From assembly GCA_018396875.1 (NCBI GenBank), contig JAGTQG010000006.1:1-50107 (forward strand): a DNA stretch of 50,107 nt, in the 5' to 3' direction. Shown here piece by piece: positions 1 to 50,107 of this stretch. Under the pieces are notes generated by a model. That model worked only from the letters and a program-made list of their open reading frames with translations. It did not search any database and was not told the DNA's origin. This stretch comes from Candidatus Bathyarchaeota archaeon (GTDB lineage: Archaea; Thermoproteota; Bathyarchaeia; Bathyarchaeales; Bathycorpusculaceae). Position 1 is the stretch's first letter; each line of letters begins with the position of its first letter. Both the position numbers and the translations under genes were made by a program.

Positions 1-1
1 C

Positions 2-229
2 TACATTGCTGCTGGCGGTCATTTGAGGCTGTTCATCTGCTATCCATACTTTGGAAACTACACATTGGAACACGATCCAACCATAGGCTTGACGTCAGCC
101 CCAACAATACCGGAATTAATAACTCCAAAGTTACTGTGGATTTTGATAGGTGCTACAGCTGTCATCGGTGTGGCTGTTGCCGCCGTGAAGTTACTTAAGA
201 AGCCTGTCAACATTTTGGCTGTTAAATAG
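2..229 (+). CDS. C-terminal end of a membrane-anchored surface protein (5' truncated)
   Basis: The reading frame is open from the first bases of the window and ends at a TAG at 227-229, so the gene begins upstream. The visible tail has a short extracellular-looking part with an N-glycosylation sequon (NYT), a Pro/Thr-rich linker, one hydrophobic helix (about WILIGATAVIGVAVAAV) and a short basic tail (KLLKKP). That is the usual anchor of archaeal secreted proteins, with the bulk outside the cell. The ectodomain is missing, so the function cannot be told. A TTG inside the frame at 23 could be mistaken for a start, but the frame clearly continues upstream. Confidence 0.7.
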   Translation, partial: YIAAGGHLRLFICYPYFGNYTLEHDPTIGLTSAPTIPELITPKLLWILIGATAVIGVAVAAVKLLKKPVNILAVK

Positions 230-319
230 CGCTCCGTCCCCTCTTTTTCTTTTGGCATATTCTGTTTTGGAAGTAAAATTTTATATTGTGTAGCACTACA
301 TCCTACATAGGGGCTGCCT

Positions 320-445
320 ATGAGCATTAGGGGAGAAAGCGACGAAATCCGCTGGCAAGTTGTGAAAGCCATGCTTGACGAATTTCCAACATTGAGGGAG
401 AAGGTTAAACGCTACATAGAAAAACAACAAAAAACAAAACGATAG
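320..445 (+). CDS. Small hypothetical protein (41 aa)
   Basis: A 41-codon ORF lies between the surface-protein gene and the convergent winged-helix gene. It starts MSIRGESDEIRWQVV and ends in a basic helix (KVKRYIEKQQKTKR). The composition is that of a soluble, strongly charged helical peptide, and the codons resemble those of neighbouring genes. No family is recognised. A TATA-like stretch (ttttatattg, about 278-287) lies about 35 bases upstream of the ATG. It could be a real small protein or a chance ORF. Confidence 0.4.
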   Translation: MSIRGESDEIRWQVVKAMLDEFPTLREKVKRYIEKQQKTKR

Positions 446-456
446 AAAATTGCAAC

Positions 457-801
457 TTAAGTGTGATTTTTCTTCAGCAAGTGAGCTGGCGGAACTTTTA
501 CATTGTTTTTTACGTTTCCGTTCTCTGTCTTTAAAAGCTCTGTAATTTCGCGGTAGCGCTGAAGAAACTCTAAACCCTTCGATGTCGCCTTATAAACCTC
601 CTTGTCGTTTTCAACCTTCCTATCAATCAAGTTTACCTTCTCCATGAACTTCAAATAGTCATTGAGCTGTGTAAAGCTCAGGTTTGCCCTATACATAATC
701 TGGGTTTTCAAAACGCCATCCTTAGCTATCTCCAGAATCTCCGCAATGATGTAAAGTTTGTCCCGCCTCTTCTGCTGAGGATCGGGGCCCCAAACATTCA
801 T
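457..801 (-). CDS. Winged-helix transcriptional regulator, HTH_45-like
   Basis: A 114-residue protein starting MNVWGPDPQQKRRDKLYII. The N-terminal half reads as a winged helix (AEILEIAKDGVLKTQIMYRANLS, then a recognition helix around FTQLNDYLKFMEKVNLI), followed by the wing (VYKATSKGLEFLQRY). This pattern is typical of the small archaeal HTH_45 regulators. The frame is open up to 855, but a TATA-like box (minus-strand GTTTAAAATG, near 854-861) would place transcription start near 830, so I prefer the ATG at 801. It faces away from the phosphodiesterase gene. Target genes are unknown. Confidence 0.75.
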   Translation of the reverse strand: MNVWGPDPQQKRRDKLYIIAEILEIAKDGVLKTQIMYRANLSFTQLNDYLKFMEKVNLIDRKVENDKEVYKATSKGLEFLQRYREITELLKTENGNVKNNVKVPPAHLLKKNHT

Positions 802-897
802 TTCCACAAATTTCCTCTCAACAATAGTTTCATAATGGAAAAAGGCGTGGTGCATTTTAAACGGTGTTTCCGCAGTCTCACTATTACTGTTCTTGTA

Positions 898-984
898 ATA
901 TTTTCTAGAAGAATTTTCTACACCCTCCTTTTATAGAAACAACCTTATTTACGCTGTTAGGGGAAAACAATCAAGAAGGAGGAG
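898..984 (+). promoter_or_regulatory. Intergenic promoter region of the phosphodiesterase gene
   Basis: A TATA-like box (CTTTTATAGAA, about 927-937) precedes the phosphodiesterase gene, and a strong Shine-Dalgarno sequence AAGGAGG lies at 976-982. A direct repeat ATTTTCTA occurs at 900-907 and 913-920 just upstream of the TATA box and may be a regulator site. The assignment is by pattern only. Confidence 0.45.
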
Positions 985-990
985 ATGTTG

Positions 991-1488
991 ATGCTTGTGG
1001 GTTTGATGGCGGACACCCACGACTGCTTGCCTATGGTGGAAAAAGCCATTAAAAGGTTTAACGAGGAAGGAGTTGAACTTGTGTTGCACGCTGGAGACTA
1101 TGTGGCACCCTTTGTTATTCCAAAGTTTAGGGATTTGAAGGCAAAGCTGATAGGGGTTTTCGGCAACAACGACGGAGACCGTGAACTCTTAAAGAAACGG
1201 TTCAGCGAGAACCCAAAACTGGAAATCCGTGGAAACTTTGCAGAAATAAGAGTGGGCAGCGCAAAAATAGCGTTGTTGCATGGACACGAAGAAGAACTTT
1301 TGAAGGCTTTAATTGGAAGCGAAAAATTTGAAATTATTGTTCACGGGCACACCCATAAGGCGGAAATCTACAAAAGCGGAAAAACAACAGTGATAAATCC
1401 CGGAGAGGTCTGCGGCTACTTAACCGGCAACTCAACAGTTGCATTACTAAACATTGAAAAGCTTGAGGCAAAAATAGTGAATCTATAG
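991..1488 (+). CDS. Metallophosphoesterase, YfcE/MJ0936 type
   Basis: A 165-residue calcineurin-like phosphoesterase with the full set of metal-ligand motifs: ADTHD near the N-terminus (D-x-H), HAGDYV (GD), FGNNDGD (GNxD), LLHGHEE and HGHTHKAE (GHTH). The length is typical of the YfcE/MJ0936 branch, which hydrolyses phosphodiesters with divalent metals in the cytosol; the natural substrate is unclear. An in-frame ATG at 985 lies only 2 nt from the AAGGAGG sequence, while ATG 991 has 8 nt spacing and gives the family-like start MLVGLMADTH, so I chose 991. Confidence 0.9.
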   Translation: MLVGLMADTHDCLPMVEKAIKRFNEEGVELVLHAGDYVAPFVIPKFRDLKAKLIGVFGNNDGDRELLKKRFSENPKLEIRGNFAEIRVGSAKIALLHGHEEELLKALIGSEKFEIIVHGHTHKAEIYKSGKTTVINPGEVCGYLTGNSTVALLNIEKLEAKIVNL

Positions 1489-1494
1489 ACTACC

Positions 1495-1896
1495 TTAGGC
1501 TTTTTCCACTCTAAGCCTTTCGCCTTCTTCCACCTTTTCAAGAACTTTCGGGTCTCCGAGAATCTTGCCGACCACATTCACTGGACTGTAAGGCTTTATC
1601 ACGTTGGGAGATGGACTTGAAAGCGTCGGCCCAAAGAACAGGCATAAAGCTGGGCCTTCAGGCCAGTAGGCAACATCACCATAATCCACGACGTCTTTAG
1701 GCTTCTCCAAACCTACTTTGAAGGGCGCTTCAAAATAGATTTCTTTGCCCCAGAATTCCGCTCTTGCCTCGAATGGTAACGCTTTCATTAGGGCTTCGGC
1801 TGTTTTAGGGTTTTCGTTAAAACGAATCTCACATTCAACGGTTAAACCAGACTTGAATATGATTTTTATTTTTTCCTTTCGCTCCATAAACTTCAT
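1495..1896 (-). CDS. Cyclophilin-like fold protein (TM1367/DUF369-like)
   Basis: A 133-residue protein with the pattern of the small cyclophilin-like family PF04126: an N-terminal beta strand (KIKIIFKSGLTVECEI), an ENPKTAEALMKALPFEARAEFWGKEIYFE core, then VVDYGDVAYWPEGPALCLFFGPTL. The family has a cyclophilin-like barrel without proven prolyl-isomerase activity. It ends 6 bases after the convergent phosphodiesterase and starts 6 bases downstream of the GCAxxG-type gene, which suggests one minus-strand transcript. The family call rests on the WP(E/x)G..LC.FFGPTP-like stretch. Confidence 0.75.
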   Translation of the reverse strand: MKFMERKEKIKIIFKSGLTVECEIRFNENPKTAEALMKALPFEARAEFWGKEIYFEAPFKVGLEKPKDVVDYGDVAYWPEGPALCLFFGPTLSSPSPNVIKPYSPVNVVGKILGDPKVLEKVEEGERLRVEKA

Positions 1897-1902
1897 CTCC
1901 GG

Positions 1903-2358
1903 CTATTCTTTCGTTAGAGCTAGTAACATTTTCACGGCCTCCTCTACATACCGAGAACATTTTTTCTCTCTTACCTGTTGCTCTCTAAATTTTTTTCTCC
2001 CATCCTCTGTTGTTAAGTCACAGTTTGTTAAGTCGCGACAAAAAATGCTGCCAAAAGTTTCTCTGAAATCTTTGAAGAGCTGTTGGATTTTTGCCACACA
2101 TCTTTCATAGTTTTCAATTTCGTCCGGAGGCATGTTTCGCCCATATTTTAGGCCTATTGCCATTACGGCTCCAGTCAAGGCTCCACATACAAAGCCTGTT
2201 CTACCCATCCCAGCACCGAACCCTGTGGCTATTCTTGGGATATATTTGCATTCTATTTTTTGGGCGTCTGCGAAGGTTTTTAGGACCGCCTCTGAGCAAA
2301 GGTAGCCTTCCCTAAATTTTGAAACTGCTTTTTCAATAATTTCTTTCTCTTTTTCCAT
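1903..2358 (-). CDS. C_GCAxxG_C_C family putative redox protein
   Basis: A 151-residue protein with the cysteine pattern that names the family: CSEAV near residue 21, CGALTGAV (the GCAxxG-like core) near residue 58, YERC, CRDLTNC and a late KKCSRYVEEAV. Members are thought to be redox or metal-binding proteins, but no reaction is established. The glycine-rich stretch TGFGAGMGRTGFVCGALTGAV is characteristic. It is the first gene after ileS on the minus strand (19-base gap) and is followed at once by the cyclophilin-like gene. Confidence 0.8.
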   Translation of the reverse strand: MEKEKEIIEKAVSKFREGYLCSEAVLKTFADAQKIECKYIPRIATGFGAGMGRTGFVCGALTGAVMAIGLKYGRNMPPDEIENYERCVAKIQQLFKDFRETFGSIFCRDLTNCDLTTEDGRKKFREQQVREKKCSRYVEEAVKMLLALTKE

Positions 2359-2377
2359 GGTAACCCTTCATGCTGTT

Positions 2378-5300
2378 TTAGGATATGGCTATGTAAACTT
2401 TCTTATCGTCTAGGCTGTATTCATGCCATTGAACTTTGATCTCGCTTTGATTTTTATGAAGCTGCACTTTTTTGGCGCGAACAAGCTCCGCCATTTCGCC
2501 TATATATGGCCCTAGGAGTCTCATGCTTTCGTCATCTAGTCCTGCCACGTGGACAGTTTCAAGGATGTCTGTTGGCACGTAGCCCAACTCTTTTCGGAGG
2601 GACTGGACTCTTCGGGCTATGTCACGCATGAGGCCTTCGCCTAGAAGAGTTTCATCCCTGTAAATGTCTAGGTAGACGCTTATGCCCTTTTCAGAGGCTT
2701 CAACCCATCTGCCAGCATCAACTTCAGCCTTGACGCCTTCTGGAAGCGTCTCCGCGTATAGTGCCTCTTTCACGTTTGCAAGTTCTAAGAGGACATCGTT
2801 TAGACCTTGTAGTGCTTTGCAGTCTTTTTCAGAAGCCACAACCAACATTTTTCTCAAGGGCCATCTCCGCTTTAATTTGGCTTTTTGCCGTGCAGAATAA
2901 ACCAGCGAAACACACTCCAGCATTGTTTCAAACTCTTCCTCCAAGGCTCTGTTGCGAAGGCTTTCATCCACCTCTGGCCACTTTTCAAAGTTTACAGATT
3001 CTGGCAGTGCGGGGTCGAGACGCCTATAGATTTTCTGGTATAAGGCTTCGCATAGGAAGGGTGTCACCGGATTGAACAGGAGCAATGTTGTTTTTAATAC
3101 GTGCCATAGGGTTGCGTATATGGCTAGTCTGCGGTTTAGGGTTTCAGGATCGTCTGTCCAAAGCTCTTTCCTAATCATCGGCACGTACAAGCGGCTAACT
3201 GTTTCAACGACGAACTCTTCAAGTTCTGCCAGCGCCGTATTGAACTCGCATTTTTCCAGATTAGCCGTGTAATCGCCTATAGCTTTTTGAAGCTTTGAAA
3301 GAAGCCAAAAGTCTGGTTTCTTGAGCAAACCGTTGTTTTTAGCCCATTCCAGCGTGTGTCTTTGCGGGTTAAACCCGTCGTATTCAGCGTTTTGCACAAA
3401 AAACCTGTTCAAGTGGTATAGGGTTGCCAGCACTTGGTATGGGCGGCGGTTCATCTCGTTCAAGTCGAAGTTCATGAAGTCTATGGGCGAGCATTTTCTC
3501 AGCATGTAGAACCTGCAAACGTCGGCTGAAGCCTTTTCAAGAAGCTTGTTCACCTCTATTATGTTGCCTAGGCTTTTGCTCATTTTTCTGCCCTTAGCGT
3601 CTTGAGTTAACCCTTGAAACAGGAAAGCCTTGTAGGGAGCCTCCGCCTTTCCAGTCAATATCACATGCTCCAGCAACAGCGAGTTTGCCCACCCTCGAGT
3701 TTGGTCTATGCCCTCTGTGAGGAAGGCCACTGGCACGTATCTGGCGAACTCTTCATCGGTGAATCTTGCGTATGGCGATGCGCCACTGTTGTGCCACGTG
3801 TCTAAGACGAAGGGTTCCCGGTGCATAATGCCTCCACATTTCTCGCATCTTATCTTCACCCGGTCTATCCATGGCTTGTGAAGCTCAAAGTTCGGCGGAG
3901 GCTTCTCCAAAGCCTTTTCAAGAAGCTCCTTCTTGCTTGCTATGAAAGTTTTTGCGCCGCATTTTTCACAAACCCATATAGGTAGTGGAGCGCCCCAGAC
4001 ACGTTCCCTTGATATACACCACGGTTTTCCCTCTTTTAGGAAAGACAGGAAACGGTTTTTCGGGGCTTCGAAGAAGTATTCGACTTTCTCCGCTGCAGCC
4101 AAGACCTTGTCGTTTATCCGGTCTGTCCGTAGGAAGTATTCGCGTCTAGCCAGCCAAACCAGCTTGTGATGAGAACGCCAACAAGTCGGATATTCATGCC
4201 TTATCTTGTCGGCTTTTACAAGCAAGCCTCTTTTGCGCAGTTCCTCAATAACCATGCTGTCAGCGTCCCTTGCAAAAACCCCCTGGAAAAAGCCCGCTTC
4301 ACTCGTGAATTTTACCTCGTCGTCAAAGGGCGCGAAAACTGGAACACCCCGCTTTTGAGCAGCAACAAAGTCTTCTTCACCGTTGCCCGGCGAAAGATGC
4401 ACAACACCCGTAGCCGTGTTCACGTCCACAAAATCCTCACAAACAACCCTGTGTACCAGCGGATGCTTGTCCAACTCTGCCTGCTTTGGAATCAAATCTT
4501 TGAATGGATAATCGTACTTAACGCCTTCCAAACTCCTGCCAATAACGGTTTCGACAACGCTGTAATCCTTTATTCCAAGCTCCTGCATCACGGGTTCCAC
4601 GCGCTGCTTAACCATGATCCACTTCTCGTTGCCAACCTGAACCTTGGCGTACTCTGCCTCGGGATGCACAGCCAACATCAAGTCCGTTATGACAGTGAAC
4701 GGCATTGTCGTCCAAACTAGGAAATATTCGTCTTGTTCGTCGGCTACTTTGAACTTGAAGTATAGGGAGGGGTCTTCCACCTCCACATATGAGCCTTCAT
4801 AGCCAACTTCAGCACTGCTTAGGCTTGTCTGGCATCCTGGACAGTAGGCCACCACATAGTAACCTTCTTCTAGGAGGCCTTGCTCCCATGCACGTTTTAG
4901 GTATTGCCACTCCCGTTCAATGTATTCGTCGGTGTAGGTCCAATACGCCTTCTTTTGGTCTATGAACATGCCAAGCTTTCGGTCGGCTTCCACCCACTCC
5001 TTGTGGTAGCGCATAATCGTTTTCTTGCATTCTTCAACAAAACGTTCCTCGCCAACCCGCTCCAAAAGCTCCCGCTTATTTTTAACGCCTAACAGTTTTT
5101 CCACTTCAAGCTCCACGGGCAAGCCTTGACAGTCCCAGCCAGCCCAGAAAGGCACAAAATAGCCTTGCATTGTTCTCCATCGGAACCAAAGGTCTTTCAT
5201 TACGCGGCCTCTGGCATGGCCAACGTGAGGTATGCCGTTTAGCGTTGGCGGGCCCTCAACCCAGCCTAAAACACCTACGTTGTTTTTTTCGCGGTGTTCC

Positions 5301-5419
5301 ATCAGTTTTTCTTGTATGCGGTTTTTCTCCCAGAATTCGCGAATCTCTTTTTCAATTTCGAGCGGGCGGTAGTCCATGCTTAGCAATGTGTCAAAACTAG
5401 CTTTTGATTTGGCGGTCAC
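2378..5419 (-). CDS. ileS: Isoleucyl-tRNA synthetase
   Basis: A 1013-residue class I aminoacyl-tRNA synthetase that charges tRNA-Ile with isoleucine. The HIGH motif appears as HVGH at residues 65-68 and the KMSKS motif is intact at residues 612-616 (LGN follows). The long CP1 editing insertion lies between them, and Zn-binding pairs CEKCGAK and CEKCGG are visible near residues 480-530. The C-terminal anticodon-binding region is full length for the archaeal/eukaryotic-type enzyme. The first residues before MDYRPLEIEKEI look like an extension, so translation may begin at the ATG for that Met (residue 15). Confidence 0.97.
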   Translation of the reverse strand: MTAKSKASFDTLLSMDYRPLEIEKEIREFWEKNRIQEKLMEHREKNNVGVLGWVEGPPTLNGIPHVGHARGRVMKDLWFRWRTMQGYFVPFWAGWDCQGLPVELEVEKLLGVKNKRELLERVGEERFVEECKKTIMRYHKEWVEADRKLGMFIDQKKAYWTYTDEYIEREWQYLKRAWEQGLLEEGYYVVAYCPGCQTSLSSAEVGYEGSYVEVEDPSLYFKFKVADEQDEYFLVWTTMPFTVITDLMLAVHPEAEYAKVQVGNEKWIMVKQRVEPVMQELGIKDYSVVETVIGRSLEGVKYDYPFKDLIPKQAELDKHPLVHRVVCEDFVDVNTATGVVHLSPGNGEEDFVAAQKRGVPVFAPFDDEVKFTSEAGFFQGVFARDADSMVIEELRKRGLLVKADKIRHEYPTCWRSHHKLVWLARREYFLRTDRINDKVLAAAEKVEYFFEAPKNRFLSFLKEGKPWCISRERVWGAPLPIWVCEKCGAKTFIASKKELLEKALEKPPPNFELHKPWIDRVKIRCEKCGGIMHREPFVLDTWHNSGASPYARFTDEEFARYVPVAFLTEGIDQTRGWANSLLLEHVILTGKAEAPYKAFLFQGLTQDAKGRKMSKSLGNIIEVNKLLEKASADVCRFYMLRKCSPIDFMNFDLNEMNRRPYQVLATLYHLNRFFVQNAEYDGFNPQRHTLEWAKNNGLLKKPDFWLLSKLQKAIGDYTANLEKCEFNTALAELEEFVVETVSRLYVPMIRKELWTDDPETLNRRLAIYATLWHVLKTTLLLFNPVTPFLCEALYQKIYRRLDPALPESVNFEKWPEVDESLRNRALEEEFETMLECVSLVYSARQKAKLKRRWPLRKMLVVASEKDCKALQGLNDVLLELANVKEALYAETLPEGVKAEVDAGRWVEASEKGISVYLDIYRDETLLGEGLMRDIARRVQSLRKELGYVPTDILETVHVAGLDDESMRLLGPYIGEMAELVRAKKVQLHKNQSEIKVQWHEYSLDDKKVYIAIS

Positions 5420-5523
5420 CTTTCACCACAACACACCCGCAAACACATCAAAATAACCCAAGCAAAATATAACTTTTTTGAATTCAGTGTCATTAAGGGC
5501 GTGAAGCGCCATGTGAACAGTTC

Positions 5524-6030
5524 CTAATTTTTCAGCCAACAGATTAACGAATAAACAGACAGCAAGATTACGACAATCTCCACAAAAATGAAAGCTTGCC
5601 ATGTGTAAAATGGGTTTCCGTCGATAAACGGGTATAGCACCCAACGCATTTCCGGATGGGTGAGCATGTCTAGGACTATGTGGCTGAAGCCACCGAAAAG
5701 GCTTAACAGGTATATGTTTCGAAACGGATACCGCACCCTAACCGGTTTAAGCCTTATCCAACCGTAAATTTCCCAAAACCCTCTTTCGAAAAATCGCTCA
5801 ACCACGTAAACTCCAATGGCCACCAGGACTGGGTATATGGTTAAGGCTAATGTGAATCCATGCCAAGCTCTGTGGTCTAAGGGATCGCCCAAAAGGATGT
5901 AATATAAAGGCTCAAGGTCTATAAAGGATGTTGAGGCCGCAAGAGCTAAAGGGTCTATGCGCTGTTTGTCCTTGAAATACAGGAAGAGGAAGGCCAGCGG
6001 ATGAAATGGTGTAAGGGGCGTTTTAACCAC
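5524..6030 (-). CDS. Integral membrane protein, YdjM/DUF4184-like
   Basis: A 168-residue membrane protein with about four helices. Conserved-looking polar motifs are TPFHPLAF at the N-terminus, SFIDLEPLYY, DHRAWHGFT and SHIVLDMLTHPE. The placement of His and Asp at helix ends is what is seen in the YdjM-type membrane-bound putative metal-dependent hydrolases and in DUF4184. I cannot separate these two families by eye, and neither has a firm reaction. It sits upstream of ileS on the same strand with about 100 bases between. Confidence 0.6.
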   Translation of the reverse strand: MVKTPLTPFHPLAFLFLYFKDKQRIDPLALAASTSFIDLEPLYYILLGDPLDHRAWHGFTLALTIYPVLVAIGVYVVERFFERGFWEIYGWIRLKPVRVRYPFRNIYLLSLFGGFSHIVLDMLTHPEMRWVLYPFIDGNPFYTWQAFIFVEIVVILLSVYSLICWLKN

Positions 6031-6054
6031 ATCCCTTTTCTGTTGGGGGTTCCG

Positions 6055-6882
6055 TTAAATTGGTATTCTTCTCCCGTTGAAGTCGCGTTTCCAAACTCCA
6101 AACTCGTTTTTGACACTTTTCAATTGATTTATGTTAAAGATTGGGCCGTCTCTGCAGACACGGTATCCGCCAATTGTGCAGCTTCCACAGATGCCGATGG
6201 CGCACCGCATGATCCTTTCAAGGCTTGCCTCCGCGTAAACGCCAAACCTTTCGGCGCAGTCCAAAACAACCCTTGTCATGGGTTCTGGACCACAAGTGTA
6301 AACTGCGTCAAACTTTTCTTTCGTCATAACAGACTCTGTGAGGGTTGAAGCCAAACCCTTTACGCCGTAGCTTCCATCCTCGGTGGCTGCTAAAACGTTC
6401 TTCTCCCCGCAGAGCCTCTTCAACTTATCTAAGAATATGAGCTCCTTTCCTGTCTTAGCTCCGACAACTACAACAGTTCTTGAAATTTTTTGGACAGCTA
6501 GTTCCTTTGCAAGGAAGGTTAATGGAGCTATGCCGACACCACCCCCAACTAGCAGCGCTTTGCCCCCTTTAAAGGTGAAACCGTTTCCGAAGGGTCCACG
6601 CACCCCTATCCAGTCCCCAGTCTTCATATCATGTAAGGCTTTTGTTGCTTCGCCAACACGCTTGACAGCCACTGAAATCAAACCCTTTTCACGGTTCACG
6701 TCATAAATGCTTAGAGGAATCTCGTCCACCCCGGGAATCCACAACATCAGGAATTGACCGGGCTTAGCTTTAGCGCACAGCTTATCCTTAAACGTGAAGG
6801 TTTTCACGGTGGGACTAATGACTTCCGCATCCAAGATACGGGTTGCCCTGTGCTTGTTAGCTGCGATGAGCCAAGCCGACAA
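6055..6882 (-). CDS. pyrK: Dihydroorotate dehydrogenase B, electron-transfer subunit
   Basis: A 275-residue ferredoxin-NADP reductase-like protein. FAD is bound by the N-terminal beta barrel (PGQFLMLWIPG, LSIYD, then GPFGNGF), NAD by the Rossmann part (LLVGGGVGIAPL), and a 2Fe-2S cluster by the C-terminal cysteines in CAIGICGSC plus a later VCRDGP Cys. It passes electrons from PyrD to NAD+ in pyrimidine synthesis. Its start overlaps the 3' end of pyrD by 26 bases, so the two are transcribed together and probably translationally coupled, as expected for the class 1B enzyme. Confidence 0.95.
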   Translation of the reverse strand: MSAWLIAANKHRATRILDAEVISPTVKTFTFKDKLCAKAKPGQFLMLWIPGVDEIPLSIYDVNREKGLISVAVKRVGEATKALHDMKTGDWIGVRGPFGNGFTFKGGKALLVGGGVGIAPLTFLAKELAVQKISRTVVVVGAKTGKELIFLDKLKRLCGEKNVLAATEDGSYGVKGLASTLTESVMTKEKFDAVYTCGPEPMTRVVLDCAERFGVYAEASLERIMRCAIGICGSCTIGGYRVCRDGPIFNINQLKSVKNEFGVWKRDFNGRRIPI

Positions 6883-7777
6883 TTTCTTTTACACTCCTAA
6901 ACCCTTTCTTCCTAAGATAGGCGTCTATGCCCCTAACCACAGACCTAAAAATGCTTGGTCCCTTTAAGGCTACGGCTGTTCCAATCTGGACTGCTGAAGC
7001 TCCAGCGAGCATAAATTCAACAGCATCTTGCCAGCTGGTTACGCCACCACATCCAATTATTGGCACCCTAACTCTTTCGTAAATATCATATACACATCGA
7101 ACAGCGATGGGTTTTATGGCTGGACCTGACAAGCCACCCCTCTTATTGCTCAATATGGGTCTAGTTGTTTCAATGTCTATGGCCATCGCCTTAACTGTGT
7201 TTATGGCGGTTATAGCATCGGCTCCGGCTTTGACAGCGGCTTCAGCGATTTCCGATATATCCGCAACATTAGGCGAAAGCTTAACGAAAACGGGCTTATC
7301 AACAGCGCCCTTAACTTTTCTCACAACTTCTGCTAAAACATTTGGATTTTGCCCAATTTCGGCGCCTGTTTCCTTAACATGGGGGCATGAAACGTTGAGC
7401 TCTATGGCGTCGGCTCCGGCTTCTACGGCTTTCTCAGCCACAACCATGTATTCTTCGGCTGAGAACCCATAAACACTTGCCACCAAGGGAACTTTCAAAA
7501 CGGCTTTGGCTTCTTTAATGTCTCGTGTAAACTCGTCTATTCCAGGATTTGGAAGTCCCACAGCATTTATCAAGCCACACGCAACATGCACAACCGTTGG
7601 ATTCGCGTATCCGCTTCTAGGCTTCAAACCGACAGACTTTGTCACAACGGCACCTGCGCCATTTTCCGCCACATTTTTTAAGGTTTCAGCCGAATAACCC
7701 AAAATTCCAGAAGCCAGCATAGTGGGACTGACAAGGCTTAAGCCAGCCAACTCAACCTTTAAACGTTCACTGTTCAA
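6857..7777 (-). CDS. pyrD: Dihydroorotate dehydrogenase class 1B, catalytic subunit
   Basis: A 306-residue FMN enzyme that oxidises dihydroorotate to orotate. Landmarks are the N-terminal LASGILGYS, the substrate/FMN motif ELNVSCPHVK with the catalytic Cys typical of class 1B, NTVKAMAID, KRGGLSGPAIKP, and the FMN phosphate-binding IIGCGGVTSWQDA. The overlap with pyrK supports the heterotetrameric NAD-linked form. The next gene upstream on this strand is the ferredoxin/zinc-ribbon gene 98 bases away. Confidence 0.95.
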   Translation of the reverse strand: MNSERLKVELAGLSLVSPTMLASGILGYSAETLKNVAENGAGAVVTKSVGLKPRSGYANPTVVHVACGLINAVGLPNPGIDEFTRDIKEAKAVLKVPLVASVYGFSAEEYMVVAEKAVEAGADAIELNVSCPHVKETGAEIGQNPNVLAEVVRKVKGAVDKPVFVKLSPNVADISEIAEAAVKAGADAITAINTVKAMAIDIETTRPILSNKRGGLSGPAIKPIAVRCVYDIYERVRVPIIGCGGVTSWQDAVEFMLAGASAVQIGTAVALKGPSIFRSVVRGIDAYLRKKGFRSVKEIVGLAHRS

Positions 7778-7875
7778 GATTTCTCCACCAGAGGGCCTTC
7801 TTTTATGGTTATCACTTTCAAAAGATAAACTTTCATTCCTTCACTTTCTGAAAAATTGGCTAGAATGCCTAATAT

Positions 7876-8226
7876 TCAACGGTTGCTTTCGCAGTCAAAA
7901 CACAAGCAACTTTCACGATTAGTCCAGAAGACTTTGCCGCATTTCTTGCATGTGGTTTTTCGCAGTAAGCCTTTCTCCTCCATTTTTGTTGACGTAGAAG
8001 CGAACTGTGTTTTTGGGAAGGATATTGCTTTTTTGTGGCATATGGGTTCGCATGCTGTGCAGCCAACAACACATTTATGAGGGTTAGCTACGACTGCCTT
8101 ACCATCTCTGAATTCGAATACTCCGTTTGGGCAATACTCAACACAGCGAGGCTTGCTGAAGGGTGCACAAGCATCGCATTTTTCTGGGAAAACCGTGGGA
8201 TACCATGGAGTGCAAGCCCTAGCCAC
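7876..8226 (-). CDS. Ferredoxin-like protein with C-terminal zinc ribbon
   Basis: A 116-residue protein with a GTG start. The N-terminal 70 residues have two sets of ferredoxin-type cysteines: CDACAPFSKPRCVEYCP and CVVGCTACEPIC (C-x3-C-x2-C-x3-C, an unusual first spacing). The C-terminal part has CKKCGKVFWTN and CLCFDC, a zinc-ribbon-like module. The second cluster and the AISFP that follows match the ferredoxin at 10707, and the ribbon matches the separate small protein at 8231. It lies 4 bases after that small gene, so it looks like part of the permease operon. The electron partner is unknown. Confidence 0.75.
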   Translation of the reverse strand: MARACTPWYPTVFPEKCDACAPFSKPRCVEYCPNGVFEFRDGKAVVANPHKCVVGCTACEPICHKKAISFPKTQFASTSTKMEEKGLLRKTTCKKCGKVFWTNRESCLCFDCESNR

Positions 8227-8230
8227 GTTT

Positions 8231-8425
8231 TCACCCTTTCATGTTTTTGCGGCAGTCATAACAGTATTCCGTTTCAAAGTTTGTCAGAAAGATTTTGCCG
8301 CACCCCTTGCACTGTACTTCTTTAAGCATCCCATCCTTTATTGGTTGAGCAGTCTTTAAGACGTCTATTGCCTCTTGGGCGCATGGGCAGGGGCGTTTTA
8401 CTCCAAAGTCGTTCTCGCTTGTCAT
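8231..8425 (-). CDS. Small zinc-ribbon protein (64 aa)
   Basis: Starts at ATG 8423-8425 (MTSENDFGVKRPCPCAQEA), 2 bases after the permease stop codon. A longer frame reads back into the permease gene, but only the part after the permease stop makes sense. It has CPC near residue 13 and a ribbon CKGCGKIFLTN...YCYDC at the C-terminus, close in sequence to the C-terminal module of the neighbouring ferredoxin fusion. Probably a metal- or redox-binding accessory of the permease; the role is unknown. Confidence 0.7.
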   Translation of the reverse strand: MTSENDFGVKRPCPCAQEAIDVLKTAQPIKDGMLKEVQCKGCGKIFLTNFETEYCYDCRKNMKG

Positions 8426-8427
8426 GG

Positions 8428-9486
8428 CTAAAGCGACCCACTTAAAAAGCCATATAACAGTCCAGATGCTACGCTCCCAGCCCAAGCAATTACCACGTAG
8501 ATGGCTACAACCTTCCATTTGGCTATCCTTGAAACAGCCATGGCGTTGGCGAAATCGTAGGGTTGCCCCATAAGCCAACTCAGCAAGGCGCCTTTCGACA
8601 TGCCTTTACTCCATAACTCTTGTCCAAGTGCAATTTCGACAAGAGTTGGCGTGTAAAGGGGTCCACCAAGAACTGAGGCTACCAAAACACCAGTAACACC
8701 TGTCAAATATGCTTCAACAATTTCCTCTGGAATAAACGCCGAAAGATAACCCACTACTATAAGGCCAACAATGAAGAATGGGAGAATCTGTTTTGCCAAG
8801 TATCCCGCAAATTTCAGAGCTGCCCAGAGCCTCTCGTCTAAAGGCGGCTTGACAATCTCCACTTTAGCCGAAGGAGCAGCGGAATTGGCTACTTGAAACT
8901 CCTTTTCGATGGCTTTGCCCCACGGTGTTATTGAGACTATAAAGCCTGCAATGAGGGCTACGGCCGCAGACGTTAATATGCGCACTCCTGCTATTTCCCA
9001 TGAAATCATTTCGCCAGTCATCAGAATTGTTAAGATGTTCGCCGCCGGTGCCATTAGAAGGAAGGCGACAGCTGGGCCTATTCCAGCTCCAGCGTATAAG
9101 ACTCCGCCGAAAAGGGGAACCATTGTGCATGAGCAAACAGTTAGGAAGGGCGCCATTCCAAGAGCCAAAAAGTATCCGACGGCTTTGCCCCGCCCCATAT
9201 ATTTTGTTATGGCCTCTTTTGGCACAAACTCGTAGATTAAGCCGGCGACGCTAAACGCGAAAAGGAGACATATCCAAGCGTGGCTGAAGTAGTCGGCAAT
9301 GTAAAGCACCGGAATGGCTATATATACAAGCGGTGTACCCCACAGACCAAGCTCGTCCAGCTTGTTTCTGAAAGTCTCTTTTGTAGGCCGGGCTGTGACG
9401 CGACTATAAACTAGGAGGCTTATAACTATTATGAAAAAGGCTAACAGAATACCTGTTTTGACAGTCCTCTTTGTTTTTCCGTCCAT
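8428..9486 (-). CDS. Permease of the ArsP/DUF318 family
   Basis: A 352-residue polytopic membrane protein with about 8-9 helices. The signature CSCTMVPLFGGVLYAG and FLLMAPAANI, then a second related repeat (VLGGPLYTPTLVEIALG, SWLMGQPYDFANAMAV), belongs to PF03773 (predicted permease; some members, ArsP, export trivalent organoarsenicals). Here it is in one operon with a thioredoxin-like protein and across a shared promoter from an ArsR regulator. The cargo is therefore likely a thiophilic compound such as an arsenical, but other sulfur or metal species are possible. Confidence 0.85.
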   Translation of the reverse strand: MDGKTKRTVKTGILLAFFIIVISLLVYSRVTARPTKETFRNKLDELGLWGTPLVYIAIPVLYIADYFSHAWICLLFAFSVAGLIYEFVPKEAITKYMGRGKAVGYFLALGMAPFLTVCSCTMVPLFGGVLYAGAGIGPAVAFLLMAPAANILTILMTGEMISWEIAGVRILTSAAVALIAGFIVSITPWGKAIEKEFQVANSAAPSAKVEIVKPPLDERLWAALKFAGYLAKQILPFFIVGLIVVGYLSAFIPEEIVEAYLTGVTGVLVASVLGGPLYTPTLVEIALGQELWSKGMSKGALLSWLMGQPYDFANAMAVSRIAKWKVVAIYVVIAWAGSVASGLLYGFLSGSL

Positions 9487-9500
9487 GCTTTTCGTCCTTC

Positions 9501-9773
9501 CTACTTGGCTGCTTCCATTATCATTTTTTCCACTTCTTCCGGGCTTGGAACTCGCCCCATAATTTTGACTGTGTTGTTTATGGCTATAGCCGGCGAAACT
9601 AGCACACCGTATTTTTGAACTATTTCCTTTGACATTATGTTGGCTTTTTCAACGTTAACCATAAAACCAGCTTGCCTAAGCTTTTCAGCCGCCTTTTCTA
9701 CAGCCTTTTTCGCTGCCTGGCATCGCATGCAAGGAGGCTCAGGTCCAATGACTTCTACTTTAACTTCCTTCAT
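9501..9773 (-). CDS. Small thioredoxin-like disulfide protein
   Basis: A 90-residue protein of the thioredoxin_3 (small redox-active disulfide) type. The CxxC motif is EPPCMRCQAA (Cys15, Cys18); the cis-proline region is GVLVSPAIAINNTVKIMGRVPSPEEV. It lies 14 bases upstream of the permease gene on the same strand, making it the first gene of that operon. A good Shine-Dalgarno (AAGGTGA) precedes the ATG. Two paralogues lie across the promoter at 10183 and 10447. It probably exchanges thiols or passes a bound metalloid to its partners. Confidence 0.88.
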   Translation of the reverse strand: MKEVKVEVIGPEPPCMRCQAAKKAVEKAAEKLRQAGFMVNVEKANIMSKEIVQKYGVLVSPAIAINNTVKIMGRVPSPEEVEKMIMEAAK

Positions 9774-9800
9774 GCTTTTTCACCTTGGAGAATGAGAGGA

Positions 9801-9830
9801 TCTATAGCAATATTTAAATATTGCTATAGA
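9801..9830. promoter_or_regulatory. Perfect 30-bp palindrome: bidirectional ArsR operator/promoter
   Basis: The 15-base half site TCTATAGCAATATTT is followed directly by its exact reverse complement AAATATTGCTATAGA. The centre TATTTAAATA is a TATA box that reads the same on both strands. It is 25-30 bases from the starts of the arsR gene (right) and about the same distance from the expected start of the thioredoxin-like transcript (left). A dimeric ArsR bound here would block TBP for both directions. Confidence 0.8.
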
Positions 9831-9855
9831 CTTTGCTTTAAACGTGCATCCGACA

Positions 9856-10167
9856 ATGAAAAACATCGACAAGTTTAGGGCTAGGGTGTTCAACGCGCTC
9901 GCTGACCCTGTTAGGCTTAAGATCCTCGAGTTCTTGCGCGATGGCGAGAGATGCGTCTGCGAAATCGTTCCATATGTTGGTATAGCCCAGCCGCTGGTTT
10001 CTAGACACTTGGCGATTCTGAAGCGGTGCGGACTTGTAAGGGATAGGAAAGAGGGAAACAAGCGGTTCTATTCGGTGACAAGTCCGACTGTTTTCAGGGT
10101 GATTGACGCCGTTGACGCAAGCTTTGTGGATGCACTTGTGAGGCATGTTGTTGAACAGATAGCCTAG
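9856..10167 (+). CDS. ArsR/SmtB-family repressor
   Basis: A 103-residue winged-helix regulator (FNALADPVRLKILEFL, recognition helix IAQPLVSRHLAILKRCGLV, wing RKEGNKRFYSV). The stretch GERCVCEIV carries a CxC pair at the place of the classic ELCVCDL metal-binding motif, so it likely senses a thiophilic metal or metalloid, or thiol oxidation. An upstream in-frame GTG at 9844 could also serve as a leaderless start. It is the first gene of the right-hand operon and probably binds the palindrome at 9801-9830. Confidence 0.9.
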   Translation: MKNIDKFRARVFNALADPVRLKILEFLRDGERCVCEIVPYVGIAQPLVSRHLAILKRCGLVRDRKEGNKRFYSVTSPTVFRVIDAVDASFVDALVRHVVEQIA

Positions 10168-10182
10168 AGGAGGGAGTCAAAA

Positions 10183-10443
10183 ATGGTTGTGAAGGTTGAA
10201 ACCTTTACGGCGGAACCGCCGTGTGCGGGTTGCCTAAAACTTTTAGAGTATGCAGATTCGATTAAGGCGAGATATGGCGATAGAGTGGAAGTTATAAAGC
10301 ATATTGGACCATGCGAGGAGTTCAGCAAATACGGCTTAACAGTGGTTCCAGCCATAGTCTTCAATGAGGGCAAAATAAAAATCATGGGCGTCTGCCCAAG
10401 CCTCCAAACCATTGAAGCTGCGCTTAAGGAAATGGGGGTTTAG
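10183..10443 (+). CDS. Thioredoxin-like disulfide protein with CxxC
   Basis: An 86-residue thioredoxin_3-type protein. CAGC at residues 14-17 is the redox pair; cis-Pro region LTVVPAIVFNEGKIKIMGVCPSLQTI contains a further Cys (GVCPS). It sits 15 bases after arsR. It is clearly a paralogue of the next gene (same EPPC and IxIxGVCPS motifs) and more distantly of the 9501 gene. Confidence 0.85.
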   Translation: MVVKVETFTAEPPCAGCLKLLEYADSIKARYGDRVEVIKHIGPCEEFSKYGLTVVPAIVFNEGKIKIMGVCPSLQTIEAALKEMGV

Positions 10444-10446
10444 GAA

Positions 10447-10707
10447 GTGCCGGTAAAAGTTGAGGTTTTCACTTCTGAACCGCCATGCTCAGGCGGAAGA
10501 CTGCTCCTCAAACTCATAGAGAAAATCAAAGAAGAGTACAAGGATAAAATTGAGGTTGAAATCTACCGTGGAATAAACCCGAAACTAAGTGAGTATGGCA
10601 TAAACTCCAGTCCCGCCGTAGTCATCGACAAGGACATTCGTATAATAGGGGTTTGTCCAAGTGAAGAAACTTTCAAAGAAGCGTTAAGAGAGGCAGGCGT
10701 TCAATAG
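10447..10707 (+). CDS. Thioredoxin-like protein with altered active site
   Basis: An 86-residue paralogue of the previous gene, with GTG start 3 bases after its stop. The active site reads EPPCSGG, so the first Cys (residue 14) is kept while the second is replaced by Gly. The distal Cys in GVCPSEETF is also kept. A monothiol protein of this kind could bind a metal or form mixed disulfides but not a normal CxxC disulfide. Its stop overlaps the next start (TAGTG). Confidence 0.8.
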   Translation: MPVKVEVFTSEPPCSGGRLLLKLIEKIKEEYKDKIEVEIYRGINPKLSEYGINSSPAVVIDKDIRIIGVCPSEETFKEALREAGVQ

Positions 10708-11045
10708 TGTCCGAGGTTGTCAAACAGACTTGGCGTGGAATACCTCGCGAGAAGATAGATTGGCATCCAACCGTTGACCCGGAACTTTGCATAGGATGCG
10801 GTATATGCGTCTTAAATTGCGGGAAAAACGTTTACCGGTTCAACTATGAGAAAGATGTGGCCGTAGTTGCAAATCCAATAAACTGTATGGTAGGCTGCAC
10901 AACATGCCAAAACACTTGCCCGCAACACGCAATAAGTTTTCCACCGTTATCTTACCTGCACAAGTTGATAAAGAAGAATATGGTGGTGCAACGTAGTAGA
11001 GAAGAACTACTAGCAAACAAGACAAAATACGAGGTTAAAAAGTAG
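10707..11045 (+). CDS. Ferredoxin, 2x[4Fe-4S]-type
   Basis: A 112-residue protein with GTG start sharing one base with the preceding stop. Cluster motifs are CIGCGICVLNC (C-x2-C-x2-C-x3-C) and CMVGCTTCQNTCP (C-x3-C-x2-C-x3-C), the latter followed by AISFPP. It matches the ferredoxin part of the 7876 fusion but has no zinc ribbon; instead it ends in a basic helix. Its place between thioredoxin-like genes and a 4Fe-4S protein suggests it feeds electrons to these. Confidence 0.85.
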   Translation: MSEVVKQTWRGIPREKIDWHPTVDPELCIGCGICVLNCGKNVYRFNYEKDVAVVANPINCMVGCTTCQNTCPQHAISFPPLSYLHKLIKKNMVVQRSREELLANKTKYEVKK

Positions 11046-11059
11046 TTTGGAGATGCCTT

Positions 11060-11650
11060 TTGGAGAAAAACGCTGAGGATTTGGCTGAACTCCTTTTTGC
11101 AGATGTTGTTGTCAGAAAGATCGAAATTAAAGAGATTTCGCCTTGTACAGCCGACCCGGAAAGGATTAAGTTTTTGGCGCAGGCTGACAAGCCCCTAGAA
11201 GATATTTTGCCGATTCTTTATTTGGCTATTCCAAACGCCAAATACTCCGAAAAGCTCGGCGCATTAAGCTACATGTACCAGCAACACTTGATAACCATTT
11301 TCGCTAATGGCAGAATTAGCATGACCTACGTTAAAGATAGAAACGAGGCAAACCAACTTGTCGAAGAGGCTAGATGGCTGATAAACCGCGCCATTATATA
11401 CCTGAAAACCCATGGAAAACCAAGCCCCGAAATCGTTCAAGCCAAAAAAGAGCTGACGCCAGTAAAAATTTACGAGATGCTGCCGAAAACGAACTGCAAA
11501 ATGTGTGGAGAACAAGGCTGCTTCGCCTTCGCAGCAAAACTCTTAAACGGAGAGAAAACACTGCAAGACTGCCCACCACTAGACTATAAGGAGCACAACA
11601 AACTCAAGTTTCAAATAGAGAAAATGCTCAGTCCAATCAAGTTGAAGTAG
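11060..11650 (+). CDS. 4Fe-4S (FeS domain) protein of unknown role
   Basis: A 196-residue protein, TTG start. The C-terminal part (about 140-172) has CKMCGEQGCFAFAAKLLNG followed by DCPPL, the 4-Cys pattern of the FeS domain (PF04060) found in RnfB and in the corrinoid protein of the acetyl-CoA pathway. The N-terminal 130 residues (EISPCTADPERIKFLAQ, ISMTYVKDRNEANQLVEEARWLINRAI) are not recognised. It follows the ferredoxin by 14 bases and is the last gene of the ArsR-headed operon. Confidence 0.75.
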   Translation: MEKNAEDLAELLFADVVVRKIEIKEISPCTADPERIKFLAQADKPLEDILPILYLAIPNAKYSEKLGALSYMYQQHLITIFANGRISMTYVKDRNEANQLVEEARWLINRAIIYLKTHGKPSPEIVQAKKELTPVKIYEMLPKTNCKMCGEQGCFAFAAKLLNGEKTLQDCPPLDYKEHNKLKFQIEKMLSPIKLK

Positions 11651-11666
11651 GCGCGACTGCAACTTT

Positions 11667-11702
11667 CAAAACATATTTAAGTATTTTGTTTCGTAATCAG
11701 CC
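11667..11702 (+). promoter_or_regulatory. Promoter of the second arsR gene
   Basis: The TATA-like ATATTTAAG at about 11673-11681 is centred near 26 bases before the ATG at 11703, so the transcript is likely leaderless. The box is framed by an imperfect inverted repeat (outer arms CAAAA / TTTTG at 11667-11671 and 11684-11688), a possible operator for autoregulation. Confidence 0.45.
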
Positions 11703-12104
11703 ATGGGATTCGATAAAATGTCCAAGCCAAAGATTAATGAAAGACTTATGCGGCTGGTGATCTCTGGACTTTGCCCTCACGAGGACCCAACAGAATATGC
11801 GGAAGAACTAAAAGAGTTAGCCAACGCTGTTGTAAACGTTGACGAAGCTGAAAGGCTGTGCAAGACTTTAAGGGCGTTAGCAGACACAAACAGGATAAGA
11901 ATTCTAAAACTGTTAGAAGTTAGAGAAATGTGCGTCTGCGAAATCATGATCGCCCTCGGGTTAACACAGCCAACAGCCTCGCACCACCTTAGAATCTTGG
12001 AAAACGCTAGGCTCATAAAGGGGAGAAGAGAGGGCAAATGGGTTTTCTACAAGATTGCAAAGCCAGAAATAATGCGAATTCTACAAGAATTAGATAGGGT
12101 GTGA
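11703..12104 (+). CDS. ArsR-family regulator with N-terminal extension
   Basis: A 133-residue protein. Residues 50-125 form an ArsR winged helix (LCKTLRALADTNRIRILKLL, LTQPTASHHLRILENARLI, RREGKWVFYKI) with EMCVCEIMIALG giving a CxC sensor site like that of the first ArsR. The first 45 residues (ISGLCPHEDPTEYAEELKELANAVV) are extra and carry a further Cys and His. It ends 5 bases before a convergent hypothetical gene. Its own target may be the same redox island. Confidence 0.85.
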   Translation: MGFDKMSKPKINERLMRLVISGLCPHEDPTEYAEELKELANAVVNVDEAERLCKTLRALADTNRIRILKLLEVREMCVCEIMIALGLTQPTASHHLRILENARLIKGRREGKWVFYKIAKPEIMRILQELDRV

Positions 12105-12109
12105 AATGC

Positions 12110-12460
12110 TTAAATGGTCCAGTATGAACAGATAAGCATGTTTTCACGTTTAATCTGTTCCTTTAGGAACTTTACGACATCTTCCTCCTCTAAGTAGCGA
12201 TTTCCCTTAACGTCCCTTCGCAGTGAGATACCTGTTTCTCTGAGTTTTTCGCCATCCCCTGGGGAATCTATTAAGACGTAATAGGCTTGTCCAGCGGGCA
12301 ATATAAGCCTCAAATTGGTTAGCTCCCTTTTTGGCGACAGCCCATCTTGTTCAATGTTGTAAACTATGGCTTTGGGATTTAGGCTTTCAGCTAGGCGTTT
12401 GAATTCAACCCAGCTTCTAATTTTAACTACGCCTTTGCTAGAACTCTCTTTCGATTGCAT
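12110..12460 (-). CDS. Hypothetical protein (116 aa)
   Basis: A soluble 116-residue protein with no family I recognise. It has an alternating strand/helix pattern: SWVEFKRLAESLNPKAIVYNIEQ, LTNLRLILPAGQAYYVLIDSP, a turn DGEKLRETGISLRRDVKGN, and a C-terminal helix EEEDVVKFLKEQIKRENM. It may continue the minus-strand unit that begins with the small zinc-finger gene at 12511-12645, which ends 50 bases upstream. Confidence 0.6.
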   Translation of the reverse strand: MQSKESSSKGVVKIRSWVEFKRLAESLNPKAIVYNIEQDGLSPKRELTNLRLILPAGQAYYVLIDSPGDGEKLRETGISLRRDVKGNRYLEEEDVVKFLKEQIKRENMLICSYWTI

Positions 12461-12510
12461 GATCTCATCAACTAATAATGTTAAGTTTTACATTTAAGGA
12501 CATGCATATC

Positions 12511-12645
12511 CTATGGAAAAAGTTCAATCTCTTTTTTGGCGCCACATTTGACACAAACAAGCTTAACGTGGGACTTATTTTCCGTCAAGCCTTCAGCTTT
12601 CCACTCATGGTTGCATTCAGACACTCCTTCTTTTGTTTCGCTCAT
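12511..12645 (-). CDS. Small zinc-finger protein (44 aa)
   Basis: A minus-strand ORF of 44 codons starting at ATG 12643-12645 (MSETKEGVSECNHEWKAEG) and ending at TAG 12511-12513. Metal-ligand pairs CNH and CVKC are 20-odd residues apart, separated by SHVKLV, a compact zinc-ribbon pattern common in tiny archaeal proteins. A TATA-like AAATTTAAATTC (minus strand, about 12677-12688) lies upstream. The plus-strand ORF over the same bases has no recognisable content. Confidence 0.65.
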   Translation of the reverse strand: MSETKEGVSECNHEWKAEGLTENKSHVKLVCVKCGAKKEIELFP

Positions 12646-12784
12646 GTCTTTTCCTCAGTATTAACTTCATATTCAAGAATTTAAATTTATTGTTTCAAAA
12701 GTATTCACCACCACATGCACCATGAAGGTTTCTCCGTGACCGATAATTGACGTTAGACTTAATGTAGAAAGAGAGGAGGACGCG

Positions 12785-13060
12785 CTAGAGCTTCTTGTAG
12801 ACTATGTCTTTTTCTCTTACGCGTTGCGCCACTTTCAAGCCTATGCTTTGTCCGGCTTCAGCTCTTTGCACGTTTTTATGTTCTATCTGCATGGACTCCA
12901 CGACTTGTTCGAAGTCTGTTGTCGGTCCCTTTATGACTATGCGGTCTCCAACAGCTAACGGAGCCTTAAGCTCAACAACGGCAACGCTGATCTTGGTAAA
13001 GTAGTGGGTTACACGTCCCACTTCGACAAGGTTTTCTTCGCTCAAACACTTCATCTCCAA
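12785..13060 (-). CDS. EF-Tu domain 2-like protein
   Basis: A 91-residue protein that looks like a stand-alone beta barrel of the elongation-factor domain 2 type: VGRVTHYFTKISVAVVELKAPLAVGDRIVIKG, then VVESMQIEHKNVQRAEAGQSIGLKVAQRVREKD. The IxxxxxxVxxAxAGxxIGL pattern is diagnostic. Such short proteins are common in archaea and annotated as translation-factor-like, sometimes near U32 peptidases; the function is unproven. It is the gene after PEP carboxylase in reverse order, 35 bases away. Confidence 0.8.
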   Translation of the reverse strand: MEMKCLSEENLVEVGRVTHYFTKISVAVVELKAPLAVGDRIVIKGPTTDFEQVVESMQIEHKNVQRAEAGQSIGLKVAQRVREKDIVYKKL

Positions 13061-13095
13061 AGAATAAAGCGGCTTTTATCCATAAAAAACTTGTT

Positions 13096-14676
13096 TTAGC
13101 CTAGGCATCTGCGGATTCTGGCAGCCTCAACTAGGCATTTCTGTGCGTCTTGGCTGTCCTGTTCGAGGAATGCTATTAGAAAGTCGTTTACCATATTCTC
13201 GTATCTATGCTGTGTGAGGCTTCGGGGTCCAAGATTTATAGAAAAATTTTGCTCAACAGCCTCAAGGTCTTCGAAGACTCCAACCAGTCCAAGATGTAAG
13301 TCTCCTTCGCCAACTCCGACTATTTTAGCCAGCAGTCGGCACATGTCCTTAAGCATGTCTAGGTTGCGCCAAGATAGGAAGCCGCCAGCAAACTCTAAAT
13401 CGTGTTTGAGATTAATGTAGTACTTGTTTAGGGCGTCCCATTCAGCCTCATTTAGATCGTTTACGGCTCTGAAACCGATAAACTCTGGTGGAATCCCAAG
13501 CGAATAGAGGGCTGCCGCGAAGGGTATAGCCCTCGGAAGCGACACTTTTCCGACGCTTCGACTATAGCCGAAAAGTCCAATGTGGAGTTTTCTAGCACGC
13601 CTTTGGGGCACAAGTCCTGCCACATGATTAATCAGCGGGGCCAAACGCTCAACCACCTCTTGATATTTCGCCATAAACTTGGCTAGAACGCTCTTCAAAA
13701 CTTCAATTTCATACGGCTCTACAACTGTGGGTTCGCCATATGGAATTTTCTCGTTCAAAAATTTTATGGCTTCCTTTACGCTTTCAAGCGGGTAATCGTA
13801 TTTCAAGGCTGATTGAATGGTTACGGTGCATACTCCCGCATATTCTTTTATGAAGTGGTCAATGTTATCTGGTGATAAGTGTCCCCTAAAGGGCATGGTG
13901 CCAACACCCACGATAGGGTATATTCGTAAACCAGCAGCCTCTTCCAGTTGTTTCAGTTTTGAGAAGGCTATTTTGCATAGGATTACCGCGCATACAAGCC
14001 CATAGTTTAGGGCGGGATCTGACCTAGCTATGAAAACTCGAAGGTATTTTGGCTTAACAACTCTCAAATATGGTTCGACTATCTGGTCTGTTCTGAGGAT
14101 GCTTTCCATGTCTTCTATAAGGGGGATAACTTCTATGCTTTTCGGCTTGAAAGCGCCGATCCAGTCTGCAACCTTCACTGAACCGTTCAATTCAACGTTT
14201 TCAGCACCGGCTATGGTTTTCTCATAATACCTTAGCAGCCAAAAAAGCTCGTTGCTGGTTGTTGTGAAGGGCAGAATGACTTCAAAAATGGGGGAGACTT
14301 CCCGCTTGTAGAAAGTGCTTGCGATGTCATGTGCCACGGGAATGTTAACCAAAGATTCCAAGAGAATTTTGCGTTCTGTAACTTCAACTTTTGGGTTTGG
14401 AACTCGATAGGTTAGGTAAACATCTTCGCCGAGAACCTTCTCCCTGAAAAATTCGCCGTACTTGCTTAGAAGCTTCCGCACCACATGGGTGTCCACATCT
14501 TTGCCTTCGGAGTCCCACATAACCTCCATACAGCCGAGCACATTGTAGGCGAAAAAAGCCTCGTCAATTTCAGCGTCCCCTTGAATAACGTCGCCGTTAA
14601 CCCAATTTGGAAGAGATACGTTGTCCGGATGCTGTGTGGACATGGTTCTTGGAATTTTTCTGTCCACCGAATCCAT
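13096..14676 (-). CDS. ppcA: Phosphoenolpyruvate carboxylase, archaeal type
   Basis: A 526-residue protein of the short archaeal PEPC family, which adds bicarbonate to PEP to give oxaloacetate (anaplerosis). The start PRTMSTQHPDNVSLP, the mid-protein GVGTMPFRGHLSPDN and the late LFGYSRSVGKVSLPRAIPFAAALYSLG are typical. It is full length. Together with malate dehydrogenase at 48.5 kb this supports C4-dicarboxylate metabolism. Confidence 0.95.
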   Translation of the reverse strand: MDSVDRKIPRTMSTQHPDNVSLPNWVNGDVIQGDAEIDEAFFAYNVLGCMEVMWDSEGKDVDTHVVRKLLSKYGEFFREKVLGEDVYLTYRVPNPKVEVTERKILLESLVNIPVAHDIASTFYKREVSPIFEVILPFTTTSNELFWLLRYYEKTIAGAENVELNGSVKVADWIGAFKPKSIEVIPLIEDMESILRTDQIVEPYLRVVKPKYLRVFIARSDPALNYGLVCAVILCKIAFSKLKQLEEAAGLRIYPIVGVGTMPFRGHLSPDNIDHFIKEYAGVCTVTIQSALKYDYPLESVKEAIKFLNEKIPYGEPTVVEPYEIEVLKSVLAKFMAKYQEVVERLAPLINHVAGLVPQRRARKLHIGLFGYSRSVGKVSLPRAIPFAAALYSLGIPPEFIGFRAVNDLNEAEWDALNKYYINLKHDLEFAGGFLSWRNLDMLKDMCRLLAKIVGVGEGDLHLGLVGVFEDLEAVEQNFSINLGPRSLTQHRYENMVNDFLIAFLEQDSQDAQKCLVEAARIRRCLG

Positions 14677-14796
14677 TTTCGAAACCCTCTAGGCTATTGC
14701 TGTCCAAGAGTATAAGCCTTAAGCTGAAACTTTGGTAAAGAAAACAAGTCAAGGCGTTTCTGTCTTTCATTTTTCGTAAAAAATACACGTGAGGGT

Positions 14797-16092
14797 TTAA
14801 CCGAGAATCTCTCCTTCAAGATGTGTCGGAAAAGCCTTTGAAACTTTAACCCGCACAACGGTTCCAAGAAGATTTGCTGCATTTTTCACTACAACTGGTT
14901 TGTAGGCAAAGTTTCTGCCAACCCAAGAGTTGGGAACGGTGCCTCGTTCATCAATCAAGACCTCGCCATCCCACCCAATCCACCTCATGTTCTTCTCAAG
15001 GGCTATCTTCAAAGCTAAACCACTAAGCATAGAGCTTCTTTCCTTAATTTCTGAAAATGGCACAGTTCCATCCATCTTGGCAGCCAGAGTTCTGGGTCTT
15101 GCAAAAAATTTAGAAACGTTCACTATGTCTGGCTTAACTTCCTCCAACAAACGCAAAGTTTTTTCAAAAGCGTCGTGTGTCTCGCCCGGGAAACCGCAGA
15201 TAACATCCGTTGCTATTGTTACTTCCGGAAAGGCTTCACGGAAGGCATTTACAATCTGCTTAAAATCTTCTACAGTGTAGAATCTCCGCATCCGCATCAA
15301 CACCTCATTGTCTCCACTTTGGACCGGAATGTGAAGAAACTTGAAGATCTTCTCGTCCCTGTATGCTTCGATAAGCTTGTCTAAGATTCTCAGAGCCATG
15401 TTTGGAGTCATCATTCCAACTCGAACCTTGAAGTCGCCGTCAACACCGCAAACAGCCCTTAAAAGCTCGGGAAGACTTGTTCCAATATCCAACCCATAAC
15501 ATGCCGTGTCTTGGGAGGTTAGCCAAAACTCCCGCACTCCACCGGCTAAATCTAATTTAACTCGCTCGGTTATTTCATCCACCGTGTAGCTTCTTAAGCG
15601 ACCCCGAGCAAAAAGCACACAGCAATAGGCACATGAACCCAAACATCCATAACTTATCGGGATTATACCTACAACAGGGTTGATCCGAACTCGTGGAAGT
15701 TTAAGGCTTGGCTTAGCCCTTTCTGCATCCTCCAAAGCCAGAACCTTCTCTCCCATGAGCACAGTTCTAACGATGTCAACAATTTTCTCGCCCAATGCTG
15801 GACCAGCTACTCCGTTAAAAGCTGTCTCGCGTTGCAATCTCTCAAAGTTGATAAGGGGTAAACAGCCCACGACAACAAGTTTTTTACTTTTTGGAACACG
15901 CTTCAAAAGTTCTATCATACGGTTTTCTGTTGGTCCCTTGACGGCGCAAGTATTATAAACAATCACGTCCGCATCCGCTAAACTATCCACGAGAATGTAT
16001 CCAGCTTCCGCTAAGCATCCAGCCATAACTTCTCCGTCAGCCAAATTCGTTGAGCAACCAAAGCTCTTAAGGAACACTCGCGCGGCTGCCAT
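14797..16092 (-). CDS. tRNA t6A37 methylthiotransferase (archaeal/eukaryotic type)
   Basis: A 431-residue enzyme with three domains: UPF0004 with cysteines (SFGCSTNLADGE, YNTCAVKGPTE, VVGCLP), a radical SAM core with CLGSCAYC (C-x3-C-x2-C) and ICGFPGETHD, and a C-terminal TRAM-like beta domain (NLLGTVVRVKV). It inserts a methylthio group on t6A37 of tRNA, like CDKAL1/MtaB. In the motif after the cluster, CVLFARGRLRSY is normal for the archaeal group. It is divergent from the RHH-ftsZ pair. Confidence 0.93.
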   Translation of the reverse strand: MAAARVFLKSFGCSTNLADGEVMAGCLAEAGYILVDSLADADVIVYNTCAVKGPTENRMIELLKRVPKSKKLVVVGCLPLINFERLQRETAFNGVAGPALGEKIVDIVRTVLMGEKVLALEDAERAKPSLKLPRVRINPVVGIIPISYGCLGSCAYCCVLFARGRLRSYTVDEITERVKLDLAGGVREFWLTSQDTACYGLDIGTSLPELLRAVCGVDGDFKVRVGMMTPNMALRILDKLIEAYRDEKIFKFLHIPVQSGDNEVLMRMRRFYTVEDFKQIVNAFREAFPEVTIATDVICGFPGETHDAFEKTLRLLEEVKPDIVNVSKFFARPRTLAAKMDGTVPFSEIKERSSMLSGLALKIALEKNMRWIGWDGEVLIDERGTVPNSWVGRNFAYKPVVVKNAANLLGTVVRVKVSKAFPTHLEGEILG

Positions 16093-16204
16093 GGCAGTAC
16101 ATTAAATGCTTCAAAAAGAGATAAAAACCTAAAGGTCTTCCTGCAACTAGTTTTACAAAATTTTGAAACCACTCTTTGGTAAACTTTAAAAATAAAATCA
16201 CCAG

Positions 16205-16247
16205 CATATTTAAAACATATTTAAAACATGTTATACACAAGTATAAC
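16205..16247 (+). promoter_or_regulatory. RHH-ftsZ promoter with tandem TATA repeats and inverted repeat
   Basis: An 11-base direct repeat CATATTTAAAA occurs back to back at 16205-16215 and 16216-16226; each copy holds a TATA-like box. It is followed by an inverted repeat GTTATAC - ACAA - GTATAAC (16230-16236 and 16241-16247), which falls where transcription would start. This fits an operator bound by a small dimeric repressor, perhaps the RHH protein encoded next. Confidence 0.6.
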
Positions 16248-16288
16248 TTTAGACAGAGATTTTCCGCTTACCAGTAGGGGGAACTAAA

Positions 16289-16444
16289 ATGAAGTTGATC
16301 ACACTTTATCTTCCCGAACCATACATTGAAGCGTTAGACCAGTTAGTAAATGAGAAGTTTTATCCAAACAGAGCTGAGGCTATTCGCGTGGCTATCCGTG
16401 ACCTAATAAATAATGAGATTTGGCGCAGAAAGAGGGTTGGCTAA
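16289..16444 (+). CDS. Short ribbon-helix-helix protein, CdrS-like
   Basis: A 51-residue protein that is almost only an RHH (CopG/MetJ-like) domain: strand KLITLYLPEPY, helix IEALDQLVNEKF, turn YPNRAE, helix AIRVAIRDLINNEIW, basic tail RRKRVG. The stop TAA shares its last base with the ATG of ftsZ (TAATG), so the two are translationally coupled. In haloarchaea a short RHH protein, CdrS, lies next to ftsZ2 and regulates cell-division genes. The same layout here suggests an equivalent, by context. Confidence 0.85.
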   Translation: MKLITLYLPEPYIEALDQLVNEKFYPNRAEAIRVAIRDLINNEIWRRKRVG

Positions 16445-17559
16445 TGCAGACAACCGTTGGACAACAGACCTTCCGCTATTCGTGGCAGAGCACTGTTGCT
16501 GAAGAGATACGCCCACCTGGTTTTTGTCGTATGCTTGTACTTGGCGTTGGCGGGGCTGGAAACAATGCTGTGACAAGGCTTATGGAGATGGGTGTTGCTG
16601 GAGCAGAATGTATAGCAATAAACACGGACGCCCTCCACCTGAACATTTCAAAAGCTCACAGAAAAATCTTGATAGGTGAAAAATTAACCAAAGGTTTGGG
16701 GGTCGGCGGAGATCCAAAGCTTGGGAAAGCAGCAATAGAGGAATCCAAGAAACGTATTGAAGACTTACTCACGGGCGCAGACATAGTTTTTATAACGGCT
16801 GGATTAGGTGGAGGCACTGGCACGGGCGCCGCACCTGTTATTGCTGAAATCGCCAAAAAGAAGGGTGCCTTAACCGTCGGTGTTGTCACGATGCCTTTCA
16901 GGATTGAAAGGGGACGCACAGAGTATGCGGCTCTCGCTTTAACTGAGATGCGGAGACACTGCGATACAGTTGTGGTTATTGACAACAATAAGCTGCTCCA
17001 GCTTGCACCTCACTTGCCCATAAATGAGGCTTTCAAGCTTGCGGATCAAGTTTTGGCAAACATGATTAAGGGAATAGTCGAAACTATTTCGGCGCCAAGC
17101 CTCATAAACCTTGACTTTGCAGACTTCAAAACTGTTGTTAAGCGAGGTGGACTTGCTGTAATAGGCATTGGCGAGTCAGACGCGCCTAATAGGGCTGAAG
17201 ACGCCGTTAGAAAGGCCTTGAGGAACCCGCTTTTAGATGTGGATTACACTGGGGCTAAAGGTGCGCTTATACATGTTTGCGGGGACGTCCACATGACCAT
17301 TGAAGAGGCAAACCGTGTTGGAGAAATAGTCACAGAAATGATGGATGAAGACTCGCTTGTGATTTGGGGAGCGAGAGTAAACCCTGAGCTTGACGGAAAA
17401 ATAAAAGTAACCGTAGTGCTGACCGGCGTAAGTTCGCCCTACATCTTAAGCGGATTCGGCGCCATCGCACCACAACTTTTCAACATGGAGCCTTACGCTG
17501 AACCTGAAAAACCGTTAAACATAGATTTAAACTTGTATCAAATGGAACGAGACACGTAA
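16444..17559 (+). CDS. ftsZ: Cell division GTPase FtsZ
   Basis: A 371-residue tubulin-like GTPase that forms the division ring at mid-cell. GTP contacts are GVGGAGNNA (residues 34-42) and the tubulin signature GGGTGTG (122-128); the T7 loop NLDFAD (222-227) carries the catalytic acids. The frame is open upstream to 16420, but the ATG at 16444 overlaps the RHH stop and is the natural start. The C-terminal tail is short (PEKPLNIDLNLYQMERDT). I cannot assign it to FtsZ1 or FtsZ2 by eye. Confidence 0.95.
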   Translation: MQTTVGQQTFRYSWQSTVAEEIRPPGFCRMLVLGVGGAGNNAVTRLMEMGVAGAECIAINTDALHLNISKAHRKILIGEKLTKGLGVGGDPKLGKAAIEESKKRIEDLLTGADIVFITAGLGGGTGTGAAPVIAEIAKKKGALTVGVVTMPFRIERGRTEYAALALTEMRRHCDTVVVIDNNKLLQLAPHLPINEAFKLADQVLANMIKGIVETISAPSLINLDFADFKTVVKRGGLAVIGIGESDAPNRAEDAVRKALRNPLLDVDYTGAKGALIHVCGDVHMTIEEANRVGEIVTEMMDEDSLVIWGARVNPELDGKIKVTVVLTGVSSPYILSGFGAIAPQLFNMEPYAEPEKPLNIDLNLYQMERDT

Positions 17560-17629
17560 GTTCTCTTTCCATCCCTTTTTGTTGGAAGAAAATGTTAAAA
17601 GAAATAGCTTCTGACTTTAGATTCTGTGC

Positions 17630-19432
17630 GTGAAAAGGATGGTTAATCTTGAAAAGATTTTAAGCTACGTCGAAGAGGTTATAAGAATCCCTGACACCGT
17701 TTTCGTGGACCTATCCAAAGATGGAAAATTTGCGGTTTTCCTTTCAAATTCTTCTGGTTCCTATCAACTTTGGTCGCTGAATTTGGCCACGCTTGACGTT
17801 AAACAGATTTCCCACGGAGATGAACGCGTCACATTCGCTGAGATTTCACCAGACTGCAAAACTGTTGTTTTTTCAAGGGATTTTGGTGGGGCTGAACGCC
17901 ATCAATTCTTTTCAGCGCCTTTAACCGGTGAGAGAGAAGAGGAGCAAATTTCAAAGCTTAGGGACATAAGAGTGTTTGACTTTGCCTGGTCCCCTTCGGG
18001 GAAAGATGTAGCCTTCACTGGATGTACAGCAGAGGCGAACCAGCTTTGGCTTTTCGACATGGAAAACCGCAAATACAAGTCTATTTACAAAAGTGTGGGT
18101 TACATTTTTTCGCCAGACTGGACTAGGGATGGCAAAATGCTTGTTGCCTCAGCGAAAACCACAGAGAAACCAAGATCAGCTGAGCTTCTCTTAATCGAAG
18201 TGGAAAGCTTAAAAACGCAAGTGTACACGCCGCGCGTTGGCAGCGAAAATTCTCAACCCAAATGGAACCCCGATGGCAACAAAGTACTCTTTAAGACTAA
18301 CGCCTTGGGAGCCTACGACCTCGCCATCTTCGACGTCCAAGCTGGAACAACAACTTTCCTACATTTATCCATGTATGGCTTGGATTTTCCAAACTTTGAC
18401 TGGACACCTGATGGCAGAGGCTTGTGGTTTACTGCGGCAAAGGATGGAAGGACAAAACTGTACATGTATAGGTTCGATGAAAAACCAGTAGAGGTTCAAA
18501 CGCCTACTGGAAGGATAAGCCACATAAAACTTGACAGAACAGGCTCATTCTTCATCTTTTCATGGTCTTCACTTTCCCAACCGCCCATCCTTTCAAAGTT
18601 GAACTTGAAAACTAAAAAGGTTGAGACTCTCTACGAGCCAAAATACAACAAAAAATTACCATTGGGAAAAGCACAGTTCTACAAGTACAAGTCGTTTGAC
18701 GGTCTTGAAATCCCAGCCTTCATGGTTTTCGCCAAAGGCTCAAAGAAACCCAACCCTTGCGTAGTGTGGCCCCATGGTGGACCATGGTGGGAGGTTGCAG
18801 ATGAATGGAATGCAGCTATCCAAGCCATATGTGTTGGAGGATTCCACGTGTTCTGTCCAAACTTTAGGGGGAGCACTGGCTACGGCGCTGAGTTTGAAAG
18901 GATGAACATCAAGGACCCTGGAGGCGGCGACTTGCAAGACGTTGTTTATGGCGCCAAATTCGTCAAGGAGAAGGGCTTTGTAGAGGACGATAAAATAGCT
19001 ATTGCTGGCGCCAGCTATGGCGGTTTTATGACTTTCATAGCCATGACGAAGTTTCCCGACGTCTGGAAGGCGGGTGCAGCGATAGTTGGCGTCACTGATT
19101 GGAAGGAAATGTATGAGCTTTCAGATGCAGCCTTCAGAAGCTTTATAGAAGAACTTCTAGGAAAACCCGAAGAAAATCCGGAGTTGTTTAGGGATAGGTC
19201 GCCCATAAACTTTGTCCACCAAATGAAGAGCCCGATACTTATTTGGCACAGGGCCAATGACTCCAGATGTCCTCTAAGACCTATAGAAAAGTTTGTCCAA
19301 AAACTTAGGGAGTTAAAGAAACCCCACGAGTTTCATGTGGTTGAAGCTGAAGGTCACGGTCCACAGAGAACCGAGAATCTAGTTAAACAATATAGGCATG
19401 TAGTTGCATTTCTCGTGAAAAACCTCCATTAG
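17630..19432 (+). CDS. S9 family peptidase (acylaminoacyl-peptidase/prolyl oligopeptidase type)
   Basis: A 600-residue two-domain protein, GTG start. Residues 20-330 form a WD40/TolB-like beta propeller (repeats such as FAWSPSGKDVAFTG, PDWTRDGKMLVAS, PKWNPDGNKVLFKT, FDWTPDGRGLWFT). Residues 350-600 form an alpha/beta hydrolase with GASYGGF (nucleophile Ser), an acid near HRANDSRCPL and the catalytic His in EGHGPQ. VWPHGGPWW forms the oxyanion region. No signal peptide, so it is likely a cytosolic oligopeptidase. Confidence 0.92.
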   Translation: MKRMVNLEKILSYVEEVIRIPDTVFVDLSKDGKFAVFLSNSSGSYQLWSLNLATLDVKQISHGDERVTFAEISPDCKTVVFSRDFGGAERHQFFSAPLTGEREEEQISKLRDIRVFDFAWSPSGKDVAFTGCTAEANQLWLFDMENRKYKSIYKSVGYIFSPDWTRDGKMLVASAKTTEKPRSAELLLIEVESLKTQVYTPRVGSENSQPKWNPDGNKVLFKTNALGAYDLAIFDVQAGTTTFLHLSMYGLDFPNFDWTPDGRGLWFTAAKDGRTKLYMYRFDEKPVEVQTPTGRISHIKLDRTGSFFIFSWSSLSQPPILSKLNLKTKKVETLYEPKYNKKLPLGKAQFYKYKSFDGLEIPAFMVFAKGSKKPNPCVVWPHGGPWWEVADEWNAAIQAICVGGFHVFCPNFRGSTGYGAEFERMNIKDPGGGDLQDVVYGAKFVKEKGFVEDDKIAIAGASYGGFMTFIAMTKFPDVWKAGAAIVGVTDWKEMYELSDAAFRSFIEELLGKPEENPELFRDRSPINFVHQMKSPILIWHRANDSRCPLRPIEKFVQKLRELKKPHEFHVVEAEGHGPQRTENLVKQYRHVVAFLVKNLH

Positions 19433-19532
19433 AGATCAAATTAAAACTACCTTAATTTTCGTTTATTTTGGCGAAATGGTTTATAGGAAAAACTGCGTGC
19501 ATTCAGTTGAACAAACTGTAGAAGGAAACGCG

Positions 19533-20354
19533 ATGCCACTTGGCGTAGGCCTTATCGGATGTGGTTCCATAGGAAGTGTGCTGGCAAAGGCAATAGATAA
19601 TGGTCAGGCCGGAGAAGCTCGCTTAGCCATGGTTTTCGACAAGAACCTTAAAAAAGCAGAGGATTTAGCGCAAAAATTGAAAAGCAAACCCAAAATTGCC
19701 AGAACTTTTAGGGAGCTTATTGAATGCGAAGATGTAAAGCTGGTTGTGGAGGCAGCTTCCCAGGAAGCTGTTAGGGCTTACGCCGTCGAAGTGTTGAGGG
19801 CTGGTAAAGACTTGATGATTATGAGCGCCGGCGCTCTTGTGGACCCAAAGTTGGCAAGCGAAATCAGCCAAGCAGCCAAAATGAACAACCGAAAGGTCTA
19901 TGTGCCTTCTGGCGCCATCGCTGGATTGGACGGCGTGAAAGCCTCAGCGATTGGCAAAATTAAGAGGGTTGTGTTAACCACGAGGAAACCGTTGGAGGCA
20001 TTGAAGGACAACGCCTACTTCAGGGAAAAGTTTGGCGAAAAAGTTGAAGAGTCAACAGTAATATATGAAGGAAACGCTGTGGAAGCATGCAAACTTTTCC
20101 CAGCCAACGTCAACGTGGCGGCAACTTTAAGTTTGGCTGGCGTTGGTGCAGAAGAAACTATTGTAAGGGTAATAGCTGACCCAGCTTTGAAAAGAAATGT
20201 TCATGAAATTGAGGTTAGAGGCGAATTCGGCGAACTTGCAGTTCATGTGGAAAATGTGCCGTCTGCCGAGAATCCTAAGACAAGTTTTTTGGCGGCTCTC
20301 TCAGCCATTGCAACATTAAAGAAAATCACTGAGCCAATTGTCGTGGGGACGTAA
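19533..20354 (+). CDS. nadX: L-aspartate dehydrogenase
   Basis: A 273-residue oxidoreductase. The N-terminal Rossmann motif is GLIGCGSIGSVLAKAI; other landmarks are EAASQEAVRAYAVEVL, MSAGALVDPKL, VPSGAIAGLDGVKAS, FPANVNVAATLSLAG and a C-terminal RGEFGELAVHVENVPSAENPKTS. This is the aspartate dehydrogenase family that supplies iminoaspartate for NAD synthesis. The frame is open to 19476, but a TATA-like box (GGTTTATAGG, about 19469-19478) and GAAGGAAA just before ATG 19533 favour the shorter start. NadA and NadC are not in the window. Confidence 0.9.
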   Translation: MPLGVGLIGCGSIGSVLAKAIDNGQAGEARLAMVFDKNLKKAEDLAQKLKSKPKIARTFRELIECEDVKLVVEAASQEAVRAYAVEVLRAGKDLMIMSAGALVDPKLASEISQAAKMNNRKVYVPSGAIAGLDGVKASAIGKIKRVVLTTRKPLEALKDNAYFREKFGEKVEESTVIYEGNAVEACKLFPANVNVAATLSLAGVGAEETIVRVIADPALKRNVHEIEVRGEFGELAVHVENVPSAENPKTSFLAALSAIATLKKITEPIVVGT

Positions 20355-20366
20355 AGCAAATTTTTG

Positions 20367-21008
20367 CTAAAAAATCTTGACTTTGAAAGCTAAAATTTCT
20401 CTTTTAAGTCTTGTTCCAAGCGGTATTGCGTTGCCTATGGGTTCGCAAAGCCCCTTGCCTATGGCTTTAATCACGTCGTGGCAGTTAAGCTCAGCATCTA
20501 CAAGCGTGTATGCAGCGCCGATTTCTGGAGCATAGTGGGCGTCGCTTCCTGCCACTTGGGGCAAACCAAGCCTAACGGCTAGTTCCCGTGCACTTTTGAC
20601 GGAGCGCTTAAATGGGAAGGCTGAAGCGTTTATCACTTCAACAGCGTCGAACCTTCGACTTGTATTCTGTCCTAAGCTTGCCTTAAAAATGGCTCTGGGA
20701 TGGCATGCGATGGCTAAACCGCCAAGCTCATGAATCCTATCAATGGTTTCTCCTACACTCAGATTTTTTGGCACCGTCTCTTGAAGGTTAAGCCCAATTA
20801 CGTGGCCGTTTAGACTTGAAATTTCCATGCCCGGTATTATGAGGAGGTTTTTGGTTTCTTTCGCCACTTTAAGGGCGCCATCTATCCGGTCATGGTCTGT
20901 TATGGCAACGCCGTCCAAACCAGCCTTTTTAGCGTAAAAGACAAGCTCCTCCGGTTTGATTAGTCCATCATAAGAGTGGCACGTGTGAACGTGGAGGTCT
21001 ATTTTCAC
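20367..21008 (-). CDS. PHP-domain phosphoesterase
   Basis: A 213-residue metal-dependent hydrolase of the PHP superfamily. Metal ligands are DLHVHTCHS (H6, H8), ITDHDRI, GMEIS, CHPRA and GSDAH. The small size and the lack of other domains fit the YciV-type or stand-alone archaeal PHP phosphoesterases that act on phosphate esters such as nucleotides. The substrate is unknown. It lies 12 bases after metG on the same strand. Confidence 0.88.
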   Translation of the reverse strand: MKIDLHVHTCHSYDGLIKPEELVFYAKKAGLDGVAITDHDRIDGALKVAKETKNLLIIPGMEISSLNGHVIGLNLQETVPKNLSVGETIDRIHELGGLAIACHPRAIFKASLGQNTSRRFDAVEVINASAFPFKRSVKSARELAVRLGLPQVAGSDAHYAPEIGAAYTLVDAELNCHDVIKAIGKGLCEPIGNAIPLGTRLKREILAFKVKIF

Positions 21009-21020
21009 TTTCAGAGCTTT

Positions 21021-22715
21021 TCACTTCGCCATGGTCTTTCTAACTTTCTCCAGCATTTCGTCAAGCTTTTTCTCGTCAGCCTCAATTTTACGGAACAATG
21101 GTTTAGCCTCGGCTATTTTGTGGCCAGTAGGTAGGGGCTTCAAGGCTTCGTCCCACTTTTGCTGGTGGACGCTGCCCGGCAAGTTTAAGGTTTTCCACAG
21201 CTCGTCAGCCGTGAATGGAATTATTGGCGCAGACACTATGGCTAGGGCTTTTACAAGTTGAACGGCCACATATAGGGTTGTGGCGGCTTTGGCTTTATCC
21301 CGCTTTATAAGGTTCCATGGTTCCTTCTCGTTGAAGTACTGGTTTCCAAGCCTTCCTATACCTATAACGCCGTTGGCAGCGGCTTGAAGTTTGCAAGCCT
21401 CATAGTCGGCGGCGATTTCGTCCACCTGTTCTTTGAGGCTTTTGAGCACTTGCTCGTCTTTAGCATCCAATGTGCCGGGTTCGGGTATTTGGCTGTTGAA
21501 GTGTCTGTTTATGAAGGATAATGTGCGGTGGACAAAGTTTCCGAAGGTGTCGTTTAAGTCTGCGTTGATTTTCTCAGCGAAGATTTCCCATGAAAAGTTT
21601 GAGTCCTTCGTTTCTGGACGGGTGGCGATTAGGAAGTAGCGCCAGTAGTCCGGCGGGAAAAGTTCAAGGGCTTCGTCTATCCATATGCCTATCCTCAGGC
21701 TTTTTGAGGCTTTTTCACCCTTGAACTGGAGGAACTCGGTGGCTGAAACGTTCCACGGCAAATTATAGTCCTCGTGGGAAGCCATCAGCAGAGCTGGCAG
21801 AATAATAGTGTGGAAGGGAATATTATCCTTCCCAATAAAGTATAACGTTTTAGCGCTTTTATCAAACCAGTAGGCTTTCCATCCCTCTGGGTCTCCACGG
21901 TTTCTGAAATATTCTATGGTGGCTGAAACATAGCCCAAAACAGCTTCAACCCACACATAAATTGTTTTGCCTTCAGCGCCTGGAAACGGTGCCGGAATAC
22001 CCCAACTAACATCTCGCGTAACAGCCCTCGGCTTTAAACCCTCCTTTATGAGGTTTAGACTGAAGTTTTTGGCGTTGGCTGGCAGCTGCTTGTTTTCGCT
22101 TATGTACTTGGCTAGTTTGTCCGCAAACTTTGCAAGGTCAAAGTACCAATGTTTCGTTTTCTTGACAACCGGTTTGCCCTTGCAAATCACACAGTATGGT
22201 TCTATAAGAACGGTGGGTTCCAGCAGCCTTCCGCAAGCGTCACACTGGTCCCCGCGGGCTGGCACGTGCCCACAGTAAGGACATTTGCCTTCAACAAAGC
22301 GGTCAGGTAGAAAGCGCTTGCATTTTTCGCAGTAAAGCATCTCGGTTTCTTGGGTGAAAATGTAGCCGTTATTGTAAATCTTCATCAAGTGCTGCTGAAC
22401 GAACTCTTTGTGCACCGGGCTTTCGGTCCGAGTGTAATTGTCGAAGGATATTCCCCACCTCTTGAAGAGTTCCGCAACCCTCGCATGGTTCTTGTCCGTC
22501 AAGTCTCTTGGTTTCACGCCAAGCCTTATAGCTTCTACCTCGATTGGGGTTCCGTGCTCATCAGAGCCACTTACCATAACAACTTCTTCGCCCTTAAGCC
22601 TATAATACCGGGCGACAACATCCGCTGAAAGAACAGAACCCACCAAGTTGCCAATATGTGGAGTCACGTTAATATAGGGCCAAGCCGACGTAACCAAAAT
22701 TTTGCCGAGTTTCAC
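21021..22715 (-). CDS. metG: Methionyl-tRNA synthetase
   Basis: A 564-residue class I synthetase charging tRNA-Met. HIGH appears as HIGN at residues 20-23; the KMSKS region reads GEKASKSLR near residue 335. The connecting domain has two zinc knuckles with CEKC, CPYC, CDAC and CVIC pairs. WYFDLAKFADKL and YVWVEAVLGYVSA are typical. It lacks the C-terminal tRNA-binding domain, which archaea usually encode separately. ATG start about 90 bases from the secreted-protein stop. Confidence 0.95.
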   Translation of the reverse strand: MKLGKILVTSAWPYINVTPHIGNLVGSVLSADVVARYYRLKGEEVVMVSGSDEHGTPIEVEAIRLGVKPRDLTDKNHARVAELFKRWGISFDNYTRTESPVHKEFVQQHLMKIYNNGYIFTQETEMLYCEKCKRFLPDRFVEGKCPYCGHVPARGDQCDACGRLLEPTVLIEPYCVICKGKPVVKKTKHWYFDLAKFADKLAKYISENKQLPANAKNFSLNLIKEGLKPRAVTRDVSWGIPAPFPGAEGKTIYVWVEAVLGYVSATIEYFRNRGDPEGWKAYWFDKSAKTLYFIGKDNIPFHTIILPALLMASHEDYNLPWNVSATEFLQFKGEKASKSLRIGIWIDEALELFPPDYWRYFLIATRPETKDSNFSWEIFAEKINADLNDTFGNFVHRTLSFINRHFNSQIPEPGTLDAKDEQVLKSLKEQVDEIAADYEACKLQAAANGVIGIGRLGNQYFNEKEPWNLIKRDKAKAATTLYVAVQLVKALAIVSAPIIPFTADELWKTLNLPGSVHQQKWDEALKPLPTGHKIAEAKPLFRKIEADEKKLDEMLEKVRKTMAK

Positions 22716-22801
22716 TCACCTCCACGATCTGAACCTAGTCTGTATGTTAACAGAACATGCTTAAAAACTAAATGGAGAGAGGAAAAACAGGGAGTGTTTG
22801 G

Positions 22802-23392
22802 CTATTCCGTTTTTCCTAGTTCTTCTCCAAGAACCACTTTGGGTCTTCGCATGGAGAGGAATATTGTTGCAGCCAAAATTATTGTACAGACAATTGTCAG
22901 CACTACTTGCACAGTGATTAAACTCAGAAGTTTATCCATGTCTACAAGCAAGTACTTGTATGGTTGGGCAATGTTGACTGAACAAGGATATCTTCTAAAT
23001 GTGTATCCAGCAGATCCAATAGTGTAAACGCCCTCAACAGTGATGGCCCCACTATAAGCCCTTCCGTCGACTGGTATAGTAAAAGTCACAGTTGTGGTCC
23101 AATTTTGCCCCTTGCCTAGCACAGCGTTTCCAGCACTTATAGTGTAGTTTCCACCCCACATGGGAGAGTACCATGGAACATAAATCGTAACGTTTTTTAG
23201 AACCACTTCGTCGGGGCCCTCATTATATGCCCAAATCTTTAATGTGACGGTTTCGCCTGGCGAATATTGATATTTGTCCGTGTAGCCGTAAACGTTTATG
23301 TTAGCGGCGCATTCCGCTGGGCACGTAAGCGCTAAAATCGTTAGCACTGCCAAAACGCCAAGGAGTATAATTTTTCTTTCCAAACAACCCAC
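22802..23392 (-). CDS. Secreted/membrane-anchored beta-sandwich protein
   Basis: A 196-residue exported protein. A signal peptide (about residues 7-28, ILLGVLAVLTILALTCPAECA) is followed by a beta-sandwich resembling a CARDB/DUF11 unit (YQYSPGETVTLKIWAYNEGPDEVVLKNVTIYVP) with sequons NVT, NYT and NWT, then a C-terminal transmembrane helix (VVLTIVCTIILAATIFL) and a short basic tail. It is probably on the cell surface. The function is unknown. Confidence 0.75.
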   Translation of the reverse strand: MGCLERKIILLGVLAVLTILALTCPAECAANINVYGYTDKYQYSPGETVTLKIWAYNEGPDEVVLKNVTIYVPWYSPMWGGNYTISAGNAVLGKGQNWTTTVTFTIPVDGRAYSGAITVEGVYTIGSAGYTFRRYPCSVNIAQPYKYLLVDMDKLLSLITVQVVLTIVCTIILAATIFLSMRRPKVVLGEELGKTE

Positions 23393-23422
23393 CTAATTCG
23401 GTATAGTAATATCTGCGAGTTT

Positions 23423-24700
23423 TTAAAAGTTGTTGAATTTGCATCCAACTTTGTCGTCTTTATTCGGATTCAGAATCGTTTTAATAATGGATGTTATCTT
23501 CTCAGCTGAAGCTGTTGTTTTTATCCCTGCTAAGTTAAAATGGGTTGGCATGGCAATAAAACCCCCTTTTTTCAAAGCTTCGAGAACCACTTTGACAGAG
23601 GGCACTGGTACGCGCATTCTGCTACACATTTTATCCAAGACATAATATGTTGGCGGGGCCTCACATTCAGTTTTGACCAGCGCTAAAATTTTTTGGGCTC
23701 TCTTTTTTGTTTTGAATTGTCTTTTTTGGGCTTCTTCCTCCATTGAAGTGCAGAATTTTTCGTCTGCTATTTTTCCAAGCCATAGGGGTCCAGCGTAGTC
23801 TATTTTTGAACCGCAGTTTGAGCATTCACTAGCATGTCCAAGCAAAGTATCCTCGTGGACTGTTTCTCTGTGAAAGCAGTTGAAGCAGTGGAGAATGTAG
23901 CCCATATTTCTTAAACTTTCATTTGCCTCGTGGGCACCGTGTTTCAAGAGGATGTACACACGCACGTAGTGGTCTGTGCTGTGGCTGAAAAGTGGTGTTA
24001 TGCCAATCTCGTGTTTCGCCGCCGTCACCGCTGTGCATCCTAAGACAAGCCTTAGGGCTATTTCGTGGCAGTACTCTGTGCGGAGAGGCTTACCACCATA
24101 CTTGCGTATGCATGCTTTGGGGTGCACGCCGCATAGAGGCGCCATGTCCGTGGCGGTTAAAGCCAACAATCCGCCGTCACGGGTGGCTCTAATAGCGGAA
24201 TCAAGAAAAGGTGTTGGAGAGCCAAAGGGGTCTATGTCTATGGCGTCAAACCTTTTATAGGGCGCGCTGTGCCGTGCAAGAAGGAGGTTTGCATCCATGT
24301 TTTTGACGGATACGCGTTCACCAAGCCTGTTCAGTTCCACGTTGTATTTGGCCAGCTTGTAAGCCTTCCTGTTTATGTCGTTTATCAAGACTTTTTTGAC
24401 TCCTTCAACCTCCAGTGCGAAGCGTATTCCCCTAACACCACAACCCGCTAGAGGTTCGCAAACGGTTATTTCCCGTTTCACGGTTTGCTGATAAGCCTGT
24501 AAAGCTAGAACCGCGATATCGCGGTTCAATTCCATAACTGGATTGTAGAAGACGGGAGCCTTTGAGGGGGCATATTCGCTTGGCTTTTCCACGAAAGCTG
24601 AAAGTTTTGGAACAAGCACTCGCACTTGGCCTTCAGTGACAATTTCGGTTGGAAAGTCAATTTCGACGTTCAGGTTTTTCATGTCTTCGCTATGCCCCAC
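23423..24700 (-). CDS. trm1: tRNA (guanine26-N2)-dimethyltransferase
   Basis: A 425-residue Trm1 that methylates G26 of tRNA with SAM. The SAM-binding Rossmann core has CEPLAGCGVRGIRFALEV, VLINDINRKA and DAIDIDPFGSPTPFLDSAI; the zinc ribbon CFNCFHRE...CSNCGSK is in the C-terminal domain near 270-300. The N-terminal IVTEGQVRVLVP fits archaeal Trm1. It overlaps the MarC gene upstream by 22 bases. Confidence 0.95.
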   Translation of the reverse strand: MGHSEDMKNLNVEIDFPTEIVTEGQVRVLVPKLSAFVEKPSEYAPSKAPVFYNPVMELNRDIAVLALQAYQQTVKREITVCEPLAGCGVRGIRFALEVEGVKKVLINDINRKAYKLAKYNVELNRLGERVSVKNMDANLLLARHSAPYKRFDAIDIDPFGSPTPFLDSAIRATRDGGLLALTATDMAPLCGVHPKACIRKYGGKPLRTEYCHEIALRLVLGCTAVTAAKHEIGITPLFSHSTDHYVRVYILLKHGAHEANESLRNMGYILHCFNCFHRETVHEDTLLGHASECSNCGSKIDYAGPLWLGKIADEKFCTSMEEEAQKRQFKTKKRAQKILALVKTECEAPPTYYVLDKMCSRMRVPVPSVKVVLEALKKGGFIAMPTHFNLAGIKTTASAEKITSIIKTILNPNKDDKVGCKFNNF

Positions 24701-25455
24701 TCTAGTAGGGCGGAGTGTATCATTTGGGAGGCTATGGCCGCCAGTATAACGGCCATTATGCGGCTTGCCGCTTGGACGCCGTTGTTGCCTATGGCTGAAA
24801 CGAGCAGGGGTGCGAAGCGAAGCGTAAGGTAGACGCCTATGGCAGCGATCAGGCCTCCTATCAAAACGTTGATTATGGCGTAGGTGCTGGACAAAACAAT
24901 AAGGGTGGTCATTGTCCCCGGACCGACAAGAAGCGGTGTAGCCAGTGGCACAACCGCAACCTGTCTTATGTCTATAGTTTTCGATCTTGACATTCCGCCA
25001 AGCATGTCTATGGCAAGGATAAGCAGCAGTATTCCGCCGCCGAAACGGAAGTTTGTGACAGAAACATCCAGAGCTTTCAATATGAGGGGTCCAAAAAGCG
25101 TGAAGGTTAATAACAGCGCTACAACGATCATCGTCGTCGTGCTTGTTATCTTTAGTCTTTCATCATCTTTGAGTTTGCCGGTGTAAATGAGGAATGTTGG
25201 AATTGTGCTTATTGGATTCATTATTGTGAAAAGCTGTATGGATATGTTTAATATTGCGGCGGGGTCTATTTGAACCCATTCCTTCAAACCGCCAACCGTA
25301 AAGCGGAAAGATGTTAGGAAAACCAGCAATATTACGATTAAAAGTAAGGCCAGCCTGAAGACTTTGCTGTGCCGGCGGGCTATCCACTCGCTTAGCTGTC
25401 TTTCAAAGGACGAAACTAAACCTTCTTTTTCTCCGTCCATGCGGACTTTAACCAA
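24679..25455 (-). CDS. MarC-family integral membrane protein
   Basis: A 258-residue protein with six predicted helices after a cytosolic N-terminal region and one extra hydrophobic segment (RLALLLIVILLVFLTSF). The MarC (UPF0056) motifs FTIMNPISTIPTFL, GGGILLLILAIDMLGG and VVPLATPLLVGPGTMTTLIVLSS are all present. The role is unsettled; the early link with multiple drug resistance has not held. It shares 22 bases with trm1, so they are co-transcribed. Confidence 0.9.
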   Translation of the reverse strand: MVKVRMDGEKEGLVSSFERQLSEWIARRHSKVFRLALLLIVILLVFLTSFRFTVGGLKEWVQIDPAAILNISIQLFTIMNPISTIPTFLIYTGKLKDDERLKITSTTTMIVVALLLTFTLFGPLILKALDVSVTNFRFGGGILLLILAIDMLGGMSRSKTIDIRQVAVVPLATPLLVGPGTMTTLIVLSSTYAIINVLIGGLIAAIGVYLTLRFAPLLVSAIGNNGVQAASRIMAVILAAIASQMIHSALLEWGIAKT

Positions 25456-25580
25456 CCGTCTTTGTACGTCTGGTTGGTAGAATGTTTTTGAAAGGCATAT
25501 TAGACTTCTGGTTGGCTTACGCTATGCAAAATCTTTTAGGGGCTACAAGGTTAAAACATAAGCAGGAATGGTGCATCAAA

Positions 25581-26429
25581 ATGAAAGCTTTTGTTTCGGT
25601 TGATTTGGAGGGAATGCCCTACGTTGTTGCGCCAAGTCATCTGAACTTGAAAGGCGCCTTATATGAGGAAGCGAGGAAAATAGCCACAAAAATAACGTTT
25701 GCAGTTGCAGACGAACTGCATAAAAATGGTTTCGAAGAGGTGGTGGTGGCGGACAGCCACGGTCCAATGGTTAATCTCCATGTGGAAGATTTGCCAGAAT
25801 ACGTGGAAATTATACGGGGTTTCCCCCGTCCATTGAGCATGGTGGCGGGTGTTGAGGGGTGTGCTGCCGCCCTCTTCTTGGGTTATCACGCCAAGTTTGG
25901 AACGGCCAAATCCACCTTCGACCACACTTATAGCGGCGGAAGCATAAGAAAAGTAGAGGTTAACGGAGTTGAAGTCAGCGAGTTCTTACTTAATGCCTAT
26001 GTTGCTGGCGAGTTGGGTGTTCCAGCTATAATGGTGGCTGGAGAAGCTCAACTTTTAAAGGATGACGTTGAAAAGTGGGCGCCTTGGGCTGAAACCGTTG
26101 CCCTAAAAGATTCTTTAAGTCGTGTTGCCTCCAAAAGCCCAAGCATGACGAAAATCGAGAAACAATTGAGAGAGGCCGTTAAAAACGCTGTGGCAAAGCT
26201 TGAAGCTAAAAAAGTCAAGCCGCTGGTTGCCAAGAAGCCCGTAAACATGCGGGTAACCTTCCTCGTAAGCCACTTTGCAGATGTGGCGGCGCTATTGCCA
26301 ATTGCGAAAAGACTTGACGCCCTAACAGTGGAATACACGGCGCAAAGCATGGCTGAAGCCTATAAAACCTTTGAGCTTCTTGTGCTTGCTGCCAGTGGGG
26401 TTGCAGCCCTCCTAACACAGCAAACATAA
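25581..26429 (+). CDS. M55 family D-aminopeptidase (DppA-like)
   Basis: A 282-residue zinc peptidase of the DppA family. The N-terminus FVSVDLEGMPYV gives the D-x-E-G metal site (Asp8, Glu10). Further conserved sites are VADSHGPMVN (His), GVEGCAAALFLGYHA (His) and FDHTYSG (His). DppA cleaves D-amino-acid peptides as a decamer. The frame is open back to 25482, but the preceding 33 residues look like leader; ATG 25581 gives the family-like start MKAFVSVDLEG. It is followed closely by the THEP1 gene. Confidence 0.9.
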   Translation: MKAFVSVDLEGMPYVVAPSHLNLKGALYEEARKIATKITFAVADELHKNGFEEVVVADSHGPMVNLHVEDLPEYVEIIRGFPRPLSMVAGVEGCAAALFLGYHAKFGTAKSTFDHTYSGGSIRKVEVNGVEVSEFLLNAYVAGELGVPAIMVAGEAQLLKDDVEKWAPWAETVALKDSLSRVASKSPSMTKIEKQLREAVKNAVAKLEAKKVKPLVAKKPVNMRVTFLVSHFADVAALLPIAKRLDALTVEYTAQSMAEAYKTFELLVLAASGVAALLTQQT

Positions 26430-26439
26430 GGCGAAAAAG

Positions 26440-27000
26440 TTGCTTAAACGAGTGCTTCTGTTAACGGGCAGTCCAGGAGTTGGGAAAACAACACTCTTAT
26501 TGAAAGTTGTGGATGCTTTAAAGACTAAGGGCTACAGGGTTGGAGGAATGGTGAGCCGTGAAGTTCGAGTGGGCGGAACCCGCATAGGCTTTGAAGTCCT
26601 AGATCTAGCCAGCAGCAAACGAGGCTGGCTTGCTCATGTAAACCAGAAAACGGGACCGCAAGTTGGCAAATACCGTGTAAACCTCGCTGACTTGGATAGT
26701 GTAGGCGCTGAAGCAATTTTAAAGGCTGTAAAGGAATGTGATGTTGTAGCCATAGACGAAATTGGACCCATGGAACTTTTCTCGGAAAAATTCAGAAAGG
26801 CTGTTCAAGAGGCTGTTAAAAGCGGCAAAATTGTTGTTGGCGTGGTTCACTGGAAAGCCCGAGACAAACTTGTAGAAGCGGTAAAGGCGCATCCAGACAC
26901 GGAAATATTCACGGTTACTTTCGAGAACCGCGATAAACTGCATCAAAAGATTGTGGATAAGGCTTTACAGTTTCTGATGGAAACAGCAAATAAACGGTGA
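26440..27000 (+). CDS. THEP1-type nucleoside-triphosphatase
   Basis: A 186-residue P-loop NTPase, TTG start 10 bases after the M55 gene. Walker A GSPGVGKTT (residues 10-18), GMVSREVRVGGTRIGFEVLDL, Walker B-like VVAIDEIGPMELFS and VGVVHW are typical of the THEP1/NTPCR family, which hydrolyses NTPs to NDPs in vitro. The biological role is unclear. Confidence 0.92.
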   Translation: MLKRVLLLTGSPGVGKTTLLLKVVDALKTKGYRVGGMVSREVRVGGTRIGFEVLDLASSKRGWLAHVNQKTGPQVGKYRVNLADLDSVGAEAILKAVKECDVVAIDEIGPMELFSEKFRKAVQEAVKSGKIVVGVVHWKARDKLVEAVKAHPDTEIFTVTFENRDKLHQKIVDKALQFLMETANKR

Positions 27001-27001
27001 G

Positions 27002-27199
27002 TTACAGAGCATTCTTTTCCTCGCTTTTCTTGCTTTTTCTATACTCATAAAGCATTATGAATGAGGGAATTAACAAGCCTATGAAAAGAAATAGAGCTAA
27101 AGCGTACTGCTCCATTACCACAAACTCTATTATAAGATAGAGCCAGCAAACCACAGTCACTATAAGGATTGCCTTGACAGCATTGCCTATAAATCCCAC
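27002..27199 (-). CDS. Small two-helix membrane protein
   Basis: A 65-residue protein with two hydrophobic segments (AVKAILIVTVVCWLYLIIEFVV and YALALFLFIGLLIPSFIMLYEY) and a charged C-terminal tail (RKSKKSEEKNAL). The distinct helix-loop-helix pattern and basic inside tail support a real membrane protein, but no family is recognised. It ends 1 base beyond the convergent THEP1 gene. Confidence 0.6.
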   Translation of the reverse strand: MGFIGNAVKAILIVTVVCWLYLIIEFVVMEQYALALFLFIGLLIPSFIMLYEYRKSKKSEEKNAL

Positions 27200-27330
27200 T
27201 CGCGGTCCTCATAAGTAGATGACGTTAAGTCTCTATTAAATATTGCGATATTCTATTTCACGCCAAGCGCAGACCACAACCTAAAAACCTTTAACAGACA
27301 ATCGAGACAAGAGTAAACGAAGGTTTCGCG

Positions 27331-27993
27331 ATGCTGGTTGCAGGCGTTGACGACGCGGGACGCGGCTCCGTTATAGGACCGCTAGTCATTGCCGGAGTCC
27401 TAGTTAACAGCGAAGACATTCCAAAGCTTGCTCAACTTGGCGTTAAAGACTCAAAGCTTCTTTCGCCCACCCGTCGTGAAACCCTAGCCGTCGAGATAAA
27501 ACGTATAGCCAAAAAACACGTTGTCGTGAAGCTTTCCCCAGCGGAGATCGACAAAGTTGTCATGACTGGCAGAAAGCTTCATAGGCTTAACTGGCTGGAG
27601 GCGCAAGCTATGGCTAAGGTTATAGAGCTTCTTCGCCCAAACATCGTCTACGTGGACGCTTCAGACGTTCTAGAGGAGCGTTTCAAACAGCAAATCTTAG
27701 AGTTTTTACCCTTCAAGGTTGAAATTGTTTCAGAACATAAGGCGGATCGTAAGTATCCAGTGGTTTCAGCAGCCTCCATAATAGCAAAGGTTGAACGAGA
27801 TCGTGAAATAGCCGAATTAAAAGCCAAGTATGGTGATTTTGGATGCGGCTATCCAACAGACCCGAAAACAATGGAGTTTCTGCGCCGCTGTCTCGAAACT
27901 TTTAAAGAATATCCAGATTTTGTTCGAAAAAGCTGGAGACCAGCCAAAAAAGTTAAAAGTGAAAACAACTTTCGACAGGCAAAGCTCATTTAA
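27331..27993 (+). CDS. rnhB: Ribonuclease HII
   Basis: A 220-residue enzyme that nicks RNA in RNA/DNA hybrids and at single ribonucleotides. The N-terminal motif reads GVDDAGRGSVIGPLVIAG, so the second acid is Asp where most have Glu (DEAGRG). Other catalytic acids appear in VYVDASDV and EHKADRKYPVVSAASIIAKVERD. The length is normal for archaea. It overlaps the convergent XRE regulator by 4 bases at the 3' end. Confidence 0.93.
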   Translation: MLVAGVDDAGRGSVIGPLVIAGVLVNSEDIPKLAQLGVKDSKLLSPTRRETLAVEIKRIAKKHVVVKLSPAEIDKVVMTGRKLHRLNWLEAQAMAKVIELLRPNIVYVDASDVLEERFKQQILEFLPFKVEIVSEHKADRKYPVVSAASIIAKVERDREIAELKAKYGDFGCGYPTDPKTMEFLRRCLETFKEYPDFVRKSWRPAKKVKSENNFRQAKLI

Positions 27994-28979
27994 AGTTTGC
28001 ACAAGTCCTCTAGACTCTTAATTTTGGATATTTCTTCACTGTTTACACATGGAATATCCTTGTCCAAAGGTGGTTTCTGTCCATCGGTCACAAGCACTGG
28101 ACGGGCTTGAACGACCTTGCTTAGGCTTAATATTTCCTCAACCCTGCGATTTAACGTTGTTTCGTTGTCGCCAGCCACCCCGCCAATTATCTTAACATCT
28201 TCCTCTGGAACGGTGATGACGAAGTCGAAAGGCGCCTTCCTAACAGCCACAACATTGTAGCCTGCAAGCTTCCTTAAAATCTTCTGAAGAAGCTTATTCC
28301 GCGTGAATATTTGCCTGGCCCTCGCCATCAAGGGTTTTCTACGGTTTCTAGGCACTTCGAAAATGTTAACTGGTTTAGCCACGGGGATTCCCAGAGTGCA
28401 GAGAAGGTTGTAGGCCGCTGTCACCGAAGCTTTTGCCATACCCCTCTCATAACCGTAAAGCGTTCTCCTCGAAATACCTATTTTTTCAGCCACTTCGCCG
28501 ACGGACAACCCCAATTCTTGCCTCCGCCTTTTAATTGCTTCGCCGTCTATCTCCACATAATACCCGCCTGGACCAGCTTGGACTAGCGGGTATATGCCCC
28601 TCAAAACAATGTTTTCAAAGGTTTTGGACGTCACAGCCAAAACGTTGTACCGCGAATAAACGGTGTCGTCTTCCAGTGGCTTGTCACGGGTTTTCTCGCT
28701 TATGAAAAGCGAAGCCGCCGAAACTTCTTCTGCTATAATCCTCAACTCCAAAGAATCATAGGGCGAAACACATCCAATGTCCTGTTGCACTTTTATGAAA
28801 ATCAAAGATTCATTTTTTCTGGCAGCTATGTCAAAGCAGCTTGGCCTAGAGCAGCATCTCTGGGAGACGGTGAAGCCGCCCTCCTTCAGTATAGCCTCCG
28901 CCGCCCTTATTTTCTCCGTCTCCCGATAAGTCATCGGACTTTCACAGGAATATTCAAAAGCGGTCTTGGATATAAACAT
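27990..28979 (-). CDS. XRE-type HTH regulator, archaeal family
   Basis: A 329-residue archaeal regulator. Residues 25-140 resemble a restriction-nuclease-like fold (CFDIAARKNESLIFIKVQQDIG), common in this family; a helix-turn-helix lies at about 150-190 (IKRRRQELGLSVGEVAEKIGISRRTLYGYERG). The C-terminal third (residues 210-320) is a second alpha/beta part (VVAVRKAPFDFVITVPEEDVKIIGG). ATG at 28934 (MTYRETEKIRAAE) is a possible shorter start. Targets are unknown. Confidence 0.85.
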   Translation of the reverse strand: MFISKTAFEYSCESPMTYRETEKIRAAEAILKEGGFTVSQRCCSRPSCFDIAARKNESLIFIKVQQDIGCVSPYDSLELRIIAEEVSAASLFISEKTRDKPLEDDTVYSRYNVLAVTSKTFENIVLRGIYPLVQAGPGGYYVEIDGEAIKRRRQELGLSVGEVAEKIGISRRTLYGYERGMAKASVTAAYNLLCTLGIPVAKPVNIFEVPRNRRKPLMARARQIFTRNKLLQKILRKLAGYNVVAVRKAPFDFVITVPEEDVKIIGGVAGDNETTLNRRVEEILSLSKVVQARPVLVTDGQKPPLDKDIPCVNSEEISKIKSLEDLCKL

Positions 28980-29047
28980 ACTTCATTCACTTTCCTAAGG
29001 AAACTGACCAGCTGATAGGAGTCAAAGGGGGGTGAAGCGTAGCGCAG

Positions 29048-30475
29048 CTAAATTCCGAGAAACAGAAGCCATGGGATCCCTATGGCGATGTAGACGGCGA
29101 AGAAGATTACGCCAAGTATTAGCCCGTAAAGCCAAAAGTCTCTTCCTTTAATGTAACCACTTCCATAATATATTGGTGATGGACCTGTTGCATAGGGTGT
29201 AAGTATTCCCATTAACCCAAGCGTGTAGGACAGTAGTAATGCCCACGTGGTGGCAGATATTCCAGGTATCCTAATTGCCACAGCGAAGAAGACTGGCAGA
29301 AGGGCGGTTGTGTGGGCAGTTAAGCTTGCGAAGAGGTAATGCAGGAAAAAGAACATACCCGTCAGAAGAATGATTGCAGATATTAAGTTTAATCCTTCGA
29401 ATGGTTGCACGATTGCATTAGCAACCCAATCGACAAATTTGACCTTAACAAGCCCATCAGCCATGGTCACAAGCGTCGCAAACCATACTAGAACATTCCA
29501 TGCTTGTTTATACCCTATCACATCATCCCAGCTGACAACTCTTAGAATCACCATGAGACTGACGACTAGCACGGCTGTAGTGGTTGCATCAATGTAGTCT
29601 GTCCCCCTTATCCATAACGCAAGAGCCAGCACTACCAAACCTAGCAAAGTTAGTTCCTTTTTAGTTATCCTACCCATAGCTTTTAACTGTTCAGAAGCCC
29701 ACTTGGGTATGTCAGGTGCATATTTAATCTCCGGTGGATAAATCTTATAGAGAAGAAACGGAACCAACAGAAACAGAATTATTCCCACTGGCAGAAAACC
29801 GAGAAACCAAGTGCTCCATGTTATCGAGACACTTGCACTTTTCTCTACAAGCGACACTGCAAGTAGGTTTGGAGCCAAACCTGTTAGAAACATGCTGCTC
29901 GTAACGCAAGTCACTGCTAATGCAGTGTACATAATGTATGACCCTATCTTTCTTGCTGTTTCACCAGGATGCGATCCATAGAGGGGTGGAATGTTCATTA
30001 TTATCGGGAGGATTGTTCCTCCGCTTCTCGCAGTATTTGATGGAGTGAAAGGGGCCAGTGCAAGATCAGAGAAAGCCACAGCATATCCTAGCCCTAACGT
30101 TCTTTTCCCAAGAGCTCTTACAAACCATAGGGCTATCCTTTTTCCGAGACCAGTTTTTATGTAACCTACACAGAACATGTATGCAGCGAAGATTAACCAA
30201 ACAGTAGTATTGGAAAAACCACTTAGAGCCCATTTTACCGAGTCCGACGGACTTTTGTAGACAACCCCGGAAACCGCCGCGATGACAACACCTATTAAGC
30301 CGATCGCCGCAGCAGGTATTGGTTCAGTTATAACGCCAGTTATTACTGCCACGAAAAGGGCAAAGTATAGCCAAGCGTTTATAGGCAAACCTTGAGGTGG
30401 TGGAATCGAGGCAACTATGCAGCCCGCTAATATTGGAAGTACTGCCCTTAAAATTTCAGTTTTTCTTTTATCCAT
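29048..30475 (-). CDS. SLC13/DASS-type anion transporter
   Basis: A 475-residue polytopic transporter with about 11-12 helices. The N-terminal half carries APFTPSNTARSGGTILPI, the SNT motif of divalent-anion/sodium symporters, and the second half has LTPYATGPSPIYYGSGYIKG in the matching place. The relatives move tartrate, citrate, succinate or malate. With PEP carboxylase and malate dehydrogenase in the window, a dicarboxylate is a reasonable cargo, but this is inference. Confidence 0.88.
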   Translation of the reverse strand: MDKRKTEILRAVLPILAGCIVASIPPPQGLPINAWLYFALFVAVITGVITEPIPAAAIGLIGVVIAAVSGVVYKSPSDSVKWALSGFSNTTVWLIFAAYMFCVGYIKTGLGKRIALWFVRALGKRTLGLGYAVAFSDLALAPFTPSNTARSGGTILPIIMNIPPLYGSHPGETARKIGSYIMYTALAVTCVTSSMFLTGLAPNLLAVSLVEKSASVSITWSTWFLGFLPVGIILFLLVPFLLYKIYPPEIKYAPDIPKWASEQLKAMGRITKKELTLLGLVVLALALWIRGTDYIDATTTAVLVVSLMVILRVVSWDDVIGYKQAWNVLVWFATLVTMADGLVKVKFVDWVANAIVQPFEGLNLISAIILLTGMFFFLHYLFASLTAHTTALLPVFFAVAIRIPGISATTWALLLSYTLGLMGILTPYATGPSPIYYGSGYIKGRDFWLYGLILGVIFFAVYIAIGIPWLLFLGI

Positions 30476-30538
30476 CCAAGCACCGCATGTACTTTACTTA
30501 GTAATCCTAAAAAATTTGTGGTTGTGTGTGGATGCTTT

Positions 30539-30754
30539 TTAAACTGCCTTGAAGTACCTGCAACGGGCTTGTCTAATTTTGCAGCCCAGTTCTAAGCCTA
30601 CGCGGCCAAAGTGCGGACAGAAAACCCATATGGAGCCATCTTTGTACCTTACAATGCAGACTTTGTGTGGGTGCCCGTTTGCGCACATCATCCTCCTTAA
30701 TCCAATTACTTGGTCTTCTATCGGCTTTTCAACAACCAATACTTGTTGTGCCAT
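30539..30754 (-). CDS. Cys-rich hypothetical protein
   Basis: A 71-residue protein (from MAQQVLVVEKPIEDQVIG; two further Met codons lie just upstream, to 30763). It has CANGHPHKVC, FCPHFGRV, LGCK and ARCRYF, about five Cys and three His that could bind zinc or iron. No family is recognised. It faces the Lrp regulator across a 160-base promoter region and lies about 60 bases upstream of the transporter on the same strand. Confidence 0.55.
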   Translation of the reverse strand: MAQQVLVVEKPIEDQVIGLRRMMCANGHPHKVCIVRYKDGSIWVFCPHFGRVGLELGCKIRQARCRYFKAV

Positions 30755-30920
30755 CACCATCACCGCGATAATTTAAGGCTGTTCTTTTGGTTATCACTAA
30801 CGGATGATGAAGAAAGTTCATCTTTCATGTTTCATGTGGAACATTTATCACCACCTTGCGGTAAATATTTATTTTGGAAAGTATATAGAAATAGTCAGAA
30901 GTATATATCATGGTGATAAA

Positions 30921-31367
30921 ATGTTAGATGAACTTGACATGAAAATTCTAAGGTTCCTGTGCGAAGGCTTATATTCCTATGATGATTTGGCGAAACGCTG
31001 TGGGGTTGGGCGGAACACTGTCTATCGGAGAATAGCCAAACTCGAAGAAACTGGTGTTATAAAGAGGAGAATCACCGCAATCCCCGATTTCAGTAAAATT
31101 GGATTTTCGGCAGTTGTTGTGGGCATGAATTTAAACCCAAAAGATATTGATAAAGCAGTTTCATTTTTAAAAGTTCAGCATCAAGTTAAATTATTGTGGA
31201 GAACTTATGGGCATCATGACATAATAGTGACAATATTATGCGACAAGGACGATGTTGGAACGTGCATATATAACCTCAGAAAAGCCTTAGAAGAACTCAA
31301 CATTTCAGTGAACAAATTCGACGTCTCCGTAAGCGTGATATGGGAAAAAATGTTTCTTGCCCCGTAG
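30921..31367 (+). CDS. Lrp/AsnC-family regulator
   Basis: A 148-residue protein. The N-terminal winged helix (LDELDMKILRFLCEGLYSYDDLAKRCGVGRNTVYRRIAKLEETGVIKRR) is followed by a RAM/ligand domain (FSAVVVGMNLNPKDIDKAVSFLKVQHQVKLLWRTYGHHDIIVTILC). ATG 30921 is preceded by GGTGATAAA and matches the family start; the frame upstream of it (to 30804) has no family content. The cargo effector is unknown. It is divergent from the Cys-rich gene and the anion transporter, which it may regulate. Confidence 0.9.
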   Translation: MLDELDMKILRFLCEGLYSYDDLAKRCGVGRNTVYRRIAKLEETGVIKRRITAIPDFSKIGFSAVVVGMNLNPKDIDKAVSFLKVQHQVKLLWRTYGHHDIIVTILCDKDDVGTCIYNLRKALEELNISVNKFDVSVSVIWEKMFLAP

Positions 31368-31372
31368 CGCCA

Positions 31373-32068
31373 TTAACCCTTGAACCGCGCCACTATCATG
31401 GCGTGAGCCTTGTCGTATGGTTCCAAATGGACAACATCTTCTATTGTGAAGCCTCTGCTTTCAAGAACTTTCAGCTCTCGTTTGTAGACTTCGGATGGTT
31501 CTTTTGTGACATCTATACTTTGGGCTTTCACAGCCAACATTATCCACCCGTCGTTTTTCAGGTATAGGTCCGCGTTGTCAGCCAAAATCTTCGCCTGTTC
31601 CGGCTGGGCTATGTCGCAGTATATGTCGTCCACCCTGCCCCGGACAAAGAGGACATACCTCTCTGGGAAACGGGCATCCTCCAATATTGGTGTCATGTTC
31701 CGCCTATACGGACAGACATTGTTCACTAGTTCTCGGAGGGCTCTGGCTGCAAACTCGACGCAGTAGACGTGGCCCTTTTCTCCCACTATGTCCGAGACGT
31801 GGCTTGCTGTGGTGCCGGAGGCTGCACCCAAATAAAGCACTTGGTGGTTTGGCTTTATGGGAACAGTCTTAACGCCCTTCAGAATGGCGGCTGCCAGCTT
31901 ACTTCTGAAAGGGTCCCAGAGGCGGTATTCAACATCCTCAAACCGTACGAGTTTTTCGCCATAAACCGTTCTGCCAGGTGCAAGGTTCCGAGTGGCAAGT
32001 CTTTCAGTTCCATCATCTAAAGTAACTACGTAGACTTGTGGGAAGCGTGAGTGTGGTTTAACTTGCAT
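31373..32068 (-). CDS. flpA: Fibrillarin-like rRNA/tRNA 2'-O-methyltransferase
   Basis: A 231-residue SAM methyltransferase of the C/D-box RNP. It places 2'-O-methyl groups on RNA directed by guide RNAs. The SAM site is VLYLGAASGTTASHVSDIVG, followed by VYCVEFAARALREL, and the DDIYCDIAQP motif is near residue 150. Its start overlaps the end of nop5 by 11 bases, the usual archaeal nop5-flpA pair. No guide-RNA gene was evident nearby. Confidence 0.95.
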   Translation of the reverse strand: MQVKPHSRFPQVYVVTLDDGTERLATRNLAPGRTVYGEKLVRFEDVEYRLWDPFRSKLAAAILKGVKTVPIKPNHQVLYLGAASGTTASHVSDIVGEKGHVYCVEFAARALRELVNNVCPYRRNMTPILEDARFPERYVLFVRGRVDDIYCDIAQPEQAKILADNADLYLKNDGWIMLAVKAQSIDVTKEPSEVYKRELKVLESRGFTIEDVVHLEPYDKAHAMIVARFKG

Positions 32069-33281
32069 GTTTCCGTTTCCACCGTTTCCTCTCGTGTTTA
32101 GGTTTTATCTTTTCAAGAGCTTTCGGAGGCTCAGCGTATTTTTGGCGGATTTCCTCAACCCGCTTTTCAAGGTCGGCTTTCAACTCGTCGCCGATATATC
32201 TGCCCCCGAAAACGTCCGTTCGGGCGGCTATGGCAAGCTTTCCAGCCAAAGCCCTTGCAATTTTGCCTCTCTGCCACTTTTTCGCCTCATGCAAATATGG
32301 ATGCTGAAAGATTATCCCATGCTTAGGCGGCTTGGTTCCAGTTTTCAAGGAGCGGAACAATGCTTTTTCTGCGCCAAGCACTTGCAGTGTGCTGGCTGGC
32401 ATCTTAGCCAAATTTGTCAAACCACCAGCTAAAGCAATGAGGCGGGCACCGAGAAGGGCACCTGTCAAAGCCTTTATGTTTGGAGCCACCTCCTCCATAA
32501 CATTGTCTATGTATTTTTCCATGGACTCTCTTAAATCGTACAAGTCTAACACCTTTCGACCCAAAGCTTGTATTTGGGCAAGATCCACTTCAGAAAGATC
32601 CGCGCCCATAGAGGATTTAGCTGCGCTAGCTATTTGTTCAGCTTTCTGCCTTGGCAAACCTTCTTTTTCAAGCCTCTCGGCAATAAAATCTTCACGATTT
32701 CCGACGTTCACGACCAAGCGTGCATATGTTTCATGTTTTTCTAAGAGGCGGTCAAGCTCTGGAAAGTGGATGCCATACCATTCCCGAAGGCGGCTCATAA
32801 AAAGGTTTAGCGTCTTATCCAAGTCATCCAAAGTTTGAATGGCTTGAGCAACAAGCAAATCTCTTTTTTCAACAGCACCCTTCACTTTCAGTTTGGCTAT
32901 TTCCAAAGAAACACTGTGCATCCAACGCTGAAACTCGTCATAATCCCTGGAAAAGCCCGTATCCAATGCATAGCTTTCAATGTTGGAGCGCAAAAGCTGT
33001 CCCACATCCGAAACCTTTATGAATTCTGTTGAAACGGCAAATTTCTCTCTAACTTCAGCCGCTAGGGCGGCATTTTCAAAAATAAAATCTGTGTAGCCGC
33101 CGCCTTTCAGATGAGCAATTAAATCTGCAACTTCTTTGACTACTTTTCCAGACTCGATTTCCAATATGGTTTTTGCAGCATCCTCCGGCTTTTTGGGAAA
33201 AAGCGAATGAGCTATAAGCCTACCGCTTTCATCGAAGGCTAAAACACCAAATAACGTTGGGATGACTACTGCCTTCATCAT
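32058..33281 (-). CDS. nop5: NOP5/NOP56-type C/D RNP scaffold
   Basis: A 407-residue protein that holds fibrillarin and L7Ae on C/D guide RNA. The N-terminal fibrillarin-binding domain is followed by a coiled-coil region (around EVVRDL-like helices 130-240) and the NOP domain, visible as APNIKALTGALLGARLIALAGGLTNLAKMPASTLQVLGAEKALFRSL and GIIFQHPYL. The C-terminus is basic (KHERKRWKRKHAS). Full length. Confidence 0.95.
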   Translation of the reverse strand: MMKAVVIPTLFGVLAFDESGRLIAHSLFPKKPEDAAKTILEIESGKVVKEVADLIAHLKGGGYTDFIFENAALAAEVREKFAVSTEFIKVSDVGQLLRSNIESYALDTGFSRDYDEFQRWMHSVSLEIAKLKVKGAVEKRDLLVAQAIQTLDDLDKTLNLFMSRLREWYGIHFPELDRLLEKHETYARLVVNVGNREDFIAERLEKEGLPRQKAEQIASAAKSSMGADLSEVDLAQIQALGRKVLDLYDLRESMEKYIDNVMEEVAPNIKALTGALLGARLIALAGGLTNLAKMPASTLQVLGAEKALFRSLKTGTKPPKHGIIFQHPYLHEAKKWQRGKIARALAGKLAIAARTDVFGGRYIGDELKADLEKRVEEIRQKYAEPPKALEKIKPKHERKRWKRKHAS

Positions 33282-33361
33282 CTCTCTCCTCAGCTTTCAA
33301 GACAGTATCTACTAGACTTACATAAATAAGGATTCTGAAGTTGATGAACGCCTACCCCAGC

Positions 33362-33622
33362 TTATTTTCTAATGCGGCGAATTTCAAAGACAACCGGGTT
33401 TTCAGGATCTGGACAAGCGTTGTAGATCACGTCTTTATCCTTCGCCCACGGAAACTCCACACCATAACGCATGGCATAAACCTTTGGAAGCAACACCATA
33501 AGCGCACTGTAGCATATGTCGCCCTTAATAGATTTGCCGTCAAACAAAATTTTGTCGCCAACCTTGTGGCCGAAGGCACAGTTTCCTTTCTGACTTTTAA
33601 CCGTGACCTCAACAACGGACAT
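33362..33622 (-). CDS. TIGR04076-family protein
   Basis: An 86-residue protein (from MSVVEVTVKSQKGNCAFGHKVGD; an in-frame ATG also exists 36 bases upstream, to 33658). The pattern of GNCAFGHKVGDKILFDG, ICYSALMVLLPKVYAMRYG and ACPDPENPVVFEI fits the small TIGR04076 family, with conserved Cys residues. The role is unknown. No near neighbour is on the same transcript. Confidence 0.75.
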   Translation of the reverse strand: MSVVEVTVKSQKGNCAFGHKVGDKILFDGKSIKGDICYSALMVLLPKVYAMRYGVEFPWAKDKDVIYNACPDPENPVVFEIRRIRK

Positions 33623-33766
33623 CACAACATACCCCCGCTTTATCTTTAGCTTGAACACTCTTAAAACTTACCAAATATGTAATGGGAAAAGAAGGAACCA
33701 CATATAAACGCGGCAAATCGTGGAAGTGTGGCTCGTGTTTGGATGCGGAATAAACAAGCGATTATG

Positions 33767-34381
33767 TTATTTGAGCTTGTAACTCCACTTTTTGTTTATG
33801 GCTTCAAGTTTTTCTGAAAGCCTCTTTGCCCGACCCTCAGCTTCCTCAAAAAGAGCAGCCCATTCCCGTCTTTTCACCAGATTTGTTAGCTTCTCAATGT
33901 TGGCGGGTATTTTTTCCATGGCTGTAACCCACTTCTTTGTTACAACACTATCGTCTGTTACAAGTTCTAGGGCCTCTTCTGGGCAGAACTTGACACATTG
34001 AGGTCCCTCTGGGTTGCTCTTGCACAAGTCACAGACCAAAACCGACGACCTGTCTGGATGAAGCGAAATCCCACCGTAGGGACAAGCTTGAATACACCAG
34101 CCGCAGCGGTCACATTTAGCTTCATCCACCAAAATAAAGCCTTCCTCAGACTGAGCAAGAGCATTCCTTGGACAAGCCCTAACACAAGGCGCGTTCTCGC
34201 AGAAGCGGCAAGTCAGAGCCAAATTGAAGGCTGGTGTTAACCGTATAACTCTAACCCTAGACCTTAAAGGGTTCCAAAGGGGTTCACCTTTTTCCAGAAC
34301 ACAGACATACTCACATAGGCTGCAACCAGTGCATTTAGCCGGATCCACAGCCACAAACTTTCTCTGAACACTCTTAGCCAT
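33767..34381 (-). CDS. Polyferredoxin, HycB/HydN-like electron-transfer protein
   Basis: A 204-residue protein with four 4Fe-4S motifs in order: CTGCSLCEYVC, CRFCENAPCVRACP, CDRCGWCIQACP and CDLCKSNPEGPQCVKFCP. This is the layout of HycB/HydN-type electron-transfer subunits, which pass electrons to oxidoreductases such as formate dehydrogenase, aldehyde:ferredoxin oxidoreductase or molybdopterin enzymes. The partner gene is not here. The frame is open to 34465, but a TATA-like AATTATAAAAAC (minus strand, around 34432-34443) favours the ATG at 34381 (MAKSVQRK). Confidence 0.85.
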   Translation of the reverse strand: MAKSVQRKFVAVDPAKCTGCSLCEYVCVLEKGEPLWNPLRSRVRVIRLTPAFNLALTCRFCENAPCVRACPRNALAQSEEGFILVDEAKCDRCGWCIQACPYGGISLHPDRSSVLVCDLCKSNPEGPQCVKFCPEEALELVTDDSVVTKKWVTAMEKIPANIEKLTNLVKRREWAALFEEAEGRAKRLSEKLEAINKKWSYKLK

Positions 34382-34470
34382 GCGCAGCATCCCCATCAAA
34401 CTTGGGTTAAATGTTCTCATGCAAAACTTGTTTTTATAATTTCCCTTTTCCAAACAGCTAAGCAAACATG

Positions 34471-35184
34471 TTAAAGCCTAACCTCAACCTTTCCATTCAA
34501 CACTATTCTGTTTCCAGCGAAAATTGCCATGTAAGCGTAAACCTCTACGCCACTTTTCACGGCTTCTCGAAGAACCTTTCCAAATTTTGGGTCTGTCTCG
34601 TCATTTGGCTGAAAAATTTTGGCGTCGCTTCTCTGGATTATAAAGAGCACGGCAGCCCTAAATCCTTCATTTAAGGCTTTGGCAAGCTCTAAAACGTGTC
34701 TAACCCCTCTTTCCGTGGGGGCGTCTGGAAACATGGCAGCCCCATTTCGGACAAGGGTGCAAGATTTAACCTCAAGAAGGCAAGGCTTAGCTGTTTCTCC
34801 ACCATACAGAAAGAAATCAAACCTCGATCGTCCATGATGGTATTCCGGTTTAACAGCACTGTAATCTCGAAACATTGGCAAATTTCCGTGTTTCAAGGCT
34901 TCGAGAACAAGCCTGCTAGGAACCCGCGAATCAATCGAAACGATTATGTCGCCGCTATAAACACCAACAATATCGCAAAAAGTTTTCCGCTGTTTCTCTG
35001 CGGTTGCACTTTCCCTCAAAATCACCCTTGCACCAGGAGTCAAAAGCTCATAAAGTCTCCCAGGGTTGGGCAAAAAACATGGCAAGTTTTCGCCGTTAAC
35101 ATTTACCAGAGCTGAAAACCTAGTCAGTCGTTTTTCAAAAACGCCTTCTAAGATTCTACCTTCAATTTCAATGAAGCTTGTCAA
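34471..35184 (-). CDS. sfsA: SfsA-family nuclease-like protein
   Basis: A 237-residue protein with a TTG start. N-terminal OB part (IEIEGRILEGVFEKRLTRFSALVNVNGENLPCFLPNPGRLYELLTPG), then a PD-(D/E)XK-like core in SRFDFFLYGGETAKPCLLEVKSCTLV and GAAMFPDAPTERGVRHVLEL. SfsA proteins bind DNA and look nuclease-like; the name comes from sugar fermentation stimulation in E. coli. The frame is open upstream to 35307; ATG 35232 is another start, but the TTG gives a normal family length. Confidence 0.88.
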   Translation of the reverse strand: MTSFIEIEGRILEGVFEKRLTRFSALVNVNGENLPCFLPNPGRLYELLTPGARVILRESATAEKQRKTFCDIVGVYSGDIIVSIDSRVPSRLVLEALKHGNLPMFRDYSAVKPEYHHGRSRFDFFLYGGETAKPCLLEVKSCTLVRNGAAMFPDAPTERGVRHVLELAKALNEGFRAAVLFIIQRSDAKIFQPNDETDPKFGKVLREAVKSGVEVYAYMAIFAGNRIVLNGKVEVRL

Positions 35185-35278
35185 CTTTAACCAATATGAA
35201 TTATGGAGTGCAAATCCATATTTAACTTTCATAAATAATATCCATAATGGCAAAGCGATAACCAAATTCTGGATAAAA

Positions 35279-35425
35279 ATGTTGAAGGGAATATTCCAAA
35301 AGAACAAAAACGATCAGGCTAAATGCACGAAATGCGGCAGAAGAGATGCTACAGGCAACGATGGACTATGCGACAGCTGCCGATATCTTCAGACAATAGA
35401 AAACATAGCTCAAACCAAGAAGTGA
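35279..35425 (+). CDS. Small zinc-ribbon protein (48 aa)
   Basis: A 48-codon ORF from ATG 35279-35281 (MLKGIFQKNKNDQAKCTKCG) with two CxxC pairs (CTKC and CDSC, 15 residues apart) and a helical tail. This is a compact zinc ribbon. It is divergent from sfsA, ends 40 bases before the convergent radical SAM gene, and no family is known to me. Length and zinc pattern make a real gene likely. Confidence 0.65.
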   Translation: MLKGIFQKNKNDQAKCTKCGRRDATGNDGLCDSCRYLQTIENIAQTKK

Positions 35426-35464
35426 AGTCTATAAAAGAAGTCTTGGCGGCTGCAAAATAAAACG

Positions 35465-36598
35465 TCACGGGATAATCTCGCATCCAACGTACTGCACGAA
35501 ATCGAAATCCCCAATTTTTAATTTTCCAGCGCTGATGAGGCGCCTAATCCTTGGGATCTCACAGGCCACTGCGTTGATTAAGTTCTCAACGGTTTTGCAC
35601 ACAAGCCTGTAGGCTTCCGGCTTCCAACGTTTCGTTATATTCGCGTAGAGACATCTGCCTCCACAAACATTAAATATCCCGCAACTTGTGCAAGGCTCCC
35701 CAACAAAGATTTTTTTCAGCCTAAGCGGATGTGCGGTACTTATATGCCCCAAATAGAAGTCCCTCATCCCCCACATACTTGGACAAGGCACAATATGGCC
35801 GTCTGTCTGAATGGCATAGTTTATCCAGCCAGCTCCACAACGCAAGAGCGTCCTCTCTTCACCATTCAAAAAAGACCGGGCAACTCCCAGAAACGGGTAT
35901 AATCGCAAAACAACACCATACTTTTCCATGTAGTCAACCCAAAACCTCACGAGGCGCCTGATCCCCGGATTATAACTTTCCTCACTCCATTTCTGAAACT
36001 TCCGCTTTTCAAAATCGTTCCAGAAACCAGCATTGAGCTGCCAATGAACAGAAGAAAACGAAAAATCGCTATTATTCAGTAAATGCAAAACTTGACCGTA
36101 AATATCTGTTTCCTCCATAACAGTCATCCGCGCAATAATCTCGCCTCGAAAACCGTTACGCCTAATCCATTTCAAATTTTCCACAACCCTACGGTAAACG
36201 CCTCTTCCACGATAAAAGTCCGTTAAGGATTCGTCCCCATCTATGGAAACCAAAATAACGCTAAAACAGTTCAAATACTCCGGCTCTAAACCGGCAAGAT
36301 GCAAACCATTAGTCTGAACAACAAAACGCCTAGCCCTAACACGATCCATAACACGCCTAACATCATCTAGGCAAAGAAGAGGCTCACCACCATAAAAAAT
36401 CAAAACACAGTCAGGATCCAAACCACAAAAACGCTTCAACTGACCAAAATCATAACTTATATGTTTAGGCAAACAATAATCAACACTAAACCCGCCAAAA
36501 TCGCCAACAAAATCTTCTGAGGCCTCACCAAAACAATAACGACATTCCAAATCGCAATCTGTTGTCAACATAACATGAAAGAACACCCCACTCACCAA
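35465..36598 (-). CDS. Radical SAM/SPASM protein, putative peptide-modifying (AF1577-like)
   Basis: A 377-residue radical SAM enzyme. The 4Fe-4S/SAM motif is TDCDLECRYCFGEA (C-x3-C-x2-C) near residue 13-20, with YGGEPLLCLDDV and VSIDGDESLTDFYRG following. The C-terminal SPASM-type cysteines are visible: LLRCGAGW, IVPCPS, CTSCGIFNVCGGRCLY and a later Cys. This is the layout of peptide-maturing enzymes, and the size and start FFHVMLTTDC resemble the archaeal AF1577 family. It is 15 bases downstream of the MFS gene, so one operon. Its substrate peptide is unknown. Confidence 0.85.
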   Translation of the reverse strand: MVSGVFFHVMLTTDCDLECRYCFGEASEDFVGDFGGFSVDYCLPKHISYDFGQLKRFCGLDPDCVLIFYGGEPLLCLDDVRRVMDRVRARRFVVQTNGLHLAGLEPEYLNCFSVILVSIDGDESLTDFYRGRGVYRRVVENLKWIRRNGFRGEIIARMTVMEETDIYGQVLHLLNNSDFSFSSVHWQLNAGFWNDFEKRKFQKWSEESYNPGIRRLVRFWVDYMEKYGVVLRLYPFLGVARSFLNGEERTLLRCGAGWINYAIQTDGHIVPCPSMWGMRDFYLGHISTAHPLRLKKIFVGEPCTSCGIFNVCGGRCLYANITKRWKPEAYRLVCKTVENLINAVACEIPRIRRLISAGKLKIGDFDFVQYVGCEIIP

Positions 36599-36613
36599 AA
36601 AGGCAAAAGCTAG

Positions 36614-37837
36614 TTAGCCTTTGGTAAACTTTTCCCTAACCCGCTTAGCTTGCTCAATATAGCTCCTAAGCTCCCGCTCCTTAAGCACCTTTTCAGGTAA
36701 AGTCTCAGGAGCAAACATAAGCGGAATAACAGCCAAAAAAAGGAAAAATGCTGCGAAAGAAAAAATTGCATAAGCTGATAGAGTAGCTGCGATGATTGGG
36801 CCAAAGGTAAATCTTAAAAAGTTTGACAGTATATACGGCAAACTTGCAATTGCATAGTACTTCTCACGTGATTTATTGGAGGATAAATCACCCCAAATAG
36901 TGAATAAGAAAATAACGTATAACATCCCCCACGCAGAACCATCGATCAGAATGTAAATGTACCAACATAGAATATTGAAGGGGAAAATTCCTAAAATTGC
37001 GTATCCAAGACCCAAAATAACAAAACCGATCATTGCGAGGCGCTTTCGGCCGATAATATCACAAATGAAACCACTAACAATTGCAAATATTCCAACTAAG
37101 AAATTTTCAACCAAAATAGAAGCGTAGATGATTTCTCCTCCATAAACCTCAGTGCCTACAGAGATAAATAAGTGATTAATCAGCAATAATGTAGTCCAAG
37201 GGATCATATATAATACAAATGAAGTGTCTTTTAAAACCGAGGTGAACGTGTCCATAGCTTTTTTTGTAACCTGCTTTTCATGTACATACATGTGCCGAAG
37301 TGGTATGAAACAAAAAACTCTCCACATTGCAAGGATAATTGAGCTAACAAGGAGTTTTTCAGTCATTAAACTGGATACTAAGACACCTATCGCCATTATG
37401 AGAAGTAAAGTTGCTCCTGCAATTTTTCCACGATTTTCCAACGATGTGTGTTCTGCAAAATTTGCCATGCATGATGCTAAACCTATACCAAGTGATGCGC
37501 TGAATAGAATGGATATAAGCAGCGACCCGTTTAACGTGTGAACGTCAACCAAAATTGGAGAAAGCGAGGACAAGGTTCCAAATAAGATCCAAAGAAAAAA
37601 GAAGTCTACTTTTCTCTTCTGTATTTTTGATCCAAGAAAAGCGCCAAATAAAATTGAAAAGGCCGCGCTAAATGAATTTAAACTCCATAACAAAGTAGAT
37701 AAGCTATTTGGGAATGATGCATCATAAATCTTCTTTAGGAAAGCAGATGAACATATCAACCAAACGAAAGAGTTAACTACTATAAACATACTTGAAACTA
37801 CTTTCATTTTTGAAAGAGATTTTTCCTCCAACATCAT
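36614..37837 (-). CDS. MFS transporter
   Basis: A 407-residue membrane protein with about 12 helices. Landmarks are SKIQKRKVDFFFLW (loop 2-3-like), EHTSLENRGKIAGATLLLIMAIGVLVSSL, and ISGFICDIIGRKRLAMIGFVILGLGYAILG (the GR-rich MFS loop in the second half). The base composition is AT-richer than the flanks. It precedes the radical SAM gene by 15 bases on the same strand and faces a 17-codon ORF. A role as exporter for the enzyme's product is a guess from gene order. Confidence 0.85.
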   Translation of the reverse strand: MMLEEKSLSKMKVVSSMFIVVNSFVWLICSSAFLKKIYDASFPNSLSTLLWSLNSFSAAFSILFGAFLGSKIQKRKVDFFFLWILFGTLSSLSPILVDVHTLNGSLLISILFSASLGIGLASCMANFAEHTSLENRGKIAGATLLLIMAIGVLVSSLMTEKLLVSSIILAMWRVFCFIPLRHMYVHEKQVTKKAMDTFTSVLKDTSFVLYMIPWTTLLLINHLFISVGTEVYGGEIIYASILVENFLVGIFAIVSGFICDIIGRKRLAMIGFVILGLGYAILGIFPFNILCWYIYILIDGSAWGMLYVIFLFTIWGDLSSNKSREKYYAIASLPYILSNFLRFTFGPIIAATLSAYAIFSFAAFFLFLAVIPLMFAPETLPEKVLKERELRSYIEQAKRVREKFTKG

Positions 37838-37964
37838 CCATGTAAGTCTTTACGACTCTAAGTCAAAAATGTTGGGTATTTTAAGAACAGAGCTTGAATA
37901 AAGATTTCGAAAGGTTTTTAAGTGATTATTTGTTTAACATAAATACAGAATAGAAGTGAGATTC

Positions 37965-38018
37965 ATGAAGAGGAGAAAGGATAAACCAATAAGACCTGCT
38001 ACCTTTGGTTGGTTTTAG
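37965..38018 (+). CDS. Candidate short peptide ORF (17 aa)
   Basis: A 17-codon ORF reading MKRRKDKPIRPATFGWF. A Shine-Dalgarno-like GAAGTGA precedes the ATG by about 7 bases, and a TATA-like TTTTTAAG (near 37914-37921) lies about 50 bases upstream. It is divergent from the MFS-radical SAM operon and just overlaps the end of the convergent prenyl synthase. The basic leader and aromatic C-terminus could be a modified peptide precursor, but 17 codons can arise by chance. Confidence 0.3.
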   Translation: MKRRKDKPIRPATFGWF

Positions 38019-39010
38019 ATAATATCTTCAACCATCGCATCAAGCATTTGAAGGAGTGTGTCTTCTATTTTTTGATTAATTGATATAGTTCGCAGGGAAC
38101 ATTGACCTTTTCTCAACAAAGTCTTTAATTGAACGATGAACTCATTGAATGATGGTGATTTTCTAATCTCTTTTAGCATATTCCAACAGTCTTTGTCTGT
38201 AAATTCATCCTTCTCAAGCATATGTATAATTTTGTCTCTAGCTTTTTGATCTTGTAAGGCGTAAAGAAAAGGTAAAGGAAGGCATTCATTCTGCACTCTG
38301 TTTTGTAACTCTTGCGGCTCAAGAATGTCGATGAAATCATCACGTATAGTGGCTAGTGTTCCAAGGGTTCGACCATACTTTCCTAGAGCAATAATCTCCT
38401 TCCGTCTTCCTCCTCCAATTAAGGCGCCTACACGTGCGGTTACATCTGCAATTGCCGCTTTCATGGCTATTATATCCAAATACTCCTTGGGATTTACATC
38501 CCATTTTCCCTTAAGGGCTGTTTCTTTTGCCACAGCAACACCTAAATCGAAAAAAGCTCTCCTTACCCATTGGATGACCTTATTCTTCTGTTTTACTGTT
38601 AGATTCTTACATGAATCGCATAGAAGTTCATAGCCTTTTAAAAATAAAGCATCCCCCGCAAGTAACGCTATTTCAACTCCAAATTTACCTAGAACTGTAG
38701 GTTTAAACGCTTTTGTTAAAGATCCATCGATTATGTCATCATGTATATCTGCTGCTCCTGTTAGAAGAACTATGGCTGCACCAATTTTTGTTGTTTGTCT
38801 AGAATTTCCGCCAACCGCTTCGCATGTTAATGAAAGCAATGTAGGATGGTGAAAATTGTGCCAAAGTTCTTCAATGAAATATTGAAGGGCTTCCTGAACA
38901 GGCTTATACCCAATTTTTTCTTTTAGAATTTCCATTTTAGCTATTTCGTATGATGCTTTTCCCCTTTCTCGGAATACCTCCTGTAATTTCTCTACTTTTT
39001 TATCAACCAT
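38015..39010 (-). CDS. Polyprenyl synthetase family protein
   Basis: A 331-residue all-helical prenyl synthase that would condense IPP units with an allylic diphosphate. The first Asp-rich motif is DIHDDIIDGS near residue 90 and the second is IRDDFIDIL near residue 222; LAGDALFLKGYELL follows the first. The gene starts inside the restored C-terminal frame of the PadR gene before it (ATG overlaps that frame's stop), so the two are coupled. Which isoprenoid is made is not clear. It is AT-rich like its neighbour. Confidence 0.85.
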   Translation of the reverse strand: MVDKKVEKLQEVFRERGKASYEIAKMEILKEKIGYKPVQEALQYFIEELWHNFHHPTLLSLTCEAVGGNSRQTTKIGAAIVLLTGAADIHDDIIDGSLTKAFKPTVLGKFGVEIALLAGDALFLKGYELLCDSCKNLTVKQKNKVIQWVRRAFFDLGVAVAKETALKGKWDVNPKEYLDIIAMKAAIADVTARVGALIGGGRRKEIIALGKYGRTLGTLATIRDDFIDILEPQELQNRVQNECLPLPFLYALQDQKARDKIIHMLEKDEFTDKDCWNMLKEIRKSPSFNEFIVQLKTLLRKGQCSLRTISINQKIEDTLLQMLDAMVEDII

Positions 39011-39313
39011 TTTGCTCCTTTATTACATTATAATAGGCTGTCATGTATTTTTTTCTTTCTCTGTTAGTGTGTACATTTTTCTTGTGCGTTTTCCTTGTTG
39101 TTGTTTTTGGCTTGTGATTAGTCCTTTGTTTTCTAGTTTTTGTAGTAGTGGGTATAGGGCTCCGTGGCGTATTTTTAGTCCTGACATGGCTTCTATTTGC
39201 TTTTTTATTTGGTATCCCCATGTGGGTTGTTTGTTTATTATGCGTAGTATTTGGATGTCGAGTAGGTTTTTGGTTATGTGTTGAACAATTTCTTTTTTGA
39301 GGTTTTCTTCCAT
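39003..39313 (-). pseudogene. PadR-family regulator interrupted by a 1-nt frameshift
   Basis: The frame from ATG 39313 gives 90 residues with a PadR winged helix (ILRIINKQPTWGYQIKKQIEAMSGLKIRHGALYPLLQKLENKGLI) and stops early at 39041 just after YTLTEKEKNT. The missing C-terminal helix is in the next frame (KKYMTAYYNVIKEQNG, ending at 39003). The break is at an A7 run; one extra A, or a -1 slip at A-AAA-AAT, restores a normal PadR of about 102 residues whose stop overlaps the prenyl synthase ATG. It may be a sequence error, a recent mutation or programmed slippage. Confidence 0.7.
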
Positions 39314-39396
39314 TGGTGTGTTGCCTTTTTATGTTCTGTTTTTGACTTATTTTTGTTGGGTTTATATGTTTTATGGAGTTTTGGGGGTGTGCTTGT

Positions 39397-39426
39397 TTAT
39401 GCTTTGTTATGCTTTTTTATGCTTTT
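39397..39426. repeat. Three tandem 10-bp repeats
   Basis: TTATGCTTTG, TTATGCTTTT and TTATGCTTTT follow each other without a gap, so each is one DNA helical turn from the next. They lie between two divergent PadR genes, about 30 bases beyond the TATA-like CATATAAACC (minus strand, around 39358-39368) of the left gene. The fixed spacing suggests stacked binding of a regulator. Confidence 0.6.
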
Positions 39427-39474
39427 GGTACGTGTGAAGCTTTATATGGTTGTTTAGGCTTTATAGAGTCTTGA

Positions 39475-39498
39475 GATATGTCTGAAAAAGGACATATC
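39475..39498. promoter_or_regulatory. Inverted repeat upstream of padR (site 1)
   Basis: Perfect 8-base arms GATATGTC (39475-39482) and GACATATC (39491-39498) with spacer TGAAAAAG. The TATA-like CTTTATAGAG (39459-39468) lies just before it, so the repeat covers the likely transcription start of the right-hand PadR gene. Probably an operator. Confidence 0.6.
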
Positions 39499-39506
39499 GT
39501 ATAGGG

Positions 39507-39529
39507 GTCTAACAGAAAAACTGTTAGAC
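39507..39529. promoter_or_regulatory. Inverted repeat upstream of padR (site 2)
   Basis: Perfect 9-base arms GTCTAACAG (39507-39515) and CTGTTAGAC (39521-39529) with spacer AAAAA. Its centre is about 31 bases from that of site 1, close to three helical turns. It could be a second operator or, in the RNA, a hairpin in the 5' leader before the GAGGAAGG ribosome site. Confidence 0.6.
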
Positions 39530-39555
39530 AAAACAACAGGAAGAGGAAGGATAAA

Positions 39556-39981
39556 ATGAACAGCACGAAAGAGGTTCAGGTTAAGCTCATGAAAGGTCTC
39601 CTAGACCTGATAGTGCTCCAGTTTCTCAGCAGTCAGCCCATGCATGGCTACCAGATAATCACTAGGATCCGCAAAACTTTTGGTGTTTATTTTGGCCCAA
39701 GCACTATTTATCCGCTCTTAAATGCTTTGGAGAGAAGCGGCTACGTTAAAAGCGAGTGGGACATGAGCAACGAAAGACCAAGAAAGGTGTACAAGTTAAC
39801 AGCTGAGGGACGCAGCCTGTTAAACTATACTGAGGATTCGCTGAACTTTATATGTAAGAAGATAGGGGCAACAGGTATACCCAAGGAAACAGCTTTGGAG
39901 GAGAACGTTACGCAGCCAGCACTGCGCTCTTTCCTTAAAAATGGTGAAAGTGTAAAAACACGGGCACCATTCTTGAAATAG
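39556..39981 (+). CDS. PadR-family transcriptional regulator
   Basis: A 141-residue winged-helix regulator. The PadR core LMKGLLDLIVLQFLSSQPMHGYQIITRIRKTFGVYFGPSTIYPLLNALERSGYVKSEW is complete and followed by the wing RPRKVYKLTAEGRSLL and a C-terminal helix. It is preceded by GAGGAAGG. It is divergent from the broken PadR gene. The following genes encode an amidohydrolase and an ABC-2 exporter, a common PadR target, so it may control them. Confidence 0.9.
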   Translation: MNSTKEVQVKLMKGLLDLIVLQFLSSQPMHGYQIITRIRKTFGVYFGPSTIYPLLNALERSGYVKSEWDMSNERPRKVYKLTAEGRSLLNYTEDSLNFICKKIGATGIPKETALEENVTQPALRSFLKNGESVKTRAPFLK

Positions 39982-40062
39982 GCTTGAATGATGCTGGGGA
40001 AGAGTCCTCTAGAGTCAAATACTTGAGTTTCTTTTATTAATTGTGCTTTCTTATAGTTTTGT

Positions 40063-41388
40063 TTGGGTAGTGTTTTGGAGAGGGCTGACCTCTTAATTCG
40101 TGGGTGCGTAGTCTTACCAATGAAGACTATGGATTTAATCGAAAATGGCGCCATAGCTGTTGAAGATGGCAGGATAACTTTTGTCGGGAAAAGCTCGTCT
40201 TTATGCGGGATTAAGGCGGAAAAAACAATAGATGCTAGGGGCAAGGTTGCATTGCCGGGACTTGTAAACTGTCACACCCATGTGGCTATGACTCTTTTTC
40301 GCGGTTTGGCTGAGGACAAGCCTTTGGATGTTTGGCTTCGTGAGGTTATTTGGCCTTTGGAGGCGAAGCTGACAAGCGAAGATGTTTACGCCGGGGCGCT
40401 TTTGGGTTGTTTGGAAATGTTGAAAAGTGGCACTACGTGTTTTGCGGACATGTATTTTTATGAAAGGGCGGTTGCAGAAGCTGTTCGCGAAAGCGGAATA
40501 AGGGGAGTTTTGGCGGAGGGAATTATTGAAGCAGGCAACTTAGAATTGGGCGAGAAAACGTTTAACAACAGCGTAATTTTTGCTGAAAGCTTCGATGGTT
40601 ATGCTGAGGGGCGTGTGTCCACCATGTTGGCTCCTCATGCTGCATATAGTTGTGGTCCAGAATTGCTTAGAAGGGTTAAAAGAAAAGCTTCAGAGCTTGG
40701 TGTAGGCGTCCACATTCACCTTGCAGAGTCTGCTGAACTGTTTAGGAAGTTTGAAGGAGTTTATGGTTGTGGCGAAGTCGAATTTCTCCATAAGCTGGGG
40801 TTTTTTGATGGTCATGTGCTTGCAGCCCATTGCATAGACTTGTCGGAAAGCGATAGACGTGTTTTAGCTGAGCATGGTGTCAATGTTGTTCACGTGCCAG
40901 TGGCCAACATGAAACTTGGCTTGAATGCTGCGAGAATTAAGGCTCTTGTTGATTTAGGCGTTAATGTGGCACTTGGCACTGATGGACCAGCGAGCAATAA
41001 CACACTGGACATGTTTGAAACCATGAAGTTTGCCGCCTTGCTACAAAAACATGTCTACCGCAACCCGGGAGTTTTGTCTGCTTACCAAGTGTTGAGAATG
41101 GCAACCTTGGACGGAGCCAAAGCCTTGGGTCTTGATGGAATTATCGGCTCATTGGAGGTGGGGAAAAAAGCGGACATTGTGCTTGTAGACCTTTCCAAGC
41201 CCCATCTGAAGCCTTTACATGACATTTATGCTGCTCTAGTTTATTCAACCCGTGGAAGTGACGTCGACACTGTAATCGTTGACGGCAGAGTTCTTATGGA
41301 AAATAGGAAAGTTCAGACGTTGGACGAGGAATCCGTCATAGAGAAAGCTGAAAGGCATGCAGCTGATTTGCTAGCGCGTAAACCTTAA
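40063..41388 (+). CDS. S-adenosylhomocysteine/5'-methylthioadenosine deaminase-type amidohydrolase
   Basis: A 441-residue amidohydrolase, TTG start (a second TTG at 40075 is possible). The metal site has VNCHTHVAMTLFRG, then HIHLAESAE, AHCIDLS and ALGTDGPASNN. These are the features of the MtaD/SAH deaminase group, which converts S-adenosylhomocysteine, MTA or 5'-deoxyadenosine to the inosine derivative. In many archaea this step recycles SAH. The family also includes other deaminases such as chlorohydrolase types. Confidence 0.87.
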   Translation: MGSVLERADLLIRGCVVLPMKTMDLIENGAIAVEDGRITFVGKSSSLCGIKAEKTIDARGKVALPGLVNCHTHVAMTLFRGLAEDKPLDVWLREVIWPLEAKLTSEDVYAGALLGCLEMLKSGTTCFADMYFYERAVAEAVRESGIRGVLAEGIIEAGNLELGEKTFNNSVIFAESFDGYAEGRVSTMLAPHAAYSCGPELLRRVKRKASELGVGVHIHLAESAELFRKFEGVYGCGEVEFLHKLGFFDGHVLAAHCIDLSESDRRVLAEHGVNVVHVPVANMKLGLNAARIKALVDLGVNVALGTDGPASNNTLDMFETMKFAALLQKHVYRNPGVLSAYQVLRMATLDGAKALGLDGIIGSLEVGKKADIVLVDLSKPHLKPLHDIYAALVYSTRGSDVDTVIVDGRVLMENRKVQTLDEESVIEKAERHAADLLARKP

Positions 41389-41432
41389 GTATTAGGCGTT
41401 TAGACGTGTGTATTCTGCGTCTGGAATGCAAA

Positions 41433-42395
41433 ATGCCTCCGATAATACGAACTGAAAACTTGACGAAGAGATTTGGAAATTTCACGGCGGTCGACCACCT
41501 TAACTTGGAAGTTAATGAAGGAGAAATCCTAGGTCTTTTGGGTCCAAACGGCGCTGGGAAAACGACAACCATTCTTATGCTTGCAACTGTTATACGGCCG
41601 ACTGAAGGCACAGCTTATGTTGGCGGCTATGATGTTAGGAAAAACCCAGACAAGGTTCGCGAACTTTTAGGTGTAGCCTTCCAAGAGCCTAAACTGTTGT
41701 GGGTTAGCACGCCGTGGGACGTTGTTAACTGGCACGCGAAAGTCTGCGGGCTGTCAACTCAGGAGCGTAAGCGGAGGGTTCGCGAGGTTTTAGAAGCCTT
41801 AGACATGTGGGACTACCGTCACAGAAGTGTCCATGCGCTTTCAGGCGGAATGCGGAAAAGGGTTGAAATAGCAAAGGTGTTGATTCAGAGGCCTAAAATA
41901 GCCATAGTAGACGAACCCACAGCCCAAATTGACATCGTCGGTAAACATAAAATTTGGAGGATGCTCCGAGAACTTCGCGAGGAAGGAACAACCATTATTC
42001 TTGCAACCAACGAGCTTTATGAGGCTGATGTGCTTTCAGACCGGGTTGGCATAATGCATAGAGGCAAGCTGCTTGTCTGCGACACTCCGCAAAAGCTTAA
42101 GGACAGCATTGTAGGCGGTGACATTGTCGAAATCCAGTTTGAGTCTGACCCGTCGCCGAAGATTGTGGAGGAGCTTGAACATTTCAGGGAGGTTGTCAAA
42201 ATCATTAAGACTAAGGCTTCCACGCTGCGCCTATACTTGAACAGAGTTGAGGAAGTTGTGCCAAAAATTATGAGCACATTGATGAAGGAGGGGGTTGCTG
42301 TTTCATCCATCCGCATGAGCGAGCCAAGCTTGGATGATGTTTTTGCTCATTACACGGGCTTAACCCTTGAAGAGGCGCAGAAAGAGGGAGGCTAA
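41433..42395 (+). CDS. ABC transporter ATP-binding protein (ABC-2 exporter)
   Basis: A 320-residue ATPase of the DrrA/CcmA-like class. Walker A GPNGAGKTTT, Q-loop region FQEPKLLW, signature LSGGMRKR and Walker B IAIVDEPTAQ are all present, followed by ATNELYEAD with N in place of the usual switch His. The C-terminal 90 residues are an accessory domain. The frame is open to 41406; ATG 41433 gives the natural start. Its 3' end overlaps the first permease gene. Confidence 0.93.
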   Translation: MPPIIRTENLTKRFGNFTAVDHLNLEVNEGEILGLLGPNGAGKTTTILMLATVIRPTEGTAYVGGYDVRKNPDKVRELLGVAFQEPKLLWVSTPWDVVNWHAKVCGLSTQERKRRVREVLEALDMWDYRHRSVHALSGGMRKRVEIAKVLIQRPKIAIVDEPTAQIDIVGKHKIWRMLRELREEGTTIILATNELYEADVLSDRVGIMHRGKLLVCDTPQKLKDSIVGGDIVEIQFESDPSPKIVEELEHFREVVKIIKTKASTLRLYLNRVEEVVPKIMSTLMKEGVAVSSIRMSEPSLDDVFAHYTGLTLEEAQKEGG

Positions 42396-43167
42396 AACCA
42401 CGCGGAAACTCCTTTACGTGGTTGAAAGGGATGTCCGCTTATTCTTTCAATACAAAGTCATGGTTATCATGAGGGCTATTTGGTTTGTTTCTCAAATCGC
42501 GTTTTTCGGGCTTATAGCCTCCCGCATGGTCGCCGTGGAAGACTATTTTCGCTACTATGTTGGCGGCTTATCTATCATGACACTTTACTCAGCAGCCATA
42601 TTCATAGGCTTCGACATCTACGAGGAGGCTGAACACGGAGTCTTCGAGTACCTCCTAAGCCTACCAGTTACAAGAAGGCAGTTGGTCCTTGGCCGTTCCA
42701 TAGGCGGAGGGCTTCGCGCTTTCATATATGTTGGCCCGTTGGTATGTATATCGCTTTACGTTATCGGCATCGTGAATCCTCTCAACTTCTTGTTGGCCTT
42801 GTTTTCGCTTTTTCTCTTTGCCTTCGGAGTTTCAGGAATGAGTATAACTTTGGCGGTTGTCATCAAGTCTAGCGACCGCTTCGACATCCTCATGGGGGTT
42901 TTAGACGCGTTGATAGTGCGCTTAAGCACCGCCATGTACCCGTTAAGCTTTGTTAAGGAGGCGAACCCGCTTTATGGATGGATAGCCAACTTCAACCCAG
43001 TCACTTTTGCAGCAGACCTTTTCCGCTGGGGCGCCGGGATTGAGGCAGCTTTATCCTTTGAAAACCCTCTGTTGCCGTTTCTTGGGATAGTTATGTTTTT
43101 CGCTTTCTTCACATTTTTGGGCATAATTCTATATGACAAAACTATAGAGGGCGGTGGGTGGCGTTAA
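42367..43167 (+). CDS. ABC-2 type permease, first subunit
   Basis: A 266-residue membrane protein with about six helices and the ABC-2 pattern (FIGFDIYEEAEHGVFEYLLSLPVTRRQLVLGRSIGGG, then ALFSLFLFAFGVSGMSITLAVV). The TTG start at 42367 overlaps the ATPase gene by 29 bases; a GTG at about 42418 is another start. It is a paralogue of the next gene, and the two likely form a heterodimer that exports an unknown compound. Confidence 0.88.
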   Translation: MKRRRKREAKTTRKLLYVVERDVRLFFQYKVMVIMRAIWFVSQIAFFGLIASRMVAVEDYFRYYVGGLSIMTLYSAAIFIGFDIYEEAEHGVFEYLLSLPVTRRQLVLGRSIGGGLRAFIYVGPLVCISLYVIGIVNPLNFLLALFSLFLFAFGVSGMSITLAVVIKSSDRFDILMGVLDALIVRLSTAMYPLSFVKEANPLYGWIANFNPVTFAADLFRWGAGIEAALSFENPLLPFLGIVMFFAFFTFLGIILYDKTIEGGGWR

Positions 43168-43949
43168 TGCGGCATATCGTGCACATTTTGGAGAACGATT
43201 TTAGAAATTTCTTCCGCTACAAATGGTGGCTTGTAGGCTTGATAAGCATGAACCTAACCGACCTCTTTATTATGGCAATAGTTTACAACCGCATGCTGAA
43301 TCCGGCAATAATCCAGCAGATAAAAAGCTACTTCAACTTTTTTGCGCCGGGTTTAACTGTTACTGGGTTGTTTGCCTCAGCCTTTATGATTGGCCGAGAA
43401 GTGAACATGGAGAAGAGGCGGGAGGTCCACCAGTATATGCTTAGCTTGCCGATGACAAGGTTCGAGCTTGCCTTTGGACGGGTACTTTCTGGAGGGTTGC
43501 GAGGCATGGTTTACATGTCACCTTTGTTGGCAACGTGTTTCGTCTTCGTTGGCCTCCCAACATTGGAGCAGTTTCTTGTAATTTTGGTTGTACTGTTTTT
43601 CCTAGCGATGGGGATTTCTGGTTTAAGCATAGCCATAGCCGTTTCCACAAAAAGTCTCGATAAGTTTGTTACGGCAAGAGGGCTAGTTTACTATTTGCTG
43701 TTTTTCTGCAGCAGCGTCTTCTACCCATTCTCGCTAATCGAGCAGCTTGGACGCGAAGGCAAGTTTCCAATGTTCCTTGTGGCTTTTGCAAGGGCTAACC
43801 CGTTAAGCAACGCCTCAGATCTTATACGCTCCTTTCTCTTGGGGACGCCGCCTTTCTCTCCTGAAATGATTGTCAGCGTACTGATTTTTTCAGCGGTTTT
43901 CACGACATTTGCGGCTTTCGCCTACATCAAATTGATAGAACGCGCCTAA
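43167..43949 (+). CDS. ABC-2 type permease, second subunit
   Basis: A 260-residue polytopic membrane protein related to the previous one (FMIGREVNMEKRREVHQYMLSLPMTRFELAFGRVLSGG; FFLAMGISGLSIAIAVSTKS). The ATG shares a base with the previous stop (TAATG), a sign of translational coupling. The cargo of the exporter is unknown; the adjoining PadR regulator suggests a toxic small molecule or lipid. Confidence 0.88.
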   Translation: MRHIVHILENDFRNFFRYKWWLVGLISMNLTDLFIMAIVYNRMLNPAIIQQIKSYFNFFAPGLTVTGLFASAFMIGREVNMEKRREVHQYMLSLPMTRFELAFGRVLSGGLRGMVYMSPLLATCFVFVGLPTLEQFLVILVVLFFLAMGISGLSIAIAVSTKSLDKFVTARGLVYYLLFFCSSVFYPFSLIEQLGREGKFPMFLVAFARANPLSNASDLIRSFLLGTPPFSPEMIVSVLIFSAVFTTFAAFAYIKLIERA

Positions 43950-44025
43950 TTTTGAAGTTAAATTTATTTGCATGGCTGCCTAAAATCCTCCATTCTTAAA
44001 CTCTTTAAATTTGAAGGTTAACTGG

Positions 44026-45393
44026 ATGTTCAGCGTGAAGACTCTCTTTGAGCCAAAAAGTGTCCTATTGATAGGCTCGAGTAGAATTAAAGAGAAAGTG
44101 GGACTTGCGTCACCGTGGCTTTTTAGAAATGTCATTTACAACATGAAGAAGTTCTTTAAAGGAGAAACCCTAATCCTCGATGTTGACGGAAAAATTGGCG
44201 TTAGCAGTTTTGAAGAATTGCGAGAAGCTCCGGAACTAGCTGTTACAATGTTGCCGCCGAAGCATTCCATATTTTACGTTGAGAAGTGCGCAGCTTTTGG
44301 CGTCAAAGCATTCATAATGATAACTGGCGGGTTTAGGGATGATCAGCGTCGGCAACTTTTGAAGGTTAAGGAAGACTACGGTGTTAGAATTTTAGGCCCA
44401 AACACCGTTATGGGCGTCATAAATACGGCTAATGGGTTGAACACAACTTTCGAAAGGGATGTTATGCCGAAGAAAGGGAATATAGCGGTTGTCTCTCAAA
44501 GCGGAGGCGTTGGCGCTTGTCTTCTTGACTGGGCATGTTTCTATAATATTGGTGTCAGCAAGTTCATCTTCATGGGAGACAAGGTTGATGTGGATGACGT
44601 TGACGTGCTTCGTTATCTGGCTGAAGACGAGGAAACAAAGGTTGTCTGCCTATACATGGAGGGCGTGAAAGACGGCAGACGATTCATAGAGGAGTCAAGA
44701 AAAATTGTGGAGAGAAAGCCTATCCTCGCCCTAAAGGGAGGAACAACCCAAGAATCCGCTTATAGGGCTAAATCGCACACAGCCTCGATGGCTGGTTCTG
44801 AAGAGGTTTTTGACGCAGCCTTCAAAAAAGCCGGAATAATTCGCGTCAACGACGCAGAGGAACTTATGAACGCTGCTTTAGCGCTTTCTAAACAGCCGCC
44901 CTTGCTCGGCGACAATATAGCCATAGTCAGCAATGTGGGTGGTCCGGCAATTTTGGCGGCGGATGCAGTGGCGAGGTGCAACCTTAAATTGGCAAGACTT
45001 TCAGACGAAACAAAAAGAAAGATTGAAGCAGCTTATCCAGGTGTGGATGCAACAAACCCCATTGACTTGATAGCGGACGCCAGAGCTGAGAGGTTCCAAA
45101 AGGTTTTAGACCTCATTTTGGCAGACGAACACGTGGACGGAGTTCTCGTGATAAATATGCTTAAATCATGCTTTTTTGAGCCTGAAGATGCGAAAGTCAT
45201 ACCGGAAGTTGCGGCTAAACATCCAGGCAAGCCTGTGGTGGATGTGCCGGCTGGAGGAGAGGACTTTGAACTCGTTTACAAGGTGATCGGCAACAGCAAC
45301 ATACCCCTGTATAATTTGCCGGAAAAAGGTGTCAAGGCGCTGATGTTTTTGAGGCTTTACGGCAAGGTATTAAGCAAGGTTAGAAAATTTTAA
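44026..45393 (+). CDS. Acyl-CoA synthetase (NDP-forming), alpha-type subunit
   Basis: A 455-residue protein of the acetate-CoA ligase (ADP-forming) alpha family. It has a CoA-binding Rossmann domain (LFEPKSVLLIGSSR, MLPPKHSIFYVEKCAAFGVKAFIMITGGF), two succinyl-CoA ligase-like domains and the phosphohistidine loop AKSHTASMAGS near residue 260. A TATA-like CTCTTTAAAT (44001-44010) lies about 20-25 bases before ATG 44026, so the message is near leaderless; a TTG at 44011 would be upstream of the RNA start. No beta (ATP-grasp) subunit is in the window. Confidence 0.85.
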   Translation: MFSVKTLFEPKSVLLIGSSRIKEKVGLASPWLFRNVIYNMKKFFKGETLILDVDGKIGVSSFEELREAPELAVTMLPPKHSIFYVEKCAAFGVKAFIMITGGFRDDQRRQLLKVKEDYGVRILGPNTVMGVINTANGLNTTFERDVMPKKGNIAVVSQSGGVGACLLDWACFYNIGVSKFIFMGDKVDVDDVDVLRYLAEDEETKVVCLYMEGVKDGRRFIEESRKIVERKPILALKGGTTQESAYRAKSHTASMAGSEEVFDAAFKKAGIIRVNDAEELMNAALALSKQPPLLGDNIAIVSNVGGPAILAADAVARCNLKLARLSDETKRKIEAAYPGVDATNPIDLIADARAERFQKVLDLILADEHVDGVLVINMLKSCFFEPEDAKVIPEVAAKHPGKPVVDVPAGGEDFELVYKVIGNSNIPLYNLPEKGVKALMFLRLYGKVLSKVRKF

Positions 45394-45416
45394 CTTAGGA
45401 AAGCAATGGTGGAAAG

Positions 45417-47132
45417 TTGACCATTAAACAAGAAAGGTTCAGCGAGGAGCTGGAAAGGCAAATTTGCGATTTTTGTAGACAGGTTGCCAACTCCAGCCCA
45501 ATAACAAGCATCTGTGTGTGCGGTGGCTCCGCGCAGTTTCTCTCTGATGAATCAAGAGCTTTGCTTGAGGTTTTGCTTGTTGTGGACGGCTTTAAGCCCC
45601 GGCTGATGAATTATGTGAAGTTTTTCAACGCCAGACCAGCCATAGTCTATACTGTGGACAAGTGGATTTTTGAAAAGGATGTGAGTTTTGGCTTTCTGGG
45701 CGAGGCTTTCGCTGTTCACCTAATTTTTCCCTATATCCCGCTGGTTAACGCCGAATACCTACGGGCGGAAGAAGTCAAACTGAAGAAGCGCTTGATTCTC
45801 GAACTTTTAGAGAATCTTGTACTGGCTTTTCCAGAGCTTTCCCGTGAAATCCGGATAAAACCGGAGTACTTCATGTATGAGGCTATGCTTGGCAGGGCGC
45901 GGCTGTTCCCTCCCATCTATTATACGCTATCCCGCTTATTCCAGAAAGAGTTGCGTAAGCAGAACGTTAACCAAGTCATGGATGGATACTTGTCCGCTTT
46001 GAGGGAGTTGGAAAAGGAGGGCATAGTTGAACGTGTCAACGGTTTTTACAAGGTTTCGCAAAACTTTGTTGAAAACTTTAGAAGCAGAAAGGCTTTGTTC
46101 ATAAACCTCTTGAGATCTGCACAAAAGGCTTTGTTCATGTCTTTCCTTGGAACTTTTCCAAGAGTTCTGGGCGTTCTTTCAGAGAGTGCTGACCTAATCA
46201 TGAAGTTCCAGTTTTTTGAGGGTGGAAGAAATTATTGGAAAACAGAGCTTGACATTGAAGATCCAAAGGCGTATCTGTTTGTGCCAACGGCTAACGGGCT
46301 TGCCCCTTTGGCCGCCAAAATGGGGATAGAGGATTTCGCCAGAAGAACCCTTAAGGTTGAAAGGGATACACCCGTTGCGGTTGAGGCTTTGGGTGGAGTT
46401 TTAAACGATGTCTATCTTGTTAAGGTTTCTCTTGATGGTGGTGAGCGTAGGGTCGTTGTTAAAAGCTTCAAAGACTGGTCTGGGTTCAAATGGTTTCCGT
46501 TAACCTTGTGGACTGTTGGAACGAGAACGTTCACCCTTCTTGGACGTTCAAGGCTTGAGAGGGAGTGTTTTATCAATCATTTCCTCTATTCAAAGGGTTT
46601 TGCCGTTCCGAGGCTTTTAGGTATAAACCACGGTGAAAAGCTTGTTTTCATGGAGTACGTGGAGGGCGAAACGTTAGAGAAAATCATTAAAAGGATTCTA
46701 AGCCGAGAAGGCGCTGACGAAATCAAAGAAGAGTTGAAGTTAATCCGCAGGGTTGGCGAAGTTTTCGCTAAAGTTCACGCTCTTGACGTAGTCTTGGGCG
46801 ACACTAAGCCCGAGAATATTCTTGCGGGGAGAGACGGCAAAATCTACCTAATGGATTTTGAGCAAGCTTCGCGGAAAGGCGACAAGGCTTGGGACATCGC
46901 TGAATTCCTTTACTTTATTGGACATTACGCGTCGCCTTTCGCTGGAACAAAACTTGTTGAAACCGTTGTGAAGGCGTTTATCGAGGGGTATTTGGGGGCT
47001 GGTGGAAGCTTGGAGGCTGTTAGGGCTGCTGGAAAGCCCAGATACACGAAAGTTTTTAGTGTGTTCGTTTTTCCCCACGTAATTTTGGCGATTTCAAATA
47101 TTTGTAGAAAGGCTGGTTGCGAGAATGGTTAA
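45417..47132 (+). CDS. Large kinase-like protein with N-terminal nucleotidyltransferase-like region
   Basis: A 571-residue protein, TTG start. Residues 30-130 look like a nucleotidyltransferase-type fold (ICVCGGSAQFLSDESRALLEVLLVVDG). Residues 165-230 give a winged helix (MDGYLSALRELEKEGIVERVNGFYKVSQNF). From about 340 there is a protein-kinase-like part: RRVVVKSFKDW (Lys), FMEYVEGETLEKII (hinge), LGDTKPENIL (catalytic loop, where HGD is usual) and YLMDFEQAS (metal Asp). It resembles RIO/Bud32-type small kinases; the substrate is unknown. Its end overlaps the next gene by 8 bases. Confidence 0.7.
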   Translation: MTIKQERFSEELERQICDFCRQVANSSPITSICVCGGSAQFLSDESRALLEVLLVVDGFKPRLMNYVKFFNARPAIVYTVDKWIFEKDVSFGFLGEAFAVHLIFPYIPLVNAEYLRAEEVKLKKRLILELLENLVLAFPELSREIRIKPEYFMYEAMLGRARLFPPIYYTLSRLFQKELRKQNVNQVMDGYLSALRELEKEGIVERVNGFYKVSQNFVENFRSRKALFINLLRSAQKALFMSFLGTFPRVLGVLSESADLIMKFQFFEGGRNYWKTELDIEDPKAYLFVPTANGLAPLAAKMGIEDFARRTLKVERDTPVAVEALGGVLNDVYLVKVSLDGGERRVVVKSFKDWSGFKWFPLTLWTVGTRTFTLLGRSRLERECFINHFLYSKGFAVPRLLGINHGEKLVFMEYVEGETLEKIIKRILSREGADEIKEELKLIRRVGEVFAKVHALDVVLGDTKPENILAGRDGKIYLMDFEQASRKGDKAWDIAEFLYFIGHYASPFAGTKLVETVVKAFIEGYLGAGGSLEAVRAAGKPRYTKVFSVFVFPHVILAISNICRKAGCENG

Positions 47133-48462
47133 GAATGAGGTGGTTCTAACTTTTTATGGCGGGGTAGACGAGATTGGCGGTAACAAGATTCTTTTGAAAG
47201 ATGGAGATACGGCTGTTTTTCTCGACTTCGGGATGTCCTTCGCCTTAAGAAAACAGTTTTTTTCGCCTCCGTTGCTTTCGCCTAAAAGCGAGAAAAGTCT
47301 CCAAGAGTTGGGCATTCTGCCCAAACTGGAGGGCGTCTACCGTTTTGATGAGAAACCTCCAGCCGTGGATGCCATTTTCATTTCTCACGGACACATGGAC
47401 CATTCAGCCTACTTATCCTTTGTGAAGAGGGAAATCCCAGTTTATTGTGGTGAAACAACAAAGATTATTTTGCAGGCTTTTGGCGAAATCCGCAGGGCAG
47501 ACTTGGAATTCAATGTTGAAGGTATAAACTTCCAAACTTTTAGAACAGGCAACATTGTCAAAGTTGGCGGTTTGGAAATTGAACCTGTTCACGTTGACCA
47601 CTCTGTGCCGGGTGCTTATGGCTTTATAATTCACACTTCAAAGGGGGCTGTTGTTTACACGGGGGATTTTCGGGACCATGGTGCAAAAGACGAGATGACT
47701 CGAGAATTTGTGGAGCGGGTTAAAGCCGCCGAGCCTGTGGCTCTTGTCTGTGAAGCCACCAACATGACCAATGTTCACGTCTCTTCTGAGAAGGAAGTGG
47801 AAGCCAAACTGAACCAGGTTGTCAGCCAGACAGAAGGTTTGGTGCTTGCAGAGTTCGCCTACACGGATGTGGACAGGCTTAACTCGTTTTATAAAACCGC
47901 ATTAAAGAACAACCGTTGCTTGGCTGTTTCACTGCGGCAAGCCTACCTTATTGAGGCTTTAGCCAGCGATCGGAAGCTTCGCATTCCAAGACTTAGCGAT
48001 GAAGGCATGATGATTTTTCGAAAGTCGAAGGAACGCATGTACGCTTGGGAAAGGCAGATTCTTGAACGCTATCCAGAAAAAGTTGTGGACGTCGAACAGG
48101 TTTCGAAGCGCCAGCAAAACATGATCTTGACCATGTCATTGTACGATTTGGAGCAGCTTGTGGAAATCCAACCTCAACCAGGAAGCTGCTATATATTCTC
48201 GTCTTCTGAACCCTTCAATGAGGAAATGGAGATAGACTTTGAAAGGCTTGTTAACTGGCTTAGGCATTACGGTTTGCCGCAATATCACGTGCACGTTTCC
48301 GGACACATAACGCCTTTAAGGCTTAAGGCTTGTCTCAAAGAAATTAACGCCGAAAAGGTTTTTCCAGTGCACACAGAAAACGCTGGGCTCTTCGCCAAGT
48401 TCATGCGAGACCTTAAAAGTCAAATTGCAGTAACTGAGAAGGGCAAAGAATACCGGCTTTAG
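47125..48462 (+). CDS. RNase J-like beta-CASP metallo-beta-lactamase nuclease
   Basis: A 445-residue enzyme. The metal site HGHMDHS (H-x-H-x-D-H), HVDHSVPGA and YTGDFRDH belong to the MBL fold; beta-CASP motifs are VCEATNM (A), HVSGH (B) and FPVHTEN (C). That is the archaeal RNase J/CPSF-like group, which degrades RNA from the 5' end or at ends of transcripts. Its start lies within the kinase-like gene (8-base overlap), a sign that both are made together. Confidence 0.88.
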   Translation: MVKNEVVLTFYGGVDEIGGNKILLKDGDTAVFLDFGMSFALRKQFFSPPLLSPKSEKSLQELGILPKLEGVYRFDEKPPAVDAIFISHGHMDHSAYLSFVKREIPVYCGETTKIILQAFGEIRRADLEFNVEGINFQTFRTGNIVKVGGLEIEPVHVDHSVPGAYGFIIHTSKGAVVYTGDFRDHGAKDEMTREFVERVKAAEPVALVCEATNMTNVHVSSEKEVEAKLNQVVSQTEGLVLAEFAYTDVDRLNSFYKTALKNNRCLAVSLRQAYLIEALASDRKLRIPRLSDEGMMIFRKSKERMYAWERQILERYPEKVVDVEQVSKRQQNMILTMSLYDLEQLVEIQPQPGSCYIFSSSEPFNEEMEIDFERLVNWLRHYGLPQYHVHVSGHITPLRLKACLKEINAEKVFPVHTENAGLFAKFMRDLKSQIAVTEKGKEYRL

Positions 48463-48503
48463 AGCGTTAACTATATCTTTTGGGAAGCCCAATTAGACTC
48501 CAA

Positions 48504-49418
48504 ATGATAACCATTATTGGCGCTGGGCGTGTTGGAAGCGCCGCAGCCTTTAACATTTTAAGATATCGGATAAGCGATGTTGTGTTGATCGACATTTTTG
48601 AGGATTTAGCAAAGGGCGAAGCTTTGGATATGATGCAGACAGCCCCCGCCCTAGAGTTTGACGGCAAAATCATTGGGACAAGCGACTACAGCCAAATGAA
48701 AGGTTCGGAACTCGTAATAATAACTGCTGGTGAGGCGCGAAAACCTGGAATGAGCCGCCTTGACCTGATGCGGAAGAACGCGGGCATAGTGCGGTCCATA
48801 GTGCGGGAAGTCGTGAAATATGCGCCTAACTGCAAAATCATGATGGTTACTAATCCCGTTGACGTTATGACCTACATAGCCTACAAGGAGTCTGGCTTTG
48901 AGCGAAACCGCGTATTTGGAATGGGCAACATTCTTGACACCCTGCGTTTTAGGTCTTATATCGCTTTAGAGCTGGGCGTTTCAAGGGAGGACATCCGCGC
49001 GCTTGTTATAGGTGAGCACGGTGACTCCATGGTTCCGTTAGCGGAATACGCGTCTGTGGCAGGTATCCCCATAATGCGCCTTCTTTCAAAGGAGCAGATT
49101 GAAAAAATCATAAACCTAACCATAACATCGGGCGCGGAGGTCATAAGGCTTAAGGGTTCGACAGTTCATGCACCAGCCGCCGCCATCGCCATTATGGCTG
49201 ACGCCATTTTAAGGGGTAGAAACCGCGTTATGGGAGTGTCCACATACCTTCAAGGCGAGTATGGTTTTTACGACGTTGCCATAGGCGTGCCCGTTGTTCT
49301 AGGCAGAAACGGTGTTGAACGCATCCTAGAGCTTGAACTGCTGCCCGAAACACGGAAACGCTTGGAAAAATCTGTTGAGGTGGTCAAGAAAGCTATCAGC
49401 GAGTTGGAGGCTTCCTAA
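48504..49418 (+). CDS. mdh: Malate dehydrogenase (LDH-like)
   Basis: A 304-residue NAD(P)-dependent enzyme that interconverts malate and oxaloacetate. MITIIGAGRVGSAAAFNI is the nucleotide-binding start, DIFEDLAKGEALDM marks the coenzyme-specificity loop, the substrate loop is GEARKPGMSR (Arg typical of malate), VTNPVDVMTY and IGEHGDSMVP (catalytic His). ATG 48504 is preferred over a TTG at 48480, since a TATA-like ACTATATC (48468-48477) is about 30 bases before the ATG. Confidence 0.95.
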   Translation: MITIIGAGRVGSAAAFNILRYRISDVVLIDIFEDLAKGEALDMMQTAPALEFDGKIIGTSDYSQMKGSELVIITAGEARKPGMSRLDLMRKNAGIVRSIVREVVKYAPNCKIMMVTNPVDVMTYIAYKESGFERNRVFGMGNILDTLRFRSYIALELGVSREDIRALVIGEHGDSMVPLAEYASVAGIPIMRLLSKEQIEKIINLTITSGAEVIRLKGSTVHAPAAAIAIMADAILRGRNRVMGVSTYLQGEYGFYDVAIGVPVVLGRNGVERILELELLPETRKRLEKSVEVVKKAISELEAS

Positions 49419-49422
49419 CATT

Positions 49423-49446
49423 TATTGGCCTGTTTTCAAGCCAATA
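49423..49446 (+). terminator. Stem-loop after mdh, possible terminator
   Basis: Arms TATTGGC (49423-49429) and GCCAATA (49440-49446) with a T-rich loop; the inner TG/CA bases also pair after one mismatch. It lies 5 bases after the mdh stop codon. Archaeal termination mostly uses T tracts, so this may instead protect or tune the mRNA end. Confidence 0.4.
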
Positions 49447-49581
49447 GTGACCGCCCCTCTATAGTTTCAGTGGATTTCTGGTTTTGAGTTTTGGTTTTGA
49501 AGATTAATCATAAGGCTTCGTCGTGGTTTTGGATTCGCAACCTATAAGTTGTAGCATCAAATCTTAATACATGCGATAACC

Positions 49582-49827
49582 ATGAAAACAGCAGCCGCCG
49601 ACAAAATAAGCCGACGCCTCCAAATCCTAATCCACACATTAGGCTTAAGCTGCCTAGGTGGAGCCATATTCCTCCAAATCCTAGTTTTCACAGACATACT
49701 CCAACATGGCTATTTCATGGCTGTGGAAAACAACCCAGCCATTTTAGCCTTCGAAATAGCCCTCACATTCTTCGCCCTCATATACTTCCTATACATGTAC
49801 CAACGGTTTATACGCTCAATAAAATAG
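49582..49827 (+). CDS. Small two-helix membrane protein (81 aa)
   Basis: An 81-residue protein with two membrane helices (LIHTLGLSCLGGAIFLQILVFTDIL and AILAFEIALTFFALIYFLYMY) and basic ends (RRLQ and RFIRSIK). It is not recognised. It stands alone after mdh, with a stretch of about 120 AT-rich bases before the next gene. Confidence 0.6.
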   Translation: MKTAAADKISRRLQILIHTLGLSCLGGAIFLQILVFTDILQHGYFMAVENNPAILAFEIALTFFALIYFLYMYQRFIRSIK

Positions 49828-49951
49828 CCGAAAATAAACATAATTCTTAAAAAAGAAACACGCCCAAAACAGCAAATAACAAAAGAAGAACCATAAAACT
49901 GTTAAATAAGCCACAGAGATATTTGGGTTTTAAATTAGGTGCGGGTGTCAA

Positions 49952-50107
49952 ATGAGTAAAAAGATGATTATATTGTTAACGCTGTGTCTGAGTTTGTTTC
50001 TTGCCATGGTATGTGCGGGTTTTAGAGTGCAAGCCCAGACCAGTGGAGTTGAAACATTCTTTGAATCAAAGATTCCTGGTATGAGAATACAGGTCAACGG
50101 GACGTCA
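49952..50107 (+). CDS. Secreted protein, N-terminal part only
   Basis: The ORF starts at ATG 49952 and runs off the window end. It begins MSKKMIILLTLCLSLFLAMVCAG, a clear signal peptide, and then FRVQAQTSGVETFFESKIPGM. A TATA-like TGTTAAATAAG (about 49899-49909) and GTGCGGGTG before the start support it. The mature part is only 25 residues long here, so its role cannot be given. Confidence 0.7.
   Translation, partial: MSKKMIILLTLCLSLFLAMVCAGFRVQAQTSGVETFFESKIPGMRIQVNGTS

Follow-up and report, generated by a model that had tools for sequence, protein, structure and literature searches.

The question raised by this locus is whether a single palindromic element can serve both as the binding site of a repressor and as the TATA box of two divergent promoters. 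The element lies in the 70-nt spacer between an ArsR operon on the plus strand and a permease operon on the minus strand, an arrangement that a preliminary description had proposed and that is borne out by gene annotation. The whole stretch of DNA analysed, 50,107 nucleotides, is referred to below as the window. The features involved are as follows.

8428-9486, minus strand: ArsP_1-family permease (PF03773, 2e-46, above the Pfam cutoff)
9501-9773, minus strand: thioredoxin-like protein encoded by the first gene of the divergent operon (Thioredoxin_3; MTH895/ArsE-like, with a score under the NCBIfam cutoff)
9780-9786, minus strand: Shine-Dalgarno-like AAGGTGA of the gene at 9501-9773, read directly from the sequence
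9801-9830, no strand: perfect palindrome, predicted ArsR operator, from exact self-complementarity and a conserved core
9804-9827, within the palindrome: conserved 24-bp core ATARCAATATTTAAATATTGYTAT
9811-9820, no strand: TATTTAAATA, self-complementary TATA box at the dyad, predicted for both directions as the only 8/8 TATA match
9844-10167, plus strand: ArsR1, ArsR/SmtB regulator with CxC (Cys37, Cys39) and QPxVSRHL recognition helix (PF01022, NF033788 and alignment)
10183-10443, plus strand: thioredoxin-like protein of the ArsR operon (PF13192)
10447-10707, plus strand: thioredoxin-like protein of the ArsR operon (PF13192)
10707-11045, plus strand: ferredoxin-like 4Fe-4S protein, whose homologues head other operons bearing the operator
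11060-11650, plus strand: protein with FeS domain (PF04060)
11703-12104, plus strand: ArsR2, second ArsR-family protein and last in the gene run (PF01022, 2.4e-17)

The palindrome at 9801-9830

The 30-bp element is a zero-gap palindrome, TCTATAGCAATATTT followed by AAATATTGCTATAGA, and equals its own reverse complement; direct reading of the sequence thus bears out the earlier account of a half site followed by its exact reverse complement. It is the longest palindrome in the window, being followed by a zero-gap palindrome with arms of 10, and the only 100%-complementary inverted repeat reported there for arms of 12 or more and a gap of 20 or less. A first-order Markov simulation with the same dinucleotide make-up gives an expectation of ~4.5e-5 zero-gap palindromes with arms of at least 15 per 50 kb, so that the rarity claimed for the element was upheld and a chance origin was rejected. 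A second copy with up to 3 mismatches was not found in the assembly, which comprises 1.25 Mb in 41 contigs and is 93.8% complete.

ArsR1 and its start codon

ArsR1 belongs to the ArsR/SmtB family: its winged-helix domain scores above the curated cutoffs (PF01022, 6.8e-19, 67.9 bits against a cutoff of 22; NF033788, 96.8 bits against 55) and a CxC thiol site stands beside the helix-turn-helix. Among 19 aligned ArsR1 orthologues Cys37 and Cys39 are invariant, as are the Q, P, V, S, R, H and L of the QPxVSRHL recognition helix. We take the CxC to resemble the As(III) site of bacterial ArsR, with an NCBIfam match that lies below cutoff. The score of ArsR1 against the MsvR model, 39.3 bits, is below the family cutoff of 220.

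The preliminary description had placed the ArsR gene at 9856. An ArsR gene does lie to the right of the palindrome, but it probably starts at GTG 9844 rather than at ATG 9856, judging from start-codon positions in related loci. Among 60 distinct operator sites, ArsR start codons cluster 27-31 nt from the dyad, and GTG 9844, at 28 nt, stands at the modal distance in orthologues; the window and its closest relatives share a conserved, in-frame GTG or ATG at 27-28 nt, and an ATG at the inner start position is absent in L015 and L016. If the inner ATG is taken as the start, distances near 40 nt result for the window and these relatives. In a mapped archaeal promoter 27 nt separate the TATA centre from the transcription start downstream of it, and in a close relative the transcript is said to have no leader (PMC3729527). 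Because the clustering at 27-31 nt fits such a promoter, ArsR1 is probably leaderless from GTG 9844, a start that gives a protein of 107 aa.

Conservation of the operator in related genomes

The comparison of the spacer in related genomes suggested by the preliminary description was carried out, and the motif is conserved upstream of ArsR1 orthologues. The orthologues were gathered by protein search alone, blind to the DNA motif; in 10 of the 12 with at least 95 residues matched and at least 50% identity the core AATATTTAAATATT lies just upstream, and it was not found upstream of more distant ArsR genes. The motif across 25 sites is ATARCAATATTTAAATATTGYTAT, in which the outer ATA/TAT triplets are nearly invariant; the inner 14 bases were used for site selection and these triplets were not. 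A perfect 30-bp palindrome is also present in L014, and L017 has a longer palindrome with arms of 20. Judged by the relatives recovered, the genome of the window belongs in or near Bathyarchaeia.

Of 398 genomes of the phylum, 17 carry the exact 16-mer and 1 carries its reversed control; 14 of the 17 exact sites adjoin ArsR, thioredoxin-like or ferredoxin genes, and the matches in L044, L046 and L049 look like chance. In the class, the 24-mer with at most 2 mismatches was detected in 21 of 151 genomes (reversed control, 0), and ArsR1 is encoded by 20 of these 21 site-bearing genomes versus 45 of the 151 overall (Fisher 1.3e-11). The association between the 24-mer and ArsR1 is also seen inside the window's own family (Fisher 4e-4), both Fisher values treating genomes as independent though they are related. 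At 57 of the 60 distinct sites a gene of a recurring set starts about 20-80 nt away, a figure to be read as descriptive, some of these genes being themselves in the reference set.

The operator diverges, since two close ArsR1 orthologues (L011 and L029) are without the site and no match to the 24-mer with at most 2 mismatches was found in 25 class genomes with ArsR1-profile matches; several ArsR1-bearing class genomes without a 24-mer match keep one arm. Outside the phylum, 119 genomes of the phylum of L019 gave one exact site and one weak 2-mismatch match, and 28 genomes of the phylum of L015 gave one site. The operator is thus not general in the other phyla sampled, and the L019 and L015 sites are sporadic (transfer or misbinning).

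Individual loci show variation in site structure. In L013 two overlapping operator copies are present (3940-3990), flanked on one side by sequence that matches the left flank of one L012 site and on the other by sequence that matches the right flank of the second (L012:2379 and 3964); 1.6 kb separates the two L012 sites, and L013 looks as if recombination had deleted that stretch. A variant site, ATAACAATATACAAATATTTAAATATTGCT, has an apparent extra half-site beside the core (L100:1440-1490 and L104:1435-1485). In L090-L096, L101 and L102 the operator arm nearest ArsR is lost and the distal arm is intact.

The regulon and its probable inducer

The operator half of the original idea held up beyond the ArsR1 genes, as the motif is also found at other arsenic and redox genes, and the reversed controls gave no matches or hardly any. 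ACR3 arsenite-efflux genes share operons with an ArsR1-type ArsR and the site in L018, L043 and L075, an ArsC-like (arsenate-reductase-like) gene is near the L075 sites, and an ArsM arsenite methyltransferase gene (L079:800-1608) has a weak 3-mismatch operator about 30 bp upstream. Elsewhere the operator stands at or beside ferredoxin and thioredoxin-like genes. What marks an ArsR operator is therefore present here: an inverted repeat beside arsR, conserved in orthologues and recurring at other arsenic genes. Because sites recur at ACR3, ArsC-like, ArsM and ferredoxin genes, an arsenic-type ArsR regulon is likely. The window genes examined yielded no ACR3, ArsC or ArsM, and the case for arsenic as inducer therefore comes from the relatives.

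A small protein encoded at 12110-12460 on the minus strand of the window has no Pfam match. It shares 46% identity with a protein of L074 whose gene directly follows the same operator, and its relatives adjoin operator sites in L071, L075 and L076; it is probably an uncharacterised member of the operator's regulon family.

The TATA box and the meaning of the symmetry

The palindrome centre had been described as a TATA box on both strands, and TATTTAAATA does hold an 8/8 match to TTTAAATA/TTTATATA that is unique in the 70-nt spacer, both strands considered; no other good TATA was found there on either strand, the next best match being 6/8. The start codons lie 28 nt (ArsR1, GTG 9844) and 42 nt (divergent thioredoxin-like gene) from the dyad, so that a single TATA box has start codons at fitting distances on both sides, as in a bidirectional promoter. 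As the spacer is without another good TATA, this one most likely serves both operons, and a predicted TATA box shared by the two directions and combined with an operator is well supported.

The earlier suggestion that one element could place the transcription machinery in either direction stands as far as the sole good TATA and the start distances go; the symmetry of the element adds no proof of it. Both arms are nearly intact at 17 of 30 two-gene sites versus 13 of 27 sites with one detected downstream gene, although the one-gene calls may still miss some genes. Near-symmetric one-gene sites are thus common, symmetry alone does not show bidirectional transcription, and symmetry as a mark of divergent gene pairs was rejected. 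At one-gene sites the upstream arm is kept better (mean 11.6 versus 10.3 of 12 downstream; Wilcoxon 7e-4). The palindrome is best explained as mainly reflecting the binding of a repressor dimer, and the simplest reading of the arm comparison is that both arms would bind the dimer and the upstream arm would have an added promoter role.

The same observations are what favours a rather unlikely alternative, in which the ArsR operator overlaps the TATA box of only one direction, and the other operon would be transcribed from a weak or separate promoter and owe any repression to proximity. Near-symmetric sites with one detected gene, such as that of L034 between co-directional genes, and the better-kept upstream arm would be expected of such an arrangement; against it stand the lack of another good TATA on either strand of the spacer, about 30 divergent pairs whose two starts are regularly spaced from a common centre, and the loci with wider spacing (L093, L096), where each gene has a separate site.

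Proposed mechanism

We consider it probable that 9801-9830 is the ArsR1 operator, that it surrounds the one TATA box shared by two divergent promoters, and that ArsR1 bound there silences both operons. Without inducer, an ArsR1 dimer on the dyad would block TBP/TFB and silence together the ArsR1 operon (ArsR1, two thioredoxin-like proteins, iron-sulphur proteins and ArsR2) and the thioredoxin-like/ArsP operon. An arsenic(III)-type thiophilic ligand would probably bind the conserved CxC cysteines and release the dimer. From the freed TATA box, rightward transcription would start near 9842 and give a leaderless ArsR1 transcript read from GTG 9844, and leftward transcription would start near 9788 and give a short-leader transcript with the Shine-Dalgarno sequence and ATG 9773. 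If one TATA serves both operons, TBP/TFB would assemble in only one direction at a time. The fuller proposal, in which one symmetric TATA box serves both operons, a single-site ArsR dimer acts as the switch and the design is conserved across Bathyarchaeia and some neighbouring Thermoproteota, is put forward tentatively.

That the binder is ArsR2 (11703-12104) or another regulator in place of ArsR1 seems quite improbable: ArsR2 does belong to the same gene cluster, but the site adjoins ArsR1 orthologues in loci where no ArsR2 is seen (e.g. L014, L017 and L018). ArsR2 might still bind in addition to ArsR1. It is very improbable that the motif is a strong symmetric core promoter (BRE-TATA-BRE) that ArsR does not bind. 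A textbook TATA centre and an upstream arm conserved better, as a BRE would be, are consistent with such a promoter, but the sequence is far stricter than TATA/BRE requires and occurs once in the assembly, and the motif follows ArsR1 from genome to genome and singles out a specific functional gene set. An RNA hairpin or terminator, or a mobile-element scar, was rejected as almost certainly wrong, since the match in a terminator-pattern scan is countered by only 3 G-C pairs, the lack of a proper T tail, a location upstream of start codons, arms that vary independently at position 9, the loss of one arm at some sites, and few copies per genome tied to one regulon.

Relation to known systems and significance

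The nearest archaeal parallel to the proposed ArsR1 switch is MsvR at the divergent msvR/fpaA promoter of methanogens. This autoregulating protein has a dimer interface like that of ArsR and, at divergent promoters that overlap, keeps TBP/TFB from BRE/TATA (PMC3729527). The MsvR boxes (TTCGTAN4TACGAA) lie beside or over BRE/TATA or the start site (PMC3729527), whereas here the TATA box is the operator dyad; ArsR1 also differs from MsvR: it is a short, CxC-bearing ArsR that scores far under the cutoff of the MsvR family. Bacterial ArsR/SmtB operators are imperfect 12-2-12 inverted repeats (PMC6555750), and the present element is like them an inverted repeat upstream of ars/metal genes, predicted to be bound by a small winged-helix dimer, but it has no central spacer and its AT-only core holds an archaeal TATA box. 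Symmetric core promoter elements allow divergent transcription according to Warman et al. 2021, as cited in PMC10268837; in comparison with the promoters as presented there, the symmetry here is regulator-specific, extends over 24-30 bp and has a protein-coding operon on either side. The open-access text searched gave no record of the operator or of AATATTTAAATATT, only unrelated papers. The components are each of a known kind, and the fused operator-TATA form and its sequence appear to be undescribed in the searched text.

If the fuller proposal is true, the switch formed by a single ArsR dimer would induce both operons together and yet force them to share initiation events. The locus offers a compact natural case in which a repressor site would be the shared core promoter DNA, useful for the study of how transcription direction is chosen in archaea. 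It also gives an arsenic-type stress response of archaea that are largely uncultured an operator and a regulon that are specific and can be tested.
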